A stretch of 33,086 nucleotides of DNA, from IMG/VR virus record IMGVR_UViG_3300047508_000070, positions 1 to 33,086 of that record. One strand, written 5' to 3'. The DNA is from a virus. How positions within the stretch are numbered: position 1 is the first letter of the stretch; each line of letters opens with the position of its first letter. Below the pieces are notes generated by a model, which was not told the DNA's origin, ran no database searches, and was given only the letters and a program-made list of their open reading frames with translations. Of this stretch, positions 1-33,086 are shown in pieces. The position numbers were made by a program, and so were the translations under genes.

Positions 1-561
1 CAAGAAGCCCGCGAGCAGGAGCAAGCCGAGCGTGACCGCTTGGCAGCCGAAGCCGAAGAAGCACGTCGGCTGAAGGAAGAGGGCGAAATGGAACTCCGTG
101 ACCTGCTCACCCGCAGGGACACGGAGTGGCAGACAAAGCTCACCGATCTGGAGCGGCGCTATGACGCCGACCGGGCGGTGTTCGCCAAGGAGCGTGAGTT
201 CACTCAAGTACAGGAGTACCGGCGTGATCGCATCGAGCAAGAGCAGGAGTTCATCCTGCCCGAGTTGCGTGATCTGATCAGTGGCGAGACTCCTGAAGCG
301 ATCGACGCTTCGATCGAGGTGATGAAGGCTCGCACCGAGCAGATATTCACCAACATGGCCATCGCCAACCAGCAAGCCGCTCCCTTCCAGCAACCAAGGG
401 GGGCCGCGCCGACTGCACCCCCTGTAGGACCAATGGAGCAAATGCCGACATACGAGACGTTGACGCCCGAGGACATCAAGGGCATGGACATGGAGACGTA
501 CAAGAAGTACCGAGGTCAACTCCTACAGGCGACGAATCCGAATAACCGTCGCATGCGATAG
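1..561 (+). CDS. Capsid scaffold-like protein (5' end missing)
   Basis: The reading frame is open from the first base, so the true start lies upstream of the window. The visible 186 residues begin with a very charged Glu/Arg/Lys-rich stretch (roughly the first 80 residues) with heptad-like spacing, consistent with a long coiled coil. It then passes through a Gln/Pro/Ala-rich linker to a short basic C-terminus ending NNRRMR. Phage scaffolds are typically helical, charged, and encoded directly upstream of the major capsid gene, exactly as here. The assignment is by position and composition, not by a recognised motif. A capsid-assembly or virion structural protein of another kind is possible. 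Confidence 0.6.
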   Translation, partial: QEAREQEQAERDRLAAEAEEARRLKEEGEMELRDLLTRRDTEWQTKLTDLERRYDADRAVFAKEREFTQVQEYRRDRIEQEQEFILPELRDLISGETPEAIDASIEVMKARTEQIFTNMAIANQQAAPFQQPRGAAPTAPPVGPMEQMPTYETLTPEDIKGMDMETYKKYRGQLLQATNPNNRRMR

Positions 562-600
562 GCGAGTTCACACAACTCAACTACATAAGGAGATACCACT

Positions 601-1965
601 ATGGCCGTTGGCGGCTCTCTTGGTGGTGAGCTTCCTGTTGTATCCGGTATCACTGGTACAACGCGCCTCGCTTCTGGTGGTCCCTATTCGCAGTACGTGG
701 AGCCAACCGGCTACTACGGACTCGCGCAGTCGGACAACACCGGAGCGGGCTACGCAGGAAGCGTGACCACTGGCTCCACGATGATGGGGCCTGCGATCCA
801 GACGATCTGGTCGAAGGAAATCCTCTTCCAGTCCATGCCCGTGTTGCGTTTCGAGCAGTTCGCGGTGAAGAAGACCGAACTGGGCACGATGCCCGGTCTG
901 ACGGTCAACTTCATGCGCTACAACAACCTGCCGATGCCTTCCGGCCCACTGATCGAAGGCGTGCGCATGAAGACCCACGCGATCAGTGCCAACCAGTACG
1001 CGATCACCGTTGCCGAGCAGGGCTTCGCCGTCGCCGTCTCGGAGCTTCTGCTCAACGCCAGCTTCGATGACATCATGGCCTCGGCCTCTCGTCTGCTCGG
1101 TCGCAACATGGCGCTGTACATGGACTCGCAAGCGCGGGCCACACTGCAGCGCTCATCGAGCGTCGTCTTCGGCTACCAGAAGCCCGCCGCCATCAACACC
1201 GGCTACGGCATCTACGAGCCGGGAACGCCTGCGGCCAACGTCGCCGCCGTTGTCGCCTCGGGTGCCACTGGCTCCGTGGCCGACGACTTCTACCTCACCA
1301 GCCACACCGTCAAGGATGGCGTCGAGGTACTGGCGTCGAAGAACATCCCGCGTCTCGGTGAGACGTACGTCGGCTTCATCCACCCGCACCAGTCGCGCCG
1401 TCTGCGTGACACACCGCAGTGGATCGAGGTCACCAAGTACGCCGCCCCCGGCAACTTCATGCTCGGGGAAATCGGCCGCTTGGACGACGTGGTGTTCATC
1501 GAGACGACGCAGATCGGCGCGCCGGTTGGCACCGATGCGACTGACCTGTACCCGCAGTTGCCGGGTGCCAACGTGACCACCGCCAACCCGTTCAACCCCG
1601 ACTGGCGAGGCCTCAACCTCGGCCTCACCGCTGCGCAGCTTGCTGCTGGCGGCACAGGCGCTCCGGCTGGCTACGCGGTGGCCAGCGACCAGTACCCCGA
1701 CCTCGCAGACCCAGGCACCCTGGACGACCTGCCGACCGGCGACACCGGCCTTCCGGGCTGGGGTGAGCCGTGGGGTCCGACTGGTGGTGCCTACGAGGGC
1801 ATCCTCCTGGGCGACAACGCCTTCGGCCATGCCATCTCCCTCCCCGTCGAACTCCGTGACGGTGGCGTGCTCGACTTCGGTCGTGAGCACGCTCTCGCGT
1901 GGTACTCGATCTGGGGCTGGGGCGTCATCACGGATTCGTCCGTGGTCAAGATGGTCACCAACTGA
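601..1965 (+). CDS. Major capsid protein (N4 gp56-like, HK97 fold)
   Basis: A 454-residue protein that should form the icosahedral shell. Residues about 75-180 read like the N4-gp56 family of HK97-fold capsid proteins: a segment TVNFMRYNNLPMPSGPLIEG, then ITVAEQGFAVAVSELLL and a helix LLGRNMALYMDSQA. Later come YVGFIHPHQSRRLRDTPQW and GEIGRLDDVVFIET, which match the family's conserved C-terminal half. AAGGAG at 588-593 gives a well-spaced ribosome binding site for the ATG. The upstream neighbour is scaffold-like and the downstream one a small Ig-like protein, the usual head-gene order. A strong hairpin follows the stop codon. No separate protease gene is visible here, so whether the N-terminus is processed is unknown. 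Confidence 0.85.
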   Translation: MAVGGSLGGELPVVSGITGTTRLASGGPYSQYVEPTGYYGLAQSDNTGAGYAGSVTTGSTMMGPAIQTIWSKEILFQSMPVLRFEQFAVKKTELGTMPGLTVNFMRYNNLPMPSGPLIEGVRMKTHAISANQYAITVAEQGFAVAVSELLLNASFDDIMASASRLLGRNMALYMDSQARATLQRSSSVVFGYQKPAAINTGYGIYEPGTPAANVAAVVASGATGSVADDFYLTSHTVKDGVEVLASKNIPRLGETYVGFIHPHQSRRLRDTPQWIEVTKYAAPGNFMLGEIGRLDDVVFIETTQIGAPVGTDATDLYPQLPGANVTTANPFNPDWRGLNLGLTAAQLAAGGTGAPAGYAVASDQYPDLADPGTLDDLPTGDTGLPGWGEPWGPTGGAYEGILLGDNAFGHAISLPVELRDGGVLDFGREHALAWYSIWGWGVITDSSVVKMVTN

Positions 1966-1978
1966 GACGACCTTGCTT

Positions 1979-2009
1979 GGGGGCTGAGCGGCGCACCCGC
2001 ACAGCCCCC
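1979..2009 (+). terminator. Strong hairpin after capsid gene (attenuator or terminator)
   Basis: GGGGGCTG (1979-1986) pairs with CAGCCCCC (2002-2009). Inside, GCGG (1988-1991) pairs with CCGC (1997-2000), separated by one A-A mismatch, giving 12 pairs. No T-run follows, so it may be partial: it could protect the capsid mRNA or lower read-through into the next gene. Confidence 0.6.
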
Positions 2010-2031
2010 GAGCGCCTATGGAGGTATCACA

Positions 2032-2364
2032 ATGAGCATTGTCGCAGTACATGGACCCACCATGGCCGGAAGCGGCTCCGGCAACATCGCCGCACCACAG
2101 GTCACCGCCACTGGTGACGCCACCAACGGTCTGAAGTTCACCTTCGTCGCTTCGACACCGGGCGCTCGTCCGGCTGCCGATTTCAGTTGGGCCTTCCCAC
2201 CTGACGGCACACCGGCCACACAGGCGGCCAGCAAGGGTCCAGTCACCGTCACCTACGCAGCGGCCGGAGCCAAGACGGCGACACTGACCGTCGCTGCCGG
2301 TGCAGGCCCGCCTGCCGGTGGTGCATACCCAGTCACTGTTCAGGCGGTTGCTGGCCCGCGGTAA
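2032..2364 (+). CDS. Small Ig/PKD-like virion protein, probable capsid decoration
   Basis: A 110-residue protein, rich in Ala, Gly, Thr and Pro. The run FTFVASTPGARPAADFSWAF, then a Gly/Ala-rich turn and VTVTYAAAGAKTATLTV resemble the strand pattern of a PKD/Ig-like beta sandwich (W in the middle strand, a late Y-x-x-x-G-x-K/T-A-T-L-T-V strand). Such domains often decorate phage capsids. Position immediately after the major capsid gene supports this. The ATG is preceded by GGAGGTATCACA, in which the Shine-Dalgarno overlaps one copy of the dispersed GGTATCAC motif. A head-fibre or neck role cannot be excluded. Confidence 0.55.
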   Translation: MSIVAVHGPTMAGSGSGNIAAPQVTATGDATNGLKFTFVASTPGARPAADFSWAFPPDGTPATQAASKGPVTVTYAAAGAKTATLTVAAGAGPPAGGAYPVTVQAVAGPR

Positions 2365-2404
2365 TAGGCTCGGCTGATACCCGAGTATCCAAGGAGAATC
2401 CGTC

Positions 2405-2752
2405 GTGCCAACAAGACAGCCTCAGCCACTTCCCGAGGTCGAGCAGGAACAGCAACAGCAAGTGATCCCGCCCGACATGGACCCCGCCAACAGCGAGGTC
2501 ACGCGCCCGTCCGATCTGGGCTTCGGTCCCAAGACCGGCCACACCGAGATCGAGGTGGACCCGATCCAAGAGGTTCCACAGCGTCGCGGTGACGACGACT
2601 TCGTGGAGATTCGTATGGCTGAGACCATCGAAGAGTTCACGTACGGCAATCCACACCACCACTATCGACTGGAGCAGGGCAAGAGATACCGAGTCCCGGC
2701 GCACATTGCCCGGTATCTCCACAGCCTGGGGAAGGTCTACGAACGCGGATAG
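2405..2752 (+). CDS. Hypothetical protein, possible head-neck component
   Basis: A 115-residue protein starting at GTG, with AAGGAG at 2391-2396 giving a sensible spacing. The first half is Pro/Gln/Glu-rich and looks disordered. The second half (about 65-115) looks folded: a strand-rich segment FVEIRMAETIEEFTYGNP, a HHHY cluster, then RYRVPAHIARYLHSLGKVYERG, a compact amphipathic end. I do not recognise the family. Its place between head and fibre genes makes a virion or assembly role likely, but that is inference. Confidence 0.6.
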   Translation: MPTRQPQPLPEVEQEQQQQVIPPDMDPANSEVTRPSDLGFGPKTGHTEIEVDPIQEVPQRRGDDDFVEIRMAETIEEFTYGNPHHHYRLEQGKRYRVPAHIARYLHSLGKVYERG

Positions 2753-2761
2753 GAGGGCCGC

Positions 2762-4309
2762 ATGCGGCCAACAGTGACCCATGATGGTTTCCTCATCCCC
2801 AATGCGGCGACCGTCTCCAATCCTCGGATGGCCGAGCCTGACCAGATCGACTTCAATGCGCTCGCCAACCGATTGTGGGGGGTGGTCGAGGGGTGCCTGA
2901 TCACTGTGTCGGGTACGACCGTCTCCACACTCGGTGGCCTCGTCATCATCAACGGTCAGGTGATGACGCTCCCGGCAGGCACGGTGCAGCTTGGTGTCGG
3001 CGGGTCACAGGATCGGTTCGATCTGATCGTCGCTGACATCAGTGGAACAATCAAGGTCATCCCCGGCCTTCCGGCCGTCGATCCCGTGTTCCCTGATCCG
3101 CCGCTCAACGCCACCGTGCTCGCCGCGGTGTTCTGTCCCTCAGGTTCGTCGGCGTTCACCGACAACGTGATCGACAAGCGCGTCCAGGTGCCCAAGGCGT
3201 TGCTGACCAGAGTCCCCACCAACTCCGATCTGGTGCGCAACCTCAACGGCTCCGGCAACTACTTCCGCATCGACGGCGGCGGCGGGGTGCGCTGGGCAGA
3301 CGACACCGGCTTGCGCCGCATCGCTCCGGCCACGTTGCAGGTGGACGACAACCTCAACCTCGCTGGCGACCTGGCGGCCGGAGGCAGCATCGCTGCAGAC
3401 TCGCTCACGGCTACCGAGACGGTGCAGGGCAGCAACCTGCAAGTCGGCACTGGATCGCTCCCGGCCACTGCAGCCCTCGGTTCGATCTTCCAGCACGACT
3501 CCGGTCGTGTCTACGTGCGCACAGCGACCGGATGGAAGGAACTGGCCACGCTCGCTGGCGCTGTTCCGGTCGGAGCTATCATCAGCAGCGTCGAGCCGCC
3601 TTCGGTGATGGTCCCTCTCGGTTGGATACCTTTCGACGGCCGTACCGTCAGCGAGGCGGCTCTTCCAAGCCTGTTCACCTTGGTGGCACTGCAGCCGTTC
3701 ATCAGCGGGGTCGCTCCCAACCGGACGATGACACTGCCCAACGCCAGCGGTCGAGTGATGATGTCCACCACTGGCGCTCCGCTCGCCCAGGGCGGCGCGA
3801 ACCTCAACCAGATTTCGCTGGTGGCGAGTCAGCTTCCCAAGCATCGTCACAACGTGCGTACCACGGCGGCCGGTGGAGGGCCTGTCAACGCGCGTACCAG
3901 CCGTGCCGGTTCGCACAACCACCCGGTGTCCGGTGGCGCTCACGGACACCCTGTCACCGATCCCGGCCACGCTCACAACGGCATGGACTTCTTCGGCAAC
4001 GCCTCGCCGGTCATCGCCCTGATGTGGGGTGGCCAGAACAAGATCGACGCTCTGTTCAACGACCGCAACCACACCTACTCGGTGGAGCCGATGGACTGGT
4101 CCAGGCCCGCACTGACTGGTATCACAGTAGGGTCCAGTGGATCAGAGCACTATCACACTCTGGGTGACGCAGGCGACCACGATCACCCCATCACGATCGA
4201 CCCGGTGACACCGCACACCCACCCGATCACCGAAGATGAAATCGGCTCAGGTGCGCCGATCGACATTACGCCCGCCTTCCTCACGTCCTACACGTACATT
4301 CGCTCATGA
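2762..4309 (+). CDS. Tail collar/fibre protein with His-rich tip
   Basis: A 515-residue structural protein. The N-terminal third begins with a beta-rich region (NALANRLWGVVEGCLITVSG, VIINGQVMTLPAGTVQLG) that looks like a virion-attachment segment. Around residues 265-330 is a phage tail-collar domain: VPVGAIISSVEPPSVMVPLGWIPFDGRTVS, with TLPNASGRVMM after it (GW and D-G-R are typical). It is followed by QLPKHRHNVRT and an array of H-x-H pairs (SHNHPV, AHGHPV, GHAHNG, then HYHTLGD, HDHPIT, HTHPIT). In long tail fibres such pairs bind metal ions along the fibre axis. The gene sits two short genes after the capsid gene and overlaps the next gene by ATGA. Confidence 0.8.
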   Translation: MRPTVTHDGFLIPNAATVSNPRMAEPDQIDFNALANRLWGVVEGCLITVSGTTVSTLGGLVIINGQVMTLPAGTVQLGVGGSQDRFDLIVADISGTIKVIPGLPAVDPVFPDPPLNATVLAAVFCPSGSSAFTDNVIDKRVQVPKALLTRVPTNSDLVRNLNGSGNYFRIDGGGGVRWADDTGLRRIAPATLQVDDNLNLAGDLAAGGSIAADSLTATETVQGSNLQVGTGSLPATAALGSIFQHDSGRVYVRTATGWKELATLAGAVPVGAIISSVEPPSVMVPLGWIPFDGRTVSEAALPSLFTLVALQPFISGVAPNRTMTLPNASGRVMMSTTGAPLAQGGANLNQISLVASQLPKHRHNVRTTAAGGGPVNARTSRAGSHNHPVSGGAHGHPVTDPGHAHNGMDFFGNASPVIALMWGGQNKIDALFNDRNHTYSVEPMDWSRPALTGITVGSSGSEHYHTLGDAGDHDHPITIDPVTPHTHPITEDEIGSGAPIDITPAFLTSYTYIRS

Positions 4310-5031
4310 CTGGCCAGGTTGTCACCCAGCGTTTCGGCCAGGACGCTCCGGCGCGTATCGCTGCCAGCACCCCGATGTTGATGGAGGCCACCGAGATGTA
4401 CCCCCAGGAATGGACGATGCCGAACCTCATCCCGTTCTTCCCACCGCCGAGCACGACAGACGACACACCTGGGTTCATCCTCGACGCAAACGGCAATCGC
4501 ATCTGGGTCAACTTCCCCTCTCGGCTCGATCTGACCTTCTACCAAGGCGACGACGTGGTGGTGCCGCTGACGCTGCAGGACCCGATGATGGACGCCGACG
4601 ACCCGAGCACTTGGGAGTGGCACGCACAGATCAGGGTGCTGCACTACTACAAGTCCACCTTCGTCAACGACTTCATCGTGGATGCCGACTACACCGCCCC
4701 GGTAGCTCCCGAGACGACAGGCACGACCCTCGTGCAACTGTTCCTGCCGCGGGAACGCAACATCTACTGGGGCACCTACCAGTGGGAGTTGTACTCGGTC
4801 AGCCCCTTCGACTACTCCAACTTCGCGCAGCCCGATGACTGGCCCGAGGGCGAGACGTGGCCGCCTGCCGACACACTGAAGACGTGGCTGTGGGGGCAGT
4901 GCGTGATCAAGCCTCGTACCTCCACTACTGATGTGTTACCAACCATCAGCGGCGGCGGGCCGGTCTGGCCGGACATTCCTGGGTACTGGACCAGTCCGTT
5001 CGTGGTAGGCCCCAACGGTCGCGTGCCGTGA
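4306..5031 (+). CDS. Appendage/baseplate protein with LtfC-like beta-sandwich
   Basis: A 241-residue protein whose start overlaps the preceding stop (ATGA), so translation is probably coupled. The central segment (about 65-185) reads IWVNFPSRLDLTFYQGDDVVVPLTLQDP, and later WEWHAQIRV and YWGTYQWELYSV. It resembles the small beta-sandwich domains seen in tail appendages of actinophages and lactococcal phages (LtfC/p132-type). The resemblance is my pattern reading and should be treated as moderate. An N-terminal Pro-rich stretch may anchor it to the partner fibre encoded just upstream. Confidence 0.55.
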   Translation: MTGQVVTQRFGQDAPARIAASTPMLMEATEMYPQEWTMPNLIPFFPPPSTTDDTPGFILDANGNRIWVNFPSRLDLTFYQGDDVVVPLTLQDPMMDADDPSTWEWHAQIRVLHYYKSTFVNDFIVDADYTAPVAPETTGTTLVQLFLPRERNIYWGTYQWELYSVSPFDYSNFAQPDDWPEGETWPPADTLKTWLWGQCVIKPRTSTTDVLPTISGGGPVWPDIPGYWTSPFVVGPNGRVP

Positions 5032-5043
5032 GAGGATGGGGCC

Positions 5044-5484
5044 ATGACGAATCAGAACTACGCCCAGGTCACTGACCTGCTGGCAGCGGGAACACTGCAC
5101 TGGGACACCGACTCGATCCTCGCCCTGCTCGTCACCGGGGCGTCGTTCGATGCCGCCAACAAGAAGCTCAGCGACCTCGGCGCGTCGCTGGTCACCCGCG
5201 CGCCGATCCAAGGGCGCTGGCTCGCAGAGGGCGGGCTGGCCATGGGTCTTCCTGCCGCCTTCTCGATGGTCGCTGCTGGGACTCCGTTCCAGGTCCTCGT
5301 CGCTCAAGACAACGGCACGGCCGATCCGGTGCTGTTGTCATACCTCGATGAGAACGCCGATGGCAACCCGATCGAAGTACAGCGTGGCGGCACGCTGGTC
5401 GTCCGTCCCACGCAGGAGAACCTGCCCGCCCCACCCGACACCATGACGCCCCCACCGACAACGGGGCTATGGATGACGTTCTAA
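5044..5484 (+). CDS. Hypothetical structural protein
   Basis: A 146-residue protein with a purine-rich ribosome binding site (GAGAGGATGGGG) directly upstream. The first half (ITDLL-like helix, then HWDTDSILALLVTGASFD) looks like a small alpha/beta fold, and the middle PFQVLVAQDNGTADPVLLSYLDENADGNPIEV looks strand-rich. The C-terminus is Pro-rich (PAPPDTMTPPPTTG). I do not recognise the family. Its tight placement within the fibre/appendage run argues that it is in the virion or assists assembly. Confidence 0.6.
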   Translation: MTNQNYAQVTDLLAAGTLHWDTDSILALLVTGASFDAANKKLSDLGASLVTRAPIQGRWLAEGGLAMGLPAAFSMVAAGTPFQVLVAQDNGTADPVLLSYLDENADGNPIEVQRGGTLVVRPTQENLPAPPDTMTPPPTTGLWMTF

Positions 5485-5502
5485 CCCCGGTATGGAGGGA
5501 TC

Positions 5503-6342
5503 ATGACATCAGTGCTGGAGGTGGCCGCCGGAGTCCGGATGCTGTTGCGGGACTTCCCCAAGTATTTCGAGATCAGCGAAGGCCCTCTCAACGTCCTCAC
5601 CATCCGCCTCCCCCATCCCCTGGTCACACCGAACTCGTTGCAGGTCTACACGGTCACCGCTACCGACCCGGTGACGAGCGCGCTGACTGACAGTTGGACG
5701 CTCGATGAGCGCAACGGCTTGCTCAAGCTGACCGACGAGGCCCTGCTCCAGAGCAACATCGTGGTGGCCGGGTACTATCACACTTGGTTCAGCGATGCCG
5801 ACCTGGCCAAGGCGATCCACGACACGTTCGTGGAAGTGCTCTACAACACCGAGGACACGCTCGACACACTGTCCGATGCCGAAGTCGAAGTGGCCCAGAT
5901 CGGTGCGGTCGTGAGGTCGTTGTGGTCGCTGTCGATCGAGCTTGCTCTCGATATCGACGTATCGACTCCGGAGGGCATGTTCATCCCGGCCCACCAGCGC
6001 TACACCCAGGTGCTGCAGATGATGCAGTACTGGGAGAACGAGTACACCACCAAGGCTGCTTCGCTCAACATGGGCCTCGGCAAGCTGGAGCAGTGGCGTC
6101 TGCGCCGAGTCAGCTACACCACGGGGCGCTACGTGCCGGTGTACCAAGACCGCGAGTTCGATGATCCACGTTGGCCGAAGCGCCTCTACCCGCCGATCCC
6201 CGAAGGCACCACCGACGAGTCGGAGACGCCGACGTGGGCCAAGGTGCGCGAACTGGAGCAGTTGAGCGGCCACGGCATCAACTACCCAGCGGTGACGTTC
6301 CCGTCGTTCCTCGGAACAGGAGATGAGACGAGGATCGAGTAA
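5503..6342 (+). CDS. Hypothetical virion protein, possible neck/adaptor
   Basis: A 279-residue protein with a strong ribosome binding site (GGAGGG) five bases before ATG. The first ~90 residues look beta-rich (LNVLTIRLPHPLVTPNSLQVYTVTA, then DSWTLDERNGLLKLTDEAL). From about 95 on it is helical (DADLAKAIHDTFVEVLYNTEDTLDTL, VVRSLWSLSIELALDID, HQRYTQVLQMMQYWENEYTT), ending in an acidic/Pro tail. A beta domain plus helices fits head-completion or adaptor proteins, but no signature motif is visible. Its TAA overlaps the next ATG by one base (taATGg), implying coupled translation. Confidence 0.6.
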   Translation: MTSVLEVAAGVRMLLRDFPKYFEISEGPLNVLTIRLPHPLVTPNSLQVYTVTATDPVTSALTDSWTLDERNGLLKLTDEALLQSNIVVAGYYHTWFSDADLAKAIHDTFVEVLYNTEDTLDTLSDAEVEVAQIGAVVRSLWSLSIELALDIDVSTPEGMFIPAHQRYTQVLQMMQYWENEYTTKAASLNMGLGKLEQWRLRRVSYTTGRYVPVYQDREFDDPRWPKRLYPPIPEGTTDESETPTWAKVRELEQLSGHGINYPAVTFPSFLGTGDETRIE

Positions 6343-6908
6343 TGGAGGTCCGCCGAGAAGCCCGTCAGATATGGAAGCACTTTGAGCGGTATCACAAGAC
6401 CATAGGCGAAGCCGTGATCTACTACCGCTTCGATGCCGACAACAGCGAGTACGACGCTGTATACGACGAGGGCTATCGGCGGTATCACACAGGTGTGCGG
6501 GTGCCGGTGCTGTGGGTCGATCAGACCGAATCCACCGAGGACTACACGTCCGAGGGCCGACGACCGACACAGCGCCTGCGCTTCGCCGTCTCGGCTCGGG
6601 AGATGTACGAGGCAGGCTTCAGCGTCACCGAGGTTCACGGCAACCGGCTGCAGGACACGTCGCCATCGGACATCTGGCGGCGGGACCGGATGCACGACAT
6701 CTGCTACTACGACGGGCGCTACTACGAAATCAGCGCGTATCAGATCAGGGGCCGTGTGCAGGGAGAAGACGTGATCATTGGTATCACATGCATCGAAACC
6801 TTCCCCGACGACGACATGATCTTCGACTACCAGCCAGGGACCGCGCCTGCAGGCCTCGGGTTCGGTTCCGGCCCCTATGGCTCCGGCCCATACGGAGGTA
6901 TCACATGA
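6342..6908 (+). CDS. Hypothetical virion protein, possible head-tail connector
   Basis: A 188-residue protein that starts on the last base of the preceding stop codon. It is rich in Tyr, Asp and Arg. The middle part (VPVLWVDQTESTEDYTSEGRR, then QRLRFAVSAREMYEAGF) and the late segment DICYYDGRYYEISAYQI are beta-rich and resemble the small barrels of phage head-closure proteins, where a conserved YYEI-like strand follows a DxxxYxGxxYE-like turn. The C-terminus is a Gly/Pro-rich tail (GLGFGSGPYGSGPYGG). The last codons carry the ribosome binding site GGAGG and a GGTATCAC motif for the next gene, overlapping by ATGA. Family not certain. Confidence 0.55.
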   Translation: MEVRREARQIWKHFERYHKTIGEAVIYYRFDADNSEYDAVYDEGYRRYHTGVRVPVLWVDQTESTEDYTSEGRRPTQRLRFAVSAREMYEAGFSVTEVHGNRLQDTSPSDIWRRDRMHDICYYDGRYYEISAYQIRGRVQGEDVIIGITCIETFPDDDMIFDYQPGTAPAGLGFGSGPYGSGPYGGIT

Positions 6909-7447
6909 GTTCCTACACACCACCAGTCGCTGGCCAAGACCCCTGGGACGCAGACCTCAACGCCACGCTCGACTATCTCAACGAGCAGATCAACAACTTC
7001 GCAGCGATGATCGGCCCGATACAAGTCCATCTCGGCCAACTGGACACCAGTGTCAACGATCTGCAGACCCGCGTCGGCGCTTTGGAGAGCAGGCCCGAGT
7101 ACCTCTACAACAGCGCTCCGTGGCAGTTCTCCAACGCCGCGCCGCCAGCCACCGGCAGTCAGTTGCGGCTCGATAACACCAACCCTTCACTGGCCACGTT
7201 GATTGATATGCGGCTGATCGACTCCGATGGAGCAGACCGTACGCCGTGGATCAGAGCCTCTGGTACCGCTGGTTCAAGACTGCAACTCACCGATTGGGAC
7301 AATGCCGCCAACACGCACCGCTTCCTGGTGACAGGTACACCGACCATAGGTGCCACCAACGCCGAGGTTCCGGTCTCGTGGGTATCCGGCACTGGTGTGA
7401 TACCAAACGCCAAGATCAACGTCGGCTTCCTCGTCGTCTTGATGTAA
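6905..7447 (+). CDS. Short fibre-like protein with N-terminal coiled coil
   Basis: A 180-residue protein. I take the ATG at 6905 because GGAGGTATCACATG gives the ribosome binding site; an upstream extension in this frame lies inside the previous gene. Residues 1-15 are Pro-rich (SSYTPPVAGQDPWDADLN). Residues about 18-60 form a probable coiled coil (LDYLNEQINNFAAMIGPIQ, then LDTSVNDLQTRVGALES). The rest is beta-rich (GSQLRLDNTNPSLATLIDMR, LQLTDWDNAANTHRFLV, VPVSWVSGTG). A trimeric coiled coil followed by a compact beta tip is the usual short-fibre plan. It shares the 'GQDPWDADLN' style of start with the next fibre gene's 'NYGLANWVDYVN'. Confidence 0.6.
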   Translation: MSSYTPPVAGQDPWDADLNATLDYLNEQINNFAAMIGPIQVHLGQLDTSVNDLQTRVGALESRPEYLYNSAPWQFSNAAPPATGSQLRLDNTNPSLATLIDMRLIDSDGADRTPWIRASGTAGSRLQLTDWDNAANTHRFLVTGTPTIGATNAEVPVSWVSGTGVIPNAKINVGFLVVLM

Positions 7448-7456
7448 GGAGTTCCA

Positions 7457-8404
7457 ATGACCGTCACCGAACCGCTCCCCGGCAACTACGGCCTCGCCAA
7501 CTGGGTCGATTACGTCAACTACTGGCGTGAATCCGACGCCGAGTGGATTCAGGCCCGCGCCAACGTCCGCGTGGCCGACAACACGATGCGTGACGGCTTG
7601 TCCGTCACGCCCGGTCAGGTCGTCTACAACGCTGCCTCCGATCGTTTGGAGCTTCGTACCGCCGCCAACGCTTGGAGGCCGCAGACGCCGTTCCCGGCCA
7701 GCCTGGTGGTCACTGAAGGGGCAACAACGACGATCAGCCACAACGCCTCGGCTGGCAAGGGTGTCATCTATGGGCCGACCGAGGTCGGTATCAACCATCA
7801 ACTCAACGTGCTCAACGGTGTGCTCACCGTTCCCGCCGACAGTTCGGGGGTGACGATCAAGACCGGGGCGAAGACCGTGAAGCTGAGCACGAGCGCCACC
7901 GACCTGGTGTCCGATAGCCCGGTATCAGCGCCCTCGCTGACGCTCTCCGGCACCGGAACCGTGCTCAATGCTCCCGGCAAGGCTGTCGCGGTCGGCACGG
8001 TCACTGCTGACACATCCACACTCGGAGCCGCATCGGCAACGACTTTGGCAGTCAGTGGCGTGGCCACCATGGGCGGCACACTCGGGGTCAGCGGTTTGGT
8101 CACCGCCAACGCCGGAGTGGTCACCAACGCTGCCATTCACACCGGGGACGCCAATGGAGCGGTCATCCAACAACGCAACACCGGCACTGGTGCTCTCGGG
8201 GCCACCAAGTTGGCCGTGCTTGCCGGTGCGGTGGAGACATCAGGCGGGCCGCTCAACGTTCGCAGTGGTATGTCAATGTACGGTGGCAACGTGATCAACT
8301 ACTTCGACGCCGGAGGCACGCAGCGGGGCAACTTCGCTCCCCACTACTACGGTGCCGACCCTGGTGTCGGCAATGTCCCCGAAGGCTCGATCTGGGTTAG
8401 CTGA
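7457..8404 (+). CDS. Tail fibre with repeated beta segments
   Basis: A 315-residue protein with ribosome binding site AAGGAG just before the ATG. The N-terminus (1-50, helical, NYGLANWVDYVNYWRESDAE) is a likely attachment part. From about 85 to 230 the sequence is a run of short beta repeats rich in Thr/Ser/Ala/Gly/Val, for example AVAVGTVTADTSTLGAASAT and TLAVSGVATMGGTLGVSGLV, a pattern seen in trimeric fibre shafts. The C-terminal tip carries NYFDAGGTQRGNFAPHYYGA, similar to fibre tips that end in a small domain. The stop overlaps the next start by one base. Confidence 0.65.
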   Translation: MTVTEPLPGNYGLANWVDYVNYWRESDAEWIQARANVRVADNTMRDGLSVTPGQVVYNAASDRLELRTAANAWRPQTPFPASLVVTEGATTTISHNASAGKGVIYGPTEVGINHQLNVLNGVLTVPADSSGVTIKTGAKTVKLSTSATDLVSDSPVSAPSLTLSGTGTVLNAPGKAVAVGTVTADTSTLGAASATTLAVSGVATMGGTLGVSGLVTANAGVVTNAAIHTGDANGAVIQQRNTGTGALGATKLAVLAGAVETSGGPLNVRSGMSMYGGNVINYFDAGGTQRGNFAPHYYGADPGVGNVPEGSIWVS

Positions 8405-9312
8405 TGACCGTCCAGATCAAGTCCGGTGGTGCCTGGCGCACGGCCACCAATGGTGGCATCAGGATGCGCAATGGTGGGGCGTGGAAAGTCGCCAATGGCC
8501 TGTACATCAAGTCGGGCGGGGTGTGGCGCGACTCGTCCTATCGGGGCTATCCCAATCCGCCAGGGACCCCCACGGTCTACGACTGGAGCTTCACAACCGT
8601 CAGGGTCCAGTGGCCCGCTCCGGCAGCCGGTGGCGCTCCTACGGTCTCCACCGATGTGGTGATGACCAACAGTGCTCTCAATCCCGACTCACCAATGCAG
8701 TCCCAAAACATCCCGGCCAACTCTGGGGTTTCCAACCCCTTCAATGTGGCCGAGGATTATCAGGTCGCCTTCTTCGTGCGTTCGGTCAGTGCGGGTGGTT
8801 TGAAGAGCGCTTGGGCAGCAGTATCACCAGTGCGGGTGCTCATCGGTCACAGTCAGCTTTCGCACACCGTCACCGACACGCTCACTCGACCGTGGTCGAA
8901 CTCGATCCAATTCAACGGCATGCACCGAGACGAGCAGGCTCCGATCTACGTGCCCAGTTCTGTCCAGATATACAACTGGCACGTCTACTGCTATCTCAAC
9001 TTCCCAGGCCCGTACGTCTCTGGTGACCCTTCGGCGGGCAACAACCGTCAAGTCAACAGCATGTACGTGAGCCAAGATGTCGGCCCCAACTTCGGGTATC
9101 CATGGAACCAATCGAGTTTCGAGACAGACGTGTCGATTTCCGCCAACGGGCAGAATGCGTACTGGGGCTTCTACACTCGGGGCATCGGTTGGTCACCTCC
9201 TGGTATCAACTCTCAGTTGCTCTATGGCTCATTGCGCATCGACGGCACCGAGACTTACACCCAGGACCGAACCGTCATTGATCGGAATTACCAGGCCAAT
9301 CAGTACTGGTAG
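8404..9312 (+). CDS. Minor tail protein with GGAW repeats and FN3-like domain
   Basis: A 302-residue protein coupled to the fibre gene by a one-base overlap (TGATG). Residues 1-45 contain three short imperfect repeats: IKSGGAWRTATNG, IRMRNGGAWKVANG and IKSGGVWRDSS. Each is a strand with Gly-Gly-(Ala/Val)-Trp-(Arg/Lys), a pattern common in actinophage tail tips. Residues about 50-140 look like a fibronectin type III domain (GTPTVYDWSFTTVRVQWPAP, then YQVAFFVRSVSAGGLKSAW). The remaining 160 residues, rich in Tyr, Asn, Ser and Trp, resemble a receptor-binding or carbohydrate-contact tip. Exact role unknown. Confidence 0.6.
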   Translation: MTVQIKSGGAWRTATNGGIRMRNGGAWKVANGLYIKSGGVWRDSSYRGYPNPPGTPTVYDWSFTTVRVQWPAPAAGGAPTVSTDVVMTNSALNPDSPMQSQNIPANSGVSNPFNVAEDYQVAFFVRSVSAGGLKSAWAAVSPVRVLIGHSQLSHTVTDTLTRPWSNSIQFNGMHRDEQAPIYVPSSVQIYNWHVYCYLNFPGPYVSGDPSAGNNRQVNSMYVSQDVGPNFGYPWNQSSFETDVSISANGQNAYWGFYTRGIGWSPPGINSQLLYGSLRIDGTETYTQDRTVIDRNYQANQYW

Positions 9313-9322
9313 GTTCGCCCGA

Positions 9323-9598
9323 ATGAACGAAGCCGTAGCACAGATGGCGGCGCGGCGGCTCTCCGTCGATGTCGCCAACCTCACCTATCGACTGGCGTTT
9401 CTGGAGGCAGCGCGCGACGAGATCGTGGAGGTCTGCGATCTGCTCAACCCCGATCTCTGGGTGCGCTCGGTATCACTCGGTGATACCGGGGTATCGGCAG
9501 CACAAGACTCGGGCCTTGGCCTCTCCACCCTGACGCTCACCGGCTTCCAGGCCGACGCGATGGAGCGATTGATGGTCGCACTGCAGGGCCTGTTGTAA
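9323..9598 (+). CDS. Small helical protein, function unknown
   Basis: A 91-residue protein starting at the ATG 9323 (the frame is open further upstream, but that part overlaps the previous gene's coding sequence). The N-terminal half is a long amphipathic helix with heptads (AVAQMAARRLSVDVANLTYRL, then FLEAARDEIVEVCDLL). The second half is short and polar, ending in another helix (ADAMERLMVALQGLL). No strong Shine-Dalgarno is visible. It contains a perfect inverted repeat of the dispersed motif (9468-9488). It could be a chaperone or a structural small protein; I cannot name a family. Confidence 0.5.
   Translation: MNEAVAQMAARRLSVDVANLTYRLAFLEAARDEIVEVCDLLNPDLWVRSVSLGDTGVSAAQDSGLGLSTLTLTGFQADAMERLMVALQGLL
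9468..9488. repeat. Perfect inverted pair of the GGTATCAC motif
   Basis: CGGTATCAC (9468-9476), a 3-base centre TCG, and GTGATACCG (9480-9488) form a perfect 9-bp inverted repeat inside the small helical gene. It is the only place in the window where two exact copies of the octamer face each other with so short a gap. Confidence 0.8.
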
Positions 9599-9653
9599 GG
9601 TTGGCTCATCTCGGCCAAGCGGGTCGCGATCACAACAGCCCAACGGAGTAGCA

Positions 9654-10022
9654 ATGGCGAACATCGCCATCAGCCAGCAATGGCTGGACTCCCTCTCGCG
9701 TTACGTCGAGGGTGTCCAGACCGAAGCCACGCAACGCTCTGAGGCTGTTATCAACTACTTCCACGACAGGGTGGTTGAGCGGGCACGGGAGACGCCGGGT
9801 TGGCAGGACCTTGCCGACCAGATCACCGTGTGGTCCGAGGATGGCCTGCTGTACATCGGCGTCACGTCGCAGGACTACGTGAGCCAGGCGTGGGCGATCG
9901 AGTACGGCGATGCCGACAACACCCCCAATTCGCTGTTCCGCACGCTGACCAGTGAGGTGTCGTTGGCCAACGCCTACGCCCGCACCGCGGCCCAGGCGCG
10001 CTACGGAACGAGGGTCACATGA
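9654..10022 (+). CDS. Probable head-tail joining or tail-completion protein
   Basis: A 122-residue protein with GGAG seven bases before the ATG. It has an N-terminal helix (QQWLDSLSRYVEGVQTEATQRSEAVINYFHDRVVERA), a short strand pair (LADQITVWSEDGLLYIGV) and a segment AWAIEYGDADNTPNSLFR that reads like the 'ExG' turn of HK97 gp10/tail-completion proteins. It is followed by a C-terminal helix. The position two genes before the sheath fits tail-completion or tail-terminator genes of myoviruses. The 4-bp overlap with the next gene suggests joint expression. Confidence 0.5.
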   Translation: MANIAISQQWLDSLSRYVEGVQTEATQRSEAVINYFHDRVVERARETPGWQDLADQITVWSEDGLLYIGVTSQDYVSQAWAIEYGDADNTPNSLFRTLTSEVSLANAYARTAAQARYGTRVT

Positions 10023-10750
10023 GCATCCGACCGTTGACCGCAGAGCCGGACATTTGGCAACACACCGGCTTCATGTTGGCCGAGGACGAGGCGCTGAAGA
10101 GCTATCTCTCCGGCATCGAGGTTCCCGGCCAGAAAGAAACCGACCCGAAGGTGAAGGTCGGTGTGTGGTTCCGCTGGCCGACCGGCGAGCGCCAGATCAG
10201 GTACCCGTTCATCACCATCGACTCGATCACTGCCGAGCCTGCCTATGAACTGTTCACCAGCGACCACTGGGAGCCGGTGGAAGGGCTATACCGCCCAGAC
10301 ATCTCCACGCAGTTGCCACCGCCTCCTGGTGGGTGGGGGCTGATGAGTTACCAGATCAGGAACTTCCTGCCGTTCCGGTTGGTGTACCAGGTCAACGTGT
10401 ACTCACGGCACAGTCTTCACGACCGCTATCTGCGCTCGATCTTCGCCACCGACGTGCTGCCGCAGCGACCCTTCTGGATCGCAGTCGATGTCGATGGAAC
10501 GTGGCGGCGTACTGAGCAGATCGGTTACGCCGCCACGGACCAATCCGAAACCAACGAGTCGGGCACCAAGCGCATCTTCCGCAAGGTGTACACCGTCTCG
10601 ATGTTGGCCGAGGTGCCGCAGACGCGGCTCGTTGACTCGGCCTTCTACAAGGTCTTCAGGGTCCACATCCCGGTCTACGACCGCCAGATGATCGACCACT
10701 ACTTCGACGTTGACCACGAGGGCGTCGAAGTGCCAACCCCTTCTCCGTGA
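10019..10750 (+). CDS. Probable tail terminator/connector protein
   Basis: A 243-residue protein, ATG overlapping the prior stop by 4 bases. The sequence is rich in Tyr, Arg, Trp and Pro. Stretches VGVWFRWPTGERQIRYPFITIDSI, YQIRNFLPFRLVYQVNVYSRH and FRKVYTVSMLAEVPQTRLV form alternating strands and helices, consistent with the alpha/beta fold of tail-terminator proteins, which cap the tail tube and join it to the head. It lies immediately before the sheath gene, where this protein is typically encoded in contractile phages. No diagnostic motif is visible, so this is a positional assignment. Confidence 0.5.
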   Translation: MSIRPLTAEPDIWQHTGFMLAEDEALKSYLSGIEVPGQKETDPKVKVGVWFRWPTGERQIRYPFITIDSITAEPAYELFTSDHWEPVEGLYRPDISTQLPPPPGGWGLMSYQIRNFLPFRLVYQVNVYSRHSLHDRYLRSIFATDVLPQRPFWIAVDVDGTWRRTEQIGYAATDQSETNESGTKRIFRKVYTVSMLAEVPQTRLVDSAFYKVFRVHIPVYDRQMIDHYFDVDHEGVEVPTPSP

Positions 10751-10825
10751 TACCGCCGCCTGGCATGTAGAACTAGCTGTCGCACTCCTTCGGACCACAC
10801 GTCTTATCTTCGCAAGGAGCGACCA

Positions 10826-12463
10826 ATGCCATTGACATACCGCCGCCCTGGCGTGTACTTGGAAGAGAGCCTTCTCATCAACCCGTCCGATGTGGCGGGG
10901 ACGGTGACGGTGGCTTGCTTCGTCGGTGCAACAGCCAAGGGTCCGATCAACGAGCCGACTCTGTGTGAGTCGTGGAGCGACTTCGTGACGCTCTTCGGTG
11001 ACTTCAACACTTTCGCCATCCCAGGCGGGACGTTGAAGTGCCTCTCATACCTGCCTTTCAGTGTGTACTCGTTCTTCCAGAACGGAGGGCGCTTCGCCTG
11101 GATCATCCGCGCGGTGGACGGCACTGCCGGAGGCACACCAGCCACGATCGACGTGAACGGCAAGGACGCCACTGGCGACCCGCTGCAGTCGTTCTCGTTG
11201 CAGGCGCGGTCACCAGGCACCTGGGGTGACTCGATCAAGTACAACTTGGCCACACAATCGACCGTCGATCCCACCGGGCCAGCGCCAGCCGACGTGTTCG
11301 TGCTGCAAGTCCTGATGCGCAACTCGGCCGGTGTCGATGAGGTCGTGGAGACGTTCCCCGGCCTGTCGATCATCGGGGACATTGCGGGCACGCGGCGTGT
11401 CGATTCGGTGGTCAACGACCCATCCACCGGCTCGCAGTACGTGTGGGTCATGGACCTCAACGAAGCCCAGCCACAGCCGACGCCGACGACCAACGCGGTA
11501 TCTCTCGCTGGTGGTGTCGATCCTGGTCTGCCCGACTCGGCCACGATGGTCGCTTCCGCTCAGGCTGTCACCAAGCTGGAGGGTCCGATCACCCTCAACA
11601 TCTGCGGGTATCTCAACGATGCCTCCAAGCTCGACTCTGTTGACGCTGCGTCGGCGTGGGTCAGTGGCACGGTGTCTTCGACATCGTTCACCGATCGGCA
11701 GGACATCTTCATCGTCAACGACTCGGCTCCCCCTCGGGCACCGGGGGCAACCTCGTCGGCCTACAAGAGCACGATCCAGTCGAGCCTCGGAGTCAACACT
11801 GGCGACAGCTACAGCGCCGCCTACACGCCGTGGATCATCATCCCCCATCCCGCTCGGGTGGGCACGACGATGCAGATTCCGCCCGGTGGAGCGGTGATCG
11901 GCATGATGACTCGCATCGACGCGGTGGTCGGCGTGTTCCGTGCACCGGCTGGTGTCATCGCCGGTCTGTCCAACGCTGTCGGCGTGCAGACCAAGTTCAC
12001 CGACACCGAGCTTGGCGACCTCAACGCCAGCAACATCAACGTGATCCGCTCCGTGGTCGGTTCCGGCATCTGTGTCATGGGTGGCCGGACCCGCAAGACC
12101 TACGGAGTTGACAAGTACGTCAGCGCTCGCCGGACGCTGATCTACATCAAGGAAGTCCTCCGGCGCTCGACCCAGTTCGCCGTCTTCGAGAACAACGACC
12201 AACGGCTGTGGTCCGCTCTGCGCATGGCAGGCGACCGCATCCTCCGGCCGCTGTGGGAAGCGGGCGGCTTGCGTGGGGCCAACGCGAACGAGGCGTACTA
12301 CATCCGCTGCGACGACACGATCAACACCCCCGCGGTGATCCAAGGCGGCGAAGTCCGCATGGAGGTCGGTGTCGCACTGGAGTACCCCGCCGAGTTCGTG
12401 ATCATCCGGGTGACCCAGTTCGATCAGGGCACCTTCACCACCGAAGTCCAGCCAGCGGCCTGA
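10826..12463 (+). CDS. Tail sheath protein
   Basis: A 545-residue contractile sheath subunit. It opens with the family hallmark PGVYLEESLLINPSDVAG (tail-sheath proteins begin with PGVYxxE) and continues VTVACFVGATAKGPINEP, then a domain with SWSDFVTLFGDF, which is also typical. The C-terminal third shows VDKYVSARRTLIYIKEVLRRSTQFAVFENNDQRLW and a final region EFVIIRVTQFDQGTF, which match the conserved sheath C-terminal lobe that binds the tube. Length (about 500-660 residues in the family) fits. AAGGAG precedes the ATG. The tail tube gene follows directly, as in most myoviruses. Confidence 0.9.
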   Translation: MPLTYRRPGVYLEESLLINPSDVAGTVTVACFVGATAKGPINEPTLCESWSDFVTLFGDFNTFAIPGGTLKCLSYLPFSVYSFFQNGGRFAWIIRAVDGTAGGTPATIDVNGKDATGDPLQSFSLQARSPGTWGDSIKYNLATQSTVDPTGPAPADVFVLQVLMRNSAGVDEVVETFPGLSIIGDIAGTRRVDSVVNDPSTGSQYVWVMDLNEAQPQPTPTTNAVSLAGGVDPGLPDSATMVASAQAVTKLEGPITLNICGYLNDASKLDSVDAASAWVSGTVSSTSFTDRQDIFIVNDSAPPRAPGATSSAYKSTIQSSLGVNTGDSYSAAYTPWIIIPHPARVGTTMQIPPGGAVIGMMTRIDAVVGVFRAPAGVIAGLSNAVGVQTKFTDTELGDLNASNINVIRSVVGSGICVMGGRTRKTYGVDKYVSARRTLIYIKEVLRRSTQFAVFENNDQRLWSALRMAGDRILRPLWEAGGLRGANANEAYYIRCDDTINTPAVIQGGEVRMEVGVALEYPAEFVIIRVTQFDQGTFTTEVQPAA

Positions 12464-12481
12464 TCCCAAGGAGGTATCACA

Positions 12482-13105
12482 ATGGCAACAGCACCAAGCC
12501 TTGCGGATCGGACACGGCTTCGCGCCGACCCGGTGCGCAACTTCAAGTTCCAAATCCAACTGTTCCATAGCGACGCGACGCTCTCGCGGCTCATCGGTGA
12601 GATGGGCTTCATGAGCGTCGAAGGCATCGCCATGAACACCGAGATGGTGCCCTACCGCGAAGGCGGCTGGAACACCAACCCGCACAAGCTCCCCGGCCAG
12701 ACGGACTTTGCTCCGCTGACGATGAGCGCCGGGGTGTTCCACACCAAGCCCGGTATGTGGAACCTCGCCAAGCAGATGTTCTCGGTCCAGTGGGGCCAGG
12801 GGACCATCGGCATGGGCGAAGAGTTCCGCTACGACATGGCCGTGCGTGTCCTCGACCACCCTGTCACCGATGGGCCGGAGTCCGGCTCGACGCGCGACAC
12901 CAGTGGCTCGATCATGGCCTTCGCCTTCTACAACTGCTGGACGGCGAGCATCGGTTTCAACAACCTGAGCGCGATGGACAACGCCGTGCTCATCCATCAG
13001 ATGACGGTCCACCACGAGGGCTTCGACGTGTTCTTCGGAACCGTCGATGCTCAGAACCTCCGACACGCAGGTGCCGGTGGCGGGGCTGGCGTCCGCATCT
13101 CGTAA
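12482..13105 (+). CDS. Tail tube protein (T4 gp19-like)
   Basis: A 207-residue tube subunit, assigned from family pattern and position. The N-terminal part has RADPVRNFKFQIQLFHSDA (tube proteins start with a 'dPyrnf.F.v' strand), then a GFMSVEGI segment and MVPYREGGWNTNPHKLPGQT, matching the conserved loop YREGGxN..xxKLPG of gp19-like tubes. Later FNNLSAMDNAVLIHQMTVHHEGF is the family's terminal strand. It follows the sheath directly. The ATG is preceded by AAGGAGGTATCACA, which both gives the Shine-Dalgarno and carries one copy of the dispersed GGTATCAC motif. Confidence 0.85.
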   Translation: MATAPSLADRTRLRADPVRNFKFQIQLFHSDATLSRLIGEMGFMSVEGIAMNTEMVPYREGGWNTNPHKLPGQTDFAPLTMSAGVFHTKPGMWNLAKQMFSVQWGQGTIGMGEEFRYDMAVRVLDHPVTDGPESGSTRDTSGSIMAFAFYNCWTASIGFNNLSAMDNAVLIHQMTVHHEGFDVFFGTVDAQNLRHAGAGGGAGVRIS

Positions 13106-13123
13106 CCACAGGAGTATCACAAC

Positions 13124-13948
13124 GTGACTGACGTACTTACGTCTGAAGAACCAACTCGGAGCAAGCAGGATCAGATTCGTGCTGCCAAGGAGGCAGTGGC
13201 TGGTCCGATCCCACTCATCGCTGATGCGCCCAAGGTAGGGTTCAGCCTGCCCCGAGGTCTCTTCGATAGGGGGGTATGGCACAAGGAAGTGGAAGTGCGC
13301 GAGTTGACCGGGGCCGACGAGGAAGCCCTCGCCAAGGTTCCCGATCAACTCGCTTTCTTCTCGACGGTCATCGCACTGGGGGTGGTCAGCATCGGTGCGA
13401 TCGACCTGTCCACCCTGCCGGTGGCGGAGCGCAAGTTCCGTCTCGGTGAGCTTCTGCTCGGTGAACGAGAGCAGTTGTTCCTGCAGGTGGTGCGGGCCTC
13501 GTTCGGGGATGAGAAGGTCATCCCGTTCACTTGCAACCTGTGCAACGTCGAGCAGGAGGCTGCCCTGATCCTCTCCGTGGACCTCCTGCCGAAGGAGGTC
13601 CAAGACGTTGACACACCGCTGTTTCACTACACCACCAAGGACGGTGACGATCTGGAGTTCCGTCCGGCCATCGGTGCCGATCAGGAGGAAGCGATCGGCA
13701 AGAAAGGAGCTACTGCTGCAGAGCAGAACACGACGATGATCGCCCGCTGTGTTACCAAGCGCAACGGGCAGTTGATCCCCGACCCCACAGGGTTCTCCCG
13801 AAACCTGGGTATCAGGGACCGTCAGGCACTGCTCAACAAGCTCGTGGAGCGTCAGCCATCGGTGGACCTCGACGTGCAGACGAAGTGCGTTGGGTGCGGA
13901 GGTGATCAGACGCTCTCCCTCGGCTGGGGCGATCTGTTTCGTCCCTAA
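13124..13948 (+). CDS. Tail assembly chaperone, gp26-like (short form)
   Basis: A 274-residue protein starting at GTG (no closer ATG; GGAGTATCACAAC precedes it). It lies between the tube and the tape-measure genes, the classic chaperone location. The core (about 60-230) has REL-type helices, FFSTVIALGVVSIGAIDLSTLPVAERKF, and two Cys pairs: CNLC at about 137 and CVGC near the end, which resemble a zinc-binding arrangement seen in T4 gp26-like/tail chaperone proteins. The stop codon follows CCC (13943-13948). A +1 slip there continues for 48 codons; see the long form. Confidence 0.7.
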   Translation: MTDVLTSEEPTRSKQDQIRAAKEAVAGPIPLIADAPKVGFSLPRGLFDRGVWHKEVEVRELTGADEEALAKVPDQLAFFSTVIALGVVSIGAIDLSTLPVAERKFRLGELLLGEREQLFLQVVRASFGDEKVIPFTCNLCNVEQEAALILSVDLLPKEVQDVDTPLFHYTTKDGDDLEFRPAIGADQEEAIGKKGATAAEQNTTMIARCVTKRNGQLIPDPTGFSRNLGIRDRQALLNKLVERQPSVDLDVQTKCVGCGGDQTLSLGWGDLFRP

Positions 13949-14093
13949 CGAACAGGCCCTCTTCGTCAACTACGACGTGATTGCCAACAACTATCCCGGC
14001 TGGAGCCTGAATGAGATACGGGCCATGCCACAACGACAACGTGAGTACTGGTTGAAGATGATCCGCTGGAAGAAGGAACGCTATGCCGGATGA
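13124..14093 (+). CDS. Tail assembly chaperone long form by probable +1 frameshift
   Basis: The short gene ends CGT-CCC-TAA. Slipping forward by one base on CCC (13943-13945) to CCT gives Pro followed by Asn-Glu-Gln and runs open to the stop at 14091-14093, adding 48 residues (322 in all). The added part, FVNYDVIANNYPGWSLNEIR followed by QREYWLKMIRWKKERYAG, is typical of chaperone C-terminal extensions: a short folded helix pair with Tyr/Trp. It has no good start codon of its own. In other phages +1 shifts at CCC-U have been reported, while lambda-type chaperones use -1 shifts. The coordinates mark the whole joined product; the joint lies at 13945/13947. Not proven by sequence alone. Confidence 0.6.
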
Positions 14094-16710
14094 GGCCGAC
14101 GCCACTGGCAGTGCGCGTATGAACATGCCCTCACTGGGCACCGGATTCAACGTCAGCGTTCCCGAAGTCGAGTCCACCACCACTGCGATCAACGCACTGG
14201 CTGGCTCGCTGTCGGCGTTGAAGGCAACGATCGGCCTGTTCTCGGCCAACCCGATGATGGCCACCGGCCTCAACAGCATGCTGCGCAGCATCCGCAGCGA
14301 GGCCACCCAGACCAAGAGCGCGCTGGCCGGGATCATGAGCGGCGGTGGTGGTGCACCAGTCGGCGGCGGTGGCTTCTCAGGCGGTGTGCCAGCAGCCAGC
14401 GGTGGTGGTGGAGGCGATTGGCTGTCCAGCGCCACAGCACAGGCCCGTGAGGGCGGTATCGCTGCCGGTGCATACCTGGGTACCGACAAGCAGGAGAGCT
14501 TGCTGAAGGCGACGGCGATGACGCCGCTGCGGTTCCTGCGGGACACGATCAACACCAACCGCGGCAACGTGCTCGCTGCCTCCACCTCGTTGGGCCTGAC
14601 CGCGCGTCAGCAGAACACATCCATCGAGAGCATGTTGGGAACGATGGCCCGTTTCCCCGGCTCGATCTACGGCAACCCGTCCGAACTCATCAGCCTCTTC
14701 CAGAACGCCCCTCGCTACGGTGCGGCGTACAACTTCGGTGGCCAGGAGGGCGGCCAGGGTGTGCGAGCCGCTGGCTTCTTCCAGGGTGTCCGGCAGGCTC
14801 AGCAACTCAACCCCGGTGCCAACGTGCAAGACATCGCCTCGATGATCGGCGGCTTCGCTGGTAACACAGCAGCGCAACGCCAGGGCCAGATGCTGACAGG
14901 CGGTGCCTACTCGATGATCGCCGTGGGCGGTCGGCAGAAGTCGCTCTCGGAGTGGGCCGACTCGATCCTCAAGTGGTTGAAGGACCTGCGCCCAGGAGCC
15001 AACAAGGGCAAGGACTTCACCTACGGCGAGTTGATGGCCCAGTACTTCCCCGGCAGCAACATCGACGCTTGGTTCGACGCCAACGCCGTGCCGCAGAACA
15101 TGCGCGACTACTGGTGGACCTACGTGCTGCAGCGGGCCAGCCAGTCCAAGCCGGAGGACTTCAAGATCGGCGGTGACGAGACGAACCTCGCCCAGCGCCG
15201 GATGGAGGCGGCGACCGAGTTGACCCGCACCCAGTTCTCGATGGGCAGCAAGATGACTGGTGCGTATCTCAACAGGGAGCAGGCCAACAAGTGGTTCAAC
15301 CAAATCTTCGGTCAGGCCTCGCAGTCACTGGTCACGTCGGTGGCTGGCAGCGGTCTGGCCAGTTGGGTCAACTTCCTCCCCGATACCGTCGAGTCGTTCT
15401 TGATGCAGGGTCTGGAGAACATCGGCAAGGGCGATGTCGGAGACATTGGTGACGGCGGTTACGGCGAGTTCGGTGGCACCGGCACATCGGGCCTGAGTCA
15501 GAACATGCGCTCCAAGCTCGGGCCGATGCTGCAGGCCAACCCCAAGCTGAGGGTCACCTCGGGGCTGCGTGACAACGCCATGCAGCGGCGGCTGAAGGGC
15601 AAGGGGTATAGCCGGGTATCGGGAGGACCTAGCGCGCACACTCGTGGGGACGCTGCTGACCTGGGGCCGCCTTCGCAGTACGGCTGGATCATGGCCAACG
15701 CCGCCAAGTTCGGACTGAAGTCCGGCAAGTCGCAGGGCGAGCCGTGGCACGTCGGTGTCGGTGATGTTGACCTCAACGAATTGATGGGCAACACCCCGAT
15801 GGGCTTGCTGGGTCAATTGGGTGGGGACGGGTCAGCGGGAGGTGCGGCCACATTCATCGCCAAGTTCATCTCCTCGATCCTCGGCGGTCTGACCAGCCTC
15901 ACCGGAAGCCTGCTCGGCACGTCCTCCATGGGTCCGGCATACGACCCCAACGTGTATCAGAAGATGGTGGACGCCTCTCGGGGTACCAAGCTCGGTGGTA
16001 TCTCAGTAGGCGCCCCGGTGGGTACGGTTCCTGGGACTTCGACGCTCGCTCCCGGTGGCTCGATCACTTCGACGGGCCAGTACCTCGGCGTGCGCACACC
16101 GCAGGACAAGGTGGCAGCGTTCCAATCCAGCGACGAGCACATTCGTGGCGCTGCGGTTGCTCAGGCGCTGTACGCCGCTGGCTTCCGTGGGCAGGACCTG
16201 GCCAACATGGCGGCCATCTCCTACCGGGAGTCGCACTGGAACCCTCTGGCGTGGAACGGGCAGGGTCAGGACCGCTCGGGCGGCCTGTTGCAGATCAACC
16301 AGAAGCCCTACCTCGACAAGGGTCAGACGCCGCCGTACGGCGTGATGGACCTGCTCGATCCGTATGCCAACGCCAAGATCGCCTACGACCTGTTCAACAA
16401 GACGATCCCCAACGCTGGCGGGTACTCACCGTGGACCTACCCCGGTGAGGATTGGCGCTACAAGGTGGACTTCTCCAAGGGCACACAGGCGGTGCGTGAC
16501 GCTGGCCTCGGTGATGTGGAGGCGATGGGGTATCTCAACATGATGCCCAACCGCTCACTGGGCAAGGGCGTGGTGCAGTTCAACAACACCTTCCAGATCA
16601 ACGGTGGTCAGGGATCGGGAGCCGGTGGGATCGACGTGCGGCGCACGGTGACGATGCTCGCCAACCAACTGGAGGACGAGATGCAACGACGACTGGCGAG
16701 AACCAACTGA
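14083..16710 (+). CDS. Tape-measure-like tail protein with M15 peptidase and SLT domains
   Basis: An 875-residue protein overlapping the chaperone extension by 11 bases. The N-terminal ~430 residues are low-complexity helical/Gly-rich sequence consistent with a tape measure (PNMMATGLNSMLRSI-like helices, VGGGGFSGGVPAASGGGG linker). Residues about 470-560 are an M15-type D-Ala-D-Ala carboxypeptidase/endopeptidase: SGLRD, then H519-T-R-G-D-A-A-D526 and E553-P-W-H556, the expected zinc ligands. Residues about 690-790 are a lytic transglycosylase-like domain: SYRESHWNP with E716 as the probable catalytic acid, then GGLLQIN. The two enzymes can cut peptides and glycans of the cell wall during DNA injection. 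Its length is short for a pure tape measure, so the tail length may depend only on the N-terminal part. Confidence 0.75.
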   Translation: MPDEADATGSARMNMPSLGTGFNVSVPEVESTTTAINALAGSLSALKATIGLFSANPMMATGLNSMLRSIRSEATQTKSALAGIMSGGGGAPVGGGGFSGGVPAASGGGGGDWLSSATAQAREGGIAAGAYLGTDKQESLLKATAMTPLRFLRDTINTNRGNVLAASTSLGLTARQQNTSIESMLGTMARFPGSIYGNPSELISLFQNAPRYGAAYNFGGQEGGQGVRAAGFFQGVRQAQQLNPGANVQDIASMIGGFAGNTAAQRQGQMLTGGAYSMIAVGGRQKSLSEWADSILKWLKDLRPGANKGKDFTYGELMAQYFPGSNIDAWFDANAVPQNMRDYWWTYVLQRASQSKPEDFKIGGDETNLAQRRMEAATELTRTQFSMGSKMTGAYLNREQANKWFNQIFGQASQSLVTSVAGSGLASWVNFLPDTVESFLMQGLENIGKGDVGDIGDGGYGEFGGTGTSGLSQNMRSKLGPMLQANPKLRVTSGLRDNAMQRRLKGKGYSRVSGGPSAHTRGDAADLGPPSQYGWIMANAAKFGLKSGKSQGEPWHVGVGDVDLNELMGNTPMGLLGQLGGDGSAGGAATFIAKFISSILGGLTSLTGSLLGTSSMGPAYDPNVYQKMVDASRGTKLGGISVGAPVGTVPGTSTLAPGGSITSTGQYLGVRTPQDKVAAFQSSDEHIRGAAVAQALYAAGFRGQDLANMAAISYRESHWNPLAWNGQGQDRSGGLLQINQKPYLDKGQTPPYGVMDLLDPYANAKIAYDLFNKTIPNAGGYSPWTYPGEDWRYKVDFSKGTQAVRDAGLGDVEAMGYLNMMPNRSLGKGVVQFNNTFQINGGQGSGAGGIDVRRTVTMLANQLEDEMQRRLARTN

Positions 16711-18338
16711 TGGCCTACAGCTACGGAATCCGCAACACCTATCGACCGTCAGCGCTCGCCCCCAATGCCTACGGTTGGTCGAGCCGTCCGCAGTACAACC
16801 GCGCCGACGTGCCGACCGGGCTGATGGACCGGCCTGCCAATCTGACTAGTGATCAGTTCCTGCAGCAGTTCGCCTACGAGTGGTTCCAGTCGAGCCAGAT
16901 TCCCGCCAACTACAACTCGCCAACAGCAAACGTGACGGGCGGGGCGAATCTGACCAACCCACCATTCGCTTCCGGCGCTGCCGGTCGCCTCCACCCGCTG
17001 TTGCGTGACAGCGAAACCGGCAAGCCCGCGCGCATCCTGCGCGGCTACATCAGGCGGGCCGAGTTCAGTGCTGGCGACCAGATGACCAGAGCGCGGCTGT
17101 ACTTCATGTACAACCCCGAAGTGATCACCCGTGACTACGTGTCGTATCTCAACCAGGACGCCCTCGACCCGTTCAACACCGTGTATCAGTCCGGTAACCT
17201 GGTGGCTCCCCCGAGCTACATGGACTTCAGCTTCAGCCTGTTCTTCGACCGGCAAGAAGAAGCAACGCAACCGGACCATCCGGGCGTCTTCGTGGACTAT
17301 CAGTTCTTTGACCTGGTGGTTCGCAATGTCGTCCCGTCAAACCCGAATCAGACTGGTAACACACTGCCTGACAACGGTGTGATGATGGTCAACCCTCGGG
17401 ACATCACCGTGGTGTTCTCTCCGCAGTTGAGTGTGCAGGGTCGGCCGCTCAACGCCACCGTCAATTTCGAGCGATTCACGCACCGCATGACGCCGACGAG
17501 GATGACGATCACGCTGCAGATGCGCGTCGTCTACATGGGGCCGGTCAAGGATCAGGTCGAGTACAGGAAGGAAGAGTTCCAGGCCGAGGCAGCGATCCCG
17601 ATTGACGAAATCACATCACCCGATTTCGGGCTGTCGTGGAACAAGAACGACTCCGACAGTTCTGCGCTTCTGGCATCGCTCGACGCCAACGGTGGAGCGC
17701 TCGACACCATCTCACTGATCAGCGACGAGAACATGCGCTCGTTGCTCACGCAGTACACCCTCACCAAGGATGGCAACGCCAAGGCCCGACTGCAGGCACT
17801 CGCTTGGGCCTACGCTCACGTTGTCCAAGGCGGTCCTGGTACAGGTGGGTGGACCGACTACCTCGGTGCCGATTCCGGCTCCAACCGCTACAACCTCCCC
17901 GAGTCTGCTGACTGCTCCGGCCTGGTCACCGAGTGCTACATCCGCACCGGCAGCGGAGCGGCGATGAACTGGAGTGATCACCCCGGCACTGCTGTGATAC
18001 TGCAGCGGGCACAGGCCAATCCCAAGAGGCAGATACTGGTATCACTCGATACCTACAACTGGCACACGGATTTGGAGCCAGGAGACATTCTGATCCGCAA
18101 CGGGCACGTTGCCTTCTTCTCCAAGTACGACGCCGGAGGCAATCTGATCACCTTCGATGCTGCCGGTCCCGGCGCATCGCCTGAGGTCGGTGAGCGCAGG
18201 ATCACCGGCAAGGCCAGCTTCACGCACATGATCCGGCCGTTGCCGCTCGGTTCCGACTCGGCTGTCTCCACTACCTCGGCGTGGAACTCCGTCATGAGCG
18301 GAGCGCTCAACGCTTCAAGCCTGTTGGGGGTGTCATGA
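16710..18338 (+). CDS. Tail protein with C-terminal NlpC/P60 peptidase
   Basis: A 542-residue protein starting within the previous stop (TGATG). The N-terminal ~300 residues include TRARLYFMYNPEVITRDYVS, YMDFSFSLFFDRQEE and MTPTRMTITLQMRVVYMGPV, the pattern of proteins at the inner end of contractile tails that link tape measure, tube and hub. The C-terminal part (about 355-510) is an NlpC/P60 domain: SADCSGLVTECY with C402, and NGHVAFFSKYD with H466, the expected catalytic Cys and His, plus a downstream polar residue not identified. This would be a third wall-cleaving activity, after the two in the gene upstream. It probably acts in the periplasm-like space on peptide stems as the tube penetrates. 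Confidence 0.7.
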   Translation: MAYSYGIRNTYRPSALAPNAYGWSSRPQYNRADVPTGLMDRPANLTSDQFLQQFAYEWFQSSQIPANYNSPTANVTGGANLTNPPFASGAAGRLHPLLRDSETGKPARILRGYIRRAEFSAGDQMTRARLYFMYNPEVITRDYVSYLNQDALDPFNTVYQSGNLVAPPSYMDFSFSLFFDRQEEATQPDHPGVFVDYQFFDLVVRNVVPSNPNQTGNTLPDNGVMMVNPRDITVVFSPQLSVQGRPLNATVNFERFTHRMTPTRMTITLQMRVVYMGPVKDQVEYRKEEFQAEAAIPIDEITSPDFGLSWNKNDSDSSALLASLDANGGALDTISLISDENMRSLLTQYTLTKDGNAKARLQALAWAYAHVVQGGPGTGGWTDYLGADSGSNRYNLPESADCSGLVTECYIRTGSGAAMNWSDHPGTAVILQRAQANPKRQILVSLDTYNWHTDLEPGDILIRNGHVAFFSKYDAGGNLITFDAAGPGASPEVGERRITGKASFTHMIRPLPLGSDSAVSTTSAWNSVMSGALNASSLLGVS

Positions 18339-18670
18339 TCCCGCAAGGTTCGCGCTACGAGCTTGCCGACAAGGCCTTCGTCCAAGCGCACATCTACGAC
18401 ATCTACGAGAACGCCGTCTTCGAGGACACCACGCCGCCGATGCTGCGGTTCCATCTCGCCAACCGTGACGCCACCTATCTTGTGACAACACTGCCATTGC
18501 CGCCTCCGCCACCGGCTGAGTACTACGCCAAGGACCAGGAGCACATGCCCTTTCTGGCCTTCAAGTTCATGGAGGACTCGACGCAGTGGTGGCGCATCGC
18601 TGATGCCAACCCGAACATCTGGTACCCACTCGACCTGGCGCAGGGCGCGTACATGAGGATTCCGTCTTGA
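18335..18670 (+). CDS. Baseplate gp53/LysM-like small protein
   Basis: A 111-residue protein, ATG 18335 overlapping the end of the previous gene by 4 bases. A longer same-frame start is possible but would run into the previous coding sequence. It ends with QWWRIADANPNIWYPLDLAQGAYMRIPS, matching the C-terminal motif of LysM-type tail proteins (W-x-x-I-A-D-x-N-x-x-x-x-P-x-x-L-x-x-G-x-x-x-x-I-P). The middle part has a Pro-rich linker (LPLPPPPPAEYY). Small LysM-like proteins of this type attach hub and wedge to the tube. It sits next to the hub gene, consistent with that role. Confidence 0.75.
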   Translation: MIPQGSRYELADKAFVQAHIYDIYENAVFEDTTPPMLRFHLANRDATYLVTTLPLPPPPPAEYYAKDQEHMPFLAFKFMEDSTQWWRIADANPNIWYPLDLAQGAYMRIPS

Positions 18671-19914
18671 CCCTCACCGACTTCTCACTCGCCTCGACCG
18701 TCTCCGATGGCCGCAACACGAGGGGGATGACGCCTATCTATCGACCGCTGCTCAACGGTGTCGAGTTCGATATCACGGTATCGGAAGCAACGATCTCAGG
18801 GGCCGAGTACCAACACGATGTGGTGTCAATGTCATGCACGTCGGAGACGTTGAAGGACACGACCAGCTTGGCCGGATCAGCGATCAGTTTCTACTGGGGC
18901 CTGGCCCCGCGCACGGAACTGTTCAACGGATACATCAACTCGGTCACTGATGATCAGAACGCAACCGGATCATCGGCGCTGAGTTTCACGATGTCGATCC
19001 TCGGGGCGACCAAGGACATGCAGACCGGCAACCCCCACTTCTGGGCGAACTACACCATCCCCCAGGCAGTGGAGACGCTGGCATACCGGGGTTTGCTCGG
19101 AAGTCATCGTCATGAGGACGCGCACGTCTGGCTGTCGTTGGCGCAGACCGATGAGTCCGACTGGAAGTTGGCGTGTGATCTGGCCAAGCGGCTGGGGTGG
19201 TCGATCTTCAACCGTTACGGCGTGGTGATGTGTTACAACCCGCTGCGGTTGTTCATCGAGAACGGCAGCTACGTCCAACTGGTCGCCTCGCAGTACGCCT
19301 CGACCGACTTCGCTGACTACGAGCGCGCGCTGGTCGAGTTCACGCCGATCGAGGATTCGGAGTCGAGCTACCGCAACATCGGAGCCAAGATCGCCTACTT
19401 CAACGGTGAGACAGTGCAGAGCGCCGTGCAACCGGGCAACGACTTCACGATGTACAAGTATCTCAGCAACCTGCCGGTGCGTAACGCCGAAGAGGCGGCG
19501 ATCTACTGCAACATCAAGACGTACAGCAGCGATTCGTGGAGGCAACAGGCCACGGCCCGAGTGTTGGGCAACGCCAACATCTACCCCGGCATGAACGTCG
19601 ATATCTACACCAGCAACCCCAAGTACTACCGGGACCGCTACAACGGCCGCTGGCTGGTGCGCGGCGTGCAGCATCACATGGATCGCCAGACCTTCCAGAC
19701 CAGGCTGCTCCTGGCCCGCCCTGACTCGACGGCGGCGATCCAGACAGCGCCGTACGTGCCCTTCTGGACGCAGGCAGGCAAGGCCCGACCGAACCTGACG
19801 CTGTTTGAGGGTCAGTGGTCATCGTCGTGGACCGACCGGCGTGTACGGGACACCTGGACTATCACAACACCAATGGTGAAATCACCAGTGGCTGCGATTG
19901 GAAACATGCCATGA
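18667..19914 (+). CDS. Baseplate hub protein (gpD-like)
   Basis: A 415-residue protein. I take TTG 18667, which overlaps the previous TGA; an ATG at 18727 is an alternative. The order of features matches P2 gpD/T4 gp27-like hubs: an N-terminal beta barrel (VEFDITVSEATISGAEYQHD, VVSMSCTSETLK), then LFNGYINSVTDDQ, a helical insertion (PQAVETLAYRGLLGSHRHEDA), and ESDWKLACDLAKRLGWSIF (W-x-x-A-x-x-L-A-x-x-x-G). The C-terminal barrel ends in NGRWLVRGVQHHMDRQTFQT, a typical hub signature (RWLVRGVxH). It forms the cup at the tip of the tube. Confidence 0.8.
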   Translation: MTLTDFSLASTVSDGRNTRGMTPIYRPLLNGVEFDITVSEATISGAEYQHDVVSMSCTSETLKDTTSLAGSAISFYWGLAPRTELFNGYINSVTDDQNATGSSALSFTMSILGATKDMQTGNPHFWANYTIPQAVETLAYRGLLGSHRHEDAHVWLSLAQTDESDWKLACDLAKRLGWSIFNRYGVVMCYNPLRLFIENGSYVQLVASQYASTDFADYERALVEFTPIEDSESSYRNIGAKIAYFNGETVQSAVQPGNDFTMYKYLSNLPVRNAEEAAIYCNIKTYSSDSWRQQATARVLGNANIYPGMNVDIYTSNPKYYRDRYNGRWLVRGVQHHMDRQTFQTRLLLARPDSTAAIQTAPYVPFWTQAGKARPNLTLFEGQWSSSWTDRRVRDTWTITTPMVKSPVAAIGNMP

Positions 19915-20354
19915 AAGCCATCGACTTCCCGTTCCGCTTGGCACCTGGCGGTGCCATCGCGATGACGCCGGACTACAACCACGTCGTCAGGGCGCAAGTG
20001 ATCGACGCCCTGATGACCAACCTCGGTGAGCGGGTGTTCCGGCCTCGCTACGGCTGTGACTTCCAGTCGGCACTGTTCGACCCGACCGACGAGCTTGTGC
20101 GCCGAGACGCCGCATCACTGATCAGCACCCGATTGCAGCAACTGGTCACTCGCTGCATTGTGCGCTCGGTGGACGTGGCCGAGGGCAACCCCGGCACGGT
20201 CGTGATCACAGTGGTCTACCGCTGCTCGCTGTACGCCACCGACACCTCGGTCGCTGTCCCGGTGGCCTCCGAGTTCATCAACCGCCAGCACATCATCCAG
20301 AGCCAGATTGCCCCGCCGACCCCGGCGATATCACAAGGAGACGGCAGTGCCTGA
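19911..20354 (+). CDS. Baseplate wedge protein (gp25-like)
   Basis: A 147-residue protein. I choose ATG 19911, which overlaps the hub stop codon by 4 bases; the frame stays open to a GTG at 19815 inside the hub gene. It has the family order: FPFRLAPGGAIAM, then NHVVRAQVIDALMTNLGERVFRPRYGCDF, including the conserved E-R-x-x-x-P-x-x-G element of T4 gp25/P2 gpW. Then DELVRRDAASLISTRLQQL and VDVAEGNPGTVVITVVYRC. Gp25-like wedges link the sheath to the J-like wedge encoded next. Confidence 0.85.
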   Translation: MKAIDFPFRLAPGGAIAMTPDYNHVVRAQVIDALMTNLGERVFRPRYGCDFQSALFDPTDELVRRDAASLISTRLQQLVTRCIVRSVDVAEGNPGTVVITVVYRCSLYATDTSVAVPVASEFINRQHIIQSQIAPPTPAISQGDGSA

Positions 20355-22182
20355 CGTGTTCTCCACCGTCGATGACATTGACTCCAATGTCGTCCTCGAC
20401 TACACCAGCCGTGACTTCACGGCCATCCGTTCGCAACTCGTCGGCCTCGCTCGCGGCATCATGCCGGAGTGGGAGACGGTCGGAGAGGCGTCCGACTTCG
20501 GCACGCTGATCATCGAGTTGTTCGCCTACATGGGTGACGTGTTGCACTTCTACATCGACCGCACCGCGTCCGAGGCCTTCCTCGGCACGGCGATCAGACG
20601 GCAGAGCGTGCTGTACATCGCGGACATGCTCGGATACACACCTATCGGTCAGCAATCAGCGATCGTCATGCTGTACTTCAGCCTCGATCCCACAGCGCCG
20701 GACCCTGTGGAGTTACCTTCCGGCACCCGAGTTCACAACGATGCGTCCACTGCTGACGAGTTGATCATCTTCGAGACGAACGCAGCGATCACCCTCAACC
20801 CCGGCGATACCGACATATCGGTGGGTGCCACCGAGGGTGTGATGAACTACGACGTGATGATTGGTATCTCATCGGGCACGCCCAACACGGAGTTCATCAT
20901 CCCCGACAAGGGTGTGGTCTACGGCACCGTGTCGATCAAGACCCGCGAGGGTCCGTCGATCATCGAGTGGACCTACATCAGTGACATCTCCCTGGCCCGT
21001 CCCACGCAGAGCGTGTTCACCACGTTCATTGACGACAACGAGTTGACACACCTCCTGTTCGGTGACCAGGCGTCGGGCCGTATCCCTCCGGTCAACGCCG
21101 AAATCTTCGTCACCTACCGGACAGGTGTCGGTGTGGAAGCCAACTCCTTGGCGGTCGGGGACCTCAAGGTGCTCGTCAGCAGCGATTCAACCGCCATGTT
21201 CGGCGTGAGCGTTACCAACCAGGAGTCCCCGGTAGGTGGCACCGACCCCGAGACGATCGACGCAATGCGCAACAGCATCCCACGGGCCGCAGCGCGTCTC
21301 AAGAACCGCGCCATCACGCTCAATGACTATGCCGACTTGGCTCTGCAGGTCCCCGGTGTCGCCAAGAGCGTTGCTCACGGCGAGGTCTACACGATGGTCC
21401 ACGTTCGCATTGCGCCAACTCAAGGCAAGGCCAACGATGAGTACATGGACCTGCTCTGCAGTCAGGTTGAGCGTTACATGCAGGACAAGATCATCGTCGG
21501 GTCCGCGGTCGATGTCGAACCGCCACATGTCGATGACCTGTGGGGCTACGTCTACATCCAACTGATGGTCCATGTGCAGGACAGCTACAACCGCACGACG
21601 GTGCGCACGACGGTCGAGCACGCTCTCCGGCAGATGCTCAACTTCGACAACGTGGACTTCGGGACCCGAATCTCCATCGGCTCAATCTACAGAATGGCTC
21701 TCGCCGTGCAGGGCGTGGAGTGGGTCGATCTGTTCTGGCTCGATGACGCCGCCCCAAAGGGTGGTATCACAGTCAACGTCACCAACAAGGTGCTGACCAC
21801 CAACGTGGCCACCTTGACCGTGGGCGCGCACGGCTTCCACGTCGGGGATCAGGTGCGGGTGGTGTTGTCTCCGGCCGACCCGGTGTTCGACGGCTATCAG
21901 ACGCTCACCGCTGTGGCCGGGACGACAGTCAGCTACGCCAAGACCAACGCCAACGTGGGTACGACGGCGGCGGCTGGCACAGTCAGTTCACAGGCCTCCA
22001 ACATCTGGGTCGATGACGATCAGCGAGTGATCAACGATGTGCAGCCAGGCGATCTGCTCATCCCCAAGATCAACGACACCGTGGTGGTCGAGGCCCAAAC
22101 GGACTGGCCCAACCTGAGCACCGATGAACTCACTCATGATGGGTTGTGGGTGCAAGCAGTAGGAGGTCTCCTGGGCACATGA
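20347..22182 (+). CDS. Baseplate J-like wedge protein
   Basis: A 611-residue protein. GTG 20347 is favoured because AAGGAGAC (around 20335) precedes it; it overlaps the gp25-like gene. The N-terminus has LDYTSRDFTAIRSQLVGLA and DFGTLIIELFAYMGDVLHFY, then TAIRRQSVLYIADMLGYTP. These are hallmarks of baseplate J/gp6-like wedge proteins. The middle region includes NRAITLNDYADLALQVPGVAKS, also conserved in J-like proteins (a tyrosine-containing repeat that begins LNDYxxLA). The C-terminal section (about 510-605) looks like an Ig-like add-on rich in Thr/Val. It is expected to form the ring of wedges around the hub. Translation of the next gene is coupled by ATGA. Confidence 0.85.
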   Translation: MPDVFSTVDDIDSNVVLDYTSRDFTAIRSQLVGLARGIMPEWETVGEASDFGTLIIELFAYMGDVLHFYIDRTASEAFLGTAIRRQSVLYIADMLGYTPIGQQSAIVMLYFSLDPTAPDPVELPSGTRVHNDASTADELIIFETNAAITLNPGDTDISVGATEGVMNYDVMIGISSGTPNTEFIIPDKGVVYGTVSIKTREGPSIIEWTYISDISLARPTQSVFTTFIDDNELTHLLFGDQASGRIPPVNAEIFVTYRTGVGVEANSLAVGDLKVLVSSDSTAMFGVSVTNQESPVGGTDPETIDAMRNSIPRAAARLKNRAITLNDYADLALQVPGVAKSVAHGEVYTMVHVRIAPTQGKANDEYMDLLCSQVERYMQDKIIVGSAVDVEPPHVDDLWGYVYIQLMVHVQDSYNRTTVRTTVEHALRQMLNFDNVDFGTRISIGSIYRMALAVQGVEWVDLFWLDDAAPKGGITVNVTNKVLTTNVATLTVGAHGFHVGDQVRVVLSPADPVFDGYQTLTAVAGTTVSYAKTNANVGTTAAAGTVSSQASNIWVDDDQRVINDVQPGDLLIPKINDTVVVEAQTDWPNLSTDELTHDGLWVQAVGGLLGT

Positions 22183-23813
22183 CCGATCCATGGTGGCCAA
22201 CTGGCTTCGACTCCCCCGCCTTCCGCGTCAAGCGCGAAAGCATCGGCACGTCGCACGGCGGCGACTTCGTACGCGGCTCGTCCGTCACCACGCTGCCGAG
22301 CACGGCGCTGCGCTACCCGACACGTTCCATCGACATTGCCGCGCTGTCTCCGACCGCCAAGGGCCTGTTGTTCGTCAAGGCCTACAACTACGAGACGATC
22401 GAGATCATGTGGAACTGGCCGCATGCCATCGAGGACACCTGGGTCGAGCTTGCCCTGGTGCGGTCGGCGTTCGGCTGCCCCATCGAGGTCACCGAAGGCG
22501 AGACGGTGTTCCGAGCGCTGCGCACGGACTTCCCCGTCACCACCGTCGATGGTGTCGATCAGTTGCTGCCGCCACCGATCGTCTATGACACCTTCCCGGC
22601 CTCCCTGGTCGTTGACAGCATGGGCAACCAGAGTCCTGGTATCACACCAAACGGTCATTGGTACTACTACACGCTGTTCTTCCGCACCAACCCGCAGGAC
22701 TGGACGGCGTTCATGTCCGACCAGTGCCTGCTGCCCAAGAACTACGGGCACTCCAACCACCTGTGGGACGGCGTGCCGCCCTACTACCAGTGGACCGACG
22801 ACAACTACCGGGTCGGCTCCGGCTTCCTGCGCCAGTTCCTGTCGGTGTTCGGCTTCGATCTGGACCGCATCCGCGGCTTCGTGGAGAGCCTGCTGGAGCT
22901 TCACCACATCGACACATCACCGATCATGTTGCTCCGGCACCTGGGAGCGAACTACGGCGTGCCCTATGAGGCAGGCATCGGGGACGTTCGATACCGGGCT
23001 TTGCTGGCCAGCACGTCGAACCTGTTGAGCATGCGCGGCACCACGCTCGGCCTGGAGCAGTTGGTCGAGACGGTCAGCAAGTACGAGTGCACCGTCACCG
23101 GAGGCACCAACCTGACGCTGCTGCCGGACGACTCCAACTTCATCACCAGCACTGGCCACTGGGCACCGATCCACCCGTCCACGGTGTTCACTACTCCGCC
23201 TCCCGCCAACTACCTAGCGTGGAACCTGGTGAACCTGACGCTCAACCCCTCGACAGTGGCCCCGCCCACAGGAGCGGTCGGCTCGATGCTGGTGGATTCC
23301 GCCGATGGCGCTGGCCTCAAGGACATCTTCATCACTGCTGGCGACGGCAAGCTGGGCACCAACGAGTTCATCCCCCTATACGCCGGTATCCCCTGCCATC
23401 CTGGGGATGCGTTCGGGCTGAGCGCCTGGGTCAAGATGGCCAAGCCCTCACCGATCACACCGTATCTCATCCCCTTCACCGCAGACGGACAGCCGTCTAA
23501 CTCTCCCGGCCCACTGGCAGGCTTGCCCACTGCTCCACCGAACACCAACTGGTTTGAAGTGCGCTCGCAGGGCATCGTCCCGGCCAACTGCTTCTACATC
23601 GTGCCGGGGCTGTACTTCTCCGGTCGCATCAACGGCGGTGTCGGTGGTCGCTCGCCACGTATCGACGTTGCCGAAGTGATGGTCTACTCGCTGGCCAGCA
23701 ACGCTCCGGTGGCCTTGGTGCCTCCCGACAGGTATCTCACCATGGGCGACCCCGCTGAGAAGCTGGGGCAGACCAAGAGCGGCTACGACGGCTTCTACAT
23801 CGGAGAGCCATGA
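22179..23813 (+). CDS. Tail protein gpI-like
   Basis: A 544-residue protein, ATG 22179 overlapping the J-like gene by ATGA. The core from about 210 reads FLRQFLSVFGFDLDRIRGFVESLLELHHID, then MLLRHLGANYGVPYEAGIGDVRYRALLA and MRGTTLGLEQLVETVSKYE. This is the conserved middle of P2 gpI-like tail proteins, which follow the J protein in gene order. The first ~200 residues and the C-terminal ~220 are beta-rich and not part of the classical gpI, so this looks like a longer actinophage version with appended domains. It probably attaches the fibres to the wedge. Confidence 0.75.
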   Translation: MTDPWWPTGFDSPAFRVKRESIGTSHGGDFVRGSSVTTLPSTALRYPTRSIDIAALSPTAKGLLFVKAYNYETIEIMWNWPHAIEDTWVELALVRSAFGCPIEVTEGETVFRALRTDFPVTTVDGVDQLLPPPIVYDTFPASLVVDSMGNQSPGITPNGHWYYYTLFFRTNPQDWTAFMSDQCLLPKNYGHSNHLWDGVPPYYQWTDDNYRVGSGFLRQFLSVFGFDLDRIRGFVESLLELHHIDTSPIMLLRHLGANYGVPYEAGIGDVRYRALLASTSNLLSMRGTTLGLEQLVETVSKYECTVTGGTNLTLLPDDSNFITSTGHWAPIHPSTVFTTPPPANYLAWNLVNLTLNPSTVAPPTGAVGSMLVDSADGAGLKDIFITAGDGKLGTNEFIPLYAGIPCHPGDAFGLSAWVKMAKPSPITPYLIPFTADGQPSNSPGPLAGLPTAPPNTNWFEVRSQGIVPANCFYIVPGLYFSGRINGGVGGRSPRIDVAEVMVYSLASNAPVALVPPDRYLTMGDPAEKLGQTKSGYDGFYIGEP

Positions 23814-25201
23814 GCTACTTCTTCCACACCAACTTCCGCAATGCTCTGTTCGCCAACTCAGCGCTGATGAACGCGGCGCGCGTCAAGCTCATCATGTGGC
23901 GTGTCGCACCGTCGATGGACGTGATCAATCCGGCATGGGCCGGAGCGGCGGATCGCACCGCACTGGCGGCGCTCACCGGCTGGGATGAGGTTGCAGGGAT
24001 AGCGGGGTATCCACTCGACGGCTTCCTCGACGTGTCGGTGCGGATTATCGGCAACAACCACTACGTGATGTTCACGCAGTTGCCATTCGATCACCTGGCC
24101 GAGGCGGTCGGTGTCGGAGCGATCAGCATCGAGCTTGTCAACACCGCGCAGGCAGGCAAGCTGGTCTTCACCACCAACACGCCGACGAGCCTGTTCACCA
24201 CGGTCTACCCCGGCGATGCGCTGACGGCCAACCCTGACGCGACGATCACCGATGCCTCCAACCGCTGGCTGTTCGCCTGGGCCACGCCAGGCCCTGGTGT
24301 GACCACGACGGACCCGATCGAAGGCCTGCTGTCGATCTTCAGGGCGGCTCCGCCGTTTGAGGTCAGTAACACAACACACGTCTGGATGTACCCGCAGCGG
24401 GCCAACATGGTGTCCAACCCGAGCTTTGAAGCTGCCGCGGTGGGCACGCAGTACTGGGCCACCAACGGCACGCCGTCGAGAGTCAACCAGGGCGCACCAG
24501 GAGGCGGTGTGTGGTCCGGCCGCTTCGACAAGACCACTGGGCCTGCGGTGATCGCAGAGACGAGCGACTGGCCGACACTGCAGGGCGACATCGACCACGA
24601 GGATTGGACGTTCCAGTTCATGGCCATGGGCCAAGGCCAACTCAAGGTGGCGCTGGTCTACTGGGACCAGGACTACCGCTTCACCGGCACGCAGTGGGGC
24701 GACGAGACGTGGGACCTCAACCCGACCACCTGGATTCACATCGCCTGTGTGCGCCGCGGCTATCAGGCGCACCGAGCACTGCTGCGGATCGAGTGCAACG
24801 GGGCCTACATGATCATCGACCGCGTGCTCGCAGAGCGTGGCTTCCTCAAGGAGTTGGACTACTTCGATGGTGATACCAAGTACGGGGGCCTCGACAGCTA
24901 CTCGTGGTACGGCGGGTCCAACAGGTCGGGCAAGTCGTACTCGATGTGGTACGGCGCGCGCCGTGCTGTCACCGGCCGCCTGTTCGCCACGCCGGTCAAC
25001 GCCAACGACCCCGAGTTCCTAGTGGACACCGAGGTTGCCGCTGCCGGGATGGTCTACCAGTGGGTTCCCGCTGGCACCAGTGTGATACCGCACATCGACG
25101 TGTTCTACCCCAACGACGAGCGCACGCCAGTTCCCCCCAAGGGTGGGCTGAATCCGTACGCCACACCGACAACGGATGGAGTCGTCAACCCTTGGGCCTA
25201 G
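23810..25201 (+). CDS. Minor tail protein with carbohydrate-binding-like region
   Basis: A 463-residue protein overlapping the gpI-like gene by 4 bases. It begins SYFFHTNFRNALFANSALMN, a helical N-terminus like those that plug fibre proteins into a baseplate. The middle contains NMVSNPSFEAAAVGTQYW and later LKVALVYWDQDYRF, which resemble the 'N-(L/M)-(V/I)-x-N-P-S-F-E' opening of CBM-like jelly-roll domains in tail proteins. The C-terminus is Tyr/Trp/Gly-rich (YSWYGGSNRSGKSYSMWYG). A host-wall glycan contact is possible. Not further identified. Confidence 0.6.
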   Translation: MSYFFHTNFRNALFANSALMNAARVKLIMWRVAPSMDVINPAWAGAADRTALAALTGWDEVAGIAGYPLDGFLDVSVRIIGNNHYVMFTQLPFDHLAEAVGVGAISIELVNTAQAGKLVFTTNTPTSLFTTVYPGDALTANPDATITDASNRWLFAWATPGPGVTTTDPIEGLLSIFRAAPPFEVSNTTHVWMYPQRANMVSNPSFEAAAVGTQYWATNGTPSRVNQGAPGGGVWSGRFDKTTGPAVIAETSDWPTLQGDIDHEDWTFQFMAMGQGQLKVALVYWDQDYRFTGTQWGDETWDLNPTTWIHIACVRRGYQAHRALLRIECNGAYMIIDRVLAERGFLKELDYFDGDTKYGGLDSYSWYGGSNRSGKSYSMWYGARRAVTGRLFATPVNANDPEFLVDTEVAAAGMVYQWVPAGTSVIPHIDVFYPNDERTPVPPKGGLNPYATPTTDGVVNPWA

Positions 25202-25210
25202 CATGCGTCG

Positions 25211-25474
25211 ATGGCCTACCTGATGGTGATCTTCGGCGTGTGGTTGGTGTGGAATCTGCTGCTGACGTTCTTCGGAACGCCGGAATGGTTCCCCTATGTC
25301 GTCTCGATCCTCCTGGGCATTGGTGGGCAGTGTTTGATCAACGTGGATCATTGGTGGTATGGGGTTGGTTTGGCGGGAGCCGCCAACTTCCTGTTGCTCA
25401 TCGGTGATGTGTTGCTAGTAACCACTGACGCCTTGAAGACCGGAGTGCTTCGTCGTACTGGTCGCCCTCGTTGA
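25211..25474 (+). CDS. Small membrane protein, possible holin
   Basis: An 87-residue protein with at least two, perhaps three, hydrophobic segments: LMVIFGVWLVWNLLLTFF (about 4-21), WFPYVVSILLGIGGQCLI (about 26-43) and VGLAGAANFLLLIGDVLLV (about 52-70). The C-terminus is basic (RRTGRPR), so it probably faces the cytoplasm. Size and topology fit phage holins, but no lysin gene is adjacent; nothing else in the sequence points to lysis. The Shine-Dalgarno is weak; a second ATG at 25203 in another frame is ignored. Confidence 0.5.
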   Translation: MAYLMVIFGVWLVWNLLLTFFGTPEWFPYVVSILLGIGGQCLINVDHWWYGVGLAGAANFLLLIGDVLLVTTDALKTGVLRRTGRPR

Positions 25475-25531
25475 GCTAATCTCCCAAGTCCCGGCCCGAC
25501 CCGCCGGTTGTGACACTGAGGAGAACATGAA

Positions 25532-26410
25532 ATGACCATGCACGTTGTGCTGGGCGATGGTGAGATGACCCGCAAGGAACTCACCGAAACCCTTTCGGAC
25601 ATCTGGAAGGCAGACGAAGAGGCAGGGCAGACCTTCTGGTTCCTGATCCAGGGCAAGAGCGAGCCGAACGACACCGACAAGAACCTGGTGTCGTGGCTGG
25701 AGCGGAACGAGGTGTACTACGAAATCATCACCGATGACAAGAACACGGTGGATGCGATCTACAGCCAGCCGCAGGAGGTTCACGAGGCCAAGCGCCTCGG
25801 GCTGAAGGTCGTCAACTTGCTCAAGGGCAAGCCGGAAGACGAAGAGTCGGCGGAACTGCTGGCGCTGTTCGCGTCCGACGATCCCGGCGCACCGGAAGAC
25901 CAGTGGCTCAACGACGTGTGCCAAGCGGTGTTCGACGCCGGGTTCCCGATCCGTGCCCTCAACGACGGACTGGTCGATGTGGACATGGGAGAGCCGGAGC
26001 CGGAGCCTGAGGCCGAGCCGGAGGAACCGGCTGCGAAGACACCGGCCAAGAAGGCTCCCGCCAAGAAGGCCGCGGCGCAGCCGAAGACCGCTGATACCAA
26101 GGTATCGGAAGAAGATGACGCGCCCTCCGCCAAGCAGCAGGCCGCCTACACCCGTGACCAGCTTGAAGACATGGAGCTTGACCAGCTAAAGGCCATCGCC
26201 GGTGAGCTTGGTATCTCTCTTCCGGCACGCACACGGATGACCACCTACGTCGAGGCCATCCTCGGTGAGGACAAGAAGACGCCGGTTGCCGAGGTCAGCG
26301 CGCCAGTGGGGGATGCTGGTGGTACCCTCAATGGTTCCCTCGATATCGAGGCCCTGGCCGACGCCATCGTCCTCAATGTCATCAAGCGACTGGAGGCCGC
26401 ACTTTCATGA
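25532..26410 (+). CDS. Protein with Lys/Ala/Pro linker and SAP-like end, function unknown
   Basis: A 292-residue protein with GAGGAG (25518-25523) upstream; a second ATG lies two codons in. Residues 1-145 form an alpha/beta domain with an acidic character (TFWFLIQGKSEPNDTDKNLV, EVYYEIITDD). Then comes an acidic run (EPEPEPEAEPEE) followed by a histone-like basic repeat (AKTPAKKAPAKKAAAQPK). After that a segment YTRDQLEDMELDQLKAIAGE and ISLPARTRMTTYVEAIL looks like a SAP- or Rho-N-like helix-extended-helix DNA/RNA-binding motif. The alternation of acidic and basic linkers suggests nucleic-acid or protein bridging, but there is no close family match I can name. It overlaps the VWA gene by 4 bases. 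Confidence 0.5.
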   Translation: MTMHVVLGDGEMTRKELTETLSDIWKADEEAGQTFWFLIQGKSEPNDTDKNLVSWLERNEVYYEIITDDKNTVDAIYSQPQEVHEAKRLGLKVVNLLKGKPEDEESAELLALFASDDPGAPEDQWLNDVCQAVFDAGFPIRALNDGLVDVDMGEPEPEPEAEPEEPAAKTPAKKAPAKKAAAQPKTADTKVSEEDDAPSAKQQAAYTRDQLEDMELDQLKAIAGELGISLPARTRMTTYVEAILGEDKKTPVAEVSAPVGDAGGTLNGSLDIEALADAIVLNVIKRLEAALS

Positions 26411-27111
26411 CCAAAGCCCACTACTCACACATCACCCTCGTCTGCGACCGTTCCGGCTCGATGCACGCGATCTGCACCGACGCTCAGGGAGCCGTCAACT
26501 CCTTCATCACCAAGGAGAAGGAGGTTCCCGGCGAAGCCTCTCTGTTGCTCGTGGAGTTCGACGCCCAGATCGGCCACGCCGTCAACGAAACTCCCGAGTG
26601 GTACAACGTCGTCTTCGACGGCAACCTTGCCGATGCTCCGTCCTACAAGCTCCGTCCGCGTGGTAACACAGCGCTGTACGACGCAGTGGGCCGCGCGATC
26701 ACCGAGACGGGATCGAAGCTGGAGAAGATGCCCGAAGACCAGCGTCCCGAGCACGTCTTCTTCGTCGTCCAAACGGACGGCTTGGAGAACTCCAGCCGCG
26801 ACTTCACAGTGGAGTCGATCAGGAAGATGGTCCTGACACAGACCAACGAGTTCCGCTGGGATTTCGTCTTCTTGGGCACCGGGCCGGAGACGTGGGGCCA
26901 AGGCGCTCAGATGGGTTTCGGTAACGTCACTCGCTCGGCAGCCGGAGGCCAGGCGTTCGCCGCCACCTACGATCACACTCACCAGGTGATGTCCAACGTC
27001 CGCACCGGCAGGGCCAAGAGCATGGCCGGGAGCAACGCAGCAGTTGACAGCGCGGGCAATGTCGTGCAAGATGCCCCAGACTCAGCGGACCACGACCACG
27101 ACGTGACGTGA
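26407..27111 (+). CDS. VWA-domain protein
   Basis: A 234-residue protein, most of it a von Willebrand factor A domain. The metal site is complete: D14-R-S16-G-S18 (DxSxS), T88 in GNTALYDA, and D124 in TDGLEN. The strand order (HITLVCDRSGSMH, SLLLVEFDAQIG, HVFFVVQTDGLE, FRWDFVFLGTG) is standard for this fold. A Gly/His/Asp-rich C-terminal tail (MAGSNAAVDSAGNVV, DHDHDVT) follows. VWA domains bind protein partners through a divalent metal. It lies just before the Ro/Y RNA locus, whose Ro protein also carries a VWA domain, so a link is possible but not shown. Two terminators separate them. Confidence 0.85.
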   Translation: MTKAHYSHITLVCDRSGSMHAICTDAQGAVNSFITKEKEVPGEASLLLVEFDAQIGHAVNETPEWYNVVFDGNLADAPSYKLRPRGNTALYDAVGRAITETGSKLEKMPEDQRPEHVFFVVQTDGLENSSRDFTVESIRKMVLTQTNEFRWDFVFLGTGPETWGQGAQMGFGNVTRSAAGGQAFAATYDHTHQVMSNVRTGRAKSMAGSNAAVDSAGNVVQDAPDSADHDHDVT

Positions 27112-27135
27112 GCACTCCGGTCTGAGGGTCATGGA

Positions 27136-27163
27136 AGGGCAGCCTGGAGGGGCAGGCTGCCCT
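27136..27163 (+). terminator. Intrinsic terminator hairpin after VWA gene
   Basis: AGGGCAGCCT (27136-27145) pairs perfectly with AGGCTGCCCT (27154-27163) over 10 bp with an 8-base loop; CTTC follows. This is the first of two hairpins that end the structural transcription unit. Confidence 0.85.
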
Positions 27164-27189
27164 CTTCATGGGGACAACAAACCGGAGGT

Positions 27190-27219
27190 AAGAGGGCGGC
27201 TGGACGGGGCCGCCCTCTT
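27190..27219 (+). terminator. Second terminator hairpin before Y RNA promoter
   Basis: AAGAGGGCGGC (27190-27200) pairs perfectly with GCCGCCCTCTT (27209-27219) over 11 bp with an 8-base loop. Together with the preceding hairpin it insulates the Y RNA/Ro locus from upstream transcription. Confidence 0.85.
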
Positions 27220-27279
27220 CGCGTCTGGCCCCATGTACCCCCATTTACCTGCAGTGCATCACCCCAGGTCATAAATGCG

Positions 27280-27308
27280 TTGCAAAGTGTTTCGTTCCGT
27301 CGTAGCTT
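27280..27308 (+). promoter_or_regulatory. Promoter of Y RNA-Ro locus
   Basis: TTGCAA (27280-27285), a 17-base spacer, and TAGCTT (27303-27308) form a SigA-like promoter. Start of transcription about 7 bases on would be near 27314-27316, which is where the first unit's stem GGTCCTGGG begins. The fit of promoter and RNA end supports both calls. The two terminators lie just upstream. No other promoter is obvious within the array. Confidence 0.7.
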
Positions 27309-27312
27309 GATC

Positions 27313-27384
27313 GGTCCTGGGCCGGAGCCAGTCGGTTATCTTCGTGAAAAGAAAACCCCGGTTGGCACCCACTCGCCTAGGACT
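27313..27384 (+). ncRNA. Y RNA-like unit 1 (short class)
   Basis: It starts at the expected transcription start. GTCCTGGG (27314-27321) pairs with CCTAGGAC (27376-27383) over 8 bp with one G-T pair, and G27313-T27384 extends it. The conserved block GGGCCGGA...GTCGGTTATC runs 27319-27340; the C at 27323 lies opposite C and stays unpaired. The inner sequence (GTGAAAAGAAAACCCCGG) has little structure and no T arm. So this looks like a minimal Y RNA with a Ro-binding stem and a loop but no tRNA domain. Confidence 0.65.
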
Positions 27385-27412
27385 TTCCTTGACAACACAA
27401 CGATCTCGCTGA

Positions 27413-27547
27413 GGGCCGAAGTCGGTCGGTTATCGCATCAGGAGCGGGTGGTCGCAGGTTCGAGTCCTGCCGTCTCCACATCGTGGGGACGTAGCTCAGT
27501 TGGCAGAGCGCCTAAAACACTCGGTTGACGCCCCTCGCCTTCAGCAC
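27413..27547 (+). ncRNA. Y RNA-like unit 2 with circularly permuted tRNA domain
   Basis: Closing helix: GCCGAAG (27415-27421) with CTTCAGC (27539-27545), with C27417 opposite A27543 and all other positions paired. The block ends in TCGGTTATC (27426-27434). Inside is a T arm (GCAGG 27454-27458, loop TTCGAGT, CCTGC 27466-27470). Then an acceptor-like stem (CGTCTCCAC 27471-27479 with GTGGGGACG 27483-27491, nine pairs with one G-T) is closed by loop ATC. A D arm follows (GCTC 27494-27497, loop AGTTGGCA, GAGC 27506-27509). The order T-acceptor-D is the reverse of a normal tRNA gene, as if a tRNA had been joined at its acceptor end and opened in the anticodon arm. This is the plan expected for YrlA-type Y RNAs. 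Confidence 0.8.
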
Positions 27548-27560
27548 TATCACAACCCTC

Positions 27561-27645
27561 GGGCCGGATGGTGTCGGTTATCCTTGACTTCCAATCAAAC
27601 CAACTCCGGTACCTACTCGCTCGTCCGAGGGACACAACTCAGCCA
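27561..27645 (+). ncRNA. Y RNA-like unit 3 (short class)
   Basis: Closing helix of 14 positions: strand 27562-27575 (GGCCGGATGGTGTC) with 27631-27644 (GACACAACTCAGCC). Only C27565-A27641, A27568-C27638 and G27570-A27636 fail to pair. The conserved block GGGCCGGA...TCGGTTATC spans 27561-27582. Inside is a small hairpin TTGA-CTTCCAA-TCAA (27584-27598) with a 7-base loop like an anticodon arm (loop bases 3-5 read TCC). There is no T or D arm. It may keep a relic of an anticodon arm, or the hairpin is chance. Confidence 0.7.
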
Positions 27646-27646
27646 A

Positions 27647-27783
27647 GGGCCGGAGAGGATCGGTTATCTCACCAGCCCCCGCAAGGGAGCGACAACCCGC
27701 CAGAACGAGAATCCTGGCAGCGGCGCAAGCCGTCAACTCGGTGCTCACTTCTCGCCCTTGGTAACACAACATAACTCTCCAGC
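27647..27783 (+). ncRNA. Y RNA-like unit 4
   Basis: Closing helix: GCCGGAGAG (27649-27657) with CTCTCCAGC (27775-27783), eight pairs with C27651 opposite A27781. The conserved block GGGCCGGA...TCGGTTATC spans 27647-27668. The interior folds into three short hairpins: GCCCCC-GCAA-GGGAGC (27675-27690, one mismatch), GCCAG-10 bases-CTGGC (27699-27718) and CGGC-GCAA-GCCG (27721-27732). Two have GNRA loops. The second loop (AACGAGAATC) is only loosely T-loop-like. The last five bases, CCAGC (27779-27783), are also the 5' edge of unit 5's best stem, so the two units cannot both form their longest stems at once. Confidence 0.65.
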
Positions 27784-27908
27784 GGGCCGACGTGAGTCGG
27801 TTATCCCAATTGGTATTACAGGTTCGATTCCTGTCCGTCAGACCGCTTCGGCCAGATGACGGAAGCTCATTTCGGTGAGCGCTCCGGTTCGCACACCTCG
27901 CCCGCTGG
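27779..27908 (+). ncRNA. Y RNA-like unit 5 with circularly permuted tRNA domain
   Basis: Closing helix: CCAGCGGGC (27779-27787) with GCCCGCTGG (27900-27908), nine perfect pairs. Then C27788 bulges, and GA/TC and GTG/CAC continue with one C-C mismatch. A single bulged C here mirrors the bulged C in Ro60-binding sites of vertebrate Y RNAs. The block GGGCCGA...TCGGTTATC spans 27784-27805. The interior has a T arm (ACAGG 27818-27822, loop TTCGATT, CCTGT 27830-27834). Next is an acceptor-like stem (CCGTCA 27835-27840 with TGACGG 27857-27862), then a D-like arm (GCTCA 27865-27869, loop TTTCGG, TGAGC 27876-27880). The order is again T-acceptor-D, with a sequence different from unit 2. Confidence 0.8.
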
Positions 27909-27927
27909 AACACAATCTGGCCCCTCC

Positions 27928-28032
27928 GGGCCGGAGCACATCGGTTATCCGCAGTGGCCTAGACGACAGTGCTCCCGCAAGGGAGAGTGAGGGTTTGATC
28001 CCCTCCCGCCGCCAACCAATCCGGTGTGCAGC
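27928..28032 (+). ncRNA. Y RNA-like unit 6 with T-arm-containing tRNA-like part
   Basis: The conserved block GGGCCGGA...TCGGTTATC spans 27928-27949. GCACATCGG (27936-27944) pairs with CCGGTGTGC (28021-28029) over nine positions with one T-G pair. GC (27930-27931) may pair with GC (28031-28032) outside an internal loop. The interior has a hairpin CTCCC-GCAA-GGGAG (27972-27985) and a T arm (GAGGG 27989-27993, loop TTTGATC, CCCTC 28001-28005). After that comes GCCGCCAACCA, like a tRNA 3' end. Here the T arm comes last, so this unit keeps the normal tRNA order but has lost its 5' acceptor strand. It ends about ten bases before the Ro ribosome binding site. Confidence 0.65.
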
Positions 28033-28051
28033 TACTCGACTGGAGGAACAC

Positions 28052-29629
28052 ATGACGGACCCATTGAAGACCATTTCTACGCGGCAGACGCCGCAGGACC
28101 AGCCGATTCCCGGCACGGTCCCCAACTCCGCTGGCGGCTATTCGTTCGCCGTTGACAAGTGGGGTCGGCTCAACCGCTTCCTGATCCTTGGTACCCAGGG
28201 CGGCAGCTACTACGCATCCGAGCGCAAGCTGACCAAGGAGAACGCCGACGTGCTGTTCGCCTGCATCGCAGAGGACGGCCCGCGCGTCGTGGACACCATC
28301 GTTGACATCTCCGTCAACGGCCGCAACCCCAAGCAGGCCCCTGTCCTGTTCGCTCTGGCCGTGTGCTCGGGCGCAACGGACCAGGCGACCCGTTCGGCAG
28401 CGCTTGCTGCCATCCCCAAGGTGTGCCGCACCGGCACCATGCTCTTCCAGTTCGTCGGCTACGCCGAGCAGTTCCGTGGCTGGGGCCGTGGTCTGCGCGA
28501 GGCCGTTGCCAAGTGGTACACGGAGCGCTCTGTCTCGTCTCTGGCGATGCAGGTCGCCAAGTACCAGCAGCGCGAGGGTTGGGGCCACCGTGACCTCCTG
28601 CGCCTGTCCAAGCCCCGACCGGCGCGCGGTGAGTCGCACGATCAGGTGTTGAAGTGGGCTGTCGGCAAGGACCCCGAGCCGACCTTCCCCTTCCTGGCCG
28701 CTGTCGAAGACATCAAGACGGCACCGCTGAACCACGCTGTCACGCTGGTAACTCAGCACAAGCTGCCGTGGGAGGTCGTCCCCGACCACCTCATGAACGA
28801 GCCGAAGATGCTCGCCGCGCTCGTGGAGCCGATGGGCATCACCGCACTGGTGCGCCAGTTGAGCCGCCTCACGGCGACCGGCACGATCAAGTCGCTCGGT
28901 GGCCAGATCAACCTCGACAAGGTGCTCGACAAGCTGACCGACGAGCAGTTGGTCAAGGCCTCGCGCATCCACCCGCTGACCGTCCTCGTTGCCCTCAAGG
29001 CCTACGAGAAGGGCAAGGGTCGGCACCTGGACTGGAGTCCGATTCCGCGGGTTGTAGACGCCCTCAACGACACCTTCAAGCTGGCCTTCGGCAACGTCGT
29101 GCCCTCCAACAAGCGCACGCTCATCGCCCTCGATACCTCGGCGTCGATGACGTGGAGCAACATCGCCGGTACCGAACTGACGCCTAGCGTCGGTTCGATC
29201 GCCATGGCGCTGGTCACTGCGGTCACCGAGCCGGAGTATCACATCATGGCGTTCAGCCACCAGTTGGTGAACATCCCTGGCATCACCGCCAAGAGTTCGC
29301 TGCAGGCGGCCATGGCTGCAACTGCCAAGGTCGGTGGAGGCGGCACCGACTGCTCGCTGCCGATGACCACGGCGCTCAAGGCCGGTTGGGACGTGGAGCA
29401 CTTCGTCGTCTACACCGACAACGAGACGTGGGCCGGTCGTCAGCACCCGGTGCAGGCGCTCAAGGCTTACCGCGACAAGCGCGGTATCCCTGCTCGCCTG
29501 ACGGTGGTCGGCATGGTCTCCAACGGCTTCTCGATTGCCGACCCCAACGACGCGGGCATGCTCGATGTCGTCGGCTTCGACACTGCAGCGCCGCAGTTGA
29601 TCGCTGACTTCGGTGGAGGCCGCATCTGA
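28052..29629 (+). CDS. Ro60/Rsr-like TROVE protein
   Basis: A 525-residue full-length Ro protein. The ATG at 28052 has GGAGG (28042-28046) upstream; the frame is open further back through the RNA array but without a good start. It begins NSAGGYSFAVDKWGRLNRFLILGT, the conserved start of the TROVE HEAT-repeat ring (GYxFxVDxWxRLxRFLIxG). Then YYASERKLTKENADVL and GWGHRDLLRLSKPRP, both very typical of Ro60. The C-terminal VWA domain keeps a full metal site: D361-T-S363-A-S365, T432 and D456. Ro rings bind the stem of Y RNAs and misfolded RNA ends; in Deinococcus a Y RNA links Ro to PNPase. The six RNA units directly upstream on the same strand are its likely partners. Confidence 0.92.
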   Translation: MTDPLKTISTRQTPQDQPIPGTVPNSAGGYSFAVDKWGRLNRFLILGTQGGSYYASERKLTKENADVLFACIAEDGPRVVDTIVDISVNGRNPKQAPVLFALAVCSGATDQATRSAALAAIPKVCRTGTMLFQFVGYAEQFRGWGRGLREAVAKWYTERSVSSLAMQVAKYQQREGWGHRDLLRLSKPRPARGESHDQVLKWAVGKDPEPTFPFLAAVEDIKTAPLNHAVTLVTQHKLPWEVVPDHLMNEPKMLAALVEPMGITALVRQLSRLTATGTIKSLGGQINLDKVLDKLTDEQLVKASRIHPLTVLVALKAYEKGKGRHLDWSPIPRVVDALNDTFKLAFGNVVPSNKRTLIALDTSASMTWSNIAGTELTPSVGSIAMALVTAVTEPEYHIMAFSHQLVNIPGITAKSSLQAAMAATAKVGGGGTDCSLPMTTALKAGWDVEHFVVYTDNETWAGRQHPVQALKAYRDKRGIPARLTVVGMVSNGFSIADPNDAGMLDVVGFDTAAPQLIADFGGGRI

Positions 29630-29649
29630 TACCCCGGTATCACAGGACC

Positions 29650-29687
29650 GTGTTCCCCGCTGCTCGCGTACAGGCGGCGGGGAACAC
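29650..29687 (+). terminator. Terminator hairpin after Ro gene
   Basis: GTGTTCCCCGC (29650-29660) pairs perfectly with GCGGGGAACAC (29677-29687) over 11 bp, with a 16-base loop. It lies 20 bases after the stop codon and is preceded by an inverted pair GATACC-CC-GGTATC (29628-29641) that overlaps the stop codon. Confidence 0.75.
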
Positions 29688-29704
29688 ACTGAACTGCTCG
29701 TTGA

Positions 29705-29732
29705 AGAAGGCCTCACTTCGGTGGGGCCTTCT
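29705..29732 (+). terminator. Terminator hairpin with UUCG loop
   Basis: AGAAGGCC (29705-29712) pairs with GGCCTTCT (29725-29732), continued inside by CAC/GTG around a TTCG loop. It ends three bases before a -10 element for the next gene, so it also insulates that promoter. Confidence 0.75.
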
Positions 29733-29734
29733 GC

Positions 29735-29740
29735 TACATT
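29735..29740 (+). promoter_or_regulatory. -10 element for a leaderless gene
   Basis: TACATT fits the actinobacterial -10 pattern TAnnnT. Its end lies six bases before the ATG at 29747, so a transcript would begin at or next to the start codon. No clear -35 is visible; the terminator stem occupies that position. No Shine-Dalgarno precedes the gene. Confidence 0.5.
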
Positions 29741-29746
29741 GTGCCC

Positions 29747-30040
29747 ATGACTGTTACCACTGACATCCAGACAGCAGTAGCCGAGAGGTTCTGCACCGAT
29801 TACGCCGCCCGTGCCTACCTGGCCTCCAAGTACGACTACGCCGGGAAGCTGGCCAACGACGTGTCCATCCCACTGGTGGCGCTGATCTTGGACATGCCCG
29901 AAGAAGTCGTGGTGACGGTCCTGGCCGAGGAAGCCGGGAAGCCGCCGCGCCGGATCATCGACAGGGCCAAGTGGGCTGAGACGGCCGCACTGCTGCTGTT
30001 GACCGCAGCGTTTGAGTGCCAACTGGCTCGCCAGCAGTGA
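29747..30040 (+). CDS. Small protein, probably leaderless, function unknown
   Basis: A 97-residue, mostly helical protein: TDIQTAVAERFCTDYAARAY, LANDVSIPLVALILDMPEEV, VVVTVLAEEAGKPPRRIIDR, then a hydrophobic helix ETAALLLLTAAFECQLARQQ. The middle part (a helix, a turn with PEEV, and a second helix with VVTVLAEEAG) could be a helix-turn-helix, but the fit is loose. I take ATG 29747; a GTG two codons earlier is an alternative. There is no ribosome binding site and a -10 lies just upstream, which suggests a leaderless mRNA. It stands alone between two terminators and the next promoter, typical of small accessory genes. Confidence 0.6.
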   Translation: MTVTTDIQTAVAERFCTDYAARAYLASKYDYAGKLANDVSIPLVALILDMPEEVVVTVLAEEAGKPPRRIIDRAKWAETAALLLLTAAFECQLARQQ

Positions 30041-30050
30041 CCACTGTCGC

Positions 30051-30078
30051 TTGACACTTTCCCCCACTTTGGTACAGT
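30051..30078 (+). promoter_or_regulatory. Strong promoter for secreted-protein gene
   Basis: TTGACA (30051-30056), a 16-base spacer and TACAGT (30073-30078) make a near-consensus SigA/sigma70-type promoter, the best in the window. Transcription should begin around 30085, giving a leader of about 42 bases with GAAGGAGAGAGG before ATG 30127. Confidence 0.8.
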
Positions 30079-30126
30079 CACCACCAAGGCAGGGACGGAC
30101 TCTGACGGGGACAGAAGGAGAGAGGC

Positions 30127-30567
30127 ATGATCCGATCCATCATCCACCGACCACGAGGGGCACTGCGTGTCTTGATCGTGGCACTGACCATGGTGCTCGG
30201 TGTAGGCATCGTCGGTACCACACCCGCACACGCTACGCCAAGCCCCACCTACGTGAGTTGCGCCAAGCCCTGGGGAACGACGGGGTACATCACGCTCCCG
30301 CTCCCAGCCACATATCCGGGTGTGGAAGTAGACATCTATCTGTACAAGGCCGTGTGGAACGGTCGGGCCTACGTGCCGCAGTACCAGAACTCCTACGACT
30401 GGGCGGTCTCAAACAACAACAGCGGCTGGCAGCGGGGGCCTTATACCGTGGCAGGTGGTCTGCAGGTGAGCACTTCCGGCTCGGGCTTCTACTACGTGAT
30501 GATCAACATCTACACGCCGAACGGTGCCTCCAGCAGCCAGTGGAGTGCGAACGGCTGCACCTTCTGA
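30127..30567 (+). CDS. Secreted protein with signal peptide, function unknown
   Basis: A 146-residue protein. The N-terminus is a classical signal peptide: basic start (MIRSIIHRPRGALR), a hydrophobic core (VLIVALTMVLGVGIVGTT) and a probable cleavage site PAHA|TPS near residue 36. The mature part (~110 residues) has two cysteines (VSCAKPWG and NGCTF), which could form one disulfide. It is rich in Tyr, Asn, Gly and Trp with alternating strands (ITLPLPATYPGVEVDIYLYK, YYVMINIYTPNG), so a small beta domain. A strong promoter and a good ribosome binding site precede it, and a terminator follows. A phage-encoded exported protein suggests a change to the host cell surface, but no function can be read. 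Confidence 0.75.
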   Translation: MIRSIIHRPRGALRVLIVALTMVLGVGIVGTTPAHATPSPTYVSCAKPWGTTGYITLPLPATYPGVEVDIYLYKAVWNGRAYVPQYQNSYDWAVSNNNSGWQRGPYTVAGGLQVSTSGSGFYYVMINIYTPNGASSSQWSANGCTF

Positions 30568-30586
30568 CGGTGCTAACTCGTCCCGC

Positions 30587-30620
30587 AAAGGGGCCGGTTC
30601 CTTCGGGGACCGGCCCCTTT
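30587..30620. terminator. Bidirectional terminator between convergent genes
   Basis: AAAGGGGCCGGTTCC (30587-30601) pairs with GGGACCGGCCCCTTT (30606-30620) around a TTCG loop; 15 pairs with one G-T. The A-run on one side and T-run on the other let it end transcripts from both the secreted-protein gene (plus) and the flavin dehydrogenase operon (minus). Confidence 0.9.
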
Positions 30621-30639
30621 CGCATGTGATACCGGACTA

Positions 30640-32253
30640 TCAGTGCAAGATGGTGTCAGCCGTTCGCAGCGCCAGAGCCGCCAACGTCAGTGTCGGGTTG
30701 GCTGTGCCCTCGGTGGGGAACACGCTCGACCCGGCGATGAACATGTTGGGCACGTCGTGAGAACGACAGTCGCGGTCCACTACTGATGTGTGTGGATCGT
30801 TGCCCATGTTGGTGGTGCCGATGATGTGTCCGGCTCCGAACAGGAATGGGACGTGATGCCGGTCGGTGGCATTCATCGCCTCAAACAGCCGCTCATGAAG
30901 CGCCTCTGCTTCGGCAGCACCATCGTTGACGTAGCGGCCGATGGTGAAGCTGATCCGCGGTCGAGGGATGCCGATGGCATCGACGTTGGCGAAGTCGGGC
31001 ACGATCCGGTTCTCGGGGTTGGGCAACTGCTCGGTCAGTGAGCCGAAGCGGAACTCACGAGTGACGTGATCGCGCCAGCGATCGCGCAGGGCGTTGCCGC
31101 CCTCCCGAAGCTGGACGAACGTCCCGGCACCATCGGGCTGGGCAGTGAACTCGAATGTCGGATCACCGATCGGGAACTTCCAACCGTCGTTGCCGATTTC
31201 GACACGGAACGCCGAGTGGTCGCCGCGCGTTGCTGCCTGGCGAGTGCTCTCGATTCCTGCTGTGCTCAGCGGGCCACGCTGACCGAACACCGGCTCGTCG
31301 CTGAGCGCGTAGCTCAGCTTGATCGGGTGATCCATCAGGTTGCGGCCCACCATGTCCGACGAGTTGCCGACACCGGCACCACCGTTGGCCATCAGCATGA
31401 TCTTCGGTGTCTCGATGGCATTGGCTGCCAGTATCACAATGTCGGCCAGGACTGTCACGTTGCTCTTGTCGGGCTTGCGGTAGACGACACCCGTGGCCCT
31501 GCCGTTGCTGACGAGGATGTCGTGAACGACGGCGTTGGGGATGATCTTGGCACCATGCTCGCGAGCCAGATCGAGATGGATCAGGGCGTCGTACTTGGCA
31601 CCGATCGGACACACCGGGATGCAGTTGGAGTTGCCCACGCAGTGGTGGCGATCGTTGTACGTCTCGGAGTTGCGGGCCTGTGGCGTCCCCAAGACCTCAA
31701 GGCCGAGCTTGGCTGCTGCCTTGGCGATGATGCCGTCGAGGTAGCTGGTGGGGATTTCCTCCATCGGGAACGGTGCGGACCGCGGTGAGCCTTGGTCAAC
31801 GGCGCTGTTGCCAGCAACACCGATGGCGACCTCGGCGCGGACGTACCACGGCTCCAACTCGTTGTAGGTGATCGGCCAATCGACGCCGACGCCGAACAGG
31901 CTGTGCAGGTTGAAGTCGGACGGCAGCAGGCGTGGGCAAGAGCCGAGCCAGTGCCACGTCGTGCCGCCGACGATGCGCTCGTAGGTCGAGCCGAACGGAT
32001 CGGGGCCGTTCTGGATGAAGTAGCCGGTGCCGGGGACACCGATCTCCAACACGCTCGGGCGTGGTGCCCAGGGCGTGTTCGGATAGGGCGACTCGGGGAC
32101 CTTGGCGGTTGCCGCACGGAAGGTCGCCACGGCGACATCTCGGTCCTGCGGAGGGCCAGCCTCCAAGATGGTCACGTTCATGCCAGCCTTGGCCAGCTTC
32201 CAGCCGACCAGTGCTCCGGCAACGCCGGAGCCAACGATTACTGCGTTCGTCAT
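30640..32253 (-). CDS. GMC-family FAD dehydrogenase (gluconate/sorbitol-dehydrogenase type large subunit)
   Basis: A 537-residue flavoprotein on the minus strand. The N-terminus has the FAD-binding motif AVIVGSGVAGALVGWKLAKA, then ILEAGPP. Near the C-terminus H-I-I-G-T-T-N-M-G and F-P-T-E-G-T-A-N-P-T-L-T carry the GMC catalytic His and Asn, and a final GMC flavin loop (NMFIAGSSVFP). A cluster H-H-C205-V-G-N-S-N-C211-I-P-V-C215-P-I-G-A resembles the 3Fe-4S-binding segment of three-subunit FAD sugar dehydrogenases; the first Cys is shifted by one, so cluster binding is uncertain. The partner small subunit is encoded just upstream and overlaps by ATGA. The substrate cannot be read. It could oxidise a sugar or alcohol and feed electrons to the host chain. 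Confidence 0.85.
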   Translation of the reverse strand: MTNAVIVGSGVAGALVGWKLAKAGMNVTILEAGPPQDRDVAVATFRAATAKVPESPYPNTPWAPRPSVLEIGVPGTGYFIQNGPDPFGSTYERIVGGTTWHWLGSCPRLLPSDFNLHSLFGVGVDWPITYNELEPWYVRAEVAIGVAGNSAVDQGSPRSAPFPMEEIPTSYLDGIIAKAAAKLGLEVLGTPQARNSETYNDRHHCVGNSNCIPVCPIGAKYDALIHLDLAREHGAKIIPNAVVHDILVSNGRATGVVYRKPDKSNVTVLADIVILAANAIETPKIMLMANGGAGVGNSSDMVGRNLMDHPIKLSYALSDEPVFGQRGPLSTAGIESTRQAATRGDHSAFRVEIGNDGWKFPIGDPTFEFTAQPDGAGTFVQLREGGNALRDRWRDHVTREFRFGSLTEQLPNPENRIVPDFANVDAIGIPRPRISFTIGRYVNDGAAEAEALHERLFEAMNATDRHHVPFLFGAGHIIGTTNMGNDPHTSVVDRDCRSHDVPNMFIAGSSVFPTEGTANPTLTLAALALRTADTILH

Positions 32254-32732
32254 GGTGCCTCATCCCAATCGGGGAACCCGTACGGTTCGCTGGAAACGGT
32301 GGCCAGGTGCCCGTCATCGAGCGATTCCCAGGCCAGTGCCTCCAAGTAGTCGGCGGTCTTGTTGTTGACCAGACCGGAGTACCAGAAGGTCAGAATCTGC
32401 TGTGCTGTGAGGGCGTTGCCGTCGTCGTTGAGAGCGCCGGAACGCAAGATGTCGTTGAAGTTGTCGCGGCCCTTGGTGGCGTTGACCAGCTTGCGCAGAG
32501 CGGCCGGGTCGATGGCCGCCTGGTACTGCGCGCCAACCTCGTCGCGCAATGAGAACTCGTTGTCGGTCAGGGCCTCGGAGAGGTTCATGAACTGATCGAG
32601 GGTCACCGGGCCGGTAGTCGGAGCGGGTGGGGTCTTGGCCAGGGTGGTCGTGGATGGGAGTGCTGCAAGGGCGGCAGTTCCCATCAGACCGAACAGGACT
32701 TGCCTGCGTGTGGGCCGGAGTTGGGTATCCAT
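32250..32732 (-). CDS. Tat-signal small subunit of FAD dehydrogenase
   Basis: A 160-residue protein. I take the minus-strand ATG at 32732, behind GAAGGAGGT; an upstream start would add 16 residues of unlikely sequence. The N-terminus TRRQVLFGLMGTAALAALP is a twin-arginine signal. The mature part reads LDQFMNLSEALTDN, then DPAALRKLVNATKG, LTAQQILTFWYSGLV and AWESL. This looks like the small subunit of FAD-dependent sorbitol/gluconate-type dehydrogenases, which carries the large subunit out through the Tat system (the large subunit has no signal of its own). The 4-bp overlap with the large subunit gene shows they are one operon. Family assignment is by pattern and partner. Confidence 0.7.
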   Translation of the reverse strand: MDTQLRPTRRQVLFGLMGTAALAALPSTTTLAKTPPAPTTGPVTLDQFMNLSEALTDNEFSLRDEVGAQYQAAIDPAALRKLVNATKGRDNFNDILRSGALNDDGNALTAQQILTFWYSGLVNNKTADYLEALAWESLDDGHLATVSSEPYGFPDWDEAP

Positions 32733-32929
32733 ATGTACCTCCTTCGGGTGACAAGCCTGACACATCGAGCGCTTGTTCACTGGCCTCCGGAAGGAGTGCT
32801 ACGGTCGGCCCTTCACAACTGAGTTACAGGTTCCACGGTCACCGCATCTGATACGTGGAAGGTCCGAGTTGATGGCTCTGACCTTCCTGACCGTCGAACC
32901 TGTCATCTAACGAACCAGGGAGGTCATCC
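32733..32929. other. Divergent intergenic region
   Basis: 197 bases between the minus-strand dehydrogenase operon and a plus-strand gene. It should hold promoters for both, but I see no convincing -35/-10 pair. An inverted repeat TTCCACG (32831-32837) and CGTGGAA (32854-32860) with a 16-base centre containing GATAC is a candidate operator or hairpin. GGGAGGT (32918-32924) is the ribosome binding site of the next gene. Confidence 0.5.
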
Positions 32930-33086
32930 GTGGCCCAATATAGCACGCATCGGCAAGTGGTGGGGGACATTGCCCGACTGCCCCGGCCGGACGGGATGAG
33001 CCGGACCCAGTGGAGAGGTGTGCGGGCCTACCTGGTGGCCATCGCCAAGCACTATCCGAACCCCTACCCGAGCCAGGAGCGCCTCG
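32930..33086 (+). CDS. Partial gene, possible helix-turn-helix protein
   Basis: The first 52 codons of a gene cut by the window end, starting at GTG 32930 with GGGAGGT five bases upstream. It reads AQYSTHRQVVGDIARLPRPD and continues SRTQWRGVRAYLVAIAKHYP and NPYPSQERL. The pattern 'xxPSQERLA...' often begins a winged/helix-turn-helix DNA-binding domain of plasmid- or phage-type replication or regulatory proteins. The rest lies outside the window, so the call is tentative. Confidence 0.5.
   Translation, partial: MAQYSTHRQVVGDIARLPRPDGMSRTQWRGVRAYLVAIAKHYPNPYPSQERL

What the first reader, a model, noticed from the sequence alone, without database searches (positions are those of the whole stretch)
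27309..28052. Six tandem Y RNA-like genes leading into a Ro60 gene in a phage
Six units carry the same block, GGGCCGRA then exactly enough bases to end in TCGGTTATC: 27319-27340, 27413-27434, 27561-27582, 27647-27668, 27784-27805 and 27928-27949. Each block is 22 nt long. A 3' strand 50-125 bases on can pair with it. They fill an 800-base stretch without a real gene, read in the same direction as the full-length Ro gene that follows. Known: bacterial and some phage Ro60 genes have nearby Y RNAs, usually one or a few. Inference: this is a phage Ro-Y RNA cassette with an unusually large number of RNAs, in short (1, 3) and long (2, 4, 5, 6) classes, possibly giving one Ro protein several interchangeable RNA adaptors for different nucleases or targets.
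Basis: partly seen in the sequence, partly recalled or inferred. Interest (0 to 1): 0.93.

Follow-up and report, generated by a model that had tools for sequence, protein, structure and literature searches.

The report
Phage Ro60 operon with Y RNAs
A phage carries six back-to-back genes for small Y RNAs, the partners of the RNA quality-control protein Ro60, directly in front of its own Ro60 gene, and the last of the six is fused to the start of that gene in a way that could let Ro60 switch off its own production.

Summary
Six 22-nt blocks lie at the stated coordinates (0 expected). Each is the 5' strand of a two-helix Y-RNA stem; a covariance model recovers all six (E 2e-13 to 3e-6). The gene behind them is Ro60/Rsr (TROVE + vWA; PDB 2NVO, E 1e-108). 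Units 1 and 3 are short. Units 2 and 5 carry a circularly permuted tRNA body without an anticodon arm, the known YrlA design. Unit 4 has another module; unit 6 has a T-arm only. Bacterial and phage Y RNAs are known, and six is high but not exceptional: 9 of 154 comparable Ro loci have six or more, one has eight.

Two features seem new. One promoter-like site (TTGCNN-N17-TANNTT, 5-7 nt before unit 1) precedes the array in six of six relatives. And unit 6 is fused to ro: its lower stem contains the ro Shine-Dalgarno. In those relatives an upstream UCUGGCCC can instead form a hairpin that frees that site; the five strongest such hairpins among 369 units are exactly the five units holding a Shine-Dalgarno. 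Best reading: one operon of five free Y RNAs plus a Y-RNA operator by which Ro represses its own translation. The array is near certain; the autoregulation is inferred and untested.

The parts
27280..27308 (+). promoter-like site TTGCAA-N17-TAGCTT, 5 nt before unit 1
   Evidence: TTGCNN-N17-TANNTT 5-7 nt before the first Y unit in window, L002, L019, L020, L022, L194; 3 of 4698 50-nt stretches of the window carry TTGNNN-N17-TANNNT. The strict sigma-70 scan does not list it.
27314..27383 (+). Y RNA 1, short (70 nt)
   Evidence: model from other phages E=3.3e-9; R2 69 bits; Rfam RF01656 36.3 bits, cut-off 38
27408..27545 (+). Y RNA 2, long; T-arm, acceptor stem and D-arm in circularly permuted order (YrlA type)
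   Evidence: R2 42.5 bits E=1.4e-7; Rfam YrlA 38.2 bits E=1.3e-6, cut-off 69; ARAGORN calls a tRNA after rotation, 0/10 shuffles
27556..27631 (+). Y RNA 3, short (76 nt)
   Evidence: model from other phages E=1.1e-7; R2 55.9 bits
27642..27762 (+). Y RNA 4, long; three-hairpin module that is not tRNA-like, nearly identical in L002
   Evidence: R2 36.5 bits E=3.2e-6; fold z=-3.1; core found only in window and L002
27779..27908 (+). Y RNA 5, long; permuted tRNA-like module
   Evidence: R2 43.7 bits E=8.1e-8; Rfam YrlA 26 bits; fold z=-3.5; ARAGORN after rotation
27916..27935 (+). alternative hairpin TCTGGCCC-CTCC-GGGCCGGA that competes with stem 1 of unit 6
   Evidence: present in 6/6 relatives; the five strongest of 369 unit-flank hairpins are the five SD-containing units; energies
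27923..28046 (+). Y RNA 6 / ro leader: stem 1, stem 2, TTATC loop, T-arm module; 3' strand of stem 1 holds the Shine-Dalgarno
   Evidence: R2 45.7 bits E=2.9e-8; stem 2 covaries in six leaders, 7 of 9 pairs with double changes, 0/500 shuffles
28042..28046 (+). Shine-Dalgarno GGAGG of ro, inside stem 1 of unit 6
   Evidence: 5 nt before ATG 28052; same arrangement in L002, L019, L020, L022, L194
28052..29629 (+). ro gene, 525 aa, Ro60/Rsr (TROVE + vWA)
   Evidence: Pfam vWA_Ro60 1.6e-58, TROVE 9.7e-37; PDB 2NVO (D. radiodurans Rsr) 1e-108; phrog_850 1.2e-79

Best explanation
A phage Ro60/Y RNA operon. Transcription starts just before unit 1 from one promoter; the transcript holds six Y RNA folds and then ro. 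Units 1-5 are cut out at the short A/C-rich spacers (ACACAAC type) and are held by the phage Ro through their lower stems. The tRNA-like units (2, 5) tether Ro to a nuclease, as YrlA-type Y RNAs do with PNPase, or compete with tRNA-binding enzymes; the short units (1, 3) lack such a module and can only gate Ro. Unit 6 stays on the ro mRNA as its operator: free RNA prefers an upstream hairpin that leaves the Shine-Dalgarno open; when Ro is in excess over the other Y RNAs it binds unit 6, favours the Y fold, closes the Shine-Dalgarno and stops more Ro being made. Shown: the folds, their conservation, the Ro gene, the shared promoter-like site, the overlap with the Shine-Dalgarno, the conserved alternative fold. 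Inferred: transcription, processing, Ro binding, the nuclease partner, the feedback.
For: Six blocks, 0 by chance. R1, built from other phages only, finds units 1 and 3 (E 3e-9, 1e-7); R2 finds all six. Over 177 Ro loci R2 gives 365 hits, all on the ro strand, none inside ro, 305 upstream and 60 downstream; the 145 hits in bacterial genome loci were not used in training. Covariation: 363 double-change cells over 74 units, 0/500 shuffles; 38 in window + L002. Permuted tRNA body in units 2 and 5. Ro60 identity. Promoter-like site 6/6. SD inside the last unit in window, L002, L019, L020, L022 but not in 107 other loci with a recognisable SD; the five strongest upstream-flank hairpins among 369 units belong to exactly these five; L194 adds a sixth. 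Predicted energies favour the SD-open alternative by about 2-3.4 kcal/mol over the Y fold in five leaders. Stem 2 of the six leaders covaries, and all six share a G.A mismatch in stem 1. Literature: Rsr-Y RNA-PNPase complex and tRNA-like YrlA (PMC8394870, PMC4726728).
Against: No RNA or protein data. The strict sigma-70 scan lists no promoter here. The SD-holding stem 1 varies on one side only, so its pairing in the leader is not proven by covariation. Energies of single folds are uncertain by several kcal/mol, and the MFE folds pair part of the SD weakly even in the alternative state. The six leaders are related phages, so they are not six independent origins. L020's leader lacks the TTATC loop.
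Confidence: 0.72

Rival explanations
1. All six units, including unit 6, are ordinary free Y RNAs and the overlap with the ro Shine-Dalgarno is only compact packing; no feedback on ro.
For: Phage genomes are compact; in 107 other Ro loci the last Y RNA ends clear of the ribosome-binding site. Unit 6 has a full Y fold and a T-arm module like other long units.
Against: The UCUGGCCC flank is unchanged in all six relatives although the modules between have diverged, it occurs only before the last unit, and the top five flank hairpins of 369 are exactly the SD-containing ones.
Confidence: 0.25
2. The tRNA-like Y RNAs serve defence: decoys that protect tRNAs from host anticodon nucleases, with Ro stabilising them, rather than tethers for a nuclease.
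For: Units 2 and 5 have a tRNA body with no anticodon arm. PMC7790460 proposes that YrlA could competitively inhibit the anticodon nuclease. PMC7824862 places phage TROVE proteins among RNA-repair functions.
Against: No RtcB, RNA ligase or kinase was identified in this window among the proteins tested (not every ORF tested). Short units without a tRNA module are not explained.
Confidence: 0.2
3. The units are degenerate or permuted tRNA or tmRNA genes, not Y RNAs.
For: Weak Rfam hits of unit 2 to tmRNA_permuted (24 bits) and tmRNA (17 bits).
Against: ARAGORN finds no tRNA or tmRNA in the window; no anticodon arm; hits far below cut-offs (47); four of six units have no D-arm; all six share the Ro-binding stem next to Ro.
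Confidence: 0.02

Closest known systems
Bacterial Y RNAs (YrlA/YrlB of Salmonella, Y RNA of Deinococcus radiodurans, Y RNAs of Mycobacterium smegmatis; Chen et al. 2014 report them near Ro60 in bacteria and phages)
   Same: Ro60 gene next door, lower stem with conserved bulge, tRNA-like module in permuted order in at least one unit, 70-150 nt
   Different: six in one tandem array, below the Rfam YrlA cut-off, one with a different module, and the last fused to the ro ribosome-binding site
[quoted passage not shown]
   Same: same stem model, same strand as ro, short and tRNA-like classes side by side
   Different: Ro only 39-47% identical; Y RNAs end clear of the ro Shine-Dalgarno; in Forza and Sixama several lie among tRNA genes downstream of ro
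IMG/VR contigs L002, L019, L020, L022, L194
   Same: 52-63% identical Ro in L002, L019, L020 and L022; 4-6 Y units, same promoter-like site, same leader overlap and flank hairpin
   Different: different number and kind of middle units; unit 5 of the window is absent from L002
Nematode stem-bulge RNAs (Rfam RF01656)
   Same: two-stem layout, GUUAUC at the loop entry; four units score 23-36 bits
   Different: all below the cut-off of 38; eukaryotic Pol III genes
Autogenous translational operators such as ribosomal protein leaders
   Same: mRNA leader imitates the protein's normal RNA target and contains the Shine-Dalgarno
   Different: the imitated RNA is a Y RNA; no such case for Ro was found in the papers searched

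Membership tests
Ro60/Rsr protein | TROVE ring plus vWA domain over the full length | tested here: met
   Pfam TROVE 9.7e-37 and vWA_Ro60 1.6e-58; D. radiodurans Rsr 2NVO, residues 5-524, 1e-108; DxSxS of the vWA metal site present in the alignment
Bacterial Y RNA | gene near a Ro60 gene | tested here: met
   six units within 740 nt upstream of ro, same strand
Bacterial Y RNA | long lower stem from the 5' and 3' ends with a conserved bulged Ro-binding site | tested here: met
   covariance model and covariation
Bacterial Y RNA | at least one RNA per locus with a tRNA-like domain | tested here: met
   units 2 and 5
Bacterial Y RNA | bound by the Ro60 protein in the cell | not testable with these tools
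   needs pull-down
Rfam YrlA RF02553 | score at or above the gathering cut-off of 69 bits | tested here: not met
   best 38.2 bits for unit 2 and 26 for unit 5; so not filed as a member of this Rfam family as defined
Rfam RF01656 nematode sbRNA | score at or above 38 bits | tested here: not met
   36.3, 30.5, 27.2 and 23.1 bits
tRNA / tmRNA | complete cloverleaf with anticodon, or tag reading frame | tested here: not met
   none found by ARAGORN
Autogenous translational operator | Shine-Dalgarno enclosed in a fold that resembles the protein's RNA target, with an alternative open fold | tested here: met
   (sequence and predicted folds only)
Autogenous translational operator | the protein represses its own synthesis through that site | not testable with these tools
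   needs a reporter or toeprint experiment

The most novel reading that the evidence does not exclude
The last Y RNA of the array is a Ro-sensing switch in the ro mRNA: a Y fold that closes the ro Shine-Dalgarno competes with a conserved upstream hairpin that opens it, so that Ro made in excess of its Y RNAs shuts off its own translation and the Ro:Y RNA ratio is kept in balance.
Probability: 0.5. Interest if true: 0.7.

Novelty: new variant of a known kind. Interest (0 to 1): 0.52.

Why it matters
How bacteria and phages keep Ro and its Y RNAs in balance is not described in the papers I could read. A leader that imitates a Y RNA and holds the ro Shine-Dalgarno would be a direct, easily tested answer, and would supply a simple reporter for Ro-Y RNA binding. 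The array also places several upper modules on one stem in a single phage, so the roles of short, tRNA-like and other Y RNAs can be compared one by one. The models built here find Y RNAs at most Ro loci in phages and bacteria, where annotation usually shows none or a wrong tRNA.

Tried and rejected
Rfam at gathering cut-offs found nothing in the window; only the permissive search gave the YrlA and sbRNA hits. R1 with filters off did worse than with filters for long units, because its training rows had a 4-nt loop; R2, trained with real loops, solved this. A first motif scan with simple pairing scores was too noisy to count units (shuffled sequence reached 45) and was used only to collect candidates. 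A known actinophage relative by DNA was not found. The main papers on bacterial Y RNAs (Chen 2014, Sim and Wolin 2018, Wang 2018) are not held, so their exact counts of Y RNAs per locus could not be checked; what I say of Chen 2014 comes from papers citing it and from memory. Rejected: tRNA or tmRNA remnants, chance repeats, coding repeats (the frames over the array do not persist and the pairs covary).

Full report
What is there. The window is a 33-kb virus record with a major head protein and a contractile tail sheath. Each block is the 5' half of a fold: 9-bp stem 1, a CGR bulge, a second stem of up to 9 bp, then TTATC at the loop entry; the 3' half ends in CTCG and the stem 1 partner. Between the six window units and the five units of the closest relative L002, 97.4% of pair cells are standard, 9 of 18 pairs have changes on both sides, and no shuffle of 500 comes near.

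Are they Y RNAs? A covariance model built only from other phages' units finds units 1 and 3 at E 3e-9 and 1e-7. A second model, built from the hits of the first over 98 sources (its training rows include units 1 and 3 of the window but not 2, 4, 5, 6), finds all six at E 2e-13 to 3e-6 and nothing else in the window up to E 10. Rfam's YrlA model matches unit 2 (38.2 bits, E 1.3e-6) and unit 5, and the nematode sbRNA model matches units 1, 3, 5 and 6, all below the curated cut-offs. The gene behind is Ro60: TROVE and Ro60 vWA domains, D. radiodurans Rsr as a close solved relative.

How unusual is six? I fetched 177 Ro loci (phages, IMG/VR, bacterial genomes). The second model gives 365 hits; every one is on the ro strand and none lies in the ro frame; 305 are upstream and 60 downstream. 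This is a strong control, above all for the 145 hits in bacterial loci, which were not in the training set. Of 154 loci with at least 1500 nt upstream, 9 have six or more; the most is eight, in Rhodococcus phage Trina. These loci were chosen for similarity to this Ro, so the share is not a census. Six is therefore high, not exceptional.

Classes. Unit lengths over all loci fall in two groups, 60-80 and 120-150 nt; 51 of 62 loci with three or more units have both a short unit and one with a T-arm. In the window, units 2 and 5 have T-arm, acceptor and D-arm in permuted order. When the module is rotated and given a neutral anticodon arm, ARAGORN calls a tRNA for units 2 and 5 and for the matching units of L002, L019 and L020, and for no shuffled insert. 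Unit 4 has three hairpins and no tRNA features; its core is found again only in L002. Unit 6 has a T-arm without a D-arm.

One operon. A site TTGCNN-N17-TANNTT lies 5-7 nt before unit 1 in the window and in L002, L019, L020, L022 and L194; the looser TTGNNN-N17-TANNNT occurs in 3 of 4698 50-nt stretches of the window. The strict consensus scan does not list it. The spacers between units are short and often hold ACACAAC, a plausible processing site; this is inference.

The leader. Unit 6 ends in GACTGGAGG, 5 nt before the ro ATG, so the Shine-Dalgarno is the 3' strand of stem 1. The same holds in L002, L019, L020 and L022 and in L194, found by a pattern scan of IMG/VR. In 107 other loci with a recognisable Shine-Dalgarno it lies outside the last unit. 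Just before unit 6 stands TCTGGCCC, which can pair with GGGCCGGA of unit 6 and so open stem 1. Ranked by the predicted energy of such a flank hairpin, the first five of 369 units are exactly the five with the Shine-Dalgarno inside. The flank is invariant in six phages while the modules behind it have diverged and stem 2 covaries (7 of 9 pairs with double changes). All six leaders also have a G.A mismatch in stem 1, rare in other units (4 of 74), which would weaken the closed fold. Predicted energies favour the open fold: window -53.4 (SD kept free) against -50.0 (Y fold), L002 -53.9/-51.5, L019 -51.0/-49.2, L020 -44.6/-42.6, L022 -32.7/-29.9 kcal/mol. Binding of Ro could tip this small difference. 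That is the inferred feedback.

Known and new. Rsr bound to tRNA-like Y RNA and PNPase is established in D. radiodurans and YrlA is a tRNA mimic (PMC8394870, PMC4726728); phage Y RNAs have been predicted (PMC12282133 citing Chen et al. 2014), and phage Ro overproduction was toxic in a mycobacterial screen (PMC13148394), which would give a reason for feedback. I found no report of a Y RNA as a ro operator in the papers held; papers not held may have one. So: a new variant of a known kind.

Noticed in passing
L007 (prophage GD43A-5, MW584167.1) 1747-1825: An annotated tRNA-Thr(tgt) overlaps a Y RNA hit (1753-1884) upstream of ro and is probably a tRNA-like Y RNA annotated as a tRNA.
   Followed up: partly
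L016 (Rhodococcus phage Trina, NC_042040.1) 2143-2351: A pseudo 'tRNA-OTHER' overlaps a Y RNA hit (2278-2412); this locus has eight Y RNA hits, the most found.
   Followed up: partly
L006 and L009 (Gordonia phages Forza and Sixama), 4891-5679: Y RNA units lie between tRNA genes downstream of ro, as if Y RNAs and tRNAs were shuffled in one cluster.
   Followed up: no
window 30640-32253, - strand: A GMC oxidoreductase (Pfam 1.2e-18 and 1e-15) lies antisense after ro, unexpected in a phage.
   Followed up: no
window 27642-27762 and L002 4730-4848: The module of unit 4 (CCCCCGCAAGGGAGC, CCAGAACGAGAATCCTGG, GCGGCGCAAGCCG) is nearly unchanged between two phages whose other modules differ, so its sequence may be read by a specific partner.
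   Followed up: partly
L019 3631-3784: A 154-nt gap between units 4 and 5 of this array is structured-looking and not matched by the model; possibly a divergent unit.
   Followed up: no

What the first reader, a model, noticed from the sequence alone, without database searches (positions are those of the whole stretch)
27454..27509. Circularly permuted tRNA inside unit 2
A T arm (27454-27470) is followed by an acceptor-type stem of nine pairs (27471-27479 with 27483-27491) closed by a three-base loop ATC, then a D arm (27494-27509). Order T-acceptor-D is what results if the ends of a tRNA are joined and it is opened in the anticodon arm. The arms fit tRNA consensus well (TTCGAGT loop, AGCTCAGTTGGCAGAGC D arm). 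It would mimic a tRNA elbow but cannot be charged, since the acceptor end is closed.
Basis: seen in the sequence. Interest (0 to 1): 0.8.

Follow-up and report, generated by a model that had tools for sequence, protein, structure and literature searches.

The report
Phage Y RNA mimicking permuted tRNA
A phage carries six small RNAs next to the gene for their likely partner protein (a Ro60 relative), and one of them contains a complete but rearranged transfer RNA; this kind of RNA (Y RNA) is already known in bacteria and phages, though the retained anticodon arm looks like an unusual variant.

Summary
T arm 27454-27470, a nine-pair closed acceptor stem 27471-27479/27483-27491 and D arm 27494-27509 are present with canonical pairs throughout. 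They form the tRNA-like module of a Y RNA. Unit 2 (27408-27545) is one of six tandem units sharing the Ro60-binding motif GGGCCG..CGGTTATC, and the array ends at the gene for a phage Ro60 (TROVE + vWA, 28052-29629). A circularly permuted tRNA module is the published architecture of bacterial YrlA (PDB 6CU1), so the kind is known.

(1) An anticodon-arm-like hairpin (27434-27446) precedes the T arm, so unit 2 holds all four tRNA arms, opened between D and anticodon arms. 36 of 62 viral Ro-motif/T-arm units have such a hairpin against 3.5 in shuffles, but folding of unit 2 itself does not favour it. (2) Relatives carry the reciprocal topology: a normal-order tRNA with the Ro stem inserted between D and anticodon arms (28 descriptor hits in 176 loci, none on reverse strands). 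(3) In this clade the last Y RNA's stem contains the Ro60 gene's Shine-Dalgarno.

Likely role: Ro60-bound adaptor, by analogy with YrlA; main rival: anticodon-nuclease decoy. The primary Y RNA papers could not be read.

The parts
27313..27383 (+). Y RNA unit 1: Ro stem with a short loop, no tRNA-like module
   Evidence: Ro motif copy D1; Rfam nematode sbRNA ceN72-3_ceN74-2 36.3 bits, gathering 38; MFE -31, z -2.72
27408..27545 (+). Y RNA unit 2, the unit that holds the finding
   Evidence: Ro motif copy D1; YrlA RF02553 38.2 bits at 27446-27515, gathering 69
27408..27429 (+). Ro60-binding stem of unit 2, 5' strand (27408-27416 and 27421-27429)
   Evidence: nine plus nine canonical or G-U pairs with the 3' strand
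27434..27446 (+). anticodon-arm-like hairpin of unit 2: CGC, loop ATCAGGA (U33 = 27438, anticodon position 27439-27441 = CAG), GCG
   Evidence: 36 of 62 distinct viral Ro+T units have such a hairpin against 3.5 in shuffled segments; in the ensemble of this one sequence its probability is only 0.01
27447..27453 (+). variable-region equivalent
   Evidence: 6 or 7 nt between hairpin and T stem in 31 of 36 hairpin-bearing units
27454..27470 (+). T arm, loop TTCGAGT
27471..27491 (+). acceptor stem, nine pairs, closed by ATC (27480-27482)
   Evidence: acceptor covariation over 32 sequences
27492..27509 (+). U8-A9 equivalent (27492-27493) and D arm (27494-27509)
27521..27545 (+). Ro60-binding stem of unit 2, 3' strand (27521-27529 and 27537-27545)
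27555..27631 (+). Y RNA unit 3: Ro stem with a short loop
   Evidence: ceN72-3_ceN74-2 30.5 bits; MFE -28, z -2.06
27642..27762 (+). Y RNA unit 4: Ro stem enclosing three hairpins that are not tRNA-like
   Evidence: MFE -52.6, z -3.29; inner part 63 of 71 aligned columns identical to L003
27778..27909 (+). Y RNA unit 5: second permuted module (T 27818-27834, acceptor closed by a longer loop, D arm to 27880); no anticodon arm detected
   Evidence: YrlA 26 bits, below gathering
27923..28046 (+). Y RNA unit 6: T arm near its 3' end, apparently a degenerate tRNA-like module in normal order; its 3' strand 28038-28046 contains the Shine-Dalgarno GGAGG of the Ro60 gene
   Evidence: homologous unit in L018 is called tRNA-Tyr by ARAGORN; in the window itself only a chance-level tRNA-Sec match, 11.9 bits
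28052..29629 (+). Ro60/Rsr orthologue (TROVE + Ro60 vWA), 525 aa
   Evidence: Pfam TROVE 9.7e-37 and vWA_Ro60 1.6e-58; profile matches solved Rsr 2nvo (2.2e-171) and Ro60 1yvp (9.2e-169)

Best explanation
Unit 2 is a phage-encoded Y RNA, a small RNA bound by the phage's own Ro60-like ring protein encoded directly downstream. Its 5' and 3' ends pair to form the bipartite Ro60-binding stem. Between them lies a whole tRNA in circularly permuted order (anticodon-arm-like hairpin, variable region, T arm, acceptor stem closed by a small loop, D arm), so that the T and D arms can meet as in a tRNA elbow. It sits in a six-member array that gives one Ro60 several interchangeable modules: short stems (units 1, 3), permuted tRNA modules (2, 5), a conserved three-hairpin module (4) and a degenerate module with a T arm (6). 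Most likely the tRNA-like module works as in YrlA: it is docked on the Ro60 ring, is matured or modified by tRNA enzymes, and gates the ring or tethers a partner such as PNPase so that structured RNA is degraded during infection. Shown here by sequence: array, motif, tRNA arms, covariation, Ro60 gene. Inferred: transcription, processing into single RNAs, Ro60 binding, the partner.
For: Six copies of the Ro-binding strand. Weak but coherent Rfam hits to YrlA and to nematode Y-RNA homologues on units 1, 2, 3, 5 and 6; in the nearest relative L003, unit 1 passes the ceN72-3_ceN74-2 gathering score (41 against 38). TROVE/Ro60 vWA gene 5 bases after unit 6. Similar arrays: 47 of 78 viral loci with 1.2 kb upstream have at least one Ro motif there, 13 have four to six, against 14 of 78 with one or two on the reverse strand. 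Acceptor pairing at least 6/7 in 42 of 59 non-redundant Ro+T+D units (21 of 26 viral, 21 of 33 bacterial) against 6.3% of 3,404 cross-locus pairs. Covariation score 0.705 against 0.204 in shuffles and at most 0.185 in slid versions; 7 of 7 acceptor pairs with changes on both sides (32 of 59 rows, chosen by eye). L003 unit 2 folds by MFE into the full fold with Ro stem, anticodon arm, T, acceptor and D. Published YrlA: D, T and acceptor arms, Rsr binding, PNPase tethering, TruB and DusA substrate (review PMC8394870, passages read); circularly permuted relative to tRNA (PMC11472068, passages read); Y RNAs in mycobacteriophages (stated in PMC12282133, passages read).
Against: No transcript or binding data. 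Unit 2 scores below the YrlA gathering score (38.2 against 69). The MFE of full-length unit 2 (-58.4) is 5.3 kcal/mol better than the proposed fold (-53.1); the inner Ro helix and the anticodon arm have about 1% probability there, and truncated unit 2 folds no better than shuffles (z 0.21 and -0.31). The window's Ro60 and that of L003 have Lys where 12 of 14 aligned sequences have the His that aligns with residue 187 of the solved 1yvp sequence (that H187 matters for Y RNA binding is recalled, not looked up). 31 of 78 viral loci show no Ro motif upstream with this pattern.
Confidence: 0.85

Rival explanations
1. The same Y RNA acts as a decoy for host anticodon nucleases (VapC-, PrrC- or colicin-like enzymes): it presents tRNA elbows and anticodon-like loops that cannot be translated or missed, and Ro60 stabilises or sequesters it.
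For: An anticodon-like loop with U33, purine 37 (33 of 36) and A38 (32 of 36) and many different anticodon triplets is retained in 36 of 62 viral units, although tethering by the elbow alone would not need it. Phages are thought to use tRNAs against such enzymes (PMC10264068 and PMC11555353, abstracts read). YrlA was suggested as a competitive inhibitor of an anticodon nuclease (PMC7790460, passages read).
Against: 26 of 62 viral units lack the hairpin by this test, among them unit 5. It occurs in bacteria too (31 of 90 units), so it is not a phage-only device. In unit 2 the hairpin is not favoured thermodynamically. In Salmonella, YrlA was not a substrate of the nuclease (PMC7790460).
Confidence: 0.25
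2. Unit 2 is a permuted tRNA gene of the algal and archaeal type, whose transcript is circularised and then cut by RNase P and tRNase Z to give a working tRNA.
For: The order (3' half before 5' half), U8-A9, A73 and all arms are present; RNase P and tRNase Z act on the acceptor loop in algal permuted tRNAs (PMC3978253, passages read). The reciprocal open-acceptor form exists in relatives.
Against: The joint is not a bulge-helix-bulge motif (4-bp helix between 3-nt bulges): by inspection it is two nine-pair helices around an uneven internal loop, matching the Ro60-binding stem and repeated in five neighbours that mostly have no complete tRNA. No tRNA is found by ARAGORN or Rfam.
Confidence: 0.04
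3. The array is mainly a regulatory leader of the Ro60 mRNA: unit 6 hides the Shine-Dalgarno, so that Ro60 binding to its Y RNA, or excision of unit 6, shuts off its own synthesis.
For: In 6 of 6 loci of the window's clade (window, L003, L018, L019, L020, L023) the last Ro stem's outer 3' strand (8 of 9 pairs) contains the GGAGG before the start codon.
Against: The scripted test over 37 viral loci flagged only window, L018, L023 and L049 (the last probably by chance) and left 33 unflagged, L003, L019 and L020 among them because their last motif deviates; in the rest the Shine-Dalgarno lies outside the stem. It explains unit 6, not units 1 to 5 or their tRNA modules.
Confidence: 0.2
4. Remnant of two neighbouring ordinary tRNA genes whose halves happen to be adjacent.
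For: Phage genomes carry tandem tRNA genes, and such junctions do give T-then-D neighbours (52 of 90 T/D neighbours pair in fewer than 6 of 7 acceptor positions).
Against: No tRNA gene in the window; the acceptor halves are complementary and covary in homologues; Ro stems flank the module.
Confidence: 0.02

Closest known systems
YrlA, bacterial Y RNA (Rfam RF02553; Salmonella structure PDB 6CU1)
   Same: Ro-binding stem made by the paired ends; T arm, closed acceptor hairpin and D arm in that order; gene beside a Ro60 orthologue; circularly permuted relative to tRNA (PMC11472068, PMC8394870, passages read).
   Different: Unit 2 has an additional anticodon-arm-like hairpin between the Ro stem and the T arm, which the part of RF02553 shown lacks; score below gathering; six tandem units; phage.
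Deinococcus radiodurans Y RNA (Rfam RF01053) with Rsr (PDB 2nvo)
   Same: Ro stem, T-arm-like hairpin, Rsr orthologue; closest Rfam match of the last unit of L003 (26.5 bits, gathering 80).
   Different: No match above E 10 in the window's own region to this family; module order differs from unit 2.
Nematode stem-bulge RNAs ceN72-3_ceN74-2 (Rfam RF01656), homologues of animal Y RNAs
   Same: Match units 1, 3, 5 and 6 by the Ro stem; L003 unit 1 passes gathering.
   Different: No tRNA module; eukaryotic.
Circularly permuted tRNA genes of algae and archaea (PMC3978253)
   Same: 3' half encoded before 5' half, acceptor ends joined by a loop.
   Different: Those carry a bulge-helix-bulge joint and mature to ordinary tRNAs; here a Ro60-binding stem occupies the joint.
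tmRNA (RF00023) and permuted tmRNA (RF04321)
   Same: tRNA-like T arm and acceptor; weak cmscan hits at 27412-27481 (16.8 bits) and 27454-27493 (24.1 bits).
   Different: Both below gathering (47); no open acceptor and no tag reading frame sought or seen; ARAGORN finds no tmRNA.

Membership tests
Ro60-associated Y RNA (broad class) | Ro60-binding stem with conserved GG(U/G)CCGA..GGUUAUC strand | tested here: met
   six copies; 18 canonical or G-U pairs in unit 2
Ro60-associated Y RNA (broad class) | encoded next to a Ro60 orthologue | tested here: met
   TROVE + Ro60 vWA gene at 28052-29629
Ro60-associated Y RNA (broad class) | bound by Ro60 in the cell | not testable with these tools
   needs pull-down or gel shift
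YrlA, Rfam RF02553 | T arm, closed acceptor hairpin and D arm in permuted order inside the Ro stem | tested here: met
YrlA, Rfam RF02553 | score at or above the curated gathering score (69) | tested here: not met
   38.2 bits (unit 2) and 26 bits (unit 5); so it is not filed as an RF02553 member, only as YrlA-like
YrlA, Rfam RF02553 | tRNA-type modification (TruB, DusA) and PNPase tethering | not testable with these tools
   needs mass spectrometry and pull-down
Ordinary tRNA | recognised by ARAGORN or Rfam RF00005 with open acceptor | tested here: not met
   no hit in the window
Algal/archaeal permuted tRNA gene | bulge-helix-bulge motif at the joint | tested here: not met
   by inspection of the one stem: two nine-pair helices with an uneven internal loop
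tmRNA | tmRNA match above gathering or by ARAGORN | tested here: not met
Rsr/Ro60 protein | TROVE domain plus MIDAS-bearing vWA domain | tested here: met
   both Pfam domains over cut-off; MIDAS DTSASM, TD and D residues in register

The most novel reading that the evidence does not exclude
Many prokaryotic and phage Y RNAs are complete tRNAs with a Ro60-binding stem inserted between the D arm and the anticodon arm (a five-way junction), and nature uses both circular permutants: one opened at the Ro stem (unit 2 here, YrlA-like, acceptor closed) and one opened at the acceptor (a normal-order tRNA, sometimes with an encoded CCA, that could be matured and perhaps charged while held by Ro60). Tandem copies of either form contain the other across their junction, which would explain how the permuted tRNA arose. 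In phages, arrays of such RNAs with varied anticodon-like loops would serve as Ro60-held tRNA decoys or adaptors.
Probability: 0.35. Interest if true: 0.75.

Novelty: new variant of a known kind. Interest (0 to 1): 0.5.

Why it matters
The permuted tRNA itself is the known YrlA design, here found in an uncultivated actinophage-like virus with an unusually large set of Y RNAs. What would matter is the variant: if Y RNAs keep an anticodon arm, and if the reciprocal normal-order tRNA/Y hybrids are real molecules, then tRNAs and Y RNAs are linked by a simple circular permutation, the origin of permuted tRNA mimics becomes testable, and phage Ro60 arrays become candidates for controlling host tRNA-cutting defences or RNA decay. 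The hybrids would also be missed or mislabelled by tRNA finders, as an annotated phage pseudogene suggests (Trina).

Tried and rejected
Ordinary tRNA, tmRNA and chance were tested and rejected. An 'anticodon arm is a phage invention' idea was rejected: the same descriptor finds it in 31 of 90 bacterial units. Shine-Dalgarno sequestration as a general rule was rejected: it is confined to the window's clade. A promoter: the scan found none in 27050-28100; a TTGCAA-17-TAGCTT pair at 27280-27308, read by eye and partly conserved in L003, is too weak to claim. A full-genome view was not possible: the window is the whole record G000, 33,086 bases. A single-sequence scan of viral contigs gave only one relative, so an alignment was used (best 80 of 446 kept).

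Row choices: the covariation alignment A2 holds 32 of the 59 non-redundant units, chosen by eye. Left out were two viral ones whose D arm looked wrongly assigned (L049, L079) and 25 bacterial ones (some with a doubtful D arm, some of plain YrlA type, some for brevity). The unselected counts over all 59 are. Of the 28 normal-order hits, L101 is a crossing from a neighbouring ordinary tRNA (Rfam tRNA at 2341-2414), and L080, L099, L108 and the first L160 hit have long gaps and are less certain.

Failed or limited steps: unit 2 was first folded with its 3' strand cut off and later in full, without a shuffle z-score for the full length. One search crashed and was redone. The primary papers (Chen 2014, Wang 2018, Sim and Wolin 2018, Sim 2020) are not held, so whether they already describe anticodon arms or normal-order hybrids was not checked. 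Paper searches and the passages read showed no such description.

Full report
What is there. The 56 bases fold that way by minimum free energy (-25.2 kcal/mol, z -3.07, 2 of 200 shuffles as low), with no non-canonical pair. ARAGORN and Rfam at gathering scores find nothing in the window.

Surroundings. The region 27313-28046 holds six copies of a strand GGGCCG(A/G)....CGGTTATC, the strand by which Y RNAs bind Ro60 (recalled; it is also the strand that the nematode Y-RNA-homologue family RF01656 matches here). A permissive Rfam search gives YrlA (38.2 bits on unit 2, 26 on unit 5; gathering 69) and RF01656 on units 1, 3, 5 and 6 (36.3, 30.5, 27.2 and 23.1 bits; gathering 38). Five bases after the last unit starts a 525-aa protein with TROVE and Ro60-vWA domains. 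The profile of it and 13 relatives matches the solved Rsr of Deinococcus (2nvo) and Ro60 (1yvp) over nearly the full length. The window is a fragmentary IMG/VR virus record with a major head protein and a tail sheath; the nearest sheath proteins among named phages are 35% identical, from Streptomyces phages. Ro60 homologues occur in 349 of 50,697 phage records, mostly Mycobacterium, Streptomyces and Gordonia phages.

Unit 2 in full. Outer Ro helix 27408-27416/27537-27545 and inner helix 27421-27429/27521-27529 enclose, in order, an anticodon-arm-like hairpin (27434-27446, loop AUCAGGA), seven variable bases, the T arm, the closed acceptor, UA, and the D arm. The order of a tRNA is therefore complete but opened between D arm and anticodon arm, with the ends extended into the Ro stem. 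The acceptor shows G3:U70 and A73, as in tRNA-Ala (that these are alanine identity elements is recalled); L018 has the same acceptor features, L003 does not.

Is it real? I fetched 14 named phage loci, 81 IMG/VR loci and 80 genome loci around Ro60 genes. (a) Permuted T-acceptor-D sites: 38 on the Ro strand of 96 viral loci, 0 on the reverse strand, 0 in one shuffle. (b) Without requiring acceptor pairing, 38 of 90 neighbouring T/D arms in these loci pair at 6 or more of 7 positions against 3.8% of cross-locus pairs; among 59 non-redundant units that have a Ro motif, 42 do against 6.3%. (c) In an alignment of 32 of those 59, chosen by eye, all 7 acceptor pairs have compensatory changes and 95% of cells are paired; the covariation score for the whole structure is 0.705 against 0.204 shuffled and at most 0.185 slid. 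RNAalifold on the same alignment predicts T, acceptor and D helices but not the anticodon arm.

Anticodon arm. Of 62 distinct viral Ro-motif/T-arm units, 36 contain a three-pair hairpin with a seven-base loop and U33 at the right distance from the T arm; letter-shuffled segments give 3.5 on average, at most 9 in 500 trials. Position 37 is a purine in 33 and position 38 is A in 32 of the 36 (features not required by the test, though used to choose between registers), and the anticodon triplets are diverse. The same test gives 31 of 90 in bacterial and other genome loci. Against this, the full-length MFE of the window's unit 2 lacks this hairpin and the inner Ro helix (probabilities about 0.01; proposed fold -53.1, MFE -58.4), the MAFFT alignment pairs only 64.8% of its cells, and units such as the window's unit 5 lack it. 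The nearest relative, L003, does fold into the complete scheme by MFE; L018 folds a hairpin at the same place in a shifted register; L076 does not fold as proposed. The part of the YrlA model printed has T, acceptor and D hairpins only.

The reciprocal form. A second descriptor finds tRNAs in normal order (acceptor, D arm, T arm, acceptor) whose D-T gap contains the Ro strands in the order 3' strand, loop, 5' strand: 28 distinct hits in 176 loci (8 viral, 20 from genome records), none on reverse strands. At least one (L101) is a crossing from a neighbouring tRNA, and four have long gaps. Two hits in Minicystis rosea score 51.3 and 47.5 bits with Rfam's tRNA model (gathering 29), with the Ro stem as an insertion. 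Element order around the circle is the same as in unit 2; only the opening differs. Tandem copies of one form contain the other across their junction (L063 shows neighbouring tRNA-order copies), a plausible origin for the permutation. This last step is inference.

How it most likely works. By analogy with YrlA (review PMC8394870, passages read), phage Ro60 binds the stem and the tRNA-like module gates the ring or tethers a partner such as PNPase. Several units per locus are common: 13 of 78 viral loci with enough upstream sequence have four to six Ro motifs. In the window's clade (6 of 6 loci) the last unit's stem includes the Shine-Dalgarno of the Ro60 gene, which suggests that Ro60 or Y RNA excision feeds back on Ro60 synthesis; elsewhere this is not seen. 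A decoy role against anticodon nucleases is the main functional rival (PMC10264068 and PMC11555353, abstracts; PMC7790460, passages).

Known or new. A circularly permuted tRNA module in a Y RNA is known (PMC11472068, passages), and Y RNAs have been reported in mycobacteriophages (as stated in PMC12282133, passages). So the finding as written is not new in kind. The anticodon-arm-bearing five-way form and the normal-order hybrids were not described in anything I could read, but the primary papers are not held, so novelty beyond 'variant' is open.

Noticed in passing
window 26407-27111 +: Small protein just upstream of the Y RNA array (phrog_7371, unknown function, no Pfam match); its start encodes LVCDRSGSMHA, a MIDAS-like DxSxS motif, so it may be a second vWA protein beside Ro60.
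   Followed up: no
window 27642-27762: Unit 4 encloses three non-tRNA hairpins whose sequence is 63 of 71 aligned columns identical to L003, more conserved than the tRNA module of unit 2 (54 of 96): a different and strongly conserved effector module.
   Followed up: partly
window, between units (27384-27407, 27546-27554, 27632-27641, 27763-27777, 27910-27922, 28047-28051): Unpaired linkers carry ACACAA or TCACAA-like sequence after nearly every unit, also in L003; possibly a processing signal.
   Followed up: no
window 27923-28046 and L018 2893-2966: The last unit of the clade holds a tRNA-like module in normal order; in L018 ARAGORN even calls it tRNA-Tyr, so it may be mislabelled as a tRNA in annotations.
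   Followed up: partly
L012 2643-2851 (Rhodococcus phage Trina): An annotated 'tRNA-OTHER' pseudogene directly upstream of Ro60 coincides with Y RNA sequence containing a permuted module (2824-2877).
   Followed up: partly
window Ro60 residue 187: Lys in the window and L003 where 12 of 14 aligned homologues have the His aligned with residue 187 of 1yvp.
   Followed up: partly
window 30640-32253 -: A GMC-type FAD oxidoreductase gene (Pfam) on the opposite strand of a phage contig, an unusual cargo.
   Followed up: no
L018 2572-2790: One Ro motif unit is followed by a long structured insertion (CGCAAGGGAAGG and similar) that matches no other unit seen; possibly another RNA gene.
   Followed up: no
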